From contig NZ_JACIEI010000005.1 in assembly GCF_014196805.1 (NCBI RefSeq), forward strand, positions 62,001 through 126,000: DNA of 64,000 nt, read 5' to 3'. Positions 1 through 64,000 of this stretch are shown here, piece by piece. Position 1 is the stretch's first letter; each line of letters begins with the position of its first letter. The notes under the pieces are model-generated. The model was not told the origin of the DNA. It saw only the letters and a program-made list of their open reading frames with translations, and searched no databases. Made by a program: the position numbers and the translations under genes. The DNA is from Sulfitobacter undariae. Its GTDB lineage: Bacteria; Pseudomonadota; Alphaproteobacteria; Rhodobacterales; Rhodobacteraceae.

Positions 1-372
1 AATCGCGTCATAGCAGTGGCCGCGCATGGTCAATTCGACAGTGTCGGCAATTGCTTCACGTGACGCAAGCGACGAGCGCATGCCTTCATGGCCCATTGCG
101 ATCCCGTCTGTCACCGTGATGGTGGTAAACTCGCGTGGCGTGCCTTGTTCGGCTGCAACACCCACTTTGACCGATTGCGCCTGACGGTTCAGGGCGATGT
201 TACAAGGTGCCGCTTCGTTCCAACAGGTTGCGACGCCGACCAAAGGCTGGTGAATTTCTTCTTCGGTCATGCCCATCGCATAGTAATACGAGCGGTGCGG
301 CGCGCGCGCAGGCCCTTCTGTTACATGGCGGCTGGGCAACTTGGATTTGTCAAAACGGGCGTTTGTGGACAT
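1..372 (-). CDS. ilvD: dihydroxy-acid dehydratase, N-terminal part (cut by window edge)
   Basis: The enzyme dehydrates 2,3-dihydroxy acids to 2-oxo acids in valine, leucine and isoleucine synthesis. The first 124 codons are present, read leftward from an ATG at 372 with a GGAG ribosome site a few bases upstream; the rest lies before base 1. Recognisable family features are HRSYYYAMG near residue 26, the stretch TCWNEAAPCN with the iron-sulfur-ligand cysteine region near residue 50, and ITVTDGIAMGHEGMRSSL near residue 83. The reading frame is open to the window edge, so it is truncated by the window, not broken. It diverges from the CPBP gene at 575 across about 200 bases that hold three CCTAGG sites. 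Confidence 0.93.
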   Translation of the reverse strand, partial: MSTNARFDKSKLPSRHVTEGPARAPHRSYYYAMGMTEEEIHQPLVGVATCWNEAAPCNIALNRQAQSVKVGVAAEQGTPREFTTITVTDGIAMGHEGMRSSLASREAIADTVELTMRGHCYDAI

Positions 373-399
373 CGTGGGGGCTCCTGCGAAGAATTCTTT

Positions 400-502
400 C
401 CTAGGGCATAATCCCGTGGCGGCAGGGCTGCAAGCATTTGCGCGCTGCGGGGCGTTGTGTTGTAAGGGCAGTGAACCTAGGTTAAACGCAGAAACACCTA
501 GG
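400..502. promoter_or_regulatory. cluster of three CCTAGG sites between ilvD and the CPBP gene
   Basis: CCTAGG occurs at 400-405, 476-481 and 497-502 in the divergent intergenic region. The middle copy sits in a perfect 10-base palindrome, AACCTAGGTT (474-483). The second and third copies are exactly 21 bases apart, about two helical turns, so a repeated dimeric regulator could bind one face of the helix. What binds there is not known; the operator role is inferred. Confidence 0.4.
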
Positions 503-574
503 AAATACAGGCTTATCCGTGACTGCTAAAAGCAGAAATAGAAAATTCCGTACTGTACCACAGAGAGATATTTA

Positions 575-1471
575 ATGCGTTTTCTGCCTGACTATTCCGC
601 CCATGCGTTTCATACCCAAGCGGCGAAACAGCATGCCGAAGTGTGGCGGTTGCTGTTGGGGGTTGCCGCGATGGTGGTGATCTACTTTTTGTTGGGCGCT
701 ATGTATCAGCAGGTGGTCGTCGGTCTGATTCAGTATCGCCCTTCGTTTGAGAGCGAACTGATTGCAGGGGACACGCCGTTGGCGATGTATGTTTTGCTGT
801 TCAGTTTTGCGGTGGCGACCCTGAGCATCTTTATAGCTGTCACATTTCTCCATAAACGCGATGCACTGACGGTGCTGGGGCCTTTAATGCTGGCTGTGCC
901 GCAATTCTTCCGCGTCTTGACAGTGCTTGCGGTGTTGGCACTGGTGCTGCTGGTCTTGCCACCCTACGGTATGGGCGGTCCTTTGGTTCCTAATCTGGGA
1001 CTTGGTCTGTGGATTATCCTGTTGCCGCTGTCACTGGTGGCGGTGTTCATTCAGATCAGCGCCGAGGAGATTTTCTTTCGTGGGTATTTGCAGCAGCAGC
1101 TGGGGGCGCGGTTTAAATCCCCCTTGATCTGGATGGGTATCCCTACCTTTTTGTTTGCCTTGGGGCATTATCAACCCGCCGAGGCAGGGTCGAATGCGGT
1201 GATGATCGTGGTTTGGGCGGGGGTATTCGGCCTGCTGATGGCTGACCTGACTGCACGATCAGGTTCTATCGGGCCAGCGATTGCGGTGCATTTGGTAAAT
1301 AACGTAACGGCCTTGCTGATCACCTCGCTGCCTGATGCTTTGGGCGGGCTGGCCTTGTGGCACACGTCTTTTGGCATGGAAAACGTGGAAGAACTGCGTG
1401 CGTGGTTGCCCGTTGATTTCGCGATGATCATCGTGAGTTGGCTTGCTGCAAGATTGGCTTTGCGCCGCTGA
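575..1471 (+). CDS. CPBP-family intramembrane metalloprotease
   Basis: This is an integral membrane protein of 298 residues in the CAAX-protease/bacteriocin-processing (Rce1-like, ABI) family. Several hydrophobic spans are visible between residues 25 and 290. The family motifs are present: EEIFFR at 164-169 (glutamate pair plus arginine), a histidine at 198 in FALGHYQ, and HLVNN at 239-243, which together should form the metal or catalytic site in the membrane. The start has an AGAGAGA stretch just upstream. It lies between divergent ilvD and downstream accD, with no visible functional link to either. The substrate is unknown; such proteins can process peptides or prenylated proteins, but that is family knowledge only. 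Confidence 0.85.
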   Translation: MRFLPDYSAHAFHTQAAKQHAEVWRLLLGVAAMVVIYFLLGAMYQQVVVGLIQYRPSFESELIAGDTPLAMYVLLFSFAVATLSIFIAVTFLHKRDALTVLGPLMLAVPQFFRVLTVLAVLALVLLVLPPYGMGGPLVPNLGLGLWIILLPLSLVAVFIQISAEEIFFRGYLQQQLGARFKSPLIWMGIPTFLFALGHYQPAEAGSNAVMIVVWAGVFGLLMADLTARSGSIGPAIAVHLVNNVTALLITSLPDALGGLALWHTSFGMENVEELRAWLPVDFAMIIVSWLAARLALRR

Positions 1472-1531
1472 TTGCAATTTCCTTTTTACACCCTTATTTG
1501 GTGGGTGAACCTAACGTAACGAGGCGTCGAT

Positions 1532-2482
1532 ATGAACTGGATTAACAATTACGTCCGGCCCCGGATCAACTCGATCTTTTCGCGCCGCGAAACACCGGAA
1601 AACCTTTGGACGAAATGCGATGAATGCGGCACGATGCTGTTTCACCGTGAAGTCAGCGATAACCTGAACGTTTGCACCAACTGCAACCATCACATGCACA
1701 TCACGCCGCGTGATCGTTTTGTTGCGTTGTTTGATGGGGGTGTCTTCAACGAAGTGAAAGTGCCCGCACCCACGGTTGACCCGTTACAGTTTCGCGACCA
1801 AAAGAAATACCCTGACCGCCTGCGTGCTGCACAAAAGCAGACCGAAGAAAACGAAGCGATGTTGGTTGCTGTTGGCGATATCGGGCGCACGCCCATTGTT
1901 GCTTGCGCGCAGGACTTCAGCTTTATGGGGGGGTCCATGGGCATGTATGTGGGCAACGCGATCATTGCGGCAGCCCAAGAAGCGGTTAAGCTGAAACGTC
2001 CGTTGATCCTGTTTTCAGCGGCTGGCGGCGCGCGCATGCAAGAAGGTATTCTGGGTCTGATGCAAATGCCGCGCACAACAGTTGCTGTGCAAATGCTCAA
2101 AGAAGCAAACCTGCCCTACATTGTCGTGCTGACCCACCCCACCACAGGAGGCGTGACGGCAAGTTATGCGATGCTGGGTGACGTTCATATCGCCGAGCCA
2201 AATGCACTGATTGGTTTCGCCGGCGCTCGTGTGATTGAACAGACCATCCGTGAAAAGCTGCCCGAAGGGTTCCAGCGTGCGGAATATCTGCTGGAGCATG
2301 GGATGCTGGACCGCGTCACTTCCCGCACAGAATTGCGTAGTGAATTGATTACGATTGTGCGCATGATGTTGGGCTTGTCACCTGCCGTACAGGGTGATTT
2401 GCCTGCGCCAGAAGATGTTGCGCCTGAGGCTTCCGAGACAGTTGAAGTAGCTGTTGAAAAAGTGGCTGATCCTAAAAAGTGA
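1532..2482 (+). CDS. accD: acetyl-CoA carboxylase carboxyltransferase subunit beta
   Basis: AccD pairs with AccA to transfer the carboxyl group from carboxybiotin to acetyl-CoA, making malonyl-CoA for fatty acid synthesis in the cytoplasm. The 316-residue protein has the N-terminal four-cysteine zinc ribbon (C29, C32, C48, C51) and the crotonase-like carboxyltransferase core, including [10 protein letters not shown] and [11 protein letters not shown]. The last 30 residues form an acidic, Glu/Val-rich tail beyond the usual core. A GAGG ribosome site precedes the ATG. folC follows on the same strand 67 bases later, the accD-folC order common in proteobacteria. Confidence 0.97.
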
Positions 2483-2549
2483 GCCTAACAAAGGCTGTTG
2501 TGGGTGTTTGCTGTGCAAACCCGATGTTTTGCACGAAGGGTGTCCTGTC

Positions 2550-3824
2550 ATGACTGCGCCTACTTCTGATGTCATCCTTGAACGGATGATGGCCTTGCAC
2601 CCCAAGATCATTGACCTGACCTTGGGGCGGATGTTTCGCCTGCTTGAGGCATTGGGCAATCCGCAAGACAAGCTGCCGCCAGTGATCCATATCGCTGGCA
2701 CCAATGGCAAAGGGTCCACCCAAGCGATGATCCGTGCGGGGCTGGAGACAGCAGGCAAGACTGTTCATGCTTATACCTCACCGCACCTTGCGCGGTTTCA
2801 CGAACGTATCCGGCTGGCGGGGGAGCTGATTACCGAAGAGGCGCTGACCGAAGTGCTGGATGAATGCTACGCCGCCAACAACGGCGAGATCATCACCTAT
2901 TTCGAAATCACAACCTGCGCTGCCATCTTGGCATTTTCGCGCACCCCTGCGGATTACACCTTGCTAGAGGTTGGTCTGGGCGGCGTTCTGGATGCTACCA
3001 ATGTTGTAGCAAACCCTGTTGTGACGGTGATCACCCCTGTCGATCTGGATCATCAGCAATATCTGGGCGACACTTTGACAGAGATCGCTGGCGAAAAGGC
3101 GGGCATCATCAAACGCCGCGTGCCGTGCATCGTTGGCCCACAGCAAGAAGCGGGGCTGGATGTGATCGAAGCCACGGCAGCACGCAATATGGCACCGTTG
3201 AGCGTTTATGGCCAACATTGGCATGCCAGCCGTGAGGCGGGACGCATGGTCTATCAGGATGAGCAAGGTCTACTGGATCTGCCCTTGCCCAAGTTGCCCG
3301 GTTTGCATCAGGTGCAAAACGCAGGTGGGGCGATTGCGACGCTTCGCATGTTGGGCTTTGATAATGCGGCTTGTGAAGGCGCTGTGACAAACGCGCAATG
3401 GCCTGCACGGATGCAGCGCCTCAAGACCGGACCTTTGGTTGAGACAGCTGGGCAAGCCGAGTTGTGGTTGGATGGCGGGCACAACCCCGCTGCGGGGCGT
3501 GCTTTGGCAGCGGTGTTGGATGAGATGCCAAAGGTGCCGACCTATTTGATTTGCGGGATGCTGAATACTAAAGACATCACTGGCTATTTGCGTCCGCTTG
3601 CTCCGCATGTGGCGGCACTACATGCTGTGTCGATCCCCGGCGAGGCGGCGACGCTGCCTGCTGAAACAACGGCACAAGCAGCGCAAGCTGTTGAGATTAC
3701 AGCCAAGGTGGCTACGGATGTGGCTACGGCAGTTCAAGAAATTGTCGCACAAGACCCGCATGCGCGCGTTTTGATATGTGGGTCATTGTATCTTGCCGGC
3801 AACATCTTGCGGTCCAACGGATAA
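2550..3824 (+). CDS. folC: bifunctional folylpolyglutamate synthase / dihydrofolate synthase
   Basis: FolC adds glutamate to dihydropteroate to make dihydrofolate and extends folate polyglutamate tails, using ATP. The P-loop HIAGTNGKGSTQ is at about residues 47-58, and later family features include LLEVGLGGVLDATN and WLDGGHNPAAG. I place the start at the ATG at 2550, preceded by GAAGGG, giving 424 residues; an in-frame upstream ATG at 2454 would overlap the end of accD and adds a non-family extension. It probably shares the accD transcript. Confidence 0.95.
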   Translation: MTAPTSDVILERMMALHPKIIDLTLGRMFRLLEALGNPQDKLPPVIHIAGTNGKGSTQAMIRAGLETAGKTVHAYTSPHLARFHERIRLAGELITEEALTEVLDECYAANNGEIITYFEITTCAAILAFSRTPADYTLLEVGLGGVLDATNVVANPVVTVITPVDLDHQQYLGDTLTEIAGEKAGIIKRRVPCIVGPQQEAGLDVIEATAARNMAPLSVYGQHWHASREAGRMVYQDEQGLLDLPLPKLPGLHQVQNAGGAIATLRMLGFDNAACEGAVTNAQWPARMQRLKTGPLVETAGQAELWLDGGHNPAAGRALAAVLDEMPKVPTYLICGMLNTKDITGYLRPLAPHVAALHAVSIPGEAATLPAETTAQAAQAVEITAKVATDVATAVQEIVAQDPHARVLICGSLYLAGNILRSNG

Positions 3825-3851
3825 ATCACACTAGATGATGCATCAATCGAA

Positions 3852-3879
3852 TTGACCTGCGCGGGGTTAATCCCATAAA
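3852..3879 (+). promoter_or_regulatory. possible sigma-70-type promoter
   Basis: TTGACC (3852-3857), a 16-base spacer and CATAAA (3874-3879) resemble a housekeeping promoter and lie about 60 bases before the small gene at 3942. The -35 matches five of six consensus bases, the -10 four of six. No experimental support. Confidence 0.35.
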
Positions 3880-3941
3880 CAATCGCGCAACAGCGGACGG
3901 CGTTTATTAGAGCGCCCAACCGCATAGACCGAGGGTAGAGC

Positions 3942-4148
3942 ATGGATAAGAATACGGCCACGCCCAAAGCAGAGGGTAAATCTGTTGTGACACGCCAGTT
4001 GATCATCTGCGGCATTGCCATCGGGATCATGGGCTTAGGTGTATGGAGCTTGCGCGGCGGTGGCGGCCCCTATCACCCCGCTGATTACACGGATGATGTG
4101 ACGCGTTCGGAAACCTCAGCTTTGATGGGTTCATCTAGTCAGAACTAG
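3942..4148 (+). CDS. small single-span membrane protein, unknown function
   Basis: The protein has 68 residues: a charged N terminus (1-16), one hydrophobic span at about 18-37 (QLIICGIAIGIMGLGVW), then a glycine run and a polar tail of about 25 residues. The ATG has a GAGGGTAGAG ribosome site. Its stop lies 11 bases before the end of convergent zapE. I do not recognise a family. The clear ribosome site and possible promoter upstream argue that it is real. It could equally be described as a short membrane anchor with a periplasmic tail. Confidence 0.6.
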   Translation: MDKNTATPKAEGKSVVTRQLIICGIAIGIMGLGVWSLRGGGGPYHPADYTDDVTRSETSALMGSSSQN

Positions 4149-4159
4149 GATTTCATTAG

Positions 4160-5227
4160 TCAGGATTGGGCTTTGCCCCAGTCCTCGCCTTGCATTTCGC
4201 GCAGGCGTGATGCTGTACGCTCAAATTCGAACGTGCCTTCCCCTTCAAGATACAGCATTTCAGGTGACGCCGCCGCCGAGCAGATCAGGCGGACATGGGC
4301 CTCGTAGAGCGCATCAATAAGCGTGACGAAACGTTTCGCTTCATTGAAATTACTGCGCCCGAGGCTGGGAATGTCATCCAGCATCAGCACTTTGACAGCT
4401 TCAGCCAGCGCCAGATAATCGGCAGCACCAAGGGGCTGTCCACATAACGCGTGAAATTTAGCGCGGCCAATACCATTGCGGAACCTCGGGATCACTACTT
4501 GGCGGCCTTTGACATGCAACGTCAGCGGCGCATCGTCGCCCCCTGTCAAATCCTGCCAGACAGCATCCATATCCGCACGGCTTTCGGCGTTGATGGGCGT
4601 GAAATAGACGGGGCTGCCAGCCAGCCTGTCTTGGCGGTAGTCTGTGGGACTGACCAATTCATGCACAACCATCTTTTTTTTGATCAACTCGATGAAGGGC
4701 ACAAACAGGTTACGGTTCAACCCGTGTTTATACAGCTCATCTGGCAGGCGGTTTGAGGTGGTGATCACAACCACTCCATCGGCAAACAAGGCTTCAAACA
4801 GGCGGCCCACAATCATCGCATCGGTGATGTCGGTGATCTGCATTTCGTCAAAGGCCAGCAGGCGGACCGAGCTACTGACCGCTTTGGCAACAGGGGCAAT
4901 AGCATCATCGACACCGGTTTTGCGGGCTTCGTGCATTGCGGTGTGAATTTCTTGCATGAAGGCGTGAAAATGCACCCGCCGCGCAGGAATGTCGCCCAGA
5001 TTATTCACAAATAAATCCATGATCATGGATTTGCCGCGTCCGACACCACCCCAAAGATACAGGCCTTTTGGTGGCTCTGGTGCTTTGCGGAAAAAGCCCT
5101 TTTTCACGGGTTGCATCAGGGCATCACGGATGCGGTCAAATTCGGGCATCACGGCTTGCTGCGCGGGGTCTGCGCGCAAAGTACCGTCTGCAATCATTTG
5201 TTCATAAAGGGTGCTAATGCTGGTCAT
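4160..5227 (-). CDS. zapE: cell division protein ZapE, AFG1-like ATPase
   Basis: This is a P-loop ATPase of 355 residues from the AFG1/ZapE family, which in Escherichia coli associates with FtsZ under stress and low oxygen; the mitochondrial relative is linked to protein quality control. Walker A GGVGRGKS is at 60-67, Walker B FDEMQITD at 126-133, and the sensor region TTSNRLPDELY follows at about 156-166. Length and order match the family. The ATG has an AGGGG ribosome site. It is transcribed divergently from the MFS gene and stands alone as a transcription unit as far as can be seen. Confidence 0.92.
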   Translation of the reverse strand: MTSISTLYEQMIADGTLRADPAQQAVMPEFDRIRDALMQPVKKGFFRKAPEPPKGLYLWGGVGRGKSMIMDLFVNNLGDIPARRVHFHAFMQEIHTAMHEARKTGVDDAIAPVAKAVSSSVRLLAFDEMQITDITDAMIVGRLFEALFADGVVVITTSNRLPDELYKHGLNRNLFVPFIELIKKKMVVHELVSPTDYRQDRLAGSPVYFTPINAESRADMDAVWQDLTGGDDAPLTLHVKGRQVVIPRFRNGIGRAKFHALCGQPLGAADYLALAEAVKVLMLDDIPSLGRSNFNEAKRFVTLIDALYEAHVRLICSAAASPEMLYLEGEGTFEFERTASRLREMQGEDWGKAQS

Positions 5228-5338
5228 GGCCCCTAACTAGCGCCAAGCGCTGCGGTTGGAAAGTGTGTGCATACAATCGTTTGATTGACGAAGGTTCAAT
5301 TGCTGCGCAATTTGCCCGAATTGAATTGGAGCCCCGCT

Positions 5339-6577
5339 TTGGAAAAATCGCCGTTATTCTCGCCCGTGCTGATCGTGGGCTGTGTGATCATCATGGTCAG
5401 CTTTGCAATCCGCGCCTCATTCGGCGTGTTCCAGATTCCAATTGCCGAAGAATTCGGCTGGCTGCGCAGCGAATTTTCCCTCGCCATCGCGATCCAGAAC
5501 CTTGCATGGGGCATTGGGCAGCCGATCTTTGGCGCCATGGCCGAGAAAATCGGCGACCGCAAAGCGATCATTCTGGGGGCTGTGATCTATGCATTGGGGC
5601 TGACCCTTTCGGCGGGCACGGAAACACCGCTTGCCTTGCAAAACTATGCTTGGCTGGTTGGCTTCGGCATTGCGGGAACGGGCTTTGGCGTGATCCTTGC
5701 TGTGGTGGGGCGTGCGGCCTCTGACGAAAACCGCTCGATGTCGTTGGCGGTGGTGACGGCAGCGGGAAGCGCGGGCCAGATATTCGGCGCGCCAGTGGCG
5801 GAATGGCTGCTGAGTGTGATGAGTTGGCAAATGGTGTTTACCGTTTTTGCGGGCGCGATTTTGTCGATGATCCTGACGCTGCCGTTCATGCGCGCCCCTG
5901 TGCAGGTCAACCGCGCAGAGCTGGAAGAGTCGATGGGCACGATCCTGATGCGTGCTTTCAAAGACCCTAGTTATACGCTTATCTTCCTTGGTTTCTTTTC
6001 GTGTGGATATCAACTGGCCTTTATCACGGCCCATTTCCCTGCGTTTGTGACTGAGTTGTGTGGCCCGATCCTTGCGGGGGGTGTGCTGCATAATATGGGT
6101 ATTACCACGACCTCCGCATTGGGAGCTGTGGCGATTTCGCTGATTGGTTTGGCAAATGTCGGTGGAACGCTATTGGCGGGGTGGGCGGGCAACAGGTATT
6201 CGAAAAAATACCTGCTGGCTGGTATCTATACGGGTCGCACGATTATTGCCGCTGTGTTCATCATGATGCCGATCACACCTACCAGCGTCATCATCTTCTC
6301 GGTTGCCATGGGCTCACTTTGGTTGGCGACTGTGCCGCTGACCTCGGGGTTGATCGCGCATATTTATGGGCTGCGGTATATGGGCACGCTGTACGGGATT
6401 ATCTTCTTCAGCCACCAATTGGGCAGCTTTGTGGGGGTCTGGTTGGGCGGGCGGATGTATGACGCCTATGGTAGCTATACCACGGTGTGGTGGATCGGTG
6501 TGGCAGTAGGGGCCTTTAGCGCGATTGTGCATTTGCCTGTACGAGAGAAGCCGGCGGGGCTTGTTGCGGCCAGCTAG
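5339..6577 (+). CDS. major facilitator superfamily transporter
   Basis: A 12-span MFS carrier of about 412 residues. It contains the loop 2-3 MFS signature region GAMAEKIGDRKAIILG and a repeated pattern of hydrophobic spans, and it resembles monocarboxylate or oxalate/formate-type carriers in overall layout. I place the start at the TTG at 5339 because GGAG (5328-5331) lies 7 bases upstream; a longer reading from TTG at 5285 lacks a ribosome site. Its stop overlaps the end of the convergent hydrolase gene by four bases. The substrate cannot be read from the sequence. Confidence 0.85.
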   Translation: MEKSPLFSPVLIVGCVIIMVSFAIRASFGVFQIPIAEEFGWLRSEFSLAIAIQNLAWGIGQPIFGAMAEKIGDRKAIILGAVIYALGLTLSAGTETPLALQNYAWLVGFGIAGTGFGVILAVVGRAASDENRSMSLAVVTAAGSAGQIFGAPVAEWLLSVMSWQMVFTVFAGAILSMILTLPFMRAPVQVNRAELEESMGTILMRAFKDPSYTLIFLGFFSCGYQLAFITAHFPAFVTELCGPILAGGVLHNMGITTTSALGAVAISLIGLANVGGTLLAGWAGNRYSKKYLLAGIYTGRTIIAAVFIMMPITPTSVIIFSVAMGSLWLATVPLTSGLIAHIYGLRYMGTLYGIIFFSHQLGSFVGVWLGGRMYDAYGSYTTVWWIGVAVGAFSAIVHLPVREKPAGLVAAS

Positions 6578-7515
6578 GTATCTTTGGCTACACTCGTTGG
6601 ATCAGGCAGGAATGCGGTGATGTGCTGCAAAACTGCTTCAGCATGCGTATAGGGCAGGCCATGGCCCGCGTCGTCGATCACCTCATGCGTGGCATCACGG
6701 TTCCATGCGGCAAGTTGGCCCATGGCACTGGCGGGCACAACCTCATCATCCGCCCCCCAAAGCGCCAGAATAGGAATACCTGCTTGGCGTAACGCCATGT
6801 GCTCTCCTTCCAAAGGACGGGCAAGTATGCCGCGCAGTGAGGAAAGCACCGCAGGGATGAAACCTTGAAACACAAGCTCTGCTGTTTGTGCGTCCGAGAT
6901 GTCTTGTGGCACTTTGTGCTGGGCTTGTTCCGCCTTGATCCCTTGGCGCAATTGCAGCGGGTAGGCGGCCAGCATCAGCCATTTCCCTGCCAGACCTCGC
7001 GTGCGGATAAACCGTACCAGCGGCGTATCAGGGCGGCTGAAGCCTGCCGACGCAAGCAGTACCAACCGCCGCACGCGCGTCGGGTTGGTGGCCGCATACC
7101 CTGCGGCGACAGCCCCGCCCATGGAATAGCCAAACAGATGGAAAGCTGTATCTATTTCCAAATGCTCCAGCAGGTCGTCCAACTGCTGATTAAAGAAACC
7201 TTTGTCTTGCAGGGCGGTTGTGTGGTCCGAAAAACCGCGCCCGTACAGATCGTAAATTAAGACCCTAAACCCCAGCCCAGTTAGCCCTTTTGTCAGATAC
7301 GACCAAGCAATACTGGGCGTGGTAAGCCCATGTACACAGACGACCAATGGACCGTCAACAGGGCCGCTCAGATGGAAGTGGGTCACGCCTTGGCTTAGTT
7401 CTACAAACTGCCCTCGTGCCGATCCCCTGCGCCCGTCGGACATGATTGGGCGATAATGCTCGATCACAAAAGGGGCGGCAGCGGCGATAGCTATAATGAG
7501 GAAAAGCCAAATCAC
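6574..7515 (-). CDS. alpha/beta-fold hydrolase, membrane-anchored
   Basis: A serine hydrolase of about 313 residues with an N-terminal hydrophobic segment (about 1-18) that could anchor it to the membrane. The oxyanion HG is near residue 62, the nucleophile elbow GYSMGG is centred on S131, an aspartate lies near 257 in WGADDEVVP, and the histidine is near 285 in DAGHGLPY. I choose the GTG at 7515, which overlaps the upstream cyclodeaminase stop as GTGA; a TTG at 7530 would add five residues. It is the last gene of an overlapping three-gene operon with an HAD phosphatase. Substrate unknown. Confidence 0.82.
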   Translation of the reverse strand: MIWLFLIIAIAAAAPFVIEHYRPIMSDGRRGSARGQFVELSQGVTHFHLSGPVDGPLVVCVHGLTTPSIAWSYLTKGLTGLGFRVLIYDLYGRGFSDHTTALQDKGFFNQQLDDLLEHLEIDTAFHLFGYSMGGAVAAGYAATNPTRVRRLVLLASAGFSRPDTPLVRFIRTRGLAGKWLMLAAYPLQLRQGIKAEQAQHKVPQDISDAQTAELVFQGFIPAVLSSLRGILARPLEGEHMALRQAGIPILALWGADDEVVPASAMGQLAAWNRDATHEVIDDAGHGLPYTHAEAVLQHITAFLPDPTSVAKDT

Positions 7516-8429
7516 TGCGCGGCACGCCAACGGTCAAGGATATAGCGGCTGGTCATCAGGTCCAAATGTGCGCCGCCGCCGTTTTTGCAGATGGTGATTT
7601 CATCAGCCGAGCCGCGTTTGAACGCGGCAAGGTCATAGAAATCCGCGATGATGTGATCGCGGGTAATGGCGCCGCTTTCCAGTGGCGTTTTTATCTCACC
7701 GATGTGGCCGATGGTGGTGTCAAAGTTGTCCACAAACAGGCGTGCACTCTGCAAGGCTTCGTCATCCACTTCGCGCATGTCAGGACGGTAGGCACCGATC
7801 AGATCAAGATGCTGACCTGGCTGCAACCACGCGCCTTTGATGAGCGGTTCAGTCGCCATTGTGGCACTGCCGATGATTTCGGCATTGCGCACGGCTGTTT
7901 CCAGATCATCGGCGATTGCGACCCCGGGTAAGTCTGCAACCAACGCTTCAGCACTGGCGCGTGTGCGGCTCCAGACGGTGAAGCGGGCGTTGGGGAACAC
8001 GGCGGAATAGGCGGCGTGCAACGATTGCGCCACAGCACCTGCACCAACCAACAAGATGCGCGTGGCATCGGGGCGGGCCAGACGGCGCGCCGCCAGCAGG
8101 CTGTCGCCTGCGGTTTTCCACTTGGTCACCAGATGGAAATCGACAATGGCTTCCATTGTGCCATCACTGTCGGAATAGAGACTAACACCGCCGTTGACGT
8201 TGGGTTTGCCCTGATCCTTGTTGCCGGGGAAAATCGTGGCGGATTTCACGGCCATGCCTAGCCCGTCAATCCACGCGGCGCGGCTGAGCAGTGTATCGGA
8301 CCCGCGGTAGAGAAACGTATCACCGATTTCGGCCTTGGGCAGGTCGTGCCCCTGTGCCAACGCATCGGTGAAAGAGACCCAGTCCAGCAGGTTTTCGGCG
8401 TCAAAGGGGATAAGGGGGATCGTTGTCAT
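7512..8429 (-). CDS. ornithine cyclodeaminase / mu-crystallin family protein
   Basis: A 305-residue NAD(P)-binding protein of the OCD/mu-crystallin family. Members include ornithine cyclodeaminase, alanine dehydrogenase and ketimine reductases, so the exact reaction is open. The substrate lysine region MAVKSATIFPGN is at about 59-70 and the Rossmann motif LLVGAGAVA at 126-134; GSATMATEPLIKG follows. The ATG overlaps the stop of the upstream HAD gene (ATGA) and its own stop overlaps the hydrolase start, so the three are translationally coupled. Confidence 0.88.
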   Translation of the reverse strand: MTTIPLIPFDAENLLDWVSFTDALAQGHDLPKAEIGDTFLYRGSDTLLSRAAWIDGLGMAVKSATIFPGNKDQGKPNVNGGVSLYSDSDGTMEAIVDFHLVTKWKTAGDSLLAARRLARPDATRILLVGAGAVAQSLHAAYSAVFPNARFTVWSRTRASAEALVADLPGVAIADDLETAVRNAEIIGSATMATEPLIKGAWLQPGQHLDLIGAYRPDMREVDDEALQSARLFVDNFDTTIGHIGEIKTPLESGAITRDHIIADFYDLAAFKRGSADEITICKNGGGAHLDLMTSRYILDRWRAAQ

Positions 8430-9046
8430 TGCGCTTCCTCACTGGTGAGTAGGCCTTCGGAAACCAACCTGTCAGCCCAGCCTTGCGGGCCTTCAAAGTG
8501 ATGGACCTGCCATCCCCGATCCGCCGCTGCGGCAATGTTTTCGGGGCGGTCATCGGCGAACAGGAGTTCGGCACCAGACAGACCAGAGCCTTCTTCAACC
8601 ATCTCATAGATACGCGGATTTGGTTTCACGACTTTCATATGGCCCGAGATGAAATTGCGGTCAAAGTCGCGCAAAAACGGGTATTTCTGTTCGGCTATTT
8701 CATAGGTCTCGATCCCGAAGTTGGTGAGGGAAAAGACGGGTATGCCCTTGGCTTGCAATTGGGTTTTCAGACGCACGGAATGGTCAATCGCGGGGGTTGC
8801 CATATCAATCCAGCGGTCATGCCACATCATGATTTCATCCGACCAATCGGGATATTTGGCAGCGGTTTGTGTGACCATTTCGGTAAAATTATGGCCTTGG
8901 TCGACAAGGTCATTCATTGCGTGCAGATCGACAGCCTCAAACATGGCGCGGCGGCGGTCCTCGCCGATTTGGGCATCGAAATACTCTTCTGGTTGCCAAT
9001 TGATAAGCACATTGCCGATGTCAAAAATCACTGCCTTGGGTGTCAT
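8426..9046 (-). CDS. HAD-family hydrolase (YihX-like phosphatase)
   Basis: A 206-residue haloacid dehalogenase-superfamily protein. Motif I is FDIGNVLINW with nucleophile D9; motif II is SLTNFG near residue 111; motif IV is FADDRPENI near residue 163. The DxGN form of motif I, with glycine two residues after the nucleophile, is typical of the YihX/epoxide-hydrolase N-terminal group. The ATG has AGAGG six bases upstream. It is the first gene of the overlapping operon with the cyclodeaminase-like and hydrolase genes. A small phosphorylated metabolite is the likely substrate. Confidence 0.88.
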   Translation of the reverse strand: MTPKAVIFDIGNVLINWQPEEYFDAQIGEDRRRAMFEAVDLHAMNDLVDQGHNFTEMVTQTAAKYPDWSDEIMMWHDRWIDMATPAIDHSVRLKTQLQAKGIPVFSLTNFGIETYEIAEQKYPFLRDFDRNFISGHMKVVKPNPRIYEMVEEGSGLSGAELLFADDRPENIAAAADRGWQVHHFEGPQGWADRLVSEGLLTSEEAQ

Positions 9047-9112
9047 GTCAAACCTCTTAATAGGGATCGAAATTTGGTGAAAATTCCGGACGTTTTTTGT
9101 GCAAGGAAACGG

Positions 9113-9568
9113 CTACACCAATTTGGCGGCCGCTCTGATTTCGCGCTCAAGCGCCTCTAAAAAGCGAGAGCGGTCAGCTTTGGAAAAGGGTTTTCCGCCG
9201 CCCTGCCGAAAGGGATCAGCCGCCCGCAAATCTGTCATTAAATCGCGGGTCGCCAGCACGTTGCCTATATTGGCTTGCGTTAGGGCTTCGCCATTATGTT
9301 TGATCACCCGCGCGCCTGTCTCCACACATTTCGCGGCCAGCGGGATATCACCCGTCACCACAACATCACCGCGCACAGCACGATCCGCAATCCACATATC
9401 GGCGATGTCAGGGCCGTCAGGGACGATAACAGTCTCTACATAGGGGTTTTGTGAGGGGCGCAGGCCCCCGTTAGAGACCACAAACATCTTTATTTTGTGA
9501 CGGGTTGCCACCCGCTCGGCCTCTTCTTTGACGGGGCAGGCATCTGCATCAATATAGAGTGAGGTCAT
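9113..9568 (-). CDS. YaiI/YqxD family protein (DUF188)
   Basis: A UPF0178 protein of about 151 residues, with the N-terminal acidic motif [10 protein letters not shown] and downstream [19 protein letters not shown]. The fold is NYN/PIN-like, which suggests a metal-dependent nuclease, but no activity is established for the family to my knowledge. I choose the ATG at 9568, whose ATGA overlaps the fghA stop; an in-frame ATG three codons upstream also exists. Coupling to fghA appears to be translational only, with no obvious metabolic link. Confidence 0.87.
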
Positions 9569-10398
9569 GCGGACCACAGTGCATCGGCATGGAAAGTCAC
9601 GTGATCTTCCATGAATGTTGCGATGAAGAAATAGCTATGATCATAGCCCGGTTGCATGCGGAAGGTGCCGTTCTGCCGGCGTTTGGCCATCGCCCCGCTC
9701 AGCGCTTCGGGCATCAGTAGATCAAGGAATTGATCCTCGGTTCCTTGATCAATCAAAACAGGCCCGTCAAATCCCTTGTCTTGCATCAACAAGGCGGCGT
9801 CATGCGCACTCCAACTCGCCTGATCTGCGCCCAGATATGCGGTGAGCTGTTTGCGACCCCAGTCGCTGGCGGTGGGATGTGCGATGGGCGCAAAAGCCGA
9901 AACGGAGCGGAAGCGACCGGGCAGGGACATCGCCAGCGTCAATGCGCCGTGCCCTCCCATGGAGTGACCTGTGATGGATTGCCGCTCCATATCCAGTGGG
10001 AAATTTTCAGCCAGAAGGGCGGGCAATTCATCGGCGATATAGCTCCACATTTGGAAATGCGGCTTCCACGGGTCTTGGGTGGCGTTCACATAGAATCCTG
10101 CGCCTTGGCCCAGATCATAGGCTTCGTCATTGGCAACACCTTCGCCGCGCGGGGAGGTGTCGGGAAAGACCAGTGCGATCCCCTGTTCGGCGGCCCACGC
10201 CTGAGCGCCCGCTTTGACCATGGCGTTTTCATGGGTGCAGGTGAGGCCAGACAAGAACCAAAGCACTGGCACGGGGCCGTCTTGTGCTTCGGCAGGCAGG
10301 AACAGCGCAAAGGTCATGTCGCAGGCGCAGGCGTCTGAGCTGTGTTTGATCACATGCTGAGTGCCGCCAAAACAGGCATTGGACGAGAGGGTTTCCAT
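9565..10398 (-). CDS. fghA: S-formylglutathione hydrolase
   Basis: This cytoplasmic esterase hydrolyses S-formylglutathione to formate and glutathione, the second step of glutathione-dependent formaldehyde oxidation. The 277-residue protein is of normal length; the serine elbow GHSMGGHGA places S146 as nucleophile, with D222 (TEDQF) and H254 (GYDHSYFF) completing the triad. A strong AAGGAG ribosome site precedes the ATG. The partner dehydrogenase gene is not in this window. Confidence 0.94.
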
Positions 10399-10464
10399 TG
10401 GGGTCTCCTTTTCGGGGTTGCCTATGGCTACCCAGAGCAGGCTCGCGGGGCAAGGGTTCTATTG

Positions 10465-11406
10465 CTAGCCGCTGAGAGAAGTGTCCATCAGCCATGCAAT
10501 CCACAGGCTGACTGTCACAATGCTAAGCGCCGTTGAGACGAGGATGGCAGCAGACACGCGCTGCGGTGCAACGCCGTAATGTTGGGCAAGGATATAGACA
10601 TTGCCAGCAACAGGCAGCGCAGCCGCTGAAATGACCACCGTCGCCGTATAGGGATCGACGTTGAACACAACCAGACAGGCGATGGCCACAAACAGCGGAT
10701 GCAAGACCAGTTTGCAAAAGCCAAGCCAGCTTGCCACTGAAAGCCGCTCGGCTGATTTGGAAGCGAGCGAGGCGCCGATTGCAAAGAGCGCACAAGGGGT
10801 GGCCGCCGCACCCAGCAATGTCACAAATTCCCCTAAAGGGGCGGGGATCGGAATTTTAAAACCAGACCACAAAAGCCCAACGGTGATGGCCACGATCATC
10901 GGGTTTTTGACCAAACCCAGACCAACAGTGCGCAGGATTGTAACGCTCATCTGTCCGTCACGCGATCCGGTGATCAAGATCACAATAAGCGAGGCAAAGA
11001 CGATCAGATCAACTGCAAGCGCCAGCATCAGCGGCCCAATGGCCTGCGCGCCCAGCAGCAGGGTCAGCATCGGAACACCCAAGAAGCCGATATTCCCGAT
11101 CACGGCGCATTGGGCCTCAATCGCTGCGACTTCTAGTTGTAAACCGCGCAGATACCCGACGAAGGTGGCAATCGCGTACACCACCGCTGTGCCGCATAGA
11201 TAGGCCAACACCAAACGTGTATCCCAGACCTCGGCCAGCGACAGGTTGGCGGAGAAGTTGAACAGCATCGCAGAGAGAGCAAAGTAAAAGACGAATTTGG
11301 TCAGATAGGCGGTTGCTTCGGCGGTGAAAAATCGCGTGCGCCCAGCCCCATAGCCCACGCCGATGAGCGCGAAAAAAGGAAGTGTTTTGAGGAAGATCGC
11401 TAACAT
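10465..11406 (-). CDS. AEC family transporter (auxin efflux carrier type)
   Basis: An integral membrane protein of 313 residues with about ten hydrophobic spans, matching the AEC/malonate-carrier-like family. The N-terminal segment FLKTLPFFALIGVGYGAG and the NIGFLGVPML motif near residue 110 are typical. Family members export or import organic acids; the substrate is not evident. It is divergent from the I78 inhibitor gene, and a 19-base palindrome lies in the shared upstream region. No clear ribosome site is visible before the ATG. Confidence 0.86.
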   Translation of the reverse strand: MLAIFLKTLPFFALIGVGYGAGRTRFFTAEATAYLTKFVFYFALSAMLFNFSANLSLAEVWDTRLVLAYLCGTAVVYAIATFVGYLRGLQLEVAAIEAQCAVIGNIGFLGVPMLTLLLGAQAIGPLMLALAVDLIVFASLIVILITGSRDGQMSVTILRTVGLGLVKNPMIVAITVGLLWSGFKIPIPAPLGEFVTLLGAAATPCALFAIGASLASKSAERLSVASWLGFCKLVLHPLFVAIACLVVFNVDPYTATVVISAAALPVAGNVYILAQHYGVAPQRVSAAILVSTALSIVTVSLWIAWLMDTSLSG

Positions 11407-11447
11407 GGGATATTGATAGCTTGGCTTCTGTTGCGGTGCCAGCGGAA

Positions 11448-11466
11448 ATCATCTGGCGCAGATGAT
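11448..11466. promoter_or_regulatory. 19-base palindrome between the AEC and I78 genes
   Basis: ATCATCTG-GCG-CAGATGAT has perfect 8-base arms around a 3-base centre. It lies 42 bases upstream of the AEC start and about 105 bases upstream of the I78 start. The symmetry suits a dimeric repressor; no regulator gene is adjacent. Confidence 0.5.
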
Positions 11467-11570
11467 ACCTGCCGTCATGTGGTGGCGTCTTGTGACGAAA
11501 TGGTTCAGACTAATCGTGAGATACATCGCATTTTGCTGCGCTGATAATTGAATTGAGAAGGGTATATCCG

Positions 11571-11843
11571 ATGAAATACACGATTTTTGCAGGGCTTTTA
11601 CTGGCAGGTTGCGGCGCGGCGGTCACGCCAACAGCGGGCCGTGCGCCTGCAAATGCGCCCGATACCTGTAATGCCGCCGCCCATCAGGGGTTGATCGGTA
11701 TGGAGGCGGCATCGTCTTTGGCGCTGCCCGAACCCAAACGCCTTTATGGCCCAAATGATGCGGTCACTATGGATTTCAACGCCGCACGCCTGAACGTGCA
11801 GCTGGATGAAACCGACAACATCGTGGCGATCACCTGCGGCTAG
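11571..11843 (+). CDS. peptidase inhibitor I78 family lipoprotein
   Basis: A 90-residue exported lipoprotein. The signal peptide ends at the lipobox LLAGC with C14 as the lipidated residue. The mature part carries the I78 signature: LALPEPKRLYGPNDAVTMDF, followed by ARLNVQLDETDNIVAITCG at the C terminus. Characterised family members inhibit serine proteases. I start at the ATG at 11571, which has GAGAAGGG upstream, not the ATG at 11553. The stop overlaps the end of convergent paaK by four bases. Confidence 0.85.
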   Translation: MKYTIFAGLLLAGCGAAVTPTAGRAPANAPDTCNAAAHQGLIGMEAASSLALPEPKRLYGPNDAVTMDFNAARLNVQLDETDNIVAITCG

Positions 11844-13150
11844 GCTTTGGGCCGCTGATCCAGAATGCGCACGGCCTTTCCCTCGGATCGGGGGACAGCG
11901 CCGATGCCGCCTACGACCACTTTTGCACTGATCCCGATGACATCCTTGATCGCCGCAGACAATTGGCTTGCGGCATCCGCACGGCTGGCATCACCGATGC
12001 TGTCGTCAGCGACTTCGGTCAGGATGCGCATTTGATCCATGCGGTCAGGGCGGGTCAGTTCAATCTGGAAGTGTGGCGCAAGAGCGCGGACCTGCATCAG
12101 CAGTTCCTCGATCTGGGTGGGGAACACATTCACACCGCGCAGGATAATCATGTCATCGCTACGCCCTGTGACCTTTTCCATCCGCCGCATGCTGCGCGCC
12201 GTGCCTGCCAGCAGGCGGGTCAGGTCGCGGGTGCGGTAGCGGATGATTGGAAAAGCCTCTTTGGTGAGTGAGGTGAAAACCAGCTCGCCCTGCTCTCCAT
12301 CCGCCACGACCTCGCCAGTTTCTGGGTTGATGATTTCTGGGTAAAAATGATCTTCCCAGATGTGCAGCCCGTCTTTGCTTTCTACACATTCCATTGAGAC
12401 ACCTGGTCCCATAATTTCGGATAGCCCATATATATCAACGGCATGCATGTCGAAAGCTTGCTCGATCTCTAGCCGCATGGCGTTTGTCCACGGTTCAGCG
12501 CCAAAGATGCCGACAGCCAGCGAGCACTCACGCGGATCAAGCCCTTGTGCGTTGAATTCATCCAGAATGGAAAGCGCATATGAGGGTGTGACAGTGATGC
12601 CTTTGGGTTTGAAATCTTCGATCAGGCGTACTTGGCGCTGTGTCATGCCGCCTGAAATTGGGATCGTGCTAAGCCCCAGCGCATCGGCACCCAGATGGAT
12701 GCCCAGACCGCCTGTAAACAGCCCGTATCCATAGGCGTTATGCAGCATATCACCGGCCTGCATCCCCGCCGCCCGCAAGGACCGTGCCACGACATTGCCC
12801 CAGTTTTTCAGATCATTTGCGGTATATCCCACAACCGTCGGCTGACCCGTGGTGCCAGAGGAGGCATGGATGCGCTTGACCTGATTTTGTGGCACGGCGA
12901 ACATGCCAAAAGGGTAATTATCCCGCAGGTCTGCCTTGACGGTAAAGGGGAACTTGCCCAAATCGCTCAGGCTGTGCAAATCATCAGGGTGGACACCTGC
13001 CGCGTCAAATTTTTGGCGGTAGAAAGGCACATTATCATAGGCATGGCGCAGCGACCATTTGAGGCGGTCTAGCTGGAGTGTGGTGATCTCGTCGCGACTG
13101 GCAATCTCGATGGGGTCAAGGCTGCTACGGGCGGGGGTGAGGTCTTTCAT
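11840..13150 (-). CDS. paaK: phenylacetate-CoA ligase
   Basis: PaaK activates phenylacetate to phenylacetyl-CoA with ATP, the entry step of aerobic phenylacetate degradation. The 436-residue enzyme carries the adenylate-forming motif HASSGTTGQPTVVGYT at about 95-110, the YGLSEIMGPG region, and the C-terminal ligase lid with EKVTGRSDDMIILRG. Its ATG overlaps the paaI stop (ATGA) and a GAAGGA ribosome site lies inside paaI. The ring-epoxidase genes paaABCDE are not in the window, so the rest of the pathway must be elsewhere. Confidence 0.93.
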   Translation of the reverse strand: MKDLTPARSSLDPIEIASRDEITTLQLDRLKWSLRHAYDNVPFYRQKFDAAGVHPDDLHSLSDLGKFPFTVKADLRDNYPFGMFAVPQNQVKRIHASSGTTGQPTVVGYTANDLKNWGNVVARSLRAAGMQAGDMLHNAYGYGLFTGGLGIHLGADALGLSTIPISGGMTQRQVRLIEDFKPKGITVTPSYALSILDEFNAQGLDPRECSLAVGIFGAEPWTNAMRLEIEQAFDMHAVDIYGLSEIMGPGVSMECVESKDGLHIWEDHFYPEIINPETGEVVADGEQGELVFTSLTKEAFPIIRYRTRDLTRLLAGTARSMRRMEKVTGRSDDMIILRGVNVFPTQIEELLMQVRALAPHFQIELTRPDRMDQMRILTEVADDSIGDASRADAASQLSAAIKDVIGISAKVVVGGIGAVPRSEGKAVRILDQRPKA

Positions 13151-13587
13151 GCATCTTGTCCTTCTTCGGGGAATTGTTGGCCGCGGATGGTGCGGGATAG
13201 GCCGCGCATGGTTGCAACGATGCGCCCGTCTTCGCCGGTTACCATCACGTCATAAACGCCTGAACGGCCTGCCATTGCGGTCTCGCGTGCCGTCGCGGTG
13301 AGCAGCTCATCCGCTTTGCCCGGTGCGATATAGGTGATCTGGTTTTGCTGGGCGACAGTCACGCGGTTGTAGCTGTTGCAGGCAAACGCAAAAGCGCTGT
13401 CAGCGAGCGTAAAGATATAGCCGCCATGGCAGGTTTTGTGCCCGTTCAGCATTTTCCCCGTCACCCGCATGGTGAGAGTAGCCAAACCCGGCCCAATAGC
13501 CGTGATCTGCATCCCCAGATCACGTGACGCATTATCCGCCTGCATCATAGCTTGCGCGGCGGTTTCCGCTCTTTGTTGTGGAGTCAT
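13147..13587 (-). CDS. paaI: hydroxyphenylacetyl-CoA thioesterase
   Basis: A hotdog-fold acyl-CoA thioesterase of 146 residues. PaaI is thought to rescue CoA from dead-end phenylacetate intermediates. The family region MLNGHKTCHGGYIFTLADSAFAFACN spans about residues 46-71, with the active-site aspartate in the ADSAF stretch. I choose the ATG at 13587: GAGGG sits six bases upstream, whereas the ATG at 13593 directly abuts it. It is coupled to paaK by a four-base overlap. Confidence 0.9.
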   Translation of the reverse strand: MTPQQRAETAAQAMMQADNASRDLGMQITAIGPGLATLTMRVTGKMLNGHKTCHGGYIFTLADSAFAFACNSYNRVTVAQQNQITYIAPGKADELLTATARETAMAGRSGVYDVMVTGEDGRIVATMRGLSRTIRGQQFPEEGQDA

Positions 13588-13673
13588 CGCCATCCCTCGA
13601 TGTGTTTCACAATATTTAAACCATATCCAGATTTGTAACACATTCAAGCACTTTGATAAAACGGGGGCTTGAA

Positions 13674-14063
13674 ATGTTTGGCAGTCAAAGCAAATCTAAT
13701 AGAATGAATATACCAACCCTACCCGCAAAGAGGACACAGGGCGGCGGCGCACAGCGTGCGGCCGAGCAGGTGGCCTTTCACCGGACCGAGTTATCACTGA
13801 TTCTGTCACTATACGGCCGCATGGTCGCGGCGGGTGAGTGGCGCGATTACGGTATCTCATGCCTGCGTGAAGTCGCCGTTTTCTCGATTTTTCGACGCAC
13901 GGCTGAAATGCCGCTGTACCGGATCGAAAAACGGCCCAAGCTGCGTGCCAAACAAGGTATGTACGCGATTCTGGGCGCCAATGGTCAGGTGCTGAAACGC
14001 GGCCACGACCTGAAATCGGTGCTTGGCACGCTAGAGCGGAAGCTATTCCGCGTGGTGGATTAG
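13674..14063 (+). CDS. DUF2794 family protein
   Basis: About 129 residues. The conserved part runs from roughly residue 30 to the end, with SLYGRMVAAGEWRDYGISC, then AEMPLYRIEKRPKL and RGHDLKSVLGTLERKLFRVVD. This is the DUF2794 family, widespread in Alphaproteobacteria and without a known function. There is no signal peptide or membrane span, so it should be cytoplasmic. The start is uncertain: ATG at 13674 is preferred, while 13653 upstream and 13704 downstream are possible. The stop overlaps the end of the convergent NlpC/P60 gene. Confidence 0.82.
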   Translation: MFGSQSKSNRMNIPTLPAKRTQGGGAQRAAEQVAFHRTELSLILSLYGRMVAAGEWRDYGISCLREVAVFSIFRRTAEMPLYRIEKRPKLRAKQGMYAILGANGQVLKRGHDLKSVLGTLERKLFRVVD

Positions 14064-14851
14064 TCTACGCTAGGCAACCTGCGGAGCGCAGTTACAGGCC
14101 CGTCGGTTTTGGCGATGCGTGCTTTTGCAGCCTCGATCGGTTCAAACACCGTTGCCATGGCGTGAGCATTCGCGTGGATCAGGGTTTCTTCGTCCCAAAC
14201 CAGCGCCACGTGGCCTTTCCAGAACATCAGGTCGTTGCGCTGTGGTGCGGTGCCTTCGTCCAACAAGGTGCCCAGCTCGGCTTCTTGCATATCGCTATCG
14301 CCACCGCAGGGGATGTCGCAAGCAGTGCAAGCCATCTGGATCAAGCCCGAGCAATCAATGCCCCAGCGGCTGTTGCCGCCCCAAAGATAGGGCGTGTCCA
14401 AAAACATGGCTGCAATATCGGCAGGGTCTGTTGCGAAACCGTCGACTTCGATGATGTGCTGCTTGGGGACAAAGCCATGTACGGTGCGGATGAAATCATC
14501 GGTTTCGTCCAGCATCGCCAGACGGCTGCCGTGGCTCAAGGCACAGCGGTCAATAGATTTCATATTGGCGTTTTGATAGCCGTGGCTGGCGGCGGCACTG
14601 ACTTTATGCGTTGTTTCTTGTGGTTTGGAGAGCGAGGCAACACCCACATAACCGCAATAACCGTCTGCGGCAGATTGCACATAGGCCCAACCGTCTTCGC
14701 GCCACATGACAGTGACATCCGCGCCCAACAGCAGTTGACGGTCGCGTGCGCCGTTGGGTTTGCGCAGTAAATTAACCACGCCTCGCCCGATTTGCGCAGG
14801 TTCGTTCAGCCCAAGACGTTCGGGATCGGGGGTGAGGCGGGGGTGTGTCAT
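14060..14851 (-). CDS. NlpC/P60 family cell-wall hydrolase with SH3-like domains
   Basis: A 263-residue protein. The N-terminal half contains SH3-like repeats (RKPNGARDRQLLLGADVTV and the later CALSHGSRLAML), and the C-terminal half is the NlpC/P60 cysteine peptidase domain with C167 in WGIDCSGL, H214 in WKGHVALV and a third polar position near H226. Related enzymes cut gamma-D-Glu-diamino acid bonds in peptidoglycan peptides. No signal peptide is visible, so it may act on recycled muropeptides in the cytoplasm. It is coupled by ATGA to the M17 aminopeptidase, consistent with stepwise peptide breakdown. Confidence 0.88.
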   Translation of the reverse strand: MTHPRLTPDPERLGLNEPAQIGRGVVNLLRKPNGARDRQLLLGADVTVMWREDGWAYVQSAADGYCGYVGVASLSKPQETTHKVSAAASHGYQNANMKSIDRCALSHGSRLAMLDETDDFIRTVHGFVPKQHIIEVDGFATDPADIAAMFLDTPYLWGGNSRWGIDCSGLIQMACTACDIPCGGDSDMQEAELGTLLDEGTAPQRNDLMFWKGHVALVWDEETLIHANAHAMATVFEPIEAAKARIAKTDGPVTALRRLPSVD

Positions 14852-16230
14852 TTCGTCAAAATCCTGTCTAGTGCGTCAAGCAACGCGCGGGTGCCTTGGC
14901 CCACACCGCCCATTGCACGGGCAGGGGCCGCAGCGGGCTGCCAGCCGTATATGTCGAAATGCGCATAGTTGCTATCGGTAACAAAGCGGCGCAGGAAAAG
15001 TGCGGCTGTGATGCAACCAGCAAAGCCGCCTTTTGGGGCGTTATCCAGATCGGCAATCCCGGGTTCAATCATAGTTTCATAGGGCGTGTGGAACGGCATC
15101 CGCCACACCGGATCAGCCACGGCAAGGGCAGATGCCTCAAGTGCCGCGACAAAACGGGCATCATCGCTGAAATACGGGGCCAGATCAGGGCCAACTGCCA
15201 CACGTGCCGCGCCGGTAAGCGTGGCCATTGAAATAATTTGGTCGGGTTTTTCTTCGTCGGCCAGCGCCAGCGCATCCGCCAATACCAGACGGCCTTCGGC
15301 ATCGGTGTTGTTAATCTCAACCGTGAGGCCCTTGCGGGAGGTCAGGATGTCTTGGGGGCGGAAGGCATTGCTGGAAACCGAGTTCTCAACCGCAGGGATC
15401 AGCACGCGCAATTGCACCTGTGCGCCTGTCGCCATGATCATATGCGCCAGCCCCAGAACAGCCGCCGCGCCGCCCATGTCTTTTTTCATCAGGCCCATGG
15501 AGGCGGCGGGTTTAAGATCTAGCCCACCTGTGTCAAAGCAAACACCTTTGCCGACCAGCGTCAGCGTGGGGCCTGAGTTGCCCCAACGCATGTCAATTAA
15601 CCGTGGTGCGCGATCAGAGGCGCGGCCGACCGTGTGGATCATTGGCAGATTCGCCGTCAACAGATCATCACCCACCGTCACGTCAATCTTGGCCCCATGC
15701 TGCGTAGCCAGATCGCGTGCGGCCTTTTCCAGATCGGGCGGGCCCATGTCGGAGGCAGGTGTGTTGATCAATGTACGCGTAAGAGCCTCGCCATTGGCGA
15801 TGATTTCAATGCGTTTCGCATCAATGCCTTTGGGCGCGATCAGTTTTGCGCCCATGGGTGCTGCGGATTTATAACGGTCAAAGCGGTAGCTGGCCAAGAG
15901 CCAACCCAAGGATTCTACCTCGGCTTGATCTGCAGGCAGGCCGCCAGAAATGCGGTAGTCACCGGCAGGCAGCTTGGCCGCCGCAGCTGCCAGCGCAAAG
16001 CGTCCCCGCGTCCGTGTTATGGCCGACCCATATCCAGCAGCTGCCATCGCGGGAAGCTTGTCAGTGGCAGGCAAGGACAGCACCTGACCTATGCCACCTG
16101 TAAAGCCGCTTGCCCGCGCCCATTCTGCAACGGTGGGCGGCAGGAAGCCCAGCCATTCCTCTGCACCCTCCTGAGACACAATGTGAAGATCAATCGCGTC
16201 AGGCGAGTCGGGCGCAAAGCAAAGAGGCAT
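14848..16230 (-). CDS. leucyl aminopeptidase family protein (M17)
   Basis: A cytoplasmic dinuclear-metal aminopeptidase of 460 residues. The metal and catalytic motifs are intact: VGKGVCFDTGG at 226-236, KKDMGG at 249-254 and NTDAEGRL at 308-315. The N-terminal domain is shorter than in PepA (about 500 residues), as in the PepB-like or alphaproteobacterial branch. An AAAGGA ribosome site precedes the ATG. Its overlap with the NlpC/P60 gene suggests the two work on wall-derived or other small peptides. Confidence 0.92.
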   Translation of the reverse strand: MPLCFAPDSPDAIDLHIVSQEGAEEWLGFLPPTVAEWARASGFTGGIGQVLSLPATDKLPAMAAAGYGSAITRTRGRFALAAAAAKLPAGDYRISGGLPADQAEVESLGWLLASYRFDRYKSAAPMGAKLIAPKGIDAKRIEIIANGEALTRTLINTPASDMGPPDLEKAARDLATQHGAKIDVTVGDDLLTANLPMIHTVGRASDRAPRLIDMRWGNSGPTLTLVGKGVCFDTGGLDLKPAASMGLMKKDMGGAAAVLGLAHMIMATGAQVQLRVLIPAVENSVSSNAFRPQDILTSRKGLTVEINNTDAEGRLVLADALALADEEKPDQIISMATLTGAARVAVGPDLAPYFSDDARFVAALEASALAVADPVWRMPFHTPYETMIEPGIADLDNAPKGGFAGCITAALFLRRFVTDSNYAHFDIYGWQPAAAPARAMGGVGQGTRALLDALDRILTK

Positions 16231-16301
16231 GGGGTGCGGTCCTTTTGGAAGGGTTTATTTCCCTCCCAGCCTACCGTATCTTGCCGCCGCTGCAAGCAGG
16301 G

Positions 16302-16682
16302 TCAGATGCTTAGATCTTCCATCGCCCAAATGGCCGAAAGTGACCATTCTCCGATGCGAAGCATGCGCGATAAAGTGGCGGCAACCGAAGTTTCATCCTC
16401 CGTTTCCAGTGCAGTGCTCACGTTTGTTGCGGATTGAGCCAGCAAACTCATTCCTAATTGATCTGAAATTGCGACCAATGATCGAACGTGTTTACGTAAT
16501 TTTGTATGATCGGCCTCGCGCCATAACGTGTCGCATTCTGCCATGCGTACGGCCAATTCCTCCATTGCGCGGCAAACGACGGTTTCTGCCCCGACGGCAC
16601 CCAATTGTGTATAAAGCGAATCAAGCCTGATTTGGTCCAACTGAATTGGCTCATACAACTTGATCTTAACGATCTCACCCAT
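16302..16682 (-). CDS. helical protein, possible degenerate Hpt-like domain
   Basis: This 126-residue protein has no signal peptide or membrane span and reads as mostly helical. The segment from about residue 60 to 110 (KLRKHVRSLVAISDQLGM, then ATNVSTALETED) has the helix pattern of a histidine phosphotransfer domain around H65, but the usual HxxKG is not kept, so phosphotransfer is doubtful. A GGGGTAAG stretch lies just before the ATG. It stands divergent to carbonic anhydrase. Assignment is tentative; I recognise no named family. Confidence 0.6.
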   Translation of the reverse strand: MGEIVKIKLYEPIQLDQIRLDSLYTQLGAVGAETVVCRAMEELAVRMAECDTLWREADHTKLRKHVRSLVAISDQLGMSLLAQSATNVSTALETEDETSVAATLSRMLRIGEWSLSAIWAMEDLSI

Positions 16683-16829
16683 TTCTTACCCCTATAATAG
16701 CCCCCACAGCTCAGGCGGTTATGCATCCTAGGAGTTTTCAAATGCTTGCCGCCAATAGGTGTTTTCTCTCGAATTCGGTATGAATTCAGTCTATCTGGAG
16801 TGAACCGCAAATTGAAAAGGTGGCACTTC

Positions 16830-17480
16830 ATGGATAAGGCGAAGCCGTTACCAGCGTATCTGGTACAACGCTATCAAGGCTGGAAAGCAACAACTTACGC
16901 TGAAAACAGCGCATGGTATCGCAAATTGGCGACGGGCGGGCAGCATCCCCGCGCGATGGTAATATCGTGTTGTGATAGCCGCGTGCATGTCACATCAATC
17001 TTTGGCGCGGATCAGGGTGAATTCTTTATCCACCGTAATATCGCAAACCTTGTGCCCGCCTATCAACCCGATGGCGCACATCACGGCACCTCGGCCGCAA
17101 TTGAATATGCCGTACAAGTGCTAGAGGTCGCGCATTTGATTGTGTTGGGGCACTCTAACTGTGGTGGCGTGCAGGGCTGTCTGAGCATGTGTTCGGGGCA
17201 AGCTCCTGAGTTGGACGCGAAAGATAGCTTTGTCGGGCGTTGGATGGATATTTTGCGGCCAAAATACGAGTTGGTCAAAGATATCGACGACGAAGCCGAA
17301 CAGGTGCGTCAGTTGGAAAAACATGCTGTCATGATGTCGCTTGAAAATCTCATGACGTTTCCTTGGCTGGCCGAGAAGGTCAACTCGGGTAAATTAACCC
17401 TGCACGGGATGTGGACGGATATCGCGGAGGGTGGCTTGGAGTACTATAACCCTGCGGCGGTAAAGTTTGACAAAGTTTAA
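16830..17480 (+). CDS. beta-carbonic anhydrase
   Basis: This zinc enzyme interconverts CO2 and bicarbonate in the cytoplasm, supplying bicarbonate for carboxylases such as acetyl-CoA carboxylase. The 216-residue protein has the beta-class ligands and catalytic pair: C47 with D49 and R51 in SCCDSR, and H108 and C111 in GHSNCGG. I place the start at ATG 16830 (MDKAKPLPAYL), since the upstream in-frame extension from 16746 is not family-like. It is monocistronic as far as can be seen. Confidence 0.94.
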   Translation: MDKAKPLPAYLVQRYQGWKATTYAENSAWYRKLATGGQHPRAMVISCCDSRVHVTSIFGADQGEFFIHRNIANLVPAYQPDGAHHGTSAAIEYAVQVLEVAHLIVLGHSNCGGVQGCLSMCSGQAPELDAKDSFVGRWMDILRPKYELVKDIDDEAEQVRQLEKHAVMMSLENLMTFPWLAEKVNSGKLTLHGMWTDIAEGGLEYYNPAAVKFDKV

Positions 17481-17549
17481 GAACCGCTTTTGACAAGGTG
17501 GCATGCAAGATTAACGACTGATTAAGCATACCGGTTGCAGGCTTGGGGT

Positions 17550-18263
17550 ATGGAAGAAGAATCAGTCACCCTTAGATTGCCACGTGATTTGCTGTCAGGC
17601 GCGCAACGCGTTGCGACGGCGCGGGATGTCTCTGTTGGGCATTTGGTGCGTCAGCTGCTCAAGCGTGAGGTGGATCGGCAGATGGTAGGCGGAGGGGGCG
17701 AGGATGCAGATGTGCGGCTCCTCGCTGCCCTTCAGGCGCTCCTCGCTCAAGATATGGCGCAAGCGCGGGACTGGAGTGATCTGGCGGAACGGTTGCGGGT
17801 GCATGGCTATGAACTACGCCCCTCTGGCGGGGGCGTAGTCCTGTTTAAATCAAGCTGTGGCACACGTGTTTGCAAAGGCTCTGAAATCGGATTTAGCTAT
17901 GGCACGTTGGTCAAAAGGTTTGGCGGGCAGATGCCGCAGCGCCCGAAAATCATGGCCCCTCTGGGCACTATGCCCGCAGGCAGGATTGATCCCAGGCGCT
18001 ACGCCGTAGTGAGCACGCATATCAGCGAAGCCCGCAATTGGCCGGATTTAATCAACCGTTTGGCGATGTCGGGAATGGAGTTGCGGTTGTTGGGGGCTGA
18101 GTTGGGCATTTATGTCAGCACAACAGGCAGGCATCTGTGTAACACTTCAACCGTTGGTGAAAGCTACCTTCAACTGGTCAAACGCTTTGGCGCTGATCTG
18201 CCAACCCCACCCGCCGCGCAGTGCAGCGGGAGGGGAAACAATGAAATACTCAGGCGGGGATAA
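17550..18263 (+). CDS. ribbon-helix-helix protein with a duplicated C-terminal domain
   Basis: A 237-residue protein. Residues 4-45 look like a ribbon-helix-helix DNA-binding unit: a short strand VTLRLP, then two helices ending in HLVRQLLKREVDRQ. Two copies of a domain of about 58 residues follow, at roughly 70-127 and 158-217, sharing the pattern AR-W-DL--RL---G-ELR and ending in LVKRFG. The repeat resembles small domains seen in the tails of plasmid relaxases, with a G-rich turn and a terminal leucine helix, but that is from memory. No mobility genes are near. The ATG has TTGGGG upstream. A DNA-binding regulator is the best guess. Confidence 0.7.
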   Translation: MEEESVTLRLPRDLLSGAQRVATARDVSVGHLVRQLLKREVDRQMVGGGGEDADVRLLAALQALLAQDMAQARDWSDLAERLRVHGYELRPSGGGVVLFKSSCGTRVCKGSEIGFSYGTLVKRFGGQMPQRPKIMAPLGTMPAGRIDPRRYAVVSTHISEARNWPDLINRLAMSGMELRLLGAELGIYVSTTGRHLCNTSTVGESYLQLVKRFGADLPTPPAAQCSGRGNNEILRRG

Positions 18264-18271
18264 GCCGCGCC

Positions 18272-19906
18272 TTAGTGCAGGACGTTGCCATCAGGCCAGC
18301 GGATGTCTTGGTCGATGATGATCTCTTGCGTGGCATTGGCGGCAAGCGACAGGTCCCATTGCATCAGGCCTCGGCGGTCATCTACATCTTTGAGTGTCGC
18401 GGCGGGCTTGGCTTCGGACTTGATCACCAAGTCCTCTTGTTCGCTGTAAGGAACGGATGCCATTACCTCTACATCCCAAGTTTTAGAACCTATGTTTTCA
18501 AGGGTCATTCGAACTTGTTGAACCTGAATATTGCTCCGCTTGATCAAGCCACGATCCCCTTCACTTTGATCCAGAATAGCGTGGGTCAGGCGCAGGTCTT
18601 CGATGGGTCCGAAGGATTGCACAAACTCGCCACCAGCAGGAACAGAGGCAAAGCTGCTACGTCCGATTAAAGAACCGTCCACAAATATTTGCGCAATGCT
18701 TGCGGCCAATAGGGGCTCTTGGCTGGTGTTTGTGGCTTCTGCCATCATGAAGGCAGTTTGATCCCTCACAGGGACGGCACGTGCAAAGACCCGCGCATCA
18801 AAAGAGAGCGCATCCATTTCGATCCGCGCAGCTTCTGCATTTTGCGCAATAGTCAGCGTATTCGGCAGGGTGTACGTCACTCCGGGGCCGTCAAAATTGG
18901 GTGTCGGAAGCGGCGTTGGCTCCACCATATCCATCATGGCGGCGGGCGCAGCAGCCATTTCTGCGCTGATGCTCCCCCTGCGCGCGTTCCCTAATTTTTG
19001 CAGCGACTGCTTGTCGGAAAATTGCAACAGTGTGGGGTAAAGCTCGGAGGGCAGAACCTGTCCCGTCGGGGCTAATGTGGAGAGCGTGAGGGTCACATCG
19101 TTCCAATTTTCACCCGAGCGTTGATAAATCAAAGCCGCGCGGCGCAGTGTCACAGACTCTGCATCGCCACGGGTGAGAACCACATCGTAGGTCGGCTCCC
19201 AGCTGGCGTTGGCAGGATAACTGATGGAGGCGGTCACACTGCCCGCTTCACTGGCTGCAACGGAGAGTGCGAGCAGGGCTTTCGGCTCGGCGGGTGGGGT
19301 GAGGGACGCCAGTGCGGCATGCGCGTCCTTGATGGCTTTTACCAGATCTTCGCGGTCTTCGTTTATGCTACGGGCGGCCCGCTTGGACGCAAGCAGTGCT
19401 TGTCTGGCGGCAAGGGTCTGCGCCTCAATCATTTGCGCGATATTGGCAAGGTCTTCGGGGGCGGCGGGAAGGTCCTTTTGAGTGGCGATACCGCGTAGGA
19501 ATGCCAGACGGGATTCTGCGGCCTGCGCTGTAAGGCTGGCATCTTCGACTCGGTCCTCCAGATCACGCAGCGCCAGTTCGGCCTTTTCAATTTGTTCCTT
19601 GGCGGCAATCACTGCTGGGCTGTCGGCATCGGGTTGAGGGGGCAACGAGTCTGTGCGCAAGCGTGTGCTGCCCAATTGTGCGCCTGCCACGTTGACCCGC
19701 AGGCTGGCGGCCTCAATCCATTTTGGCAGATCAGGGAACACCAGTTCATGTGTTCCTGCGCTGACATCCACGCTGACTTCGCGAGTGACCATTGCGTAGC
19801 CGTTGTAAACGGTCACGGCTGTCGGGGCAGAGGAGACAGAATATGTATCCGCTAGGGCGGGGAGGGGCAAAGCGGCGAGGGCCAGAGAAATAAAACGCAT
19901 TTTCAT
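18272..19906 (-). CDS. mucoidy inhibitor MuiA family protein (DUF4139)
   Basis: An exported protein of 544 residues with a signal peptide at 1-19 ending ALA-DTYS. The N-terminal domain (about 25-110) matches the DUF4140-like part, followed by a coiled-coil region at about 100-215 rich in Ala, Glu and Lys, and the C-terminal DUF4139 domain ending with IIIDQDIRWPDG. The name comes from a Streptomyces-type family; the actual function is unknown. AAAGGA lies before the ATG. It is downstream of asd on the same strand, but the asd terminator separates them. Confidence 0.88.
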   Translation of the reverse strand: MKMRFISLALAALPLPALADTYSVSSAPTAVTVYNGYAMVTREVSVDVSAGTHELVFPDLPKWIEAASLRVNVAGAQLGSTRLRTDSLPPQPDADSPAVIAAKEQIEKAELALRDLEDRVEDASLTAQAAESRLAFLRGIATQKDLPAAPEDLANIAQMIEAQTLAARQALLASKRAARSINEDREDLVKAIKDAHAALASLTPPAEPKALLALSVAASEAGSVTASISYPANASWEPTYDVVLTRGDAESVTLRRAALIYQRSGENWNDVTLTLSTLAPTGQVLPSELYPTLLQFSDKQSLQKLGNARRGSISAEMAAAPAAMMDMVEPTPLPTPNFDGPGVTYTLPNTLTIAQNAEAARIEMDALSFDARVFARAVPVRDQTAFMMAEATNTSQEPLLAASIAQIFVDGSLIGRSSFASVPAGGEFVQSFGPIEDLRLTHAILDQSEGDRGLIKRSNIQVQQVRMTLENIGSKTWDVEVMASVPYSEQEDLVIKSEAKPAATLKDVDDRRGLMQWDLSLAANATQEIIIDQDIRWPDGNVLH

Positions 19907-19955
19907 CGTATCCTTTTGAAACTAGGCCAAGCATGCCGTGCTGCCACGCAAAGAA

Positions 19956-19983
19956 AAAGGGGCGCCCTTTCGGACACCCCTTT
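19956..19983 (-). terminator. rho-independent terminator of asd
   Basis: Read leftward, AAAGGGG and CCCCTTT form a stem around a GAAA-containing loop, followed by TTCTTT. It lies 22 bases beyond the asd stop. Confidence 0.8.
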
Positions 19984-20005
19984 GCAGTATGGAAATGGGC
20001 GGAAA

Positions 20006-21028
20006 TCAGCCCTTTTTGAGAACTTCGCGGCCCAGAAGTTCGGCGATCTGTACTGCGTTCAATGCGGCACCCTTGCGCAGGTTGTCAGATACACACCACA
20101 GGTTGATCCCGTTATCGATGGTGCTGTCCTGACGGATGCGGCTGATGAAGGTCGCATAATCGCCGACACATTCAATCGGTGTGACGTAGCCACCGTTTTC
20201 GCGCTTGTCGATGACCATGATGCCTGGCGCTTCGCGCAGGATGTCACGTGCTTCGTTTTCGTCCAGATGGTCTTCGAATTCGATGTTGATCGATTCCGAG
20301 TGACCAACGAACACCGGCACGCGCACACAGGTCGCGGTGACCTTGATGCTCTTGTCGAGAATCTTTTTGGTCTCGACGACCATCTTCCACTCTTCCTTGG
20401 TATCACCAGAATCCATGAAGACGTCGATCTGCGGGATCACGTTAAAGGCGATTTGCTTTTGGAACTTGTTTGGCGGCACATCTGTGACAGGGTTGTAGAT
20501 GCTTTTGGTCTGATCCCAAAGTTCATCTGCGCCTTCTTTGCCTGCACCAGACACCGATTGATATGTGCTGACGACAACGCGTTTGATTGTCGCGCGGTCA
20601 TGCAAAGGCTTCAAGGCCACAACCATCTGCGCGGTGGAGCAGTTGGGGTTGGCGATGATATTTTTCTTTGCATAACCGTGGATTGCCTCAGGGTTCACCT
20701 CAGGCACGATCAGCGGAATATCCGCATCATAGCGGTAAAGTGACGAGTTATCGATCACGACGCAGCCAGATTTCGCGGCGATGGGCGCGTATTTTGCCGT
20801 GGCTTCAGAGCCGACTGCAAACAAGGCCATATCCCAACCCGTGAAGTCAAACGTATCAAGGTCCTTCGTCTTGAGTGTCTTATCGCCAAAGCTGACGTCC
20901 GTACCCAGCGAGCGGCGGCTGGCCAGCACGGCAAGCTCGTCTACAGGGAACTGGCGCTCGGCCAGAATGTTCAGCATTTCGCGGCCGACATTGCCGGTCG
21001 CGCCTACGATAACAACGCGATAACCCAT
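20006..21028 (-). CDS. asd: aspartate-semialdehyde dehydrogenase
   Basis: Asd reduces aspartyl phosphate to aspartate semialdehyde with NADPH, the branch point for lysine/diaminopimelate, methionine and threonine synthesis. The 340-residue enzyme has the nucleotide-binding GATGNVG at 9-15 and the catalytic cysteine C130 in NPNCSTAQM; VFVGHSESINIEF holds the acid-base histidine. GGAG lies eight bases before the ATG. It is a single transcription unit ended by a clear terminator. Confidence 0.97.
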   Translation of the reverse strand: MGYRVVIVGATGNVGREMLNILAERQFPVDELAVLASRRSLGTDVSFGDKTLKTKDLDTFDFTGWDMALFAVGSEATAKYAPIAAKSGCVVIDNSSLYRYDADIPLIVPEVNPEAIHGYAKKNIIANPNCSTAQMVVALKPLHDRATIKRVVVSTYQSVSGAGKEGADELWDQTKSIYNPVTDVPPNKFQKQIAFNVIPQIDVFMDSGDTKEEWKMVVETKKILDKSIKVTATCVRVPVFVGHSESINIEFEDHLDENEARDILREAPGIMVIDKRENGGYVTPIECVGDYATFISRIRQDSTIDNGINLWCVSDNLRKGAALNAVQIAELLGREVLKKG

Positions 21029-21107
21029 CTCGTTTACTCCAATATATGTGTTGTTGATGGTGCGGGCCTGTTATACGGCTTTCGCCGCCATGAAAAGGGG
21101 CAGGGCA

Positions 21108-22292
21108 CTAGGCCGTGTCTGGTTTGCTATCCTTTGAGAACAAATAGATCACAATACCGACTGCCAACGCAGCGATGAAGAACAGAAAAATCATCGAGAA
21201 GGGCTGCGATACGATCTGTGTTCCGCTGTTGGCGACGTAGATTTTGCCCGTGACAAACTGTGCAACGCCGACGCCACCAATGCTGCACAGGTTGAGCAAG
21301 GTTACCCCGCGCCCGACCAGATGCCGGGGCAGCAGGCTGCGCCCATGTGACATGACGGCCGCATAGGTCGATCCGAACAAGCTGATGCCGCACATCAGGA
21401 CAATTACCAAGGCAGCTGATTTATCAATCAACAAATACAGCCCGATTGTCGTGAGAAGCATGCCGCAGCTCCCGAAAAATATAACCCATTTCAGTGTACC
21501 AAACGTCTTATCCAGAAAGCTGTAGATCATTGGCCCGACAACCATGGTGACGCCCATGCCAAACGTCGCCTGCCCGATCAGGCGTGGTTCGGCGTTGAAG
21601 ACTTCAGTGAGGTAGGGCCCAATCCATAGCCCGCGCAATGCGCCGACGTGTGCATAGCTGACCAACATCAGGGGAAAAATGAACCAGAGTGCACGCAGGC
21701 GTAGCACCTCGGCAAAGCTGCCTTTTTGTTCGTCGGTCGCTCTGTGGGGGTCACGTACGGTGAACCAAATGGCGATGGCAGTCATGACTGACAGCGCGGA
21801 AAGCAACCATAGGGCTGCGCGCCAGCCCATCGTTTCGGCGGCCAATGTGGTAGGATAGGAGGCAACGATGTTTCCGATCATGCCAACCCCAATCATAAGG
21901 GCGGCCAGAAACGCAAAGCGTGCAGGCGGGTGATCCAGTGCAAAAATATAGTAAGCTGCCATCAAAACAGGGGCGCAGCCGATTCCGATGAAGACCATTG
22001 CGATGCTGACATGCAACGGCGTGGTTGCCATCGCAAATATCGCAGCACCGCCGCCACCGCCGACCAATAGCAAGGTCGCTGCTGTGCGCCTTGGTCCGAC
22101 AGTATCCAGCGCCCAGCCAATGGGGGGCTGCATCAATGCAAAGCTAATAAACCAAAGCCCCGAAGCAAAGGCGAGCTCTTCAGCACCTGCCCCGATATCG
22201 GTTGCCAGAAATGGGCTGAGAACGGCCAAAAAGGCGCGAAAAAACTGGCTTAGGACGTAAGCAAACGCCAGCAGTGCAATTCCAGCGTTCAT
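21108..22292 (-). CDS. major facilitator superfamily transporter (sugar acid/organic acid type)
   Basis: A 12-span MFS carrier of 394 residues. The start at ATG 22292 overlaps the stop of the HpaI aldolase as ATGA, so translation is coupled; an ATG six codons upstream also exists. The loop after span 2 reads GWALDTVGPRRTAATLLL, the usual MFS signature. Because it is locked to an aldolase for 2-oxo-3-deoxy acids, it probably brings in the sugar acid or dicarboxylate fed to that enzyme; this is inference from context only. Confidence 0.85.
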   Translation of the reverse strand: MNAGIALLAFAYVLSQFFRAFLAVLSPFLATDIGAGAEELAFASGLWFISFALMQPPIGWALDTVGPRRTAATLLLVGGGGGAAIFAMATTPLHVSIAMVFIGIGCAPVLMAAYYIFALDHPPARFAFLAALMIGVGMIGNIVASYPTTLAAETMGWRAALWLLSALSVMTAIAIWFTVRDPHRATDEQKGSFAEVLRLRALWFIFPLMLVSYAHVGALRGLWIGPYLTEVFNAEPRLIGQATFGMGVTMVVGPMIYSFLDKTFGTLKWVIFFGSCGMLLTTIGLYLLIDKSAALVIVLMCGISLFGSTYAAVMSHGRSLLPRHLVGRGVTLLNLCSIGGVGVAQFVTGKIYVANSGTQIVSQPFSMIFLFFIAALAVGIVIYLFSKDSKPDTA

Positions 22293-23065
22293 TCTTTGGT
22301 GGCTTTCCACTTGCTGGCAAGTGCGCGTGCGGCATTCCCCAACATCAATACATCAGCGCCTACAGCTACAAACTGCGCACCCGCCGCGATGGCGTTATTT
22401 GTCATTTCGTCCTGAGTGGACAGGATGCCCGGTGCTTTGCCTGCTGCCCTGATCCGCGCCAGCGCGTCCATAATAGCGGCCTGCACATCGGGGTGATTGG
22501 CATTGCCCATGTGGCCCATGTCAGCGGCCAGATCCGCAGGGCCGATAAACACACCGTCTACGCCCTCAACAGCTAGGATATCGTCCAATTGCGCCAGCCC
22601 GCGCAGGTTTTCTACCTGTACCAGTAGACAAATTTGCGCATCCGCCGTTGTACCATAATCTGTGATGGTGCTGAACCGCGAGGCCCGCCCCAAGGCATAT
22701 CCGACGCCGCGATCCCCATGCGGAGGATAGGTGACATCACGGACTAACTGTCGTGCTTGATCCGCACTTTCTACCATCGGAACTAGGATGGTCTGTGCGC
22801 CTGCATCCAGCATTTGTTTCAGCATATAGGTTTCGCCAACGGGCACACGGACAACCGCATGGGCATCGGTGCTGGCGATCACCTGCAACTGCCCAAGGGT
22901 TGAGCGCAGATCATTGGGCGCATGTTCGCCATCAATCACCAGCCAGTCAAAGCCCGCCTGTGCAACCATTTCAGCGGAAAAAGTATCAGCCAAGGCCAAC
23001 CAGCATCCAAACTGGATTTCGCCTGCGGCAAGGGCTTTCTTAAACGGATTTACGGGTGCTGGCAT
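22289..23065 (-). CDS. hpaI: HpcH/HpaI family aldolase
   Basis: A class II, metal-dependent pyruvate aldolase of 258 residues. The family HpaI/GarL cleaves 4-hydroxy-2-oxo acids such as 4-hydroxy-2-oxoheptanedioate or 2-keto-3-deoxyglucarate to pyruvate plus an aldehyde. Visible motifs are WLVIDGEHAPND (41-52), the arginine in VVRVPVGET (R73), a metal glutamate in VQVEN and GPADLAADMG. GAGGAGG precedes the ATG. Only the MFS gene is coupled to it, and no hydroxyphenylacetate genes are near, so the natural substrate may be a sugar acid, with the symbol hpaI marking family only. Confidence 0.86.
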   Translation of the reverse strand: MPAPVNPFKKALAAGEIQFGCWLALADTFSAEMVAQAGFDWLVIDGEHAPNDLRSTLGQLQVIASTDAHAVVRVPVGETYMLKQMLDAGAQTILVPMVESADQARQLVRDVTYPPHGDRGVGYALGRASRFSTITDYGTTADAQICLLVQVENLRGLAQLDDILAVEGVDGVFIGPADLAADMGHMGNANHPDVQAAIMDALARIRAAGKAPGILSTQDEMTNNAIAAGAQFVAVGADVLMLGNAARALASKWKATKE

Positions 23066-23130
23066 GGTTCGCGTCCTCCTCGACGAATTTCACGCATCCT
23101 AGCGCCGGAGTACTGCGAATGACCAGAGTC

Positions 23131-23835
23131 CTAGAGCACCTTTATCACGTCCTTATCAATCGCCAGCATATAGCCACGGCGGGCGATGTTTTTGACCAAC
23201 AACTCGCTGACCATCTGGTTGCCCAGTGTATCACGCAGGCGTTTGATTCGCGTGGCCCCTGCGGCTTCGTCGCAATCGGCGGCAGAGCGGCCAGATATCA
23301 CGCCCTCAATCTCGGACCCTGACAGAATATCATCATCCATCCGCGCCTCTGCCAGCACTGCCAATGTTTCCATCGCGGCGTCGGTCAGTTTAAAGCCGAG
23401 GTTGTTAAGATAGACTTTGTTTTCCTCACGGCTGATCAGCAGCGATGAGACCTGTATGCCTGTCCGCTCAATCTGGGCCATGCGGCGATTAAAGGTGATG
23501 AGCAGCATCAAGAAGACCACAGCAGCCACTAGCATAGCAGCCGCAAAAATCAGCAAGACGCCGATCAACACGCGGTAATTGGTGAGCGTGTCCGAGAATG
23601 CCGTGCCTGATTGGGCGAGAATCTCTAGCAATTTGATCTCGGCGGCGGAGGTGAGGTTGTCATTCTCCATGAATATCCGCTCAACCCGCGCATTAAATGC
23701 ATTGGCATCCGGCAGGGCCCAGAACAAAACAGCAGCGCCAATGACCAGCAGACTGGCAACCGCGCTAATGCCAATCACCACCAGCCTGCCGCCACTCCGG
23801 CGGATGTCAGAAGCGGAGGTAATTTGATCCAGCAC
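23131..23835 (-). CDS. membrane-anchored protein with C-terminal winged-helix DNA-binding domain
   Basis: A 234-residue protein with hydrophobic spans at about 18-40 and 88-114, enclosing a periplasmic loop of about 47 residues, and a cytoplasmic C-terminal part. Residues 138-227 follow the OmpR/PhoB winged-helix pattern: strands around NKVYLNNLGFKLT, helices through MDDDILSGSEIEGVISGR, and the recognition helix and wing in RIKRLRDTLGNQM to ARRGYML. This is ToxR-like in idea but reversed in order. The GTG start has AAGGA six bases upstream. The start lies inside the end of the small exported gene (29-base overlap), suggesting a sensor pair. No named family is recognised. Confidence 0.72.
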   Translation of the reverse strand: MLDQITSASDIRRSGGRLVVIGISAVASLLVIGAAVLFWALPDANAFNARVERIFMENDNLTSAAEIKLLEILAQSGTAFSDTLTNYRVLIGVLLIFAAAMLVAAVVFLMLLITFNRRMAQIERTGIQVSSLLISREENKVYLNNLGFKLTDAAMETLAVLAEARMDDDILSGSEIEGVISGRSAADCDEAAGATRIKRLRDTLGNQMVSELLVKNIARRGYMLAIDKDVIKVL

Positions 23836-24097
23836 TCTTTTTCCTTTTTGCTAACCCATCAGACCCGAAAACGGAGACGATATTCAAAAGCGTCCAGCCT
23901 TGGGCGTTTAAGCGTTGGGCCAATTCATTGCTTGCAGCGGATTTGCTGCATTGCCCGTTCACCTTGGCCACACCGTAATGCAGCTTGAGCGGGTTGCCTT
24001 GTTTGGCTTTGTAATCGGCAAAGCAATCAGCCGCCATAGCAGGCCCGCTAAGGCCTACCAGCAGTATGACGCAAAATGAGAGAAAGATGTGTTTCAT
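23807..24097 (-). CDS. short exported protein overlapping the membrane winged-helix gene
   Basis: A 96-residue protein. The signal peptide (1-22, ending GPAMA-ADC) directs export; the mature part has two cysteines (in ADCFADYK and NGQCSK) that could form a disulfide, and a basic C terminus. I start at the ATG at 24097 because it begins a textbook signal peptide, though no ribosome site is clear; a longer reading from 24220 would bury it. Its last 29 bases overlap the start of the membrane winged-helix gene. It may be the periplasmic partner of that protein. No known family. Confidence 0.65.
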   Translation of the reverse strand: MKHIFLSFCVILLVGLSGPAMAADCFADYKAKQGNPLKLHYGVAKVNGQCSKSAASNELAQRLNAQGWTLLNIVSVFGSDGLAKRKKSAGSNYLRF

Positions 24098-24130
24098 GAG
24101 GCGCAGGATGCGTTTTTTCAATGTGATATA

Positions 24131-24250
24131 CAATATCGGGGTCATCAAAGAGGGGCGGTTATCCAATAACATTGCGCCGATATTGCCTGACTTTGCCCAG
24201 ATAACCCAAGTTGAGAGCACACCGCAGCACAGTTTTGATGTGCCGCCCCT
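24131..24250. promoter_or_regulatory. nested inverted repeats in the divergent promoter region
   Basis: Three perfect inverted repeats interlock here: CAATATCGG (24131-24139) with CCGATATTG (24177-24185), GGTTATC (24157-24163) with GATAACC (24200-24206), and AGGGGCGG (24151-24158) with CCGCCCCT (24243-24250). The region feeds the short exported protein leftward and the basic exported protein rightward. Paired operators for a looping or cooperative regulator are the simplest reading; folding of a transcript is the alternative. Confidence 0.45.
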
Positions 24251-24268
24251 TATCTAAGGAATATTGAT

Positions 24269-24679
24269 ATGCGATTCACATTACCTTCTCGACTTGTTGG
24301 CACATTCACTGCTGCTGTGATTGCTTTGACTTCTTTCTCGGCTCCTGCCTTTGCAGATGATCGCCGCACCCAGCGTACGGTTGCTGCCCTTTTGGGTTTG
24401 GCCGTTGCAGGGGCCATCATCTATGACCAGAAGAAAGACAAACGTGACGAGCGTAAAGTGAAGCGACAGCCTGTGCGCAAACAGGTGATCATAAAGCCAG
24501 CGCGCAGACCTGCGGTTGTACAGCGCCAACATCGCGGCGCATCAACACACCAACGTGTTCAGAGACCGCAGCGGATCGTACGGAATGGGCAGCAGGTTCA
24601 TCGCCGGAATGGTCCCCAAGTGCAACGTTACAGACAGGTCCAGCCCAAGCCGCTGCCGCGTCGCGTGCACCGCAACTAA
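24269..24679 (+). CDS. exported basic Arg/Gln-rich protein
   Basis: A 136-residue protein with a signal peptide at 1-29 (ending APAFA-DD). A small hydrophobic segment follows at about 37-52 (TVAALLGLAVAGAIIY), then a strongly basic tail to the end, rich in Arg, Gln, Lys and Pro, ending PRRVHRN. It could bind anionic envelope polymers; no family is recognised. AAGGA precedes the ATG. It is divergent from the short exported and winged-helix genes, and may be their regulatory target. A clean terminator follows at 24774. Confidence 0.68.
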   Translation: MRFTLPSRLVGTFTAAVIALTSFSAPAFADDRRTQRTVAALLGLAVAGAIIYDQKKDKRDERKVKRQPVRKQVIIKPARRPAVVQRQHRGASTHQRVQRPQRIVRNGQQVHRRNGPQVQRYRQVQPKPLPRRVHRN

Positions 24680-24773
24680 CAGATCAGCGCGATTGGTCAC
24701 AGAATTCGGCGCATGAGTATCACCAAATACGCGCCGATCCCCTTGCGGCATGTCCCGTCGTTTAGGGGGAGAG

Positions 24774-24803
24774 GGGAGAGATGTTCGGGCATCTCTCCCT
24801 TTT
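24774..24803 (+). terminator. rho-independent terminator before rnhB
   Basis: GGGAGAGATG (24774-24783) and CATCTCTCCC (24790-24799) form a perfect 10-base stem with a TTCGGG loop, followed by TTTT. It ends the transcript of the basic exported protein. The ATG at 24781 lies inside this stem, so it is unlikely to be the rnhB start. Confidence 0.88.
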
Positions 24804-24852
24804 ACTTGCGAATCTGCTTGCGAAATGCCCCCGCATCCGTTTTTCCACCCCA

Positions 24853-25467
24853 ATGGAACCTGATTATACATTTGAGATCGCCGCGCAGGCACGCGGCTTT
24901 GCCCGCATCGCTGGCGTTGATGAGGTAGGCCGCGGCCCGTTGGCAGGGCCGGTCACTGCCGCCGCCGTTGTTCTGGACCCTGCGCGAATCCCTGCAGGCC
25001 TGAATGACAGCAAAAAGCTCAGCGCTAAAAAGCGTGAGGCGCTGTATAAGCAAATTCTGGAAGTTGCGGATGTGTCGGTTGCGCATGCCACTGTTGAGGA
25101 AATCGACGAACATAACATTCTACGTGCCAGCCATATCGCAATGGTACGTGCGTTGGAGGGGTTAAAGACACCGCCTGATTATTGCCTGATAGACGGAAAT
25201 ATGCTGCCCCGCGGATTAACCCTGCCTGCGGAAACAATCATCAAAGGGGATGGCCGTTCTGTTTCCATTTCAGCGGCCTCAATTGCGGCTAAAGTGTGTC
25301 GAGATTGTGTCATGTTGTCCCTTGCGCAACAGCACCCCGGTTACGGCTGGGAGACAAACATGGGTTATGGTTCAAAAAGCCACATGTCTGCGCTTCAAAA
25401 TTTGGGCGTAACCCCACACCATAGACGTTCGTTCAAGCCCGTACACAATATCTTGTGGCAAGAATAA
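24853..25467 (+). CDS. rnhB: ribonuclease HII
   Basis: RNase HII removes ribonucleotides from RNA-DNA hybrids and single ribonucleotides from duplex DNA. The 204-residue protein has the active-site DEVGRGPLAGPV near residue 22, the DSKKLSAKKRE motif near 56, and the SIAAKVCRD segment. I place the start at ATG 24853; the longer frame from 24781 begins inside a terminator stem and adds a non-conserved hydrophobic extension. No strong ribosome site is seen at either. ccrM follows on the same strand, an order recurrent in Alphaproteobacteria. Confidence 0.94.
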   Translation: MEPDYTFEIAAQARGFARIAGVDEVGRGPLAGPVTAAAVVLDPARIPAGLNDSKKLSAKKREALYKQILEVADVSVAHATVEEIDEHNILRASHIAMVRALEGLKTPPDYCLIDGNMLPRGLTLPAETIIKGDGRSVSISAASIAAKVCRDCVMLSLAQQHPGYGWETNMGYGSKSHMSALQNLGVTPHHRRSFKPVHNILWQE

Positions 25468-26673
<1,206 letters not shown>

Positions 26674-26701
26674 TCCACTCCACAGACATTCGAACACCGC
26701 C

Positions 26702-26746
26702 AGTGTCACTGCGCCCTCGCAATAGAGGGAACGCATTGCTGACACT
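26702..26746 (+). other. long composite hairpin after ccrM
   Basis: AGTGTCA (26702-26708) pairs with TGACACT (26740-26746), enclosing GCGCCCTC (26711-26718) pairing with GAGGG and CGC (26725-26734, two-base bulge). It stands between the ccrM stop and its terminator, so it would be in the 3' untranslated part of that transcript, possibly protecting the end or forming a small RNA. Confidence 0.5.
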
Positions 26747-26753
26747 CACCTTG

Positions 26754-26781
26754 GCCCCGCCTTTATTGGCGGGGCTTTTTT
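26754..26781 (+). terminator. rho-independent terminator of ccrM
   Basis: GCCCCGCC (26754-26761), loop TTTATT, GGCGGGGC (26768-26775), then six T. A perfect eight-base stem with a long T run. Confidence 0.93.
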
Positions 26782-26870
26782 CGTCTGGGGGTGCCATAAT
26801 TGGTAGGACGGATGTGATCGAAATTGTTCGCGATTTGGAAACTGTTTTGACCTGATTGCGATTGTTCAAT

Positions 26871-28022
26871 CTAACGCGGCATCGGGTTTTGGGCGCGGTT
26901 ATAGGGCTGCCAATCTTCGATTTCCGGATAGTGTTTCGCACGCCATGCCCGCACGCGCGGGTTCATCACCCGCCGCCACAAAGGCGGGATCATCGCGAAA
27001 AATGTCATCATTGGATAACCATAGGGCAGTTGCGGCGCATCATCGGCGTTGTAGTTCTGCAAGACAGCAAATCGGCGGTCGGGTTTATAGTGGTGGTCTG
27101 AATGACGTTGCAGATTGATCAACAGCCAGTTTGACGCCTTATGCGCTGCATTCCAACTGTGGCGCGGCAGCACGTGTTCATATTTACCCTCACCCAAATG
27201 TTTGCGGGTCAGGCCGTAATGCTCAATGTAATTGACCAGTTCCAGCTGCCAAATGGCGATGCCCGCTTGGAAAGCAAACAATCTGACGCCAGACCAACCG
27301 CCCAGCACAAAGGCCAGTATGAAAAACGCCAGTTGCAGCGCCCAATAGCGCCAGAATGGATTGCTGCGATTTGTCCAAGCTAGGTTTTTGCGCGCCAGCA
27401 TCGCCTTTTCAGCGGCAAATGCGCTGACCCAGCATTGGCGCAGAACACGCGGATAATACCGATGAAACCCTTCATTATAACGTGCGCTGACCGGATCACG
27501 CGGAGTGCCAACATAGCGGTGATGCACCAGCATATGTTCCGAGCGGAAGTGTGAATAGAGCGTCATCGCCAACAAAAGATCAGCCATCCAGCGCTCAAAC
27601 TTGGGCTTTTGGTGCATCAGTTCATGGCCATAGTTAATGCCAACTGTCCCCGTGATCACACCAACGCCAAAGAAAACGCCAATGCGCTCGGCGCTATTCA
27701 GGTGTTCTGCTTGCGGGACGTACCACAGCAGGCTTGCCAGCATAAGAAATTGCAAAGGCGCCCAGATGATTGTGATCATCTTGTACCAAAACATGTCGTC
27801 ATCGGTGGCTGATACATCCGCGTTTTCGGTGTTCAGCCCCAAGGCGGTATCAAGTGCTGTGAACAAATACCACGTGGCACATGGCACGATCACCAAAGCC
27901 CAACCGCCAAACAGCGCAGCGCCCCACGCCAGCGGGAGCAGGATCAGTGACAACCAGAACGGTAATGCGCGGCTGAGCTTGGACAGCTCTGCGGGCGAAA
28001 TGGGGGCTGCGTTATCTGGCAT
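26871..28022 (-). CDS. alkB: alkane 1-monooxygenase
   Basis: A membrane di-iron hydroxylase that oxidises the terminal carbon of n-alkanes to 1-alkanols, using electrons from a rubredoxin. The 383-residue protein has hydrophobic spans in its first 130 residues and all the AlkB histidine boxes: HELMH (133-137), EHMLVHHRYVGT (162-173), NYIEHYG (264-270) and LQRHSDHH (304-311). No rubredoxin or rubredoxin reductase gene is in the window. It lies 30 bases after mutY on the same strand and likely shares its transcript, an insertion into an otherwise conserved ccrM-mutY neighbourhood. Confidence 0.93.
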   Translation of the reverse strand: MPDNAAPISPAELSKLSRALPFWLSLILLPLAWGAALFGGWALVIVPCATWYLFTALDTALGLNTENADVSATDDDMFWYKMITIIWAPLQFLMLASLLWYVPQAEHLNSAERIGVFFGVGVITGTVGINYGHELMHQKPKFERWMADLLLAMTLYSHFRSEHMLVHHRYVGTPRDPVSARYNEGFHRYYPRVLRQCWVSAFAAEKAMLARKNLAWTNRSNPFWRYWALQLAFFILAFVLGGWSGVRLFAFQAGIAIWQLELVNYIEHYGLTRKHLGEGKYEHVLPRHSWNAAHKASNWLLINLQRHSDHHYKPDRRFAVLQNYNADDAPQLPYGYPMMTFFAMIPPLWRRVMNPRVRAWRAKHYPEIEDWQPYNRAQNPMPR

Positions 28023-28052
28023 TGGGTGACCCTGTCTATCGTTTCTAGCACT

Positions 28053-29150
28053 CTATAGCAGAGGACCGCGCTGTGTCATCTGTGGTGAAACACCCTGATA
28101 ATGTAGATCAAACGCTTTGCGCATAACCGTCGGCAGATTGCTGGGGGAGAAATCAGACTTTGCTACAAATTCACCCTGCGTAGGCGTGGTCTCAGATGCA
28201 AGATCGGCAGTAATGACGCGCAAGATTAGGTGAAAGTGGGTGAAGGTATGGCGCACTTCGCCTTCCAACTCTTCCCAATCGCCTTTTGCAGGGGGCGTGC
28301 TGTCGGGATGTGGTAGGCTGCTGTCCACCCAGTCCGATCCGGGCCAGCCGAGCATGCCACCCAATAGCCCCTTTTCGGGCCGTGTTTCCAAAAGCCACGC
28401 GCCATCCGTGCGGCGCCCCAGATAAACAGTGCCGTGGCGGATGGGCTTGGGTTTCTTCGGGGTCTTTTTCGGCAGCTCTGCCATCGTTCCAGCGGCGCGG
28501 GCCGCGCAGGGATCACGCCATGGGCATATGCCACAGGCAGGGGACTTGGGCGTGCAGATTGTTGCGCCCAAGTCCATCACGGCTTGGGCGTAATCGCCTG
28601 ATCGCTGTTGCGGGGTCAGTGCTTTGGCGTGTTCCATCAGTTCAGGCTTGGCCGCAGGAAGCGGAGTATGGATGTCGTACAGCCGCGCCATTACCCGTTC
28701 GACGTTGCCGTCCAGCACCGCGTGGGGCAGGTCAAATGCAATCGAAGATACTGCTGCAGCCGTATAAGGCCCGATGCCGGGAAGCGTGAGCAAGGCCGCA
28801 TGATCGGCAGGAAATACGCCATCATATTCCTCCACAATCGCCCGCGCACATTTGAGCAAATTCCGTGCCCGCGCATAATATCCAAGGCCTGCCCATTCTG
28901 CCATGACATCGGCATCCTGCGCCGCCGCAAGATCGCGTACAGTGGGCCACCGGTTTATAAATCTGGTAAAGTAGTCCTTTACGGTCACAACAGTGGTCTG
29001 TTGCAGCATGATTTCGCTCATCCAAATGGTATAAGGATCTGGCAGCACACCGTCTTTGCGCGCTTGCGGGCTGGTGCGCCATGGCATTTCGCGGGCGTTG
29101 GCATCATACCAAGCCAGTAAGATTACAGACATGTTATCATTGTCACGCAC
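28053..29150 (-). CDS. mutY: A/G-specific adenine glycosylase
   Basis: MutY removes adenine mispaired with 8-oxoguanine or guanine in base excision repair. The helix-hairpin-helix LPGIGPYTAAAV with its following catalytic aspartate, the four-cysteine 4Fe-4S cluster region (ICTPKSPACGICPWRDPC), and a C-terminal NUDIX-like domain (VYLGRRTDGAWLLETRP) are in normal order. The start is uncertain: GTG at 29150 or ATG at 29132, neither with a clear ribosome site; I give the longer form (365 residues). It is divergent from the DciA-like gene. Confidence 0.93.
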   Translation of the reverse strand: MRDNDNMSVILLAWYDANAREMPWRTSPQARKDGVLPDPYTIWMSEIMLQQTTVVTVKDYFTRFINRWPTVRDLAAAQDADVMAEWAGLGYYARARNLLKCARAIVEEYDGVFPADHAALLTLPGIGPYTAAAVSSIAFDLPHAVLDGNVERVMARLYDIHTPLPAAKPELMEHAKALTPQQRSGDYAQAVMDLGATICTPKSPACGICPWRDPCAARAAGTMAELPKKTPKKPKPIRHGTVYLGRRTDGAWLLETRPEKGLLGGMLGWPGSDWVDSSLPHPDSTPPAKGDWEELEGEVRHTFTHFHLILRVITADLASETTPTQGEFVAKSDFSPSNLPTVMRKAFDLHYQGVSPQMTQRGPLL

Positions 29151-29277
29151 TGTTTATGGCCCAATTCCCAATTGTCGTAGTGGCAGCGCGGATTGCTTGC
29201 GCTATGATGTTACAGACCGAACTTAGCGCGGTGTCCCCTGATGGGCCACTGCGGACAGATAAGAAAGCAGATTGCGC

Positions 29278-29784
29278 ATGCCGCCCCGCCGCACCACCAC
29301 CAAAGGATTCGCCCGTACAGCCAGTTTGCTGACGGGAAAAATCCGCAAAGCCTCGGAGAGCCGCGGGTTTGCGCAGTCGCGCCTATTGACCAATTGGGCC
29401 GAAGTGGCGGGGGAAGAAGCGGCGGCAATTTCACGCCCTGTTGAGGTATCATATGGGCGTGGCGGTATGGGAGCGACACTGACCCTTCTGACAACGGGTG
29501 CTAATGCGCCCGTGTTGGAAATGCAAAAGGAACAACTGCGCGCCCGCGTGAATGCCGTTTACGGCTATAACGCAATTGCACGGGTGCGGGTGACGCAAAC
29601 CGCTGCGACAGGGTTTGCTGATGGGCGTGTGGCGTTTGAACACGCGCCAAAGAAGGCCCCGCCGCCACCCGATCCCGCCCTGCGGGCCAAGGCCACCGAA
29701 ACGGCAGCCCAGATTGGTGACAACAGCCTACGGGATGCGCTTGCCCGTCTGGGTGAAAATATCTTGAATAAACAAAATCGCTGA
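29278..29784 (+). CDS. DUF721 (DciA-like) protein
   Basis: A basic protein of 168 residues. The DUF721 domain covers about residues 10-105 (LLTNWAEVAGEEAAAISRP is typical), followed by a proline-rich linker and a short helical tail. In many bacteria lacking DnaC, the DUF721 protein DciA loads or assists the replicative helicase DnaB. That role here is inferred from family. ATG 29278 is chosen over TTG 29272. Sits in the conserved mutY-DUF721-dsbA cluster. Confidence 0.82.
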   Translation: MPPRRTTTKGFARTASLLTGKIRKASESRGFAQSRLLTNWAEVAGEEAAAISRPVEVSYGRGGMGATLTLLTTGANAPVLEMQKEQLRARVNAVYGYNAIARVRVTQTAATGFADGRVAFEHAPKKAPPPPDPALRAKATETAAQIGDNSLRDALARLGENILNKQNR

Positions 29785-29836
29785 GCATGCTTATATGTAT
29801 GCCGGCCTCTAATAATCTGAACGAAGGACTAGTTAT

Positions 29837-30505
29837 ATGAACCGTAGAAATATCCTGCTCGGCGGCGTTGCCGTTTTCGGCTTTAGCGCTTGGAACATGA
29901 CAAGCGGAAGTTTCTTTGACGCATCGCGTCTTCCTGGTGCGGCAAATGCCCAGACCGCTGACGCGGAAGTGGATACATCTGGCATCGTCGAGATGGTTAT
30001 TGGAAATCCTGATTCGACAGTTGAAATCATTGAATACGCGTCTTTCACCTGCCCGCATTGCGCCACCTTCCACGCAGGTCCGTTCAAGCAGCTGAAAAAA
30101 GAATACATCGACACAGGTAAAATCAAATTTGTGTACCGTGAAGTATACTTTGACCGCTTTGGTCTGTGGGCATCCTTGGTTGCGCGTTGTGGCGGTCAGG
30201 CGAAATTCTTTGGCATCGCAGATATGATCTATGCAGGCCAATCCCAATGGACCCGCGCAGGAGAACCAGCGGCGATTGTAGAAGAGCTGCGCAAAATTGG
30301 GCGTCTGGCGGGGATGGATAACGACAAGTTGGAAGCCTGTTTGCAAGATGGTGAAAAGGCGCAGGCTTTGGTCGCGTGGTTCCAGAAAAACTCTGAAGCT
30401 GACGATATCGATAGCACACCCAGCTTTGTCATCAACGGCAAGAAATACTCCAACATGAGCTACGACGACATGAAGAAAATCATCGACGAAGCACTGGAAA
30501 GCTAA
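29837..30505 (+). CDS. DsbA-family thiol-disulfide oxidoreductase
   Basis: A 222-residue periplasmic thioredoxin-fold protein. A hydrophobic N terminus preceded by MNRR (with an RR pair but not a full Tat motif) should direct export; AGAANAQ-TADA is a likely cleavage region near 37-40. The active site is CPHC (C72, C75) in ASFTCPHCATF, and the cis-proline is in DSTPSFVING. It probably oxidises or isomerises disulfides of exported proteins. GAAGGA lies nine bases before the ATG. Its TAA overlaps the ATG of the CaiB-type gene (TAATG). Confidence 0.9.
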   Translation: MNRRNILLGGVAVFGFSAWNMTSGSFFDASRLPGAANAQTADAEVDTSGIVEMVIGNPDSTVEIIEYASFTCPHCATFHAGPFKQLKKEYIDTGKIKFVYREVYFDRFGLWASLVARCGGQAKFFGIADMIYAGQSQWTRAGEPAAIVEELRKIGRLAGMDNDKLEACLQDGEKAQALVAWFQKNSEADDIDSTPSFVINGKKYSNMSYDDMKKIIDEALES

Positions 30506-31617
30506 TGGCGTCCCCGCTTGCAGGGCTCAAAGTAGTTGAGCTGGCCCGTGTTCTTGCTGGCCCTTGGGCAGGTCAAACCCTGTCCGATCTGGGGGCGGAA
30601 GTAATCAAGGTGGAAAGCCCCGATGGAGATGATACGCGCCAATGGGGCCCCCCCTTTGTTGAGCGGGATGAAGACCGCTCAGCATCGTATTTCCATTCAG
30701 CCAACCGTGGCAAAGCCTCGGTTGTGGTCGATATGCGCACGGACGAAGGTAAGGCAAAGCTGAATGCCTTGCTGGAAGACGCCGACATTCTGATCGAGAA
30801 TTTTAAAACGGGTGGCTTGGCCAAATACGGCATGGATTTTGAGAGCGTGCATGCGCGCTTTCCCAAGCTGATTTACTGCTCGATCACCGGTTTTGGGCAA
30901 ACGGGCCCTTACGCGCAACGTGCGGGGTATGATTTTATCATCCAAGGCATGTCCGGCCTGATGTCGATCACCGGAGAACCAGACAGCCAGCCGCAAAAGC
31001 ACGGCATGGCGATCACAGATATTTTTACAGGTATCTATGCCAGCACGGCGATTCTGGCCGCTGTGCATCAGCGCGGCAGCACGGGTGTTGGTCAACATAT
31101 CGATATGGCGTTGCTGGATTGTGCCGTGGCGATCACGGGCAATCAGGCCATGAACTATCTCGTTAGTGGAAAGGCTCCGACACGGTTGGGCAATGCCCAC
31201 CCAAACTTGACGCCTTATGAAGTGTTCGAGACATCCGATGGTCACCTCATCATTGCCACAGGAAATGACGGGCAGTTCCAACGGCTTTGCAAACTGCTGG
31301 GGTTGGACGATATGGCCAGCGATCCCGATTACCTTAAAAACGCTGATCGTGTGGCGCATCGTTCTGCGATGAATGCGCGGATTGAAGGCGCAACACGTCT
31401 TCGCACCCGTGATGATTTATTGGCCGCATGTGAAGCGCATACAGTGCCGGCTGGCCCGATTAACACGCTTGAAGATACCTTCAACGACCCGCAAGTAAAA
31501 GCACGTGATATGTTGATCGAGATAGACGGGGTGCCGGGGGTTAGATCACCCTTCAAGTTTTCTGGGGCAGAGTTGTCGCTGACGCGCCCTGCACCGAAAT
31601 TGGGCGAGGACGATTAA
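30505..31617 (+). CDS. CaiB/BaiF family (class III) CoA-transferase
   Basis: Class III CoA-transferases move CoA between organic acids through an aspartyl-CoA thioester. The 370-residue protein is of usual length; the start LAGLKVVELARVLAGPWAGQ is characteristic and the catalytic aspartate is expected in HIDMALLDCA near residue 200. The CoA donor and acceptor are not evident. It begins on the last base of the dsbA-like stop, so the two are translationally coupled; in related genomes I recall smc in this position, which is not present here. Confidence 0.9.
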   Translation: MASPLAGLKVVELARVLAGPWAGQTLSDLGAEVIKVESPDGDDTRQWGPPFVERDEDRSASYFHSANRGKASVVVDMRTDEGKAKLNALLEDADILIENFKTGGLAKYGMDFESVHARFPKLIYCSITGFGQTGPYAQRAGYDFIIQGMSGLMSITGEPDSQPQKHGMAITDIFTGIYASTAILAAVHQRGSTGVGQHIDMALLDCAVAITGNQAMNYLVSGKAPTRLGNAHPNLTPYEVFETSDGHLIIATGNDGQFQRLCKLLGLDDMASDPDYLKNADRVAHRSAMNARIEGATRLRTRDDLLAACEAHTVPAGPINTLEDTFNDPQVKARDMLIEIDGVPGVRSPFKFSGAELSLTRPAPKLGEDD

Positions 31618-31622
31618 AAGGC

Positions 31623-31650
31623 GAGCCGGAGTTCTCTAAAATTCCGGCTC
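31623..31650 (-). terminator. hairpin between convergent caiB-type and lpxK genes
   Basis: GAGCCGGA (31623-31630) pairs with TCCGGCTC (31643-31650). Read leftward it is followed by GCCTTTTA, a short T run, so it can end the lpxK operon; rightward there is no T run. Confidence 0.55.
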
Positions 31651-32641
31651 AGGCTTCAGTCTCGGCGATCTTTTTCAGAGCGTCCCAAAGGCCGTTTTTC
31701 TCAGGCATTTGCAGTCTGACAGGCAAAGTAATTACCTTTGTGCGGAAGGCAGGCGGCAGGCGCACTGCGTCTTTCTCTGTGGTGACCAATTGCGCTCCAT
31801 TTGCACGGGCGTCTGCTTCTAAACGGCCCAGCAGTGCCGATGTCAGCGGTTGGTGATCCTCTAGTGGTTCGGCATGTACCAGCGTCGCGCCGAGACTGCG
31901 CAAGGTTGCAAAAAACTTCTCGGGGTGGCCGATCCCTGCAAAAGCAAGAAGCGGTGTATCTGTCCAGTCCATTCCTGTTTGCAGCGGCACCAGTGCGGCG
32001 CAGACATGGGCAAGGTCATGAGGCAGTTCAGATAGATCAAAGGCAGCCTGTGCCGCCTCATCCCCTATGGAAAGCAACAGATCGGCGCGGGCCAAACCCG
32101 TTTTAACAGGTTCGCGCAGGGGGCCTGCGGGTAGGCACAGTCCGTTGCCAAAACCCTTAGCAGCATCCACCACGACGATGCTTAGGTCATAGAATAGCGC
32201 AGGGTTTTGGAAACCGTCGTCCAGTACAATTGTCTTGGCGCCTGCATCTTGGGCCGCTTGCGCCCCTGCGGCGCGGTCACGGGCAACCCAGACCTCTGCA
32301 AATGCGGCCAGCAGTAGGGGTTCGTCTCCGACTTGTGCCGCCGTATGCCGCGACGGGTCGACACGAACAGGGCCTTCCAGAGTGCCGCCATAACCACGCG
32401 AGATGATATGCGGTTCAAGGTAGAGGTCGCGCAAGCGCTCGACCACGGCGATCACGGTAGGGGTTTTGCCTGTGCCACCTGCGTTGATGTTGCCCACGCA
32501 AATCACAGGCACATCCATCTTTTGTGGATTGCCTTGCGCCAGTCTGCGGGCGGTGGCCCGCGCATAAATTGCGCCTAAAGGCTGCAATAACCGTGCGCGC
32601 AGGTCAGGGCGGGGTTTATGCCAGAAATCAGGGGCGCGCAT
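31649..32641 (-). CDS. lpxK: tetraacyldisaccharide 4'-kinase
   Basis: LpxK phosphorylates the 4' position of the lipid A disaccharide on the inner membrane. The P-loop is in [15 protein letters not shown] at about 48-62, and later signatures VLDDGFQNP and [11 protein letters not shown] are typical. I start at ATG 32641, which shares a base with the stop of the waaA-like gene (TGATG), giving 330 residues; the longer frame from 32731 would run inside the upstream gene. Gene order waaA-lpxK is the usual one in Rhodobacteraceae. Confidence 0.94.
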
Positions 32642-33873
32642 CAGTTCATCACTTGCTGTGCATCCAGCGTGTCCTGCACCAGATCGGAAATTCGGTCGGT
32701 CAGGGCAGCGCCTTCGCTGATAACATCCCAACCTGCGTGGGCCATGATCGCTGCTTGGTCCGGTGCCACCAACCGCGAAACGGCCATGCCCAGTGCGGCA
32801 CTGTCATTGATGATACGCGCCGCGCCCGCAGAGGCCAGCCGTGAATAGCTTTGCAAATGCCTGCCCACACGTGGTCCATAGAGGATGGCCGAGCCGAGGG
32901 CCGCCGCCTCTAGCGGATCAACACTTGCATGTCCCACCACCAGCGAGCCACCTAAGAAGGACACGGGGGCCATGCGGTAAAAAAGCCCGATGTCATGTGG
33001 GTCTTCGGTGATCAGCACTTGGGTTGTTTCATCGGGATAATTGCCATCATCCCATCTTACCACCCGGAACTCTTGCTCGCGGCATTGGTCGTAGGCCTCT
33101 TGTGCGTCAAGGTCGCCCGAAGGGCGTAGCACCAGCAACAGGCGGTGCGACAGGCGAAGCGCCTGCCGATGCGCAGCCAGTATGGTTTGCAGTTCTGCGC
33201 GGTACAACCCATTGGCAAACCAGATGGCGCGACCAACGCAAGAGGCAGAGAGGTCAGCCAAATCGGTCTCGTTGCAGGGCAGGGCTTGGCTGCCAGCTTG
33301 CAAGGATGTGGTGATTTCTACGTCGTCTTTGCCCAAACCCAATTGGACCAAACGTCGCGCAGCGGCAGGGGTGCGTGCCATCACAGCAGTAAATAAAGGC
33401 AAAAGCGCGCGGGCAACGTCAGGCATCCAGCGATCACGACGGCCATCAAAACCGCTGGTATCTGCATTGATCAGGAACAAGGGGCAGTGCCGTTCAGCGG
33501 CGGTTAGGATTAGGTTGGGCAGCAGTCCACCCCAAGTCCAGACACAGCAATCGGGTTTCCAGTGATCCAGAAATGCCGCGACACTGATCGGGTGATCGTC
33601 GCAAATCTGGCACATAAATAGCCCCGCCGTTTGCTGGGTTTGTTCAACCTGTTCCTGATTTGGAAGGGTGGCGACCGAAATCAGGACGTGCAGCCCCTGA
33701 CGGCTGGAAATCTGGCGCTGGGCAAGATCCTGAACAGCAATATATGATGCAGGTTCTGCACAATGAATCCACAGCAGTTCTCCCGCAGGGCGAGAGGCGT
33801 CAAAAACCGGCAGCCGTGCGTCTCCGCGCCGTGTAAGCGCACGGTAGGCAGATAGGCCAAGTGATCCGGCCAT
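32641..33873 (-). CDS. waaA: 3-deoxy-D-manno-octulosonic acid transferase-like protein (divergent)
   Basis: A glycosyltransferase of 410 residues in the KdtA/WaaA family, expected to add Kdo to lipid A. The C-terminal GT-B half looks normal ([21 protein letters not shown] near 300-320). The N-terminal half is unusual: where typical enzymes have WxHAxSxGE with the catalytic glutamate, this protein reads [14 protein letters not shown], and NARLS is replaced by NADTS. Either the catalytic residue lies elsewhere or the activity differs. ATG 33873 has AGGAAGG upstream. It sits between the DUF4170 gene and lpxK, which supports a lipid A role. Confidence 0.8.
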
Positions 33874-33880
33874 AGCCTTC

Positions 33881-34123
33881 CTAGCCCAGTTCTTCGGTGG
33901 AGGATGCCGGTGTTTCTTCGTCGCGCAAACGGTGCAGGTGGGCGATGAAATAGCGCATATGCGCATTGTCTACGGTGCGTTGGGCTTCGTTCTTCCATGC
34001 GTCATAGGCAGACGCATAGTTTGGAAAAATACCAACAACATGCAGGTCATCGACATTCTTAAAGACGTTTTCGCTGGGAGTTACCAACTCGCCGCCAAAG
34101 ACAAGGTGTAAGCGCTGGGTCAT
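33881..34123 (-). CDS. DUF4170 family protein
   Basis: An 80-residue protein with no signal peptide. The pattern LHLVFGGELVTPSENVF then DLHVVGIFPNYASAYDAWK followed by NAHMRYFIAHLHRLRDEE is DUF4170, a short alphaproteobacterial family of unknown function usually located beside waaA and lpxK. AAAGGAAA precedes the ATG, and the waaA-like start is 7 bases past its stop. The tight linkage suggests a part in Kdo or lipid A addition, but that is inference. Confidence 0.85.
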   Translation of the reverse strand: MTQRLHLVFGGELVTPSENVFKNVDDLHVVGIFPNYASAYDAWKNEAQRTVDNAHMRYFIAHLHRLRDEETPASSTEELG

Positions 34124-34195
34124 GGTATAGTTTCCTTTGAAAGTTCTTGGTTCGTGTTTGCACGGCGCAAGCCTATGCCGTCAAGCAAATGGATG

Positions 34196-34972
34196 TCAGG
34201 CCAGTGCATCAAGCAGGGCCGCGTGGATTAAGCCACCGCCAGCAACCACGCCGTCAAGGCGCGGATCGGCACTGTTGAAACGCAAGGATGCACCGCGTTG
34301 GTTGCTGATGGCCCCGCCTGCCTCGGCGACAATCAAAGCGCCTGCTGCGATGTCCCACTCCCAACTGGGGCGCAGGGTTAGCATGCCGTCAAATTGCGCC
34401 TGCGCGACCAGCCCCAAGCGGTAGGCGAGTGACGGGCGGTAGGCTGGCTTGAAAACGGGGCAAACGCCACTGCGCCACATCTTGGCTGCCATGGTGGGTT
34501 TTGCGGCAAGGATGGTTGCATCTGCAAAATCCGTGACAGCGGAGGTCTGGATTGGGACACCATTCAGATAGGCCCCTTTGCCCCGCGCAGCGGTATAGAG
34601 CAGATCACGCATGGGCAGATAGACTACTGCCGAAGTGACTTGGCCAAATTCAGCGACAGCGATTGCATGGGCCCAAGTATCGGCCCCTTCTGTAAAGCTG
34701 CGCGTGCCATCGATGGGATCAACGATAAATACGCGATCATGGCCCAACCTGATGCTACTGTCTTCGGTTTCCTCAGACAGCCAGCCATAGTCGGGGCGTG
34801 CTTGGCGCAAGACCTTATGCAACAGGTCGTTCACGGCCAGATCAGCCTCGGTCACGGGGCCTGCGCCGTCGGGTTTATCCCAGCGTTTCGCCGATTTTCC
34901 GACGAAGCCGGTAGCGACATGGCCTGCCATGCGCACAGCTTCGATCAAGAGGGGGAGGTCAGCTGCCGGCAA
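34196..34972 (-). CDS. cysQ: 3'(2'),5'-bisphosphate nucleotidase CysQ / inositol monophosphatase family
   Basis: A magnesium-dependent phosphatase of 258 residues. Metal-site motifs are SEETED near 80, DPIDGTRSF near 101 and WEWDIAAGALIVAEAGG near 208. CysQ-type enzymes hydrolyse 3'-phosphoadenosine 5'-phosphate, but related enzymes act on inositol phosphates. The start is a TTG at 34972 with GGGGA upstream, overlapping the end of pmbA by 14 bases. An ATG at 34930 is an alternative but would lose conserved N-terminal residues. Confidence 0.88.
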   Translation of the reverse strand: MPAADLPLLIEAVRMAGHVATGFVGKSAKRWDKPDGAGPVTEADLAVNDLLHKVLRQARPDYGWLSEETEDSSIRLGHDRVFIVDPIDGTRSFTEGADTWAHAIAVAEFGQVTSAVVYLPMRDLLYTAARGKGAYLNGVPIQTSAVTDFADATILAAKPTMAAKMWRSGVCPVFKPAYRPSLAYRLGLVAQAQFDGMLTLRPSWEWDIAAGALIVAEAGGAISNQRGASLRFNSADPRLDGVVAGGGLIHAALLDALA

Positions 34973-36305
34973 TCGTCATCCCCGGAACCAGAAGCGACGG
35001 TACAACACGGCTTAGATGAGTACGCGCATCATTGGCTGGTATAATCGCCAGCAGCATGTCCCGCAGATTGCCCGCGATGGTACATTCATTGATCGCATGG
35101 GTGACTTCGCCGTTCTCGATCCATAGACCAGCGGCCCCGCGTGAATAATCGCCAGTGTTGGGATTGATCGTAGAGCCGATCATCGAGGTCACCAATAGGC
35201 CAGTGCCCATGTCGCGGATCAAATCTGCGCGGCTTGCGGTGCCTTGGGTCAACTCCATGTTCCATGAGGCGGGGGAAGGCGCAGACCCTGTGCCGCGTGC
35301 GGCATTTGCGGTGGAAGGCATGCCCAATTGGCGGCCAGTTGTTAAATCTAGTGTCCACCCTTGCAAAACACCGTCTTCGACAACGGCACGTTTGGAAGTG
35401 GGGAGGAATTCACCGTCAAAGGGGCGGCTGCCACCTATGCGCGGGCGGTGGGGGTCTTCCAGCAGGGACATGCCTTGGGGTAAAACCTGCGTGCCCATCG
35501 CATCGCGCAAATAAGAGGCACCTCGTGCAATGGCGCTGCCGTTGATGGCGCCTAAAAGATGCCCGATCAGCGAGGTTGCAATGCGTTCATCAAACAACAC
35601 AGGAAATGTGCCTGTGGGTGGTTTGCGTGCATCAAGACGCAGCAATGCACGTTCTGCCGCTGTTCGGCCAATCTGGGCGGCGTCGCGCAGATCACTTTGG
35701 AAAATGCGACTGTCGCCGTCATAATCACGCTCCATCCCCGCGCCTGTGCCTGCAATGGCAACGCAGCTAAGCCCGCGATTTGTACGGCGATACCCCCCAG
35801 AAAAGCCGTTTGAGCCCGCCAGATAGATGTCGTTTGCACCATATCCCGCGCTTGCGGATTGCACTTGGCTGATGCCTTGCACGCCAAGTGCGGCGGCTTC
35901 TGCCTGTGCGGCGTCTTCTTGCAGTGCGGCTGGTGTTGGCTCGTCTGTGGGGTCTTGCAACTCAAGCGCTGCGACATCCCAATCCGTTGCGATTTGGGCG
36001 GGATCAGCAAGGCCTGCATAGGGGTTTTCGGGGGCTTCGCGCGCCATGGCCACTGCGCGTTCCGCCATTTCGGATAAGGTCCGTGAGGAGGTATCGGAGG
36101 ATGACACAAGGGCGCTGCGTTGGCCAACAAACACCCGCAGGCCGATATCTGTACTTTCGTCGCGCTGGGCCTCTTCCAATGTGCCGCCACGTACATCTAC
36201 TGATAGCGATGTGCCGCGCACGGCCATAGCATCTGCTGTATCTGCGCCAGCGGCCTTGGCCGCATCCAGCATTTGCGCCGTGAGCTCATCAAGGGCTTGG
36301 GTCAT
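34959..36305 (-). CDS. pmbA: TldD/PmbA family metalloprotease component
   Basis: A 448-residue member of the TldD/TldE family. In Escherichia coli the TldD-TldE heterodimer trims antibacterial peptides and degrades unfolded chains; TldE/PmbA lacks the metal motif. The N-terminal GTSLSVDVRGGTLEEAQRDE and the C-terminal LLVTSMIGSTINPNTGDYSRGAAG match the family; I see no HExxxH, so it is the TldE/PmbA-like half. ATG 36305 is preferred because GGAG is six bases upstream. Operon with cysQ, DUF4170, waaA and lpxK. Confidence 0.9.
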   Translation of the reverse strand: MTQALDELTAQMLDAAKAAGADTADAMAVRGTSLSVDVRGGTLEEAQRDESTDIGLRVFVGQRSALVSSSDTSSRTLSEMAERAVAMAREAPENPYAGLADPAQIATDWDVAALELQDPTDEPTPAALQEDAAQAEAAALGVQGISQVQSASAGYGANDIYLAGSNGFSGGYRRTNRGLSCVAIAGTGAGMERDYDGDSRIFQSDLRDAAQIGRTAAERALLRLDARKPPTGTFPVLFDERIATSLIGHLLGAINGSAIARGASYLRDAMGTQVLPQGMSLLEDPHRPRIGGSRPFDGEFLPTSKRAVVEDGVLQGWTLDLTTGRQLGMPSTANAARGTGSAPSPASWNMELTQGTASRADLIRDMGTGLLVTSMIGSTINPNTGDYSRGAAGLWIENGEVTHAINECTIAGNLRDMLLAIIPANDARTHLSRVVPSLLVPGMTIAGS

Positions 36306-36375
36306 CATACTCTCCTGATCAGGGGTTAGAGGTAACGGCGACGGGCGGTTCCCGCAAGAGCAGGGAGGAAAAGAA

Positions 36376-36400
36376 AAAGCGGCCCGAGAGGGGCCGCTTT
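36376..36400 (-). terminator. rho-independent terminator of the DUF2125 gene
   Basis: Read leftward, AAAGCGGCCC and GGGCCGCTTT form a perfect ten-base stem around CTCTC, followed by TTCTTTT. It lies 25 bases beyond the DUF2125 stop and upstream of pmbA. Confidence 0.92.
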
Positions 36401-36424
36401 CATAATTTGTTGACCTTTATGTGC

Positions 36425-37960
36425 CTATTTAAAGCGCTGGCCATTGGCGAGGATCTGACCCTCTTCGTTGAATTCGATCTTGGATTTCAACGTGTCGGGC
36501 GCATCACCCGGGACGGCAAACATGCCCATCATCATCCGCGCACCCATGGCCTGTTCGGCTGGCAAAAAGCCCATTGCAACCAGTTTGTCCATCAAGCCGT
36601 TTGCACCTGCAAGGTTGATATTGGCCTCGCCGAGCGGCTTGGGAAAGCCGGGCAGTGTGGTCATATCGGTATTGTCAAAGGTCACATCACCTGTCGCATC
36701 CAGTTTTGCGCCTACAGCGTCCACTACAAGGCGATCAATGCGCAGCGCGTGCAATTCGCCAGGTTTGGTGCCGTTTTCTGCCATTGCTTCCATCGTTTCA
36801 GTGTCCAGCGCATCTACTAGTACTTTGGCTTTGCCGCTGAGGTCCAATGCGATGGTTGCAGGATCGCGTGGCAATTGGCCCGCAGAGTCGAACAGCGCCC
36901 AGATGATATCAGACATTTTGAATTCAGTGGCATTGAAGGCCAAGGCGAAATCCTGAGGATCGTCGGATTTCATCAAAGGCATGTTCAGTTGAAATCCAGA
37001 CTTGACCATTTCCGCAGACAACGGAAAGGGAAGCCCTGCAATCTGCGCGCCAACCTGAATATCTTCGGCAGCGACGTCATAGCTGATACCGTCTTGGCCT
37101 AGTGATACGTCAGCCGTGGAACTGGCCGAAGCGGTTTTGAAGTTTGTTTCGCCTTCTTCAGAAATCAACACCATCTCTGTTTCAGTGCTATTTGCTGTGA
37201 AAGTACCAGCAAAAGCCAAGCCTGCTGTGAGCAATGGCACGATGTCTTGCGTCTGCATGTCCATATCGGCAGGGATGTTTGCCGTGCCAGCAAAAACGAT
37301 ATTTTTGCTGGTGGTTTTGACGGCAAAAGATTCGACATCATCAGCTTCTTTGAACTGGGTGCTATAGGTCAGCGCGCCGATTTCCGCGCTTTGCTCATAG
37401 CTGCGCAGGGGAGCGGTGATCACTTTGGTCAGTGATTTGGCATCCGTGCCTTCCAGCGTAAAGCGTGCTTCCTCAGGTCCCATGGTCGTCCCATCGACCA
37501 GTAGGGATTTCAGGGTCGCACCAAAAACATCTGCTGTATAGTCATAAGACATTTCTTCAACATCACCGCTGACCGTCATCTTCTGGCCGCTGTGGGTGTA
37601 GTCAAGCGCGATTTGTGTGGGCTTGTCAGTGCTTTTGGGCTGAATGTCGATTGTGATAGGCATTGTGTTGGCCATCACGACATCCACGGTGCCATCGCGG
37701 TTTTCGACAAATTGCAATGTGCCCATGCTGACGGTCATCTTTTCGATGTCTGGTCCATCTTTCATTTCAACCGATATGTCATTCACAGACAGCGTATTGC
37801 CCGAGGCAGTCTCGCTTGCTGTAACGACATAGCCCATGCCCTCCATGTAGGAACGCCAATCCCCCCAAACTTCGGCAGCAGTGACATCTGCGTAGGCGGC
37901 ATTAGCCAGCATTGAGAGGCCAATGGCCGTGGTGGATAGCAAGGTACGTGTTGACGTCAT
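36425..37960 (-). CDS. DUF2125 domain-containing exported protein
   Basis: A 511-residue protein with a signal peptide at 1-24 (ending NAAYA-DVTA) and no further strong membrane spans. The mature part is a long series of alternating beta-type stretches (for example VSVNDISVEMKDG, then KATGDVTFDNTD), resembling lipid-transfer or AsmA-like proteins, but that likeness is weak. It belongs to DUF2125 of Alphaproteobacteria. I start at ATG 37960; an upstream extension to 38068 is not exported-protein-like. It is monocistronic with a strong terminator. Confidence 0.82.
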   Translation of the reverse strand: MTSTRTLLSTTAIGLSMLANAAYADVTAAEVWGDWRSYMEGMGYVVTASETASGNTLSVNDISVEMKDGPDIEKMTVSMGTLQFVENRDGTVDVVMANTMPITIDIQPKSTDKPTQIALDYTHSGQKMTVSGDVEEMSYDYTADVFGATLKSLLVDGTTMGPEEARFTLEGTDAKSLTKVITAPLRSYEQSAEIGALTYSTQFKEADDVESFAVKTTSKNIVFAGTANIPADMDMQTQDIVPLLTAGLAFAGTFTANSTETEMVLISEEGETNFKTASASSTADVSLGQDGISYDVAAEDIQVGAQIAGLPFPLSAEMVKSGFQLNMPLMKSDDPQDFALAFNATEFKMSDIIWALFDSAGQLPRDPATIALDLSGKAKVLVDALDTETMEAMAENGTKPGELHALRIDRLVVDAVGAKLDATGDVTFDNTDMTTLPGFPKPLGEANINLAGANGLMDKLVAMGFLPAEQAMGARMMMGMFAVPGDAPDTLKSKIEFNEEGQILANGQRFK

Positions 37961-38127
37961 TTCAGAAATCCTAAGAAGTTCGCATTTTCGCGCAAACGTC
38001 TGGTAAAGCGCGGGGCGGGTCAAGAGCGTAGATCGCGTGGCGGGAGCGGGCTGGTCATGGCGCCCCAAGCGCGTTACCTATTCCAGCAAGATACACGTGA
38101 TAGCCTGAAATTACAGGGAGAATACGA

Positions 38128-38874
38128 ATGGATATGACCTCAAAGACAGTAATGATCACGGGTGCAAGCCGTGGTATCGGAGCCGAGGCTGCGCGGGTTT
38201 TCGCCAACGCAGGGGCGAATGTCGTGCTGTTGGCACGGTCGCAAGACGACATTGCGGCGCTGGCGGGCGAGATTGGCGAACGCGCCATTGCGATCCCGTG
38301 CAACGTTGCGCGCTATAGCGAGATGGCAGCAGCCGTTGCGATTACAGTAAAAGAATTCGGCGGTCTGGATGTGTTGATCAACAATGCTGGTGTCGTGGAC
38401 CCTATTAGCAATCTTGAAGGCGCAGATCCTGACGCATGGGGGCAGTTGATTGATATCAATGTGAAGGGTGTCTTTAATGGTATCCACGCGGCGCTGCCTG
38501 CTTTGAAAGAGGGCGGTGGATCGGTGCTGACGATCAGTTCGGGTGCTGCGCATAATGCGATTGAAGGCTGGAGCGCCTATTGCACTTCGAAGGCAGCGGT
38601 CAATATGCTCAATCGGTCTTTGCACCTAGAAGAGTCAGCCAACGGCATCCGTGCCATTGGCCTGTCTCCCGGCACTGTAGCGACAGAGATGCAGCGCAAG
38701 ATCAAAGCTTCTGGCATCAATGCTGTCAGCCAGTTGGATTGGGACGTGCATATTCCTGCGGATTGGCCTGCAAAATGCCTGCTGTGGATGTGCAGTGCCG
38801 AAGCAGACCAGTATTGCGGCGAAGAAATTTCCCTGCGCGATGATGACATTCGTCGGGCGGTGGGCCTGATATGA
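38128..38874 (+). CDS. short-chain dehydrogenase/reductase
   Basis: A classical SDR of 248 residues. The cofactor motif TGASRGIG is at 11-18, NNAG at 85-88, and the catalytic residues are S138 with Y151 and K155 in YCTSK. R-rich cofactor selection cannot be judged with certainty. AGGGAGAA precedes the ATG. It is coupled by ATGA to the enoyl-CoA hydratase-like gene, so the pair may act on an acyl-CoA or hydroxy-acid intermediate. The substrate is not identifiable. Confidence 0.9.
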   Translation: MDMTSKTVMITGASRGIGAEAARVFANAGANVVLLARSQDDIAALAGEIGERAIAIPCNVARYSEMAAAVAITVKEFGGLDVLINNAGVVDPISNLEGADPDAWGQLIDINVKGVFNGIHAALPALKEGGGSVLTISSGAAHNAIEGWSAYCTSKAAVNMLNRSLHLEESANGIRAIGLSPGTVATEMQRKIKASGINAVSQLDWDVHIPADWPAKCLLWMCSAEADQYCGEEISLRDDDIRRAVGLI

Positions 38875-39479
38875 TCGAACTGGCGCAAAGCGGTGGCATC
38901 TGGACGGTGACGATCAACCGTCCAGAAAAGGCGAATTCCCTGACTGAAGACATGTTGCGCGAACTATGTGAGATCATGGAGCGTGCAGGCGATGCGCAGG
39001 CAGTGATCCTGACTGGGCGTGGTAAGGTCTTTAGCGCAGGGGCCGATCTGGATGCCGCGCGTGCAGGTCTGGCCGTGTCTGATCTGTGGGAGCGTTTGTC
39101 GGCTGCGATTGCCGCGCTGCCGGGTTTGACCATTGCGGCTTTAAACGGCACGCTTGCAGGCGGGGCAACAGGCATGGCGCTGGCGTGCGACATGCGCATT
39201 TCAGTGCCCGCAGCCAAATTTTTCTATCCGGTGATGAAGCTGGGTTATTTGCCACAACCAAGTGACCCGATACGCATGTCAGCCCTGATTGGGCCTGCAC
39301 GCACCAAGCTGATTTTGATGGGTGGTCAGAAAATTACTGCAACAGAGGCGTTAATGTTTGGCTTGGTTGATCGTCTGGTCGAAGCCGAAGACCTGATGGA
39401 GGCGGCGCACTCAATCTGCGCTGATACCATAGCCGCACCTCAAGACATCGCCCGGACAATCAAGGCGATGTGCAGTTAA
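38871..39479 (+). CDS. enoyl-CoA hydratase/isomerase family protein
   Basis: A crotonase-fold protein of 202 residues, shorter than the usual 250-260. The oxyanion regions are visible: GKVFSAGADLDAAR near 48-61 and LNGTLAGGATGMALACDMR near 85-103. The usual first catalytic glutamate position is not clear, being filled by AGGATGM, so hydratase activity is uncertain and isomerase or thioesterase chemistry is possible. Translation is coupled to the SDR upstream. Confidence 0.85.
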   Translation: MIELAQSGGIWTVTINRPEKANSLTEDMLRELCEIMERAGDAQAVILTGRGKVFSAGADLDAARAGLAVSDLWERLSAAIAALPGLTIAALNGTLAGGATGMALACDMRISVPAAKFFYPVMKLGYLPQPSDPIRMSALIGPARTKLILMGGQKITATEALMFGLVDRLVEAEDLMEAAHSICADTIAAPQDIARTIKAMCS

Positions 39480-39505
39480 ATCTGCGTAATACTGTGCCGT
39501 TGGTG

Positions 39506-39580
39506 TTAGATCAGCGGCACAAAAGGCACGTCACATGCCGTTAGAAGTAAAAGGGATGTGAGGATAAAGATGATACGCAT
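39506..39580 (-). CDS. 24-residue lipoprotein
   Basis: A very short gene coding for a signal peptide and a few mature residues: MRIIFILTSLLLLTACDVPF, then VPLI. The lipobox LLTAC places the lipidated cysteine at 16, leaving a nine-residue mature peptide. AGGA lies eight bases upstream of the ATG, in the gap between the hydratase and divergent mscS genes. Small entericidin-like lipoproteins exist in many bacteria; I do not match this to one. The frame continues upstream but that extension is not protein-like. Confidence 0.5.
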   Translation of the reverse strand: MRIIFILTSLLLLTACDVPFVPLI

Positions 39581-39754
39581 GGGATAGGTCCTGTATGGAT
39601 GCCCATTCGGGCGGTTTTTCTGGCACATATCATGCTCTGACCCTTTGCGTATAGGCTTTTTACCGCCTGAGCCTGATATAGGGGCCACTTGATCCTTTTG
39701 GGTTGCTGGTCCAAGAGAATGCAGGACGCAGACCAGACACAAAAGGGCGCTGAA

Positions 39755-41086
39755 ATGAATTTCGACCTCACGGAATATCCACCTATCGTTCAGCAAATTG
39801 CCGGATACGGGGTGCAGGGCTATGATCTGGCGATGGGGTGGCTGCTCAGCCCTGCCGCGTGGTCGCAATTTGCCATTCTCGTGGGGGCCTATCTATTTGC
39901 GGTTCTTATTGCGCGGCGTCTACGGCCTGCGTTGAAAACGCTGATCGATCCACAAGACAAACAAAACATGTTCACAGCACCACGCTTGTTCATGATGCAG
40001 TTTTTGCCACTGATCCTGCCGCTGCTGGCCTATGCGCTGACGGGGATCGGTGAGCAGGTTGTCCGCACGATCTTTGATACGGGGGCAGTGATTGCCTTTG
40101 GTAAACGCGTCTTCTTGTTCCTTGCGGTGCGGGCGTTTGTGCGTGACATCCTCAAGGATCCGTTTTTGCAACTGTTGGGCCGCTTTATGATGCTGCCCAT
40201 CGCGGCGCTGTATACCTTTGGTTTACTAGATGTTGTGACCCTGCAATTGAGCGAAACTGTTGTCGGCGTCGGGAATATTCGTTTCTCGCTGATCTCGGTG
40301 GCACGCGGGTTGATCGCGGGATCACTGCTGTTCTGGTTGGGGCAATGGTCTAACAGTCAAACATCCGCATTGATCGAAAAACAGGAAATGCGCCCCTCTA
40401 TCCGGCAGCTTCTGATCAAAACGGTTGAGTTCATGATCTTCGGTTTCGCTTTCTTGGTGCTGATGAACATTATGGGCATCAATCTGGGCGCGTTGGCTGT
40501 TTTGGGCGGTGCCATTGGTGTCGGTCTTGGTTTTGGTCTGCAAAAGATTGCGTCGAATTTCATCTCGGGTGTGATCCTGCTGGTCGAAGGGCAGGCGACG
40601 GTTGGTGACTATGTTGAGTTGGACGGCGGTGAATCTGGCAAGATTGTCAAAATGACCGCACGTGCCGCCATTCTGGAAACCTTTGATGGCCGCTGGATTG
40701 TTGTTCCCAACGAGGATTTCATCACCACACGGGTGGTGAATTTTTCTGATCAAGGCTCGGCCAACCGGTACGAAGCGCCGTTTTCGGTCAGCTATGACAC
40801 CGATATTAACTTGGTCCCTGCGATCATCGAGGCCGCGGTGAGCACACACCCCGAAGTCCTAGACCTGCCCTATCCGCCAGATTGCGAGCTGCGCGGCTTT
40901 GGCGACAGTGGCATTGATTTCGCTGTAGAATTCTGGGTCAACGGGTTGGACGATGGGCCGAATAAATACACTTCGGATGTGTTATTCTTGATTTGGAATG
41001 CGCTGAAGGATAACGGCATCGAAATTCCCTATCCGCACCGCACGATTGAGATTAAGGGCAATAAACAGATGGGATTACCTGAATGA
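39755..41086 (+). CDS. MscS-family mechanosensitive channel
   Basis: A 443-residue membrane protein. An N-terminal region with about five hydrophobic spans precedes the conserved pore and MscS beta domain: IGVGLGFGLQKIASNFISGVILLVEG near residue 250, then VGDYVELDGGESGKIVKMTARAAIL, and FPNEDF-type VVPNEDFITTRVVNFS. Such channels open on membrane tension to release solutes. The ATG at 39755 follows AAGGGCG. The end overlaps the flavoprotein start (ATGA). It is longer than minimal MscS, resembling the YbdG/KefA-like mid-sized group. Confidence 0.9.
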   Translation: MNFDLTEYPPIVQQIAGYGVQGYDLAMGWLLSPAAWSQFAILVGAYLFAVLIARRLRPALKTLIDPQDKQNMFTAPRLFMMQFLPLILPLLAYALTGIGEQVVRTIFDTGAVIAFGKRVFLFLAVRAFVRDILKDPFLQLLGRFMMLPIAALYTFGLLDVVTLQLSETVVGVGNIRFSLISVARGLIAGSLLFWLGQWSNSQTSALIEKQEMRPSIRQLLIKTVEFMIFGFAFLVLMNIMGINLGALAVLGGAIGVGLGFGLQKIASNFISGVILLVEGQATVGDYVELDGGESGKIVKMTARAAILETFDGRWIVVPNEDFITTRVVNFSDQGSANRYEAPFSVSYDTDINLVPAIIEAAVSTHPEVLDLPYPPDCELRGFGDSGIDFAVEFWVNGLDDGPNKYTSDVLFLIWNALKDNGIEIPYPHRTIEIKGNKQMGLPE

Positions 41087-42264
41087 AGCATGCTGTCGTA
41101 ATTGGGAGTGGCCCAGCGGGGCTGATGGCGGCGCAGGTCTTGGCGCAGTCGGGCATCTCGGTAACTGTCTGTGAGGCAAAGCCCTCGGTTGGGCGTAAGT
41201 TTTTGATGGCGGGCAAGTCGGGTTTGAACATCACCAAGGCCGAGGCGATTGAGCCGTTTCAAGCGAGCTATACCGAGGCTGAGCCGTGGCTTGCGCCTAT
41301 GTTGTCGGCGTTTGATCCCGATGCTGTGCAGGCTTGGGCGGGTGATCTGGGCCAAGAGTTGTTCACCGGAACAACGGACCGCGTATTTCCCAAAGCGATG
41401 AAGGCATCGCCGCTGCTGCGTGCGTGGTTAGCGCGGTTGGACACGCTGGGCGTCACGCTGAACACGCGCTGGCGCTGGACGGGTATTGAGGGAAACATGC
41501 TGTGCTTTGACACAGCGGAAGGGCCACAAACCCTGCAAGCGGATGCAACGATTTTGGCGCTGGGGGGCGCCAGCTGGCAGCGGCTAGGCTCGGATGGGGC
41601 ATGGTCGGAAATCCTGTCACCGCTTGGCGTGTCGCTTGCCCCGTTTGCGCCTGCAAATGCGGGTGTCACGGTGGAATGGTCCGCCTATATGGATAAACAC
41701 CTTGGTGCTGCGCTTAAGGGAATTGCTTTGCGTTCTGGCCCTTATGCGTCGCGCGGAGAAGCTGTGCTGTCGCGGCGCGGGCTTGAGGGCGGCGGCATTT
41801 ATTCGGTGTCACGCGGCGTACGTGAGGGACATCGACTGGTTGTGGATCTGGCCCCTGATCAAACTGTCGCGGCTTTGATCGCCAAACTGTCGAAACCACG
41901 TGGCAAGAACACATTGACCAACCACATCCGCAAAGCGTTAAAACTGGACGCGGCCAAGATTGCCCTGATGCAAGAGGTGGTTGTGCCCTTGCCGCAAGAG
42001 CCTAAGGCGCTGGCTTTGCTGATCAAGTCACTACCCGTGAAACACGCAGGGCTGCGCCCGATGGATGAAGCCATTTCAACCGCTGGCGGTGTGGCGCAGG
42101 CGGCTGTGAATGAAGCCCTGATGTTGAACGCCTTGCCGAATGTCTATGCGGTTGGGGAAATGTTGGATTGGGAAGCACCGACAGGTGGCTATCTGATCAC
42201 GGCCTGTTTGGCGACAGGGGCGTGGGCGGGCCACCATGCGGCAGCCCGACTGAACGCCGTTTAA
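41083..42264 (+). CDS. NAD(P)/FAD-dependent oxidoreductase, HI0933/TIGR03862-like
   Basis: A 393-residue flavoprotein. FAD-binding GSGPAGLMAAQVLA is at about 7-20 and the family signature GRKFLMAGKSGLNITKAE follows near 42-59; the C-terminal FAD segment is PNVYAVGEMLDWEAPTGGYL. Members of this group are called HI0933 or YhiN-like and have no established reaction, although related proteins modify RNA or pyridoxal-type compounds. Coupled to the MscS channel by a four-base overlap, with no obvious functional link. Confidence 0.9.
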   Translation: MKHAVVIGSGPAGLMAAQVLAQSGISVTVCEAKPSVGRKFLMAGKSGLNITKAEAIEPFQASYTEAEPWLAPMLSAFDPDAVQAWAGDLGQELFTGTTDRVFPKAMKASPLLRAWLARLDTLGVTLNTRWRWTGIEGNMLCFDTAEGPQTLQADATILALGGASWQRLGSDGAWSEILSPLGVSLAPFAPANAGVTVEWSAYMDKHLGAALKGIALRSGPYASRGEAVLSRRGLEGGGIYSVSRGVREGHRLVVDLAPDQTVAALIAKLSKPRGKNTLTNHIRKALKLDAAKIALMQEVVVPLPQEPKALALLIKSLPVKHAGLRPMDEAISTAGGVAQAAVNEALMLNALPNVYAVGEMLDWEAPTGGYLITACLATGAWAGHHAAARLNAV

Positions 42265-42854
42265 GCAGTATCGTGGGCGCGGGCTGCTTTGAAGCTGTCG
42301 CGTTTGCGCAGGCTAGCAGCCCATTCGCCTAGACGCGCGTCAACAGGGTCAAACCCCGCGCCGATGGACCAGTTGATGCAATGCACAGCCAATAAATCAG
42401 GCACGGTGATCGCATCGCCCATTAGGAACGGCCCGTCGAGGCGGTTGGCCAGTTGCGTGGCCGAACGGCCAAATTCTGCTTTCAAACTGTCTTTGATTAC
42501 AGGCACACGCTGATCCTCTGGAAAGACAAAACTGTGTTTGGCAGCGGCCCATAGGATCGCATCGAATTCATCAATCAACCAGAACAACATCGCATCCTGA
42601 CGCGCACGGGCGGCGGTGCCTGCGGCGGCGGTCAATGCTCCGTGTTTGTCTGCTAGATACTGCATGATCGCAACAGAATCGGTCAGGATCTCTTTCCCGT
42701 CCAACAATGCGGGGATCTTGCCTGAAGGGTTGAATTTGCGTGCTTCTTCGGACCTTGGTGCCGCTGGGTTCACTTCATAGGACTGGCCCAATTCTTCCAG
42801 CATCCACATCACTCGAAAAGCACGGGATTTCACGCTGCCGATAACTGTATACAT
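42261..42854 (-). CDS. glutathione S-transferase family protein
   Basis: A 197-residue GST with N-terminal thioredoxin fold (MYTVIGSVKSRAFRVMWMLEELG) and helical C-terminal domain. The thiol-binding ETD/QSIA-type stretch is DSVAIMQYLADK near 62-73. The class is not clear; glutathione conjugation or dehalogenation are both possible. GGGAGA precedes the ATG. It follows holA by 12 bases and is probably the last gene of the leuS-lptE-holA transcript. Confidence 0.88.
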   Translation of the reverse strand: MYTVIGSVKSRAFRVMWMLEELGQSYEVNPAAPRSEEARKFNPSGKIPALLDGKEILTDSVAIMQYLADKHGALTAAAGTAARARQDAMLFWLIDEFDAILWAAAKHSFVFPEDQRVPVIKDSLKAEFGRSATQLANRLDGPFLMGDAITVPDLLAVHCINWSIGAGFDPVDARLGEWAASLRKRDSFKAARAHDTA

Positions 42855-42866
42855 CTGTCTTTCTCC

Positions 42867-43871
42867 CTAGCCCCGACTTGCTCCATACATAGCCAGTCGG
42901 ATAAATGTCCGCTCGATGATCGCCATCGCGGGGGCGGTTTGTCCTGCCGAGCGGAGTTGCAGGTCTGTGTCTGTCAAAATACCCAAAGCTGTTTCCAATT
43001 TGGCCGTACCCCAATCTCGCGACTGACGGCTGACGCGATCACGGTCGCGCACACCCCAAATAGGCGCACCGGGGTTACAGGCCACGCGGTGCAGCGTGCG
43101 AAAATGGCGCATCGCCATGATGCTAAGGGTCACCGCATTCACACCCTGACTTTGCAGGCGGGTCATCAAGGGGCCGATCTGGGTGGCGTGTTTTTCCGCG
43201 ACGATGTTCAGGATGTCATCGACGGCGGCTTCTACAGATGCAGGTGCGCAAGCGGCGATATCCTCCAGTGAAACAGGTGTGCCAGTGTCGCTGAGTTTAT
43301 ACAGCGACAGCTTTTCCAGCGTTTGGCGAAAGTCACCGGGATCAAGGTTACGGGCCAAATCCTCTAATGCTGCCAATACGGGGCCTTCGGCTTGCAGCTT
43401 GGCCTCCTTCAGCAACCGCTCGATCTCGGCGCGGTCAGGCGGGTCATCGAAAATCCCCCAAGCATAGGCCTCGCGGTGGCCCTCAAATGCTTTCAGCAAT
43501 TTGGAAGTCTTTTTCAAATCACCCGCTGTGATGACCAACTGTGCATCGCCTTCACGCCAATCTTGCATGGTTTCAATGATGGTCTGCGCAACCAGCTCGT
43601 TTGCGCCCTCCACAAAGGCCGCGCGAGGGCCGGGGAAAAATCCGACGGCTTTGATGGCATCCATCAGCAAAGCAGGTTCGCGGCGTAAATCACCTGCGGG
43701 GATACGCGTCAGGCGCATTTCCTCTTCAGCGGCAGGGCCGAGAAACGCTTTTAGGTATTCTTGACGCTTGAGCGCCACACGCATGGAATCACTGCCATAG
43801 AGGAGCAAGCCAAGCTTGTCCTTGGGCGGTTTCGCTACAATGCCTGCACCGTCACGCCGCCCTAGTTTCAT
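42867..43871 (-). CDS. holA: DNA polymerase III subunit delta
   Basis: The delta subunit opens the beta sliding clamp in the clamp loader complex. The 334-residue protein has the family start region (GLLLYGSDSMRVALKRQEYL) and the long helical C-terminal part. It overlaps the stop of lptE by four bases (ATGA). The leuS-lptE-holA order is conserved in Alphaproteobacteria, which strengthens the call since the sequence itself is weakly conserved. Confidence 0.93.
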   Translation of the reverse strand: MKLGRRDGAGIVAKPPKDKLGLLLYGSDSMRVALKRQEYLKAFLGPAAEEEMRLTRIPAGDLRREPALLMDAIKAVGFFPGPRAAFVEGANELVAQTIIETMQDWREGDAQLVITAGDLKKTSKLLKAFEGHREAYAWGIFDDPPDRAEIERLLKEAKLQAEGPVLAALEDLARNLDPGDFRQTLEKLSLYKLSDTGTPVSLEDIAACAPASVEAAVDDILNIVAEKHATQIGPLMTRLQSQGVNAVTLSIMAMRHFRTLHRVACNPGAPIWGVRDRDRVSRQSRDWGTAKLETALGILTDTDLQLRSAGQTAPAMAIIERTFIRLAMYGASRG

Positions 43872-44353
43872 TCAGGCAAGTCCACGACATATAGGCGGGT
43901 GGTGATCTGGTCACCCAGAATCACCATCAAACGCTCCAATGCGTCACGTTCAGCAGCAAGAGTTGCAACTGTTGTGCCGATTGCAGAGTAGGCGGTGAAG
44001 TTCTCAATTTTGCCCGAAGTTACAATCGTCCCCGTGGTGGTGTCGCGTAAAGCATATGCAACGCGGCCAACGAGGTTAAAGCGGACCGTATCACCAGCCG
44101 AGTTGATGGCCAGACCGTTTTCGTAGGTCGCAATGTCGATGTCCAATCCATAACGCGGATTGCTACCACTACGCCCTAGCTGTGTTTCCAGATGGCGGGT
44201 CAGCAGATAGCCGGACTGAGTCGACGGCTCTTGTACCAACACCTGATTCCGCAATCGCGTGCCTGCCCCCTCCGGCCCATAGACCGGAGTGAACCCGCAG
44301 GCGGCCAGCGCCAAGGGAAGGGCAAGTAGTGTTCGGCGGTTAAACAACGACAT
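43868..44353 (-). CDS. lptE: LPS-assembly lipoprotein LptE
   Basis: LptE plugs the LptD barrel and helps place lipopolysaccharide in the outer leaflet. The 161-residue precursor has a signal peptide ending in the lipobox ALAAC (C19 lipidated), then GFTPVYG, typical of the family. The gene starts 14 bases inside the end of leuS and overlaps the holA start, so expression is coupled to both. Confidence 0.92.
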
Positions 44354-46901
44354 TCACAATCCGTCCCGGTACAACGATCACCTTCTTGGGTGTTCCACCG
44401 TCAAGGATACGGATCACAGCCTCATGAGCAAGAGCCAGCTTTTCAACTTCGTCTTTTGGCATATCCGCAGGCACATCAATTTCGCCGCGGCGTTTGCCGT
44501 TGACCTGAATGGGCAGGGTGACGGTATCGTCTTTTAACATGGCTTCATCAGCGACAGGCCAAGGCGCAGTGGCAATCAGCCCTTCGCCGCCTTGATTGGC
44601 CCAGATGTCTTCGGCCAAATGCGGCGTCATCGGGGACATCAACTGCGCAAGCGTCATGACTGCTTCGCGCTGCGCGGCCTTACTTGCTTTGGATTTTTGC
44701 AATGTGGCGGTAAAGCCGTACAGCTTGGCGATGGCCGCGTTAAAGCCAAAGCTTTCAATCGCCATGGTCACGTCATGGGTCGCTTTGTGCATTTGCTTGA
44801 GCAATTCTTTATCGTCGTCGCCTGCATCGCTGTCTTCCATCTGGCTGATCTTGTCGCAGATGTTCCAAACACGGCCCAAATGTTTATATGCCGCTTCCGC
44901 ACCCGAGGCAGTCCACTCGACATCGCGTTCGGGGGGCGAATCGCTCAGAACAAACCAACGGGCTGTATCAGCGCCAAATGCAGAAATGATGTTCAGCGGG
45001 TCGACCACGTTGTTTTTGGACTTGGACATTTTGGCGGAAGGGATGATTTCAACCTCTGCACCACCTTCTTTCAGGAAGGCCTGATCACCTTTTACTTCCA
45101 CTTCCTCGGGGTAATGGAAGACGGGGCGGTCATCGGCACCGATGGTTTTATAAATCGCATGTGTCACCATGCCTTGGGTGAACAGCGCGTTAAACGGCTC
45201 AATCGCTTTTTGCGGCAAATGGCCTGTGATCTGCATCGCCCGCGCAAAGAAGCGGGCATAAAGCAGGTGGAGAATCGCGTGTTCAACACCGCCGATGTAC
45301 TGATCGACGTTCATCCAGTATTCGGCGTCATCCATATTTGTGGGCGTATCGGCGTGTGGCGCGGTGAAACGTGCGTAATACCAAGACGAATCCACAAAAG
45401 TATCCATGGTGTCGGTTTCACGCTGTGCAGCTTTGCCACAAGACGGGCAAGGTGTGGTGCGCCATTCTGTGTGGCGGTCCAGCGGGTTGCCTGGAATGTC
45501 AAAGGTGACATCTTCGGGCAGCTTAACCGGAAGGTTTTCTTTCTTTTCAGGCACCACGCCGCAGTCGTCGCAATGCACAACTGGGATCGGGCACCCCCAA
45601 TAACGTTGGCGCGACAGGCCCCAATCCCGCAGGCGGAACTTGGTCACACCTTGGCCAACACCTTGAGATTCGCAAAATGCGATGGCAGCGTCGATGGCTT
45701 CTAGGCCTGTCTGCCACGGTTCACCTGAGAAACCACGGTTATAGAATACCTTTTCGGTTTTCTGCGGCACATAGGCTTCGGTCAATTCTTCTGAGGCATC
45801 CTCGGACGGCAGGTATGTCGAAATGATCGGCAGGTCGTATTTTGTGGCAAACTCGAAATCACGCTGATCATGGGCAGGACAGCCAAAGATCGCGCCTGTG
45901 CCGTATTCCATCAAGATAAAGTTGGCGATGTAGACGGGTAGTTCCTTGGAGGTGTCAAAGGGATGGCGGACGCGAATCCCTGTGTCCATACCCAGCTTCT
46001 CACCTGTTTCAATGGCTTCTTCCGTTGTGCCGCCTTTGCGGCACTCGGCGACAAACGCGGCGACATCGGCACTGTCACGCTCTAGCAGCTTGGCAATCGG
46101 GTGATCAGGAGAAATTCCAACAAAGGACGCGCCTAACAGGGTGTCGGGGCGGGTTGTGTAAACCTCAATCTGGTCATGTCCGCCGGGCGCATTCACGGTC
46201 GAGAACGAGAATTGCAAACCGCGCGATTTGCCGATCCAGTTTTCCTGCATCAAACGTACTTTGGCGGGCCAGTTTTCCAGCGTGTCCAGCGCACCCAACA
46301 ATTCATCCGAGTAATCGGAGATTTTGAAGAACCATTGCGTCAGTTCGCGGCGTTCAACTAATGCGCCAGAACGCCAGCCGCGGCCCTGTTCAACCTGTTC
46401 GTTGGCCAGAACGGTCATATCGACGGGGTCCCAGTTCACCACTGCGTTCTTGCGATAGATCAGGCCCGCTTCGATCATATCAATGAACATGGCCTGCTGG
46501 TGTTGGTAGTAATCAGGGTGGCAGGTTGCAATCTCACGCGACCAATCCAGCGAGAAACCCAGCGGCTTCATCTGATTCTTCATGTCTTCGATGTTCTGGA
46601 AGGTCCATTCGCCGGGGTGGATACCCTTTTGCATCGCGGCGTTTTCAGCGGCCAGACCGAAGGAATCCCATCCCATCGGGTGCAAGACGTTAAAACCCTT
46701 GGCCAGCTTGTACCGCGCAATCACGTCGCCCAGTGTATAGTTGCGCACGTGGCCCATATGGATGCGGCCCGACGGATAGGGGAACATTTCCAACACATAA
46801 TACTTTGGCTTGTCGGCCGAGCGGACAGCCTTGAAGATTTCGTTCTGCTCCCAAGCGGCTTGCCAGCGTGCTTCGATCTCGGAGGGGGTATAGCGGGTCA
46901 T
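44340..46901 (-). CDS. leuS: leucyl-tRNA synthetase
   Basis: A class Ia synthetase of 853 residues charging tRNA-Leu. HMGH (48-51, the HIGH motif) and KMSKS near residue 622 are present, along with the CP1 editing domain, which includes [19 protein letters not shown] near 240-260. Its upstream leader contains a hairpin and a competing pairing that would cover the ribosome site (see findings). It heads the lptE-holA-GST transcript. Confidence 0.97.
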
Positions 46902-46904
46902 GTT

Positions 46905-46960
46905 CGGGCCTTTTTACGCAGCAACGCCGGACGTGTGGTGATCACAAGGCCCGGCGTTGC
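46905..46960 (-). promoter_or_regulatory. leuS leader with two mutually exclusive pairings
   Basis: In the leuS leader, GCAACGCCGG (46960-46951) can pair with CCGGCGTTGC (46930-46921). Alternatively, CGGGCCTT (46953-46946), overlapping the first arm by three bases, can pair perfectly with AAGGCCCG (46912-46905), which is just before the ATG and includes the likely ribosome site. TATAGT just upstream resembles a -10 box. The two structures cannot coexist. Confidence 0.45.
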
Positions 46961-46988
46961 ACTATAACATTAATTGGTGGAAGGGCGG

Positions 46989-47471
46989 TTAGAGCTTGTT
47001 GTCTGCAATACGAAGTTCACGCGCACGCGACAGGATAGCGTCCTCAACTGCGCGGCTGGTGGCCGCGCTGACGGGGCCGCTGCGCGATTGCAGCGATAGA
47101 TTGAGCGAGCGCGCATCAAGGGAAGGATCGTCGATCAACACGGTGGCGCGGTACGCACGGCCGCCACCCGGAGGTGTGCCGTATCCGGTGACGATCACGC
47201 CTGTGAAGGGATCAACGGACTGTACAGGTAAGAAGCCAAGCACTTCGAGCGAGGCGCTCCACAAGTACTTGTTAACCAGAACAACGCTTTCGGTGCTGCC
47301 TTTGTTGAAAAGCGACCAGATTGTTTTGTTAGGGTCCGTTTCGATGGCGCCACGGCCTTGGGGGTTACTGGCGGGGGTATCTCTCCCAGAAGAAGACCCA
47401 CTGCCGCATGCTGCTAGGCTGCCGCATATTATCGCAATTACCGCGATGTTCCGAGCTTTGATGCGCCCCAT
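46989..47471 (-). CDS. DUF3576 lipoprotein
   Basis: A 160-residue lipoprotein. The signal peptide ends at SLAAC (C22), followed by a Ser/Gly-rich linker to about residue 45 and the DUF3576 domain: IWSLFNKGSTESVVLVNKYLWSASLEVLGFLPVQSVDPF and SRARELRIADNKL at the end. The family is alphaproteobacterial, of unknown function, and often upstream of leuS. GAGGGTAGTAG precedes the ATG. Confidence 0.87.
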   Translation of the reverse strand: MGRIKARNIAVIAIICGSLAACGSGSSSGRDTPASNPQGRGAIETDPNKTIWSLFNKGSTESVVLVNKYLWSASLEVLGFLPVQSVDPFTGVIVTGYGTPPGGGRAYRATVLIDDPSLDARSLNLSLQSRSGPVSAATSRAVEDAILSRARELRIADNKL

Positions 47472-47666
47472 ATCTACTACCCTCTATGCCGTTTTGTAAT
47501 GCAATACCCAAGCAGGGGGATTTGAGCAAGGTATATGTATACTACTGTTACTATGCGCAGTGCATTGGCCTGTGCTGTCCCCGGACAATGCGAAGTGTGG
47601 CAAAGCTGCACCATCATTGATTGCAATTTTCGGAGGGCGGCAGGTTTGCTTGCTAAACGGGTGGGG

Positions 47667-47684
47667 GAGGCTCAAAAGAGGCTC
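47667..47684 (+). promoter_or_regulatory. 7-4-7 direct repeat upstream of the porin
   Basis: GAGGCTC-AAAA-GAGGCTC: two identical 7-base repeats in direct orientation with a four-base A spacer, an 11-base period. This is the layout bound by OmpR/PhoB-type regulators (Pho-box type). It lies 59 bases upstream of the porin ATG. The regulator is not known. Confidence 0.5.
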
Positions 47685-47742
47685 ATACCTAGATCGGAAT
47701 TCCCCGGTCGGGTCCTTTAGAATTCAAACCGAGGGAAAACTC

Positions 47743-48642
47743 ATGAAAAAAGTTCTCTTCGCGACAACCGCTCTGGTCGCAACAGCTGGCGTTGCCGCCG
47801 CAGACATCACATTCTCCGGCTACGGTCGTTTTGGTGTTCAGTACACAGACGATGGTACAAACGATTCTCTGGACGTGACAAGCCGTCTGCGTCTGCAAAT
47901 CGACGTATCTGCTGAGTCCGATGCTGGCGTTACATTCGGTGCACGCACACGTTTTCAGACTGCTGAAGGCGAAGGCGACACAGGCATGAACGGCGTTCGT
48001 TTCTTCGCACGTACAAACGGTTTCGAAGTTGGTGTTGGTAACATCTACGGCGCGCTGGAAAACATGCCAGGCATGTACGACATCGATCTGGGCCTGACCG
48101 GTCTGGGTTATGACTACACAGCATTTAACTCACGTGGCGATGCATACTCCTCCAGCGGTGCAGGCAACTCCGGCGATAACGGCATCGAAGTTATCTACTC
48201 TGTAGGCGATTTCAAAGCACACGTCTCTGCTTCTGAAACCAGCGACCGCATCGCGGCTGTTGCGTCTTACAACTACAACGGCTGGACAATGGCCGCTGCT
48301 GTACAAGACTCCGACAACGATGTTGACACCGAGTGGGCATTGTCCGTTTCTGGCAACTTTGGCCCAGCCATGGTTTCCTTGGCATACGCAGCCAACGGCG
48401 ACGAAGACGATGTAGTTAATGGTGTTCAAGGCGGTGATCACATCGTTCTGGCCGCACGTTTCGACATCGGCGCAGCCACAAACATCGAAGCATACGTTGC
48501 TGACGCGGATTACTTCGCTGAAACATCCTATGGTATCGACTTCAACCACGACATGGGTGGCGGTACATCCTTGCGCGGTGGTGTTGCTTCCTTGGGCGAC
48601 GACACAACACGTGCCGATCTGGGTGTTCGCTTCAACTTCTAA
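47743..48642 (+). CDS. outer membrane porin
   Basis: A 299-residue precursor of a beta-barrel porin. The signal peptide (1-20) ends AGVAAA-DITF, and the barrel starts with ITFSGYGRFGVQY and ends with a C-terminal phenylalanine (RADLGVRFNF), the usual barrel-assembly signal. Alternating hydrophobic residues and Asp/Gly-rich loops are seen throughout. It belongs to the Rhodobacter-type porin family. Codon use looks biased to frequent codons (many AAC, GGC, TTC), consistent with strong expression. GAGGGAAAA precedes the ATG; a UUCG terminator follows. Confidence 0.93.
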   Translation: MKKVLFATTALVATAGVAAADITFSGYGRFGVQYTDDGTNDSLDVTSRLRLQIDVSAESDAGVTFGARTRFQTAEGEGDTGMNGVRFFARTNGFEVGVGNIYGALENMPGMYDIDLGLTGLGYDYTAFNSRGDAYSSSGAGNSGDNGIEVIYSVGDFKAHVSASETSDRIAAVASYNYNGWTMAAAVQDSDNDVDTEWALSVSGNFGPAMVSLAYAANGDEDDVVNGVQGGDHIVLAARFDIGAATNIEAYVADADYFAETSYGIDFNHDMGGGTSLRGGVASLGDDTTRADLGVRFNF

Positions 48643-48668
48643 GTTGAACAACATTATCTAAATGATTT

Positions 48669-48699
48669 GGGGCAGACTTCGGTCTGCCCCTTTTCTTTT
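48669..48699 (+). terminator. rho-independent terminator of the porin gene
   Basis: GGGGCAGAC (48669-48677), TTCG tetraloop, GTCTGCCCC (48682-48690), then TTTTCTTTT. Perfect nine-base stem. Confidence 0.94.
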
Positions 48700-48742
48700 G
48701 CGCATTGCTGTTATTTGTAGGCCCTAGAATAGGAGATGCCTT

Positions 48743-49396
48743 ATGACACTGCGCGACATCACAGATAAAATTGCCAAAGCCGAAATATCTGCCGGGCGGC
48801 CAGCCGGATCTGTCTCACTCATCGCGGTGAGCAAGGTACAACCCGATGAGCGGGTTGAGGCCGTGCTGCAAGAAGGCCAACGTGTGTTTGGCGAAAACAA
48901 GGTGCAGGAAGCCGCAGGCAAATGGCCTGCGTTCCGTTCGCAGTTCGAAGGTGTCCAGCTTCACCTGATCGGGCCATTGCAAACCAACAAAGCGCGGCAG
49001 GCGATGGAGCTGGCGGATTACATTCACACGCTTGATCGCCCTAAACTGGCACAAACACTGGCGCGGCTGGCGCAAGAGTTGGGGCGCTGCCCTGATTTGT
49101 TCATTCAGGTGAACACAGGCGAAGAAGATCAAAAAGCCGGTATTCTTCCAGCGGATGCGGACGGCTTTATTGCGGAATGTCAGGCGCTTGATCTGCCGGT
49201 TCGCGGATTGATGTGCATCCCTCCAGTAGATGAGGAAGCCTCTTTGCATTTCGCGCTGCTGGCAAAAATCGCCGCGCGAAACGGACTGTCTGGTCTGTCG
49301 ATGGGGATGAGCAGTGATTTTGAAAAGGCGATTGCGCTGGGGGCCACACATATACGTGTTGGATCAGCGATTTTCGGGGATCGCGTCGCGGGTTAA
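48743..49396 (+). CDS. YggS family pyridoxal phosphate-binding protein
   Basis: A 217-residue PLP homeostasis protein (PLPBP/YggS) with a single alanine-racemase-like barrel domain. The PLP lysine is K31 in LIAVSKVQPDER; FGENKVQEA and HLIGPLQTNKAR are family blocks, and SMGMSSDFEKAI near the end binds the phosphate. It has no catalytic turnover of its own but affects vitamin B6 and amino acid pools. AGGAG precedes the ATG. Convergent with the L,D-transpeptidase gene, with overlapping stops. Confidence 0.94.
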   Translation: MTLRDITDKIAKAEISAGRPAGSVSLIAVSKVQPDERVEAVLQEGQRVFGENKVQEAAGKWPAFRSQFEGVQLHLIGPLQTNKARQAMELADYIHTLDRPKLAQTLARLAQELGRCPDLFIQVNTGEEDQKAGILPADADGFIAECQALDLPVRGLMCIPPVDEEASLHFALLAKIAARNGLSGLSMGMSSDFEKAIALGATHIRVGSAIFGDRVAG

Positions 49397-49887
49397 GCCA
49401 CGATGAGACGGGTGCCAATGCGAATCTGTGCCGCAATCGCGTGAAGATTGCGGCGCGAAAATGCGATGCAGCCTTCTGTCGGAAAACCGGGTCTGCGATA
49501 TTGGTGGATAAAAATTGCCGATCCTCGCCCCGCCACCGCATTGGGCCAATTCCAGTCCGTCAGAATCACCAGATCATACAGCGGGTCAGAACGGCGTAGC
49601 TTTTCATGGCTGGGCAAGTACGGGGCGCGGACCTGAGTGTTATAGTGTTGGTCATTTGGATCATCAGACCACAAATCAAGCGGGCCAATAGGCCGCGCCC
49701 AAGGTCTGGGTTGTGCCAGTCTGTCGGGGCGGTAAAGCATGCCGACAATTTGGTGCATCCCGCGTGGGGTGGCACCATCACCTTCGCGTTTGGACTGTGA
49801 AGTCCCACCTTTACCGATGGTACAGGGCCATAGCCTGCCCTGAAATCTCACACCCTTCGGGGTGAGGACCAGATCATCAGAGGTCAC
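49393..49887 (-). CDS. L,D-transpeptidase family (YkuD) protein
   Basis: A 164-residue YkuD-domain protein. The catalytic block has H128 in FIHQYRRPG and C140 in TEGCIAFS, in the usual H-x(n)-GC order. I see no signal peptide, so it may be cytoplasmic or the start may be further upstream than annotated; the short type (about 160 residues) of this family often lacks one. The start is a GTG at 49887 overlapping the ribA stop (GTGA). Its role in wall cross-linking is inferred from the domain. Confidence 0.85.
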   Translation of the reverse strand: MTSDDLVLTPKGVRFQGRLWPCTIGKGGTSQSKREGDGATPRGMHQIVGMLYRPDRLAQPRPWARPIGPLDLWSDDPNDQHYNTQVRAPYLPSHEKLRRSDPLYDLVILTDWNWPNAVAGRGSAIFIHQYRRPGFPTEGCIAFSRRNLHAIAAQIRIGTRLIVA

Positions 49888-50981
49888 AGAAAATGCCCTG
49901 ATTTCGAAGCTTTGGTGGCTAGATATTTGGCGTTGTGGGGGTTTTCACCCACGGCCAGAGGTACACGTTTTGCAACAGTTATGCCGCTATGCGCCATCAT
50001 ATCGACCTTGCGAGGGTTATTGGTGAGGAGTTGCACAGAAGAAAACCCCATCTTCTTAAGGATATCCGCCCCGAGCCGGAAATCTCTCTCGTCATCCTCA
50101 AATCCCAGCCGATGATTGGCCTCAACAGTGTCAAACCCTTGATCCTGCAGGGAATAGGCGCGCATCTTATTCGCCAAGCCAATGCCGCGACCTTCTTGGT
50201 TAAGATACAGTAAAACGCCACTGCCTGCCTTGCCCATCTGAATCATCGCCGCGTGAAGTTGCGGGCCACAGTCACATTTCAGGCTGCCCAGCACGTCGCC
50301 CGTAAAGCAGGCCGAGTGTAATCTGCAAAGAACCGGTGCGCTGCGGTCAGGGCGGCCGATCTCAATGGCATAATGCTCTTCGCCACCGTTTTCCGGGCGA
50401 AAGACATGAAGCTGCCCTGCGTCCGATGCCTCCATTGGCAAACGGGCATGCACAACCGAATGAAGCGGGCTATTGGCCTGCAATAAAAGCGCAGCGGCCG
50501 CGCTGTCTACGGCGGTCAGCGAATGGAACGCTGCAAATGCCGCTGGGTGGTCAAGCGCCAAAATCACTGCAGCAGGGAGCAACCGCGCAGATTTGACGAG
50601 ATTCAGAGCTGTCTCATGGAGGTCGGCGCTGCCCTCACGTCCTGTAATGAAGGGACCCTTCATTGGGGCGCTCAGATCATCAGCGGGGTCTGCAATGCTG
50701 TGGACCCATTTTAATGTGGCATCGCTTGGCAAAAGGATGCGCGCCAGCGTCCCATCATAAGCCCGTGCTTTGAGCGTTTGTGCCCGCCGCGCTGTGATCG
50801 CAAGAACGGCCTGCCCGTCCAATGTCATCATATGTGCCAGTCGATCCTCAGTTAACGTTTCTGCCGCCAGCACAAGGATATTTCCAAGGATGACAGGCAC
50901 GCCCATACGCAAATCCGCACGCGCACGTGCCAGCATTTCGGTTACATCGGGTGTGAAGGGCATAGAAATGTTACAACTCAT
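49884..50981 (-). CDS. ribA: GTP cyclohydrolase II
   Basis: GTP cyclohydrolase II opens GTP to the first riboflavin pathway intermediate. The C-terminal 200 residues hold the enzyme: the zinc cysteines in SACFTGDVLGSLKCDCGPQ and YLNQEGRGIGLANK. An N-terminal part of about 150 residues precedes it (MPFTPDVTEMLARARADLR), which looks like a RibB fold without its usual active-site residues. The start is uncertain; ATG 50981 or 50963. It is followed by the overlapping L,D-transpeptidase gene. Confidence 0.9.
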   Translation of the reverse strand: MSCNISMPFTPDVTEMLARARADLRMGVPVILGNILVLAAETLTEDRLAHMMTLDGQAVLAITARRAQTLKARAYDGTLARILLPSDATLKWVHSIADPADDLSAPMKGPFITGREGSADLHETALNLVKSARLLPAAVILALDHPAAFAAFHSLTAVDSAAAALLLQANSPLHSVVHARLPMEASDAGQLHVFRPENGGEEHYAIEIGRPDRSAPVLCRLHSACFTGDVLGSLKCDCGPQLHAAMIQMGKAGSGVLLYLNQEGRGIGLANKMRAYSLQDQGFDTVEANHRLGFEDDERDFRLGADILKKMGFSSVQLLTNNPRKVDMMAHSGITVAKRVPLAVGENPHNAKYLATKASKSGHFL

Positions 50982-51128
50982 CGGATCGGTTAAGACATAT
51001 CTAAGGCATGACCCGAGGAATTGAAACATTCGACCGCTTTTGTGACACGCGTATGTGAGGCGGCAGGGCGGCCCCTTGCTGAACGGCCCCAAGGCTATAT
51101 CTATAGGTTAACAAAACGGAGACTGAAC

Positions 51129-51815
51129 ATGGCACAGCTCAAGAAAATTCTGCTGGTAGATGACGATGACGACCTGCGCGAAGCGCTGAGCGAACAATTG
51201 ATCATGACCGAGGACTTCGACGTGTTCGAAGCCGCAAATGGTGCTGATGCGATGAGTCGCGCCAAAGAAATGATCTATGATCTGCTGATTCTCGATGTGG
51301 GCCTACCTGATACCGATGGCCGCGAGTTGTGTCGCTTGCTGCGCAAGCAAGGGATCAAAAGCCCAATCATGATGCTGACAGGCCATGATGGCGATGCGGA
51401 TACCATTTTGGGTTTGGATGCTGGCGCGAATGATTATGTCTCCAAGCCGTTCAAATTCCCTGTTCTTCTGGCCCGCATCCGCAGTCAGCTGCGTACGCAT
51501 GAGCAGTCGGAAGATGCGATTTTCCAGTTGGGGCCATATACGTTCAAGCCGTCGATGAAGATGTTGATCACCGAGGACGATAAAAAAGTCCGCCTGACGG
51601 AAAAAGAAACCAACATTCTTAAGTTTTTGCACCGCTCTGCCGAAGGTGTGGTGGCGCGCGATGTGCTGTTGCATGAAGTCTGGGGCTATAATGCGGGCGT
51701 TACGACTCACACATTGGAAACGCACATCTATCGTTTGCGCCAGAAGATTGAGCCCGATCCAGCGAATGTACGTCTTTTGGTCACTGAATCAGGTGGTTAC
51801 AGATTGATGATCTAA
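51129..51815 (+). CDS. cenR: OmpR-family response regulator, CenR-like
   Basis: A two-component response regulator of 228 residues: receiver domain with the acidic pocket near 11-15, phospho-acceptor D56 in LLILDVGLP, and the switch lysine near K107 (YVSKPFKF), then an OmpR/PhoB winged-helix domain from about 130 (VRLTEKETNILKF to LLVTESGGYRLMI). It closely resembles the CenR type, an envelope regulator in Alphaproteobacteria, from memory. No sensor kinase gene is adjacent. ATG 51129 is preceded by GGAG; the frame upstream is not family-like. Confidence 0.85.
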   Translation: MAQLKKILLVDDDDDLREALSEQLIMTEDFDVFEAANGADAMSRAKEMIYDLLILDVGLPDTDGRELCRLLRKQGIKSPIMMLTGHDGDADTILGLDAGANDYVSKPFKFPVLLARIRSQLRTHEQSEDAIFQLGPYTFKPSMKMLITEDDKKVRLTEKETNILKFLHRSAEGVVARDVLLHEVWGYNAGVTTHTLETHIYRLRQKIEPDPANVRLLVTESGGYRLMI

Positions 51816-51857
51816 ACTGGGGAACTTTCTTAACCCCTACGTGTTACTCCAATAACA

Positions 51858-51975
51858 GACAGGCTTTTTTCATGAGTTTCCTGTCGGTTTGAACCCGAAG
51901 CAGAGTGGCCGGGGTAATTGCCACTCGTTCCCTCCCTGTTGGACTTGGCCGGGCCTTTGTGCCCGGTCTTTTTTT
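51858..51975 (+). ncRNA. candidate structured RNA of three hairpins ending in a terminator
   Basis: Between the response regulator and xthA there are three hairpins in series: GACAGG/CCTGTC (51858-51885), GAGTGGC/GCCACTC (51903-51926) and a terminator with stem 51947-51954/51961-51968 and seven T. The stretch between the second and third holds CCCTCCCT, an anti-ribosome-site-like sequence. It could be the long 3' end of the regulator transcript or a separate small RNA; no promoter is clear. Confidence 0.4.
51947..51975 (+). terminator. rho-independent terminator of the response regulator
   Basis: CCGGGC (51949-51954) pairs with GCCCGG (51961-51966) with extension to eight pairs, followed by seven T. 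Confidence 0.9.
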
Positions 51976-52045
51976 GCGGTGTTTATGGTGGTTGCCGCAA
52001 GCCGCTCACGTTAGGGTGCGTCAAATCAAAGCTGGAGCGCCCCAC

Positions 52046-52834
52046 ATGTCCTTTACCCTTGCCACTTGGAACATCAATTCTGTCCGCCTGCGCGAACCGA
52101 TTGTGTGCAAACTACTGGCCGAAGAAGGGCCGGATGTGCTGTGCTTGCAAGAATGCAAAAGCCCCGTTGATAAAATCCCGCTGGAGGCGTTTGCGGCCCT
52201 TGGTTACACCCACATGGTTGCCGAAGGGCAAAAGGGCTATAACGGCGTGGCGATCCTGTCCAAACTGCCGTTGGAACCCGCTGGCGCGCAGGATTTCGCA
52301 CAATTGGGGCATGCACGTCACGTCGCAGCAAGGTTGCCTAACGGGGTGACTGTTCACAACTTCTATGTCCCTGCGGGCGGTGATGTGGCGGACCGTGAAG
52401 TGAATGAAAAATTTGGACAAAAGATGGATTACCTCTCGCAGATGCGTGACTTTTTCCATGCGGATGCCCCGCAGAAATCTATTCTGGTCGGGGACCTGAA
52501 TATTGCCCCGCGCGAAGATGACGTTTGGGATCATAAAAAATTGCTTAAGGTCGTCAGCCATACGCCGATTGAAGTAGAAGCGCTGGCGCAAACTCAAGAC
52601 GCTGGCAAATGGGTGGACATTACCCGTCAGGATATCCCTGAAGGTTTGCTATATAGCTGGTGGAGCTACCGTGCCAAAGATTGGGACGGTGCCGATAAAG
52701 GCCGTAGGCTGGATCATGTCTGGGCAACGCCTGATATATCCACAGCGGCCCACAGCAGCCGTGTTTTGCGCGATGCCCGTGGGTGGGAAAAGCCGTCAGA
52801 TCACGCGCCCGTTTTTGCAACTTTCGATCTTTGA
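52046..52834 (+). CDS. xthA: exodeoxyribonuclease III
   Basis: An endonuclease/exonuclease/phosphatase-fold AP endonuclease of 262 residues for base excision repair. Blocks in order: LATWNINSVR (5-14), LQECKSP with the catalytic glutamate, YGVAIL-type NGVAILSK, GDLNIAPREDDVWD and the C-terminal DHAPVFATFDL. GGAG lies nine bases before the ATG. Preceded by a terminator, so it has its own promoter. Confidence 0.95.
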   Translation: MSFTLATWNINSVRLREPIVCKLLAEEGPDVLCLQECKSPVDKIPLEAFAALGYTHMVAEGQKGYNGVAILSKLPLEPAGAQDFAQLGHARHVAARLPNGVTVHNFYVPAGGDVADREVNEKFGQKMDYLSQMRDFFHADAPQKSILVGDLNIAPREDDVWDHKKLLKVVSHTPIEVEALAQTQDAGKWVDITRQDIPEGLLYSWWSYRAKDWDGADKGRRLDHVWATPDISTAAHSSRVLRDARGWEKPSDHAPVFATFDL

Positions 52835-52913
52835 GCATATGTCTCTTTGAAACGCGCCCCTGACATCACATATTAGCAGTAACTGCCAAACACCGCACAA
52901 TAGGACCGATGAA

Positions 52914-53831
52914 ATGATGGATCTCAACCTTTCCGCTGCCACCCCTGCCGCCGACTTGATCAAGGACACAACCGAAGCCACGTTTATGCAAGATGTGGTC
53001 GAAGCATCGCAAACTACGCCTGTCATCGTTGATTTCTGGGCCCCATGGTGCGGCCCGTGCAAAACTTTGGGTCCGCAGTTGGAGGCGGCAGTTGTCGCAG
53101 CCAAAGGGGCTGTGAATATGGTGAAGATCAATGTGGATGAAGCACAGGGCATTGCAGGGCAGCTGCAAATCCAGTCGATCCCGACTGTGTATGCTTTTTG
53201 GAAAGGCCAGCCTGTTGACGGTTTCCAAGGCGCTGTGCCGCAATCCGAGATCACTGATTTTGTAAACCGCGTGATCAAAGCTGCGGGCGGCGAAGCGCCA
53301 GCGGATACGCTGAATGATGCTGTTGAAGCGGCAGAAGAAATGCTGACTGACGGGCAGGCCGAAGACGCGGCGCAAACTTTTGCAGCGATCCTGGGCGAAG
53401 ACCCGCTGCATGCTGGGGCCTATGGCGGCATGGTGCGCGCGCATATCGCTTTGGGTGATCTGGATCAGGCCGAAGGCTTGCTGAATGGTGCACCGATCGA
53501 GATTTCCAAGTCTCCCGAGTTGGAAGCAGCCCACGCCCAATTGGAGTTGGCACGTCAGGCCGCAGACGCAGGCCCTGTGGCAGATCTGCAGGCCGCCGTT
53601 GAGGCGGATGAAAATGACCACCAAGCGCGGTTTGACCTCGCGCAGGCGCTATATGCCAATGGCGATGCAGAGGGGGCGGTCACCGAACTGCTGGATCTTT
53701 TCAGACGCGACCGTGAATGGAACGAGGGCGCAGCCAAGACGCAGCTTTTCACCATCTTTGATGCGCTCAAAGCTAATGATCCTGTGGTGCTGAATGGCCG
53801 CCGTAAACTAAGCTCAATGATATTTGCCTGA
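52914..53831 (+). CDS. thioredoxin domain protein with TPR-like C terminus (YbbN/CnoX-type)
   Basis: A 305-residue cytoplasmic protein. Residues 20-125 form a thioredoxin domain with active-site WCGPC (C46, C49), followed by about 175 residues of TPR-like helical repeats (LAQALYANGDAEGAVTELLDLFRRD). The layout matches YbbN/CnoX, a chaperedoxin that protects proteins from oxidation and works with GroEL; in Escherichia coli its motif lacks one cysteine, here both are kept. It leads the operon with a Lon N-domain protein and a Trm112 protein. Confidence 0.9.
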   Translation: MMDLNLSAATPAADLIKDTTEATFMQDVVEASQTTPVIVDFWAPWCGPCKTLGPQLEAAVVAAKGAVNMVKINVDEAQGIAGQLQIQSIPTVYAFWKGQPVDGFQGAVPQSEITDFVNRVIKAAGGEAPADTLNDAVEAAEEMLTDGQAEDAAQTFAAILGEDPLHAGAYGGMVRAHIALGDLDQAEGLLNGAPIEISKSPELEAAHAQLELARQAADAGPVADLQAAVEADENDHQARFDLAQALYANGDAEGAVTELLDLFRRDREWNEGAAKTQLFTIFDALKANDPVVLNGRRKLSSMIFA

Positions 53832-53857
53832 GGCGTTTCACGCGCTATCTTATACCT

Positions 53858-54502
53858 ATGATAAAACACGCAGACCTGCCCGACACGATCCCGATCTTCC
53901 CGCTAGGCGGGGCGCTGCTGTTGCCGCGCGCCCGCTTGCCGTTGCACGTGTTTGAGCCGCGGTATTTGCAGATGATTGAGGATGCGTTGAAAACGTCCTC
54001 CCGCTTGATCGGGATGGTACAACCCAATGTCGTTCCGGGCCGTGAAGGTCCGGGCCTGCAAACCATCGGTTGTGTGGGGCGGATCACTCAGTTCTCCGAG
54101 ACCGAAGACGGCCGTTACATGATCACTCTGGCTGGCATCTCGCGGTTTCGCGTGCTTGCCGAGGTGGAGGGGTTTGCCCCTTACCGCCGTTGTGAGGTGT
54201 CATGGGAGGGGTTCGATCAGGACCATCGCAGCGAAAAGACGGATGTGAATTTTAAACGCCAGCCGTTTTTAGATGCGTTAAGCCGCTATTTTGATGTGCG
54301 CGGTCTGTCGGCAGATTGGGATGCGTTGAAAGATGCGGATGACGAGTTGCTGATAAATTCACTGTCGATGATGTTGGATTTTGCGGATGAAGACAAACAG
54401 GCGCTTCTTGAGGCACCATCGTTGAGCACTAGACGTGAAACGCTAGTGACGTTGATAGAATATGCGCTGCGGGGCGGCGGTGAAGGGGAGATGATGCAAT
54501 GA
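53858..54502 (+). CDS. Lon N-terminal (LON substrate-binding) domain protein
   Basis: A 214-residue protein consisting of only the N-terminal substrate-binding domain of Lon ([24 protein letters not shown] is the signature start), without ATPase or protease parts. Such stand-alone proteins are common; function unknown. The stop overlaps the Trm112 start (ATGA). No ribosome site is clear. Together with the preceding thioredoxin-TPR protein it hints at a protein-quality-control role, but that is context only. Confidence 0.88.
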
Positions 54503-54684
54503 GCGATACCACAATCCAGTTTGACCGCCGCATGTTGGAGGCATTGATCTGCCCCCGCAGCCAGCAAACTCTCAGCTATGATGCAGAGCGTCAGGAGTTG
54601 ATTTCAAAATCAGCGGGGCTGGCCTATCCGATCCGCAACGGTATCCCCGTGATGTTGATAGATGAGGCGCGGGTGCTGGACTGA
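54499..54684 (+). CDS. Trm112 family protein
   Basis: A 61-residue protein with a Trm112/YcaR fold: [16 protein letters not shown] at the start and [20 protein letters not shown] at the end. Eukaryotic Trm112 activates methyltransferases; bacterial homologues have no settled role. Only one of the usual four zinc cysteines (ICP) is kept here, so zinc binding is unlikely. Coupled by ATGA to the Lon-domain gene. Confidence 0.87.
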
Positions 54685-54697
54685 TAGACCGCTCTTA

Positions 54698-55924
54698 TCA
54701 GAGAGGCTTACCACGCATTAATCTGGGCAAGTCGCCATTCAAGCCAGCCGCTTCTCGAATAAATGTCCGGCGCAATCCGGGCAGGGCGTTGATCACACCC
54801 ATGCCAATGTCGCGTGCTATGCGAATGAAAGCATTGTCGTTTGAAAACAGCCTGTTAAAGCTGTCGGTGGCAAGCGCCAGCGAGGTGTTATCAAACCGCC
54901 GCCATTCCTGATACCGCGCCAAAGCAACACCTGCACCAAAGTCCTCGCCGCGCCGCTGTGCATCAACAATAACTTCGCTCAGCGCAGCAATATCGCGGAA
55001 ACCCGCGTTCAGCCCTTGGCCCGCAATCGGGTGGACGCCGTGTGCGCTATCCCCTACCAAAGCGACACGTGGGGCGATCATTTCATGGGTCAAAGACAGG
55101 CTGAGTGGATAGGTATAGCGCGCACCAGCGAGAGAAATTTCACCCAGAAAATCACCAAATCGCGGACGCAGCACATCCAGATATGCCTCGTCATCTAGCG
55201 CGTGGATACGGGCTGCGTTCTCTGCGGTTTCGGACCAGACGATAGAACTTCGGTTGCCTGTCAGCGGCAGAATGGCCAGCGGGCCGGGGGGCATGAAGAA
55301 TTGATGTGCGATGCCCTCATGGGGTAATTCATGCGCCACGGCGCAGACCAGAGCAGTCTGGCCATAGGCCCAGCCCGTCCGTTTGATCCCTGCACGCAGG
55401 GCGGTGCCAGAGCTGCGTCCATCCGCCCCCACACACAGACGGGCACGCAGATGTTTCCCAGACGCGAGGGTCAACGTGATGCCTGTTCCGTCAGCTTTTT
55501 GCGCGATAACCGTTTCGCCGTTCATAACGCGCACGTTTTTATTGGCGGCAACTGCATCCATCAAGGCGCGGCGCAGGTGGCGGTCTTCGACCATATGCCC
55601 CATCGGGCCTTCTTCGATCTCGGCATGGTCGAAATGCATGAAGAACGGCGATGGCCCTTCGCCTGCGCGTCCGTCAGTGACCTTGATTTCCAACATCGGT
55701 TGCGCGTGTTCAGCCACAGCATCCCACAATCCGATGCCTTGCAGCAGTCGGACCGAAGTAAGGGCCAATGCGTAAGAGCGCCCGTCAAACCCGTCTTGCG
55801 CACGCGGTGCCTCTGGCAGCGCGTCAATCACGGTCACGTTCAACCCGCTTACCGAGAGGGCGAGAGCGAGGGCAGGGCCGCTGAGCCCACCCCCAATAAT
55901 GGCGATATCTGTGTCAAAACTCAT
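54698..55924 (-). CDS. UbiH/UbiF-family FAD-dependent hydroxylase
   Basis: A 408-residue aromatic-ring hydroxylase of ubiquinone synthesis (UbiH/UbiF/Coq6 group). FAD-binding GGGLSGPALA is at 11-20, the DG motif is in CVGADGRSS, and the second FAD block is GDSAHGVHPIAGQGLN. It hydroxylates the C5, C6 or C1 position of the quinone ring; which one is not decidable from sequence. The start at ATG 55924 is chosen over a longer frame. It is divergent from the amidase across 84 bases. Confidence 0.9.
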   Translation of the reverse strand: MSFDTDIAIIGGGLSGPALALALSVSGLNVTVIDALPEAPRAQDGFDGRSYALALTSVRLLQGIGLWDAVAEHAQPMLEIKVTDGRAGEGPSPFFMHFDHAEIEEGPMGHMVEDRHLRRALMDAVAANKNVRVMNGETVIAQKADGTGITLTLASGKHLRARLCVGADGRSSGTALRAGIKRTGWAYGQTALVCAVAHELPHEGIAHQFFMPPGPLAILPLTGNRSSIVWSETAENAARIHALDDEAYLDVLRPRFGDFLGEISLAGARYTYPLSLSLTHEMIAPRVALVGDSAHGVHPIAGQGLNAGFRDIAALSEVIVDAQRRGEDFGAGVALARYQEWRRFDNTSLALATDSFNRLFSNDNAFIRIARDIGMGVINALPGLRRTFIREAAGLNGDLPRLMRGKPL

Positions 55925-56008
55925 GGCTTTTAATATGTCTCTGCGCAGGGGATTGTCCATGCGCCCAAGCGCCGCTACCGTCTGGGAAAACCAGATAAGG
56001 GAAAAGAA

Positions 56009-57337
56009 ATGCAAAACTGGCTTGGCATGACAGCCGCAGACCTTGGCCGTGGCATCGCAGACGGTGAAATTGATCCGGTTGCCCTATGTGACACTTATCT
56101 GGCTGCAATTGATGTGCACCCGCTGCGGGACCGTATTTATGCGCGTGTAACTCCAGAACGTGCCCGCGGCGAAGCACGTGCATCCTCCGATCGCGCAAAA
56201 GCAGGTCAGCGTAGATCACTGCTGGACGGTGTGCCGATCAGTTGGAAAGACCTATTCGACACGGCTGATATTGGAACTGAAGCGGGGACCAAGCTGCTGG
56301 AAGGCCGCGTGCCAGAGGTTGACGCGCTGGTTTTGCAAAACGCCACTGCGGCGGGGTTGGTGTGTCTGGGCAAAGTTCACATGAGTGAACTGGCATTTTC
56401 CGGTCTGGGTTATAACCCTTCTACGGGCACACCGCCCTGCGTGAATGATGCCGGGGCTGTGCCAGGGGGATCGTCTTCGGGGTCTGCTGCGTCGGTGGCA
56501 TTTGGTCTGGCGGCGGCCAGTATCGGCTCTGATACAGGTGGCTCGGTGCGTATTCCTGCGGCGTGGAATGATCTGGTTGGGCTGAAAACCACCCATGGAC
56601 GGCTGAGCCTTGAGGGCGTTGTGCCGCTTGCGCTCAAGTTTGATACGATCGGGCCGTTGTGCCGTTCGGTAGAAGATGCCGCCTTGCTGACCGCCGCGCT
56701 GGAAGGCAGTAAAGCGCCCGATTTGCGCGGCGCATCACTGAAGGGGCGCCGTTTTGCGATTATTGAGACGGCGATGATGGAGGGGCTACGCGATGCGCCC
56801 AAGGCCGCTTTCATGAAAGCGGTTGCGCGCATGGAAGCTGCGGGGGCGATCATTGAAATGATCGAAGTGCCCGCAGTGCAAGAGGCGTTGGATGTGTCAG
56901 GGATACTGATGACCTGCGAAGCCTATGGCTTGTGGGGCGAGGTGATCGAGGCTGCACCTGAAAAGATGTACGATGAAATTTTGCGCCGCTTTCGATTGGG
57001 GCGAGACAGCTCGGGTGCTGATTATGTGGCGTCTTGGGCCAAACTTGATGCAGCGCGACGCGCCTATGATGTGGCGACCGCAGGCTTTGATGCCATCATC
57101 GCGCCAACATCGGCGATCATGCCGCCCAATTTGGATCGGTTAAACAGTGAGCCAGATTATTATGTAACCGAAAACTTAATGGCGCTGCGCAATACGCGCA
57201 TTGGTAACTTGTTGGGATTGTGTGGTTTATCACTTCCAACAGGCACACCAAGTTGCGGGCTGATGTTGCAGGCGGCCCCTGATCAGGACACTGCACTGCT
57301 GCGTTTGGGCGCTGCTGTTGAGGCCGTATTGGCATAA
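56009..57337 (+). CDS. amidase signature family enzyme
   Basis: A 442-residue amidohydrolase with the Ser-cisSer-Lys triad: K80 in PISWKDLFD, S155 in PGGSSSGSA and S179 in DTGGSVRIPA. The family includes GatA, but no GatB/GatC genes are here and the sequence fits a stand-alone amidase acting on a small amide or a carbamoyl compound. AAGGGA precedes the ATG. Followed by the aminotransferase and ftsK. Confidence 0.9.
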   Translation: MQNWLGMTAADLGRGIADGEIDPVALCDTYLAAIDVHPLRDRIYARVTPERARGEARASSDRAKAGQRRSLLDGVPISWKDLFDTADIGTEAGTKLLEGRVPEVDALVLQNATAAGLVCLGKVHMSELAFSGLGYNPSTGTPPCVNDAGAVPGGSSSGSAASVAFGLAAASIGSDTGGSVRIPAAWNDLVGLKTTHGRLSLEGVVPLALKFDTIGPLCRSVEDAALLTAALEGSKAPDLRGASLKGRRFAIIETAMMEGLRDAPKAAFMKAVARMEAAGAIIEMIEVPAVQEALDVSGILMTCEAYGLWGEVIEAAPEKMYDEILRRFRLGRDSSGADYVASWAKLDAARRAYDVATAGFDAIIAPTSAIMPPNLDRLNSEPDYYVTENLMALRNTRIGNLLGLCGLSLPTGTPSCGLMLQAAPDQDTALLRLGAAVEAVLA

Positions 57338-57454
57338 GGGACCAAAAAGCCACAAACATGGTAGATTCATCGGGTTTTTCCTAGACGCCGGAGGTCAATT
57401 CAAGCTACCTTGGGTCAAACGGGGCGATAATGATCCCGATCCGAGGCAGTTGTA

Positions 57455-58642
57455 ATGAAATATCCTGAGCGGTTTTCGAACCTTCCAGCTCATGTGTGGC
57501 CCCGTCTGCGCGCTCTTTTGGACGTGCATGAAGGTGGTGGCCCACTGATCCAGATGACCATAGGCGAGCCGAAACATGTGTTTCCGGCGTGGATCACTGA
57601 TGTGATCGTTGAAAATGCCGCTGGCTTTAACAGCTATCCGCCCAACGATGGCACTCCCGCGTTGCGTGGCGCGATTGCGGGTTGGATCAAACGCCGCTAC
57701 GGCGTTGCGGTGGATGCCGATACCCAAGTGATGGCGCTGAACGGCACCCGCGAGGGGCTGTATAACGCGGTGATTGCGCTATGCCCCGAGACGAAGAACG
57801 GCCAAAAGCCTGCGATCTTGATCCCGAACCCGTTTTATCAGGTCTACATGATTGCTGCGATTTCCGGCGCCGCCGATCCTGTCATGGTCAACGCAACCGA
57901 AGCCACAGGCCACTTGCCTGATTTTGACGCGGTGGATGCCGAAACGCTGGACCGCACTGTTGCTGTCTATATCTGTTCACCGGCCAATCCGCAGGGTGCT
58001 GTTGCGACGCGTGAGTATTGGGAAAACCTGATCAAATTGGCCGAGAAACATGATTTCTTGATCTTCGCGGATGAATGCTATTCCGAAATCTACCGCGACA
58101 CGGCTCCTGTTGGTGCATTGCAAGTTGCGGATGAAATGGGTGCAGACCTAAACCGTGTGGTGATTTTCCATAGCCTGAGCAAACGCTCGAACCTGCCAGG
58201 GTTGCGTTCGGGGTTTGTGGCCTCTGGTGTAGAGACCATGCGCGAGATCAAACAGTTGCGTAATTATTCGGGCACGCCTTTGGCCCTTCCTTTGCAGGCG
58301 GCGTCCGCTGCTGTTTGGGAGGACGAGGCGCATGTGGTCGAAAATCGCGCACTTTATGCCGAGAAAATTGAAATCGCGGACCGCATCTTTGGCAATGTTG
58401 CGGGCTATGTCAGCCCCGAAGGCGGTTTCTTTTTGTGGTTGCCGGTGGAAGATGATGAAGAAGCCACGGTGAAACTGTGGCGTGAGACAGGCGTGAAGGT
58501 GCTGCCGGGCAGTTATCTTGCACAAAACGTAGCGGGGGCCGAAAACCCCGGTAAGAAATACATTCGCGTGGCTCTTGTGGCCCCGAAAGACGAGACCGAG
58601 CGGGGGCTTCAGGCCATCCGTGATAGTCTCTATCCGGTATAA
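57455..58642 (+). CDS. class I/II aminotransferase (succinyldiaminopimelate transaminase-like)
   Basis: A PLP enzyme of 395 residues. The lysine expected to bind PLP is near 243 in [18 protein letters not shown]-type [21 protein letters not shown] and [12 protein letters not shown] are family blocks. Similarity is closest to DapC-type succinyldiaminopimelate aminotransferases, a lysine/peptidoglycan pathway enzyme, but related enzymes act on alanine or aspartate. GAGG lies before the ATG. It is directly upstream of ftsK. Confidence 0.88.
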
Positions 58643-58653
58643 GAGGGACGGTT

Positions 58654-61600
58654 ATGGCATATCAAGCACGGCAGCGCGAACCGCTGATTGACAGCAACAC
58701 AGCAGAAGCACTCGAGAAACGCGGCAAGGAATTGCTGGGCATTGTTCTGGTTGTGCTTGGTGTGATGGCCGCGATGATGATCGGCAGCTATACCCCGGAT
58801 GATCCAAGCTGGATGTTGGCCACAGATGAACCTGCGCAAAATTGGCTTGGCCGTATGGGCGCTTCGCTATCTGCGCCGTTGTTTATGATTGTGGGCTGGG
58901 GCGCTTGGGGGCTGGCGATTGTTCTGCTGGTCTGGGGCGTCCGCTTTGCGCTGCACCGTGGTCAGGAACGCGCCATGGGCCGTCTGATTTTTGCGCCGAT
59001 TGCCATGGCGCTAGGCGCGATTTACGCCGCCACGCTGACCCCCAACGCTGAATGGCTGCAAACCCATAGCTTTGGTTTGGGTGGTTTGTTTGGCGATACA
59101 ATTATGGGCGTGATCCTGACTGTTTTACCCATCGGATCGACCTTTACTGTTAAGTTGATGTCCCTTTTGATGGGGGTGGGTATTTTAGCGCTTGGCGCTT
59201 TTGTCTTGGGGTTCACGCGTTCCGAGCTCAGCCGTTTTGCACGTTTCTTGTTGGTGGGTACAATCATGGCCTACGCGACATTGATGAATGTTTTAGGCCG
59301 CGGTGCCAGTGGCGCTATGGGTGCTGCGCAAGTACTTCAGGCCAAGCAGGCGGACCGCCGTGAGCACAAGCGCGCAGAGGTTGAGCAAGCAAATGCTTAT
59401 GCTGCTGAACAAGCACGTGCAGAGGCTCAGGTTGCTCCGGCGATGGCCGCCCGTGCGCCGTTGATCGTGTCCAGCCGCCCCGTGGCTGAACCCGCCTATG
59501 CAGAAGACGGCTATTTCGATGAACCAGCTGCGCCTGTTGAGGCAAAAACCGGCCTTTTGGCGCGGATGCCTAGCTTGATCAAACGCCCAGAGCCGATGCC
59601 AGAGCCCGAGTTGGTAGAAGAAGATCACTATGCCGTTGTGGACGATGCGCCAGATGCCGACCGGATTCGCAGCAAAATTTCGGATGTAATCAAAAACCGT
59701 GTACGGAGCAGCAACGCAGTTCATGTGCCCGCTACAGCACCGCTGACCCGTGGTCGGGGCCGTGGCCCTGATCCTTTGGTGCTGAACACTGCGCGCGCAG
59801 AGCCACCATTGACTGCCGCTGCCGCACCGCAACGTGTTGAGCCACAAATCACGGCCTCAGTAGCACCTGTGGTTGCTGCGGCACCGCGTGCCATTCCGAC
59901 AACGGCTGCTGTGCCTGTCTATCAAGACACCGATCCTATGGTGAGCCATGTTTCATTTTCGCAAGGATATGAAACAGATGAAGCGGGAGCCTATGATTCA
60001 GAAGCCTATGAAGCTGATGAGGTAAACATCTTCAACGACCACGCAGTCGAAGACGTTGCGCAGTCCGAGCCAGAATACGTGAGGCCCACCGTTGCCGCAC
60101 CACAGATTCCTGTGGCCGAGCCAAAACGCGTGGTCATGCCCATGACACGCAAACCCGTTGCGCAAAGCAAACAGGCCAAAGCCGAGGCACAACCCGTGCT
60201 GTCGTTTGAAGACACGCAAACGGGGTTTGAGCTGCCGCCGTTGAGCTTGCTTGAATCCGCTGATGATGTGCAGCGCCTGCACCTAAGCGATGAGGCGTTG
60301 GAAGAAAACGCGCGTATGCTGGAAACTGTTCTGGATGATTACGGCGTAAAAGGCGAAATCGTCGCCGTACGCCCGGGCCCGGTTGTCACGATGTATGAGC
60401 TAGAACCAGCGCCGGGTCTAAAAGCATCCCGCGTCATTGGCTTGGCTGATGATATTGCCCGCTCTATGGCGGCGCTGTCCGCGCGTGTTTCGACTGTGCC
60501 TGGCCGCTCGGTGATCGGTATCGAATTGCCGAATGAAAACCGCGAGAAGGTTGTGCTACGCGAAATCCTGAGCAGTCGTGACTTTGGCGATGGCAACCAA
60601 AACCTGCCGCTGGCGCTGGGTAAGGACATCGGAGGGGAGCCTGTGGTGGCGAACCTGGCCAAGATGCCCCACCTTTTGATCGCGGGTACAACCGGTTCGG
60701 GTAAGTCTGTGGCGATCAACACAATGATCCTTAGCTTGCTGTATAAATTGACGCCGCAAGAATGCCGGATGATCATGATCGACCCTAAAATGCTGGAACT
60801 CAGCGTTTATGATGGTATTCCACACCTTCTTTCCCCTGTTGTGACAGACCCGAAAAAGGCGCTGGTGGCGCTGAAATGGACTGTGGGCGAGATGGAAGAC
60901 CGCTATCGCAAGATGTCCAAAATGGGTGTGCGTAACATCGAGGGCTACAATGGCCGCGTGCGCGAGGCGCTGGCCAAAGGTGAGCTGTTCAGCCGTACGG
61001 TACAAACCGGATTTGATGAAGACACTGGCGAGCCAATTTTTGAGACAGAAGAAAACACACCAGAGGCGCTGCCTTATATCGTGGTGATTGTGGACGAAAT
61101 GGCCGACTTGATGATGGTTGCGGGCAAAGAGATCGAAGCCTGTATCCAACGTCTGGCGCAGATGGCGCGTGCTTCGGGCATCCACCTGATCATGGCGACA
61201 CAACGCCCCTCGGTTGATGTTATCACGGGTACGATCAAGGCGAACTTCCCAACGCGGATTTCCTTCCAAGTGACCAGCAAGATCGACAGCCGCACCATTC
61301 TAGGTGAAATGGGGGCCGAACAATTGCTGGGCATGGGCGACATGCTGTATATGGCTGGCGGTTCCAAGATTGTGCGTTGCCACGGCCCGTTTGTGAGCGA
61401 TGAGGAAGTTGAAGAAATCGTCAACCACCTCAAGCAATTCGGTGAACCTGATTATGTCTCTGGCGTTGTTGAAGGACCGCCTGAGGGTAAAGAAGCAGAC
61501 ATCGACACGGTGCTTGGCCTGAACACAGGTGGCAACACCGATGTAGAAGACGCCCTGTATGATACGGCTGTTCAAATTGTCACAAAGGACCGGAAATGCT

Positions 61601-61740
61601 CCACGTCCTACATCCAACGGAAACTCGCTATCGGCTATAACAAGGCCGCTCGTTTGGTTGAGCAGATGGAAGACGAAGGTCTTGTTTCTGCTGCGAACCA
61701 TGTGGGTAAGCGCGAGATACTTGTGCCAGAGCAGGGCTAA
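58654..61740 (+). CDS. ftsK: DNA translocase FtsK
   Basis: FtsK clears chromosome DNA from the division septum and activates XerCD at dif. The 1028-residue protein has four N-terminal membrane spans (about 28-200), a long proline/alanine/glutamate-rich linker (about 200-540), then the motor: Walker A GTTGSGKS near 678-685 and Walker B VIVDEMAD near 809-816, and the winged-helix gamma domain near 968-1025 that reads the polar guide sequence. AGAGGGA precedes the ATG, 11 bases after the aminotransferase stop. A terminator follows. Confidence 0.97.
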
Positions 61741-61768
61741 TCTCCCCCGCTGGCAACCTCGTGAAAAT

Positions 61769-61798
61769 GGCTCCCCTGCTCAGAGGGGGGCCGTTTTT
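61769..61798 (+). terminator. rho-independent terminator of ftsK
   Basis: GGCTCCCCT (61769-61777) pairs with AGGGGGGCC (61784-61792, one G-U pair) around GCTCAG, followed by GTTTTT. Confidence 0.85.
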
Positions 61799-61813
61799 GT
61801 TTGTAATGGCGCG

Positions 61814-62293
61814 TTACGGCGCTGCATTTGATCCGATAAACCAGGCGTCTTTATCCAAGGTTCGGCTGACTTCGGTGAACAAATCCTCGGTGTCGGCATC
61901 ACCCGCATCAGAGGCGTCATCGATCGCGTCACGCACCATTTCACCGGCCTTCAGAAAGCGTTCTTTCAGTGCCGCGATGTGATCTTCGATTTTTTGCATC
62001 TCAAGCGGGTAGGCGTCTAGTTTGGTCTGTGAGGACGCCTCCTCCACCGTGCCTTTGGCGTGACCACCCAAGATCACAGCGCGCTCTGCCATCAGGTCGG
62101 CGCCTTCGCGCAAGCGGTCTGCGACTTGATCCAGCAGTTCGTGCACGCCGATATACCCCGGCCCTTTTACGTTCCAATGGGCCTGTTTGACGGCCAGCGT
62201 CAGTGAAACCATATCTGCAAGCCGCGCGTTGAGCAGATCAATCATCTTGTGGCGGGTCTGGTCATCTAGGCCAGTTACAAATGCTTCGGGCAT
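61814..62293 (-). CDS. dps: Dps-family DNA protection / mini-ferritin protein
   Basis: A 159-residue member of the ferritin-like Dps family, which forms dodecamers that oxidise and store iron and shield DNA from peroxide. The ferroxidase region shows KQAHWNVKGPGYIGVHELLDQ (H and E/D ligands near 40-58) and the downstream RLREGADLMAERAV helix. ATG 62293 follows AAAGGAGA; the start at 62326 would precede it. Divergent from lolA, sharing a region with a 17-base palindrome. Confidence 0.92.
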   Translation of the reverse strand: MPEAFVTGLDDQTRHKMIDLLNARLADMVSLTLAVKQAHWNVKGPGYIGVHELLDQVADRLREGADLMAERAVILGGHAKGTVEEASSQTKLDAYPLEMQKIEDHIAALKERFLKAGEMVRDAIDDASDAGDADTEDLFTEVSRTLDKDAWFIGSNAAP

Positions 62294-62389
62294 TGGTTGT
62301 CTCCTTTGCGTTTTAACATCATTCATGGGTTAAAGCGTTTTGGAGGGGGCTTGGTTCCATGATAGGCGATTACACGCAATTTTTTCCCG

Positions 62390-62406
62390 TTGATATCGCA
62401 TATCAA
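62390..62406. promoter_or_regulatory. 17-base palindrome between dps and lolA
   Basis: TTGATAT-CGC-ATATCAA, perfect seven-base arms. It overlaps the -35 position expected for the TATAGT at 62423-62428 that may drive lolA. It resembles an FNR box but with seven bases between TTGAT and ATCAA, not four, so a different dimeric regulator is more likely. Confidence 0.5.
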
Positions 62407-62462
62407 GTCGTGGTGACCTATCTATAGTATCTCGCCAACGGAATAATACAGGACCGATAAAT

Positions 62463-63062
62463 ATGCGATTCTTGAAAACAATCATGTTGGGTGCCGCGCT
62501 GAGCATCGCTGCCTCGACTGCGATGGCGGATAAAATCCCGCTGGGCAACATCAGCAACTACTTGAATGAGCTGACGACTGCTAAAGGGGACTTTACGCAG
62601 ATCAACAGCGATGGGACCATTTCAACAGGAACAATCTATATCAAACGGCCTGGACGTGTGCGGTTTGAATATAATGCACCGGATACAGGTTTGGTGATTG
62701 CGGGATCAAATACCGTGGTGATCTATGACACCAAATCTAACCAGCCCCCGGAAACCTACCCGCTGTCACGTACGCCGCTATCGATCATTCTGGCGCGCAA
62801 GGTGAACCTTGGACAAGCCAAAATGGTAACGGGCCACGCTTATGATGGCACTGCAACAACGGTAACTGCGCAAGATCCTGAAAACCCGCAATATGGCAAT
62901 ATCCAGATGAAGTTCACGGGCCCTACGCCAGAACTCCGCCAGTGGATCATCAACGATGGAAACGGGGGCCAGACAACTGTGGTCCTTGGCGAACTACAAA
63001 AGGGTGGAAACATCCCGAACAATTTGTTCAATGTGGGCACCCCCGGCAGAAACAACCGTTAA
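62463..63062 (+). CDS. lolA: outer membrane lipoprotein carrier protein LolA
   Basis: A periplasmic chaperone that carries lipoproteins from LolCDE to the outer membrane. The 199-residue precursor has a signal peptide at 1-22 (ending ASTAMA-DK), then the half-barrel with KGDFTQINSDGT and GTIYIKRPGRVRFEY, the family signature. AGGA lies nine bases before the ATG. The partner LolB was not seen in this window. A strong terminator follows. Confidence 0.95.
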   Translation: MRFLKTIMLGAALSIAASTAMADKIPLGNISNYLNELTTAKGDFTQINSDGTISTGTIYIKRPGRVRFEYNAPDTGLVIAGSNTVVIYDTKSNQPPETYPLSRTPLSIILARKVNLGQAKMVTGHAYDGTATTVTAQDPENPQYGNIQMKFTGPTPELRQWIINDGNGGQTTVVLGELQKGGNIPNNLFNVGTPGRNNR

Positions 63063-63124
63063 CAAGCGCGAAATTTTGACCTCAAATGATGACGTTTCTG
63101 CGCTCTGAGGCCGACAAATAGAAA

Positions 63125-63156
63125 CCCCCGCATGATTTCACCATGCGGGGGTTTTT
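63125..63156 (+). terminator. rho-independent terminator of lolA, shared with the convergent gene
   Basis: CCCCCGCATG (63125-63134) pairs with CATGCGGGGG (63142-63151), then five T; leftward there are three T, so it may also serve the convergent transglycosylase gene. Confidence 0.93.
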
Positions 63157-63180
63157 GATTACACACTTTGCTGCAATGGC

Positions 63181-63765
63181 TTAGCGCAGGCGGCATCCAG
63201 CGATTTGATCGCGATACATGAGCGAGCGGCTATCAACCTTACCTGCCACCGCAACGAGCCATGGTTTGGCGTTGTAGCTGGCGCGGCTAAAGCCTGTGTG
63301 GCCTTCGTGATAGGCGAGATATTGGTTGCGGGCGTCGGTGAGCGCGATGCCATTTCTTTCGCGACTGATGTTCATGTACCAACCCATGAAATCCGTGGCG
63401 TCTTTGATGTTATCTCGCTTCGCGCCATTGCGCCGTTCGGCTGCGCGGTATTCATCCCACGTTGCATCCAGTGCCTGACCATAGCCAAAGGCGCTGGATT
63501 GACGGCCCATGGGAATCACCCCCAAGACATATTTGAAGGGGGTGCGTGCATCGCCGACAAATTTGCTTTCCTGATGAATCGTAGCCATCTGGACGTGAAT
63601 GGGGATGCCCCATTTGCGCTCTGCCGCTTTGAATGCCTTGTAATAATCGGGGCGCTGTTGGAGAATCGTACACGCATTGTCCAGATCCCGTGGAGGGGTG
63701 CTGGGGCTGCTGCCACAACTTGCCAGAAGTAGCGCGATCATCATAGCGCGAAGGGGTGTTTTCAT
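63181..63765 (-). CDS. lytic transglycosylase-like SLT-domain lipoprotein
   Basis: A 194-residue lipoprotein with lipobox LLASC (C17) and a transglycosylase SLT-like domain: ATIHQESKFVG with the catalytic glutamate near 66, then SSAFGYGQALDATWDEYR in the substrate region. The enzyme would cut peptidoglycan glycan strands in the periplasm. The size (short) fits the EsxQ-like or Slt-related small lipoprotein group. GAGG precedes the ATG. A long upstream region of about 235 bases to the window end shows no gene. Confidence 0.85.
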   Translation of the reverse strand: MKTPLRAMMIALLLASCGSSPSTPPRDLDNACTILQQRPDYYKAFKAAERKWGIPIHVQMATIHQESKFVGDARTPFKYVLGVIPMGRQSSAFGYGQALDATWDEYRAAERRNGAKRDNIKDATDFMGWYMNISRERNGIALTDARNQYLAYHEGHTGFSRASYNAKPWLVAVAGKVDSRSLMYRDQIAGCRLR

Positions 63766-64000
63766 GTGCCGCTCGCCTCAAGTTTTGTTTTTATATTTTG
63801 CGCCACATTATTCTATTTGATCCCTGATTTACAGGGGAAACCTTCGGTGCAGGGGGTGAATAAAGCGGCAATGCGCCGATTGGCAACAGTACTGTCTATG
63901 TCAAGTCCACAGACTGTTTCCAGAAACTAAGCTGCAATGATTAGACAAAATGTTCTTGTTTCGGCTACCCACGAAGGGTAGGGAGCGCATTGCAATGATT
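63766..64000. other. gene-free end of the window
   Basis: No coding region is supported here. There is a 10-base palindrome ACAGTACTGT (63886-63895), a hairpin CTACCC-ACGA-AGGGTAG near 63965-63981, and GGGAG eight bases before an ATG at 63995, which might begin a gene that continues beyond the window. Confidence 0.35.

Follow-up and report, generated by a model that had tools for sequence, protein, structure and literature searches.

A membrane-tethered winged-helix protein and its exported partner at a candidate signalling locus of Rhodobacteraceae

The described systems closest to the locus analysed here are the co-component pairs ToxR/ToxS and VtrA/VtrC, in which, according to the available part of PMC9214523, the factor gene lies upstream of that of its partner and the DNA-binding domain is N-terminal. 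The wider class of TTRs is defined by a predicted transmembrane region together with a predicted DNA-binding domain, and two-span members make up 17% of the TTR set (PMC10269533, available part). The characterised membrane-tethered winged-helix factors in Table 1 of that source come mainly from enteric bacteria and vibrios; the table contains no alphaproteobacterial member, and the discussion names membrane LytTR regulators in Caulobacter. Of the architectures in the available text, the nearest is that of Rsp of Neisseria gonorrhoeae, with an N-terminal membrane receptor and a C-terminal DNA-binding part (PMC10269533).

The locus lies in a window of 64,000 nucleotides, the whole stretch of Sulfitobacter undariae DNA that was analysed, and is built around a protein that we call WH. 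The DNA-binding domain of Rsp is of another type than that of WH. The genes are arranged as follows:

23131..23835 (-), WH, membrane-tethered winged-helix protein, 234 aa, GTG start
23807..24097 (-), EXP, small exported protein, 96 aa, ATG at 24097, two invariant Cys
23807..23835 (-), overlap of the EXP end and the WH start, exactly 29 nt
24269..24679 (+), BAS, exported basic protein, 136 aa, divergent from EXP-WH

A preliminary description, made from the letters of this DNA, had proposed these three genes, and its layout is borne out in coordinates, strands, GTG start and 29-nt overlap. It had also likened the arrangement to ToxR-ToxS-like pairs, which has to be revised, since gene order and domain order are both reversed relative to ToxR/ToxS and VtrA/VtrC. 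What is shared with these pairs is a tethered winged helix of the OmpR/CadC type, a small exported partner, neighbouring and usually overlapping genes, and signalling from membrane to promoter, for WH a prediction from sequence (PMC9214523, available part). The co-component trait of a two-gene, often overlapping operon with an exported partner is also seen in the EXP-WH layout, a predicted operon. By contrast, the DNA-binding domain of WH is C-terminal and follows two spans, while those of ToxR and VtrA are N-terminal and precede one; the EXP gene stands upstream of WH, while those of ToxS and VtrC are downstream of the factor; and WH, present throughout much of a single family, is well conserved, while co-component systems are presented as a fast-evolving virulence cassette (PMC9214523, available part). 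Because two of the defining features of these systems, domain order and gene order, differ, WH/EXP is treated here as a variant and not as a member.

The WH protein and its fold

The N-terminal half of WH consists of membrane spans and a loop, and the C-terminal half carries the winged helix:

23710..23781 (-), WH span 1, residues 19-42, from hydropathy
23575..23709 (-), WH extracytoplasmic loop, residues 43-87
23491..23574 (-), WH span 2, residues 88-115, from hydropathy
23152..23451 (-), WH OmpR/PhoB-type winged-helix domain, residues 129-228, from Pfam profile and fold

For the comparison we used a synteny set of 121 loci with 113 distinct WH sequences. Hydropathy gives two spans per protein in all 121 loci, in agreement with the claim of the preliminary description. 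There are 4 K/R and 7 D/E in the loop (residues 41-88), against 3 K/R and 1 D/E in residues 114-127. Hydropathy and charge together predict an inner-membrane protein whose two termini are both cytoplasmic.

The best Pfam match of the window WH is Trans_reg_C (E 0.0016), with a score of 18.9 bits that does not reach the gathering cut-off of 26.2. When 51 aligned WH orthologues were scanned singly at a limit of E <= 1, it turned out that all 51 matched this family, the best with 7.9e-6. Together with the fold matches and the two spans at 121 of 121 loci, WH thus has both parts of the TTR definition; as the window WH falls below the Pfam cut-off, a Pfam-based TTR census may miss the WH family. 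A sequence search of the PDB with WH returned nothing useful, and the fold search alone was informative. With an AF2 model (mean pLDDT 71, pTM 0.41, part of the wing region below 50), Foldseek matched the DNA-binding domains of RpaA, ArlR, CadC and ToxR. In a second structure alignment, model residues 128-227 matched OmpR/PhoB-type domains with Z up to 11.2, including CadC (Z 10.5, rmsd 2.8, 96 residues) and the ToxR domain (Z 9.3, rmsd 2.7, 91 residues), and the fold matches include DNA-bound PhoB, RpaA, GlnR and ToxR domains. The C-terminal OmpR-type winged helix of the preliminary description, whose absence from profile and fold searches had been named as counting against it, is therefore present.

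Residues 129-228 share their fold with the OmpR/PhoB response regulators (RpaA, ArlR, PhoB, RitR; Z 10-11). Unlike these, WH has two membrane spans in place of a receiver domain, which was found neither among its own Pfam matches nor among the 25 families shown for the 51 orthologues. The NCBIfam search gave no dedicated family for WH; the matches were scattered response-regulator models and, in 9 of 51 members, one uroporphyrinogen-III synthase model.

The mean fraction of the commonest residue is 0.88 in residues 41-88, 0.89 in residues 126-234 and 0.61 in the first span. The loop is thus as conserved as the DNA-binding part, which suggests a conserved extracytoplasmic contact. Besides, C188 (23272-23274), just N-terminal of the recognition helix, is invariant in 51 of 51 orthologues, and no second Cys is among the invariant residues listed; it could conceivably respond to redox state or metal in the cytoplasm.

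Distribution of the three genes and the exported proteins

The family was sampled with 198 Rhodobacteraceae genomes, nearly one per genus. WH was found in 157 of them and EXP, searched with a profile, in the identical 157, while the corresponding figure for BAS is 151 (149 of the 157 WH-positive genomes and 2 of the 41 WH-negative ones). A class-wide sample gave WH in 4 of 289 genomes, all four Rhodobacteraceae, the 20 misses listed being from other families; an order-wide sample gave 137 of 149, all 149 genomes being Rhodobacteraceae. In the genus Sulfitobacter, 39 of 40 genomes have WH, and the one miss is 64% complete. WH is single-copy in the source genome and 59-100% identical among the family matches listed.

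To place the absences, we used an rpoB tree (one gene, midpoint-rooted) of 75 of the 157 WH-positive genomes and 25 of the 41 WH-negative ones, those with coordinates listed. On it the absence of WH forms 15 separate clades with 13 Fitch changes, compared with a mean of 22.3 and a minimum of 18 in 200 label shuffles. Several WH-negative clades are nested inside WH-positive groups with support >0.93, and the absence at the base of the tree may be ancestral. The scattered absence of WH and the identical distribution of EXP indicate that the pair was lost or gained jointly and repeatedly. Both genes are also kept where they are unlinked, on different contigs in genome G079 and about 4 kb apart in G222, and where they stand in opposite orientation, in G141.

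In the synteny set, EXP adjoins WH at 120 of 121 loci, and at the one miss (L109) WH lies at the edge of the fetched stretch. The preliminary description had made conserved linkage of WH, EXP and BAS in relatives a test of its reading, and both co-occurrence and synteny are conserved across Rhodobacteraceae. Beyond BAS, the window carries rnhB and then a ccrM-type DNA methyltransferase gene (24781-26673), and the order BAS-rnhB-ccrM is kept in many relatives. RNH is present at 104 and CCRM at 70 of the 121 loci, many of which are too short to include CCRM. A functional tie to ccrM/rnhB was considered and set aside: in G186 neither EXP nor WH is still found there, and in G079 and G222 WH is gone from it, so rnhB and ccrM are taken as neighbourhood and not as function. 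Adjoining HpaI and MFS genes were seen at 46 and 33 of 121 loci, mainly in close relatives.

EXP starts with a hydrophobic stretch that resembles a signal peptide, and its cysteines C25 and C50 are both invariant, as expected from the earlier claim of an exported protein with two cysteines. Its predicted fold is b-b-a-b-a. At the EXP-WH junction, 89 of 120 loci have the 29-nt overlap, 2 have a 23-nt overlap and 29 have a gap of 2-43 nt; at the 29 gapped loci EXP measures only 77-85 aa. Among the Roseovarius-like loci (e.g. L072, L075, L105), EXP is without its last 17-20 residues and does not overlap WH, so that the overlapping end comes and goes in one piece.

Weak initial matches had pointed to BhsA/DUF1471 or PepSY as the family of EXP, and both were rejected, with BhsA in 2 and PepSY_2 in 9 of 64 members (best 0.0079). 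Lipocalin_2 gave weak matches in 2 of 64 members (best E 0.076), and no lipocalin was among the Foldseek or VIA matches listed. The EXP sequence matched no solved structure, Foldseek gave no match at E <= 0.001, the best VIA match (Z 6.0) lay inside the stated noise range of the tool, and neither VtrC nor ToxS was among the matches listed.

Members of the BAS family have a signal peptide, followed by a hydrophobic segment with Gly and by a basic tail, and most carry two LPxxC...CL repeats. BLAST detects BAS at 25 of 121 loci only, while an exported-type ORF that is BAS-like by eye lies on the far side of the array described below at 119 of 120 loci (L040 has no credible ORF). At least 2 Cys beyond residue 40 occur in 102 of these 119 BAS-family ORFs, whose starts were picked by a simple score, so that some ORFs are too short. 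The window BAS is shortened and atypical: it stops at PLPRRVHRN where near relatives run on into two Cys repeats. It appears truncated, and other frames show no obvious continuation.

An operator-like array and its further copies

Alignment of the EXP upstream region revealed three conserved 13-bp sites, S1, S2 and S3, with the consensus GACAGGCAATAWC for S1, GTTATCGGATAWC for S2 (21 bp beyond S1) and GWTATTGAATAWC for S3. In the window they are:

24179..24191 (-), operator-like site S1, GTCAGGCAATATC
24158..24170 (-), operator-like site S2, GTTATTGGATAAC
24125..24137 (-), operator-like site S3, GATATTGTATATC

The array sits inside the intergenic stretch 24098-24268, which the preliminary description had taken as a promoter region shared by EXP and BAS, and its presence at 120 loci agrees with that proposal. 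S3 is on the EXP side and BAS lies on the S1 side. Of the 120 loci, 100 have an S1-S2 pair with at most 2 mismatches to the consensus and 20 deviate from it by 3-6; the 120 shuffles have 7-10 each. The S2-S3 spacing is 22 bp in 7 loci, 31-33 bp in 92 and 42-43 bp in 21, or 7, 84 and 21 when each distinct WH is counted once (n=112), which corresponds to about two, three or four helical turns. Both S2 and S3 are palindromes, which counts against WH as the binder, since direct repeats are the commoner target of OmpR-type domains. From its sequence, the array may serve as a sequence-specific operator. A sigma-70 promoter scan of 23000-25000 found 0 promoters (shuffles 1.2).

Exact matches to the degenerate S1-S2 pattern, in which the spacing of the two sites was fixed, occurred in 81 of 157 WH-positive and 0 of 41 WH-negative genomes, and those to its reversed control in 0 of 198; as the array lies upstream of the EXP-WH operon, its absence from WH-negative genomes is partly trivial. 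In the genus scan with at most 1 mismatch, the array was present in 39 of 40 genomes and the reversed control in 1 of 40. Single 13-mers were not enriched genome-wide (51 sites, 52 in the reversed control), so a genome-wide regulon from single sites was abandoned and paired arrays alone were used for the target search.

The loci where the genes have separated tell with which gene the array stays. In G222 WH and EXP are each accompanied by an exact array. BAS of G186 has kept the array, with 1 mismatch, while EXP and WH have moved off together, and the stretch read around them holds no array within 2 mismatches. EXP and BAS still share the array in G079 and G141, and the moved WH has none within 2 mismatches nearby. 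This indicates that the array belongs first to BAS or the exported target and that the regulator can act from elsewhere.

Exact arrays outside the EXP promoter number nine, 7 of the 87 places in the family scan and 2 in the genus scan; one of them, in G222, adjoins WH. For 8 of the 9, a signal-peptide-like ORF starts 81-161 bp away on the S1 side, against a background for such ORFs of 0.18 of noncoding and 0.07 of random positions; this figure is descriptive, because two related pairs are among the eight genes, and because both the cut-off for the signal-peptide score (2.1) and the distance range of 60-170 bp were chosen with the sites already known. The products are a DUF2799 lipoprotein (G101), a ricin-type trefoil protein (G171), a protein BAS-like by eye (G041), one without match (G102), two related proteins without Pfam match in G141 and G222 (45% over 95 aa), and two related BA14K-type exported proteins (39%) in two species of the genus (G010 and G037; L171, L172). 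The exception is G042, where the array has no exported ORF in range and stands 23 bp before another gene, presumably ArgK/MeaB-like. The suggestion of the preliminary description that BAS is the output gains from both observations, as the array stays with BAS after gene separation and its copies precede other exported-type genes.

Among three extra sites with 1 mismatch, only that of the source genome (contig C16) faces a signal-peptide-like ORF, a small one 71 bp away with a signal-peptide score below the 2.1 threshold. On the same contig (L161), two small exported-type ORFs at 1750-2834 flank several GTTATnnnATAAC-like sites including this array, and the region may hold a second target of the circuit within the source genome.

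The proposed circuit and its rivals

Our main reading, to which we give a probability of about two in three, is that WH is a tethered one-component regulator which, with EXP as exported co-factor, regulates BAS and other exported genes through the array. The C-terminal winged helix would bind the phased S1-S2-S3 array cooperatively, and WH at the array would regulate BAS on one side and usually its own EXP-WH operon on the other, together with a few other exported-protein genes, or none, depending on the genome. Periplasmic EXP would contact the conserved 45-residue loop and tune WH. In this way a condition beyond the inner membrane would be coupled to the making of small, often cationic, Cys-containing exported proteins. 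That EXP modulates WH is probable, and envelope-protein homeostasis may be the purpose of the circuit.

The part of EXP can be read otherwise: WH regulates BAS, and EXP is no sensor but a second exported output or a CpxP-like product of negative feedback. This is the strongest rival, though we consider it unlikely. EXP is the gene next to the array at the S3 end, its model shows no known ligand-binding fold, and its mean column identity is far lower than that of WH (50% vs 81%). Gene separation speaks both ways, since in G079 and G141 EXP stays with the array and BAS while WH moves, but in G186 EXP left BAS together with WH. A sensor or co-factor role is favoured by the shared distribution of EXP and WH, which are kept together when unlinked, by the 29-nt overlap at most loci, and by the WH loop, whose conservation equals that of the DNA-binding part.

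The identity of the binder also has to be weighed, as the 13-bp core GTTATnnnATAAC is common to the array and Zur-type boxes. Paired core sites occur in 6 relatives beside genes that we take to be znuA-, zur- or znuC-like, and beside ABC-permease-like genes in a seventh. On contig C24 of the source genome (L162, about 2549), a GTTATGACATAAC site, probably a Zur box, lies directly 5' of a presumably ZinT-like gene, and a second gene, presumably for a COG0523-like GTPase, follows. On contig C8 of the WH-bearing genome G141 (L170, 3031-3074), the sites GTTATGCAATAAC and GTTATCGGATAAC follow each other at a distance of 31 bp. It could thus be imagined that another regulator, Zur/Fur-like or otherwise palindrome-binding, occupies the array and that WH is one of its targets and regulates something else; the palindromic sites suit a dimeric soluble factor, and the unlinked WH genes of G079, G141 and G186 are without array. 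We judge this improbable. The site centres are YNR in 113 of 120 S2 and 103 of 120 S3 sites (216 of 240 together), whereas none of the 15 znu/ABC/ZinT-type sites is YNR (11 RNY, 3 RNR, 1 YNY), and none of the genes next to the nine extra arrays was recognisable as a zinc gene. The array thus shares the core with Zur-type operators and differs from them in centre and in neighbouring genes, which makes Zur, the candidate suggested by the core, a less likely binder. The znu-type pairs were found in 7 of 157 WH-positive and 0 of 41 WH-negative genomes, numbers too small for a verdict; as all seven genomes bear WH, the WH-less ones give no direct comparison.

WH is the best candidate binder of the array, with 16 of 18 residues of its recognition-helix segment EAAGATRIKRLRDTLGNQ invariant in 51 orthologues, a constancy that the site shares. 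That its winged helix no longer binds DNA and has become a protein-interaction module at the membrane would fit the slightly acidic residues 126-234 (14 K/R, 17 D/E) and the window WH score below the gathering cut-off, but is very improbable given this segment, an Arg of the wing region invariant in the same 51 sequences, and fold matches to DNA-bound domains.

A more ambitious version of the main reading is tentative, and we hold it with slightly less than even confidence. It takes WH and EXP as a reversed co-component system, family-wide, in which the Cys-pair protein EXP governs WH, the array is in helical phase, and the regulon of cationic, Cys-repeat, BA14K-type and lipoprotein products would make up an envelope homeostasis pathway unlike the known envelope stress systems.

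The literature search, with most subscription journals outside its coverage, found no description of the WH/EXP family, and the circuit of WH, EXP and array is apparently undescribed; the phased three-site array is new here. A conserved and widespread WH with a predicted operator and predicted targets makes it testable how a membrane-bound factor finds and reads its promoter, and the integer-turn spacing of the array suggests that the bound protein always meets the same face of the DNA. Rhodobacteraceae form a large, mostly marine family and are abundant in the sea. For this family, in which no envelope surveillance route of such a kind was found in the literature searched, the circuit may reveal one.
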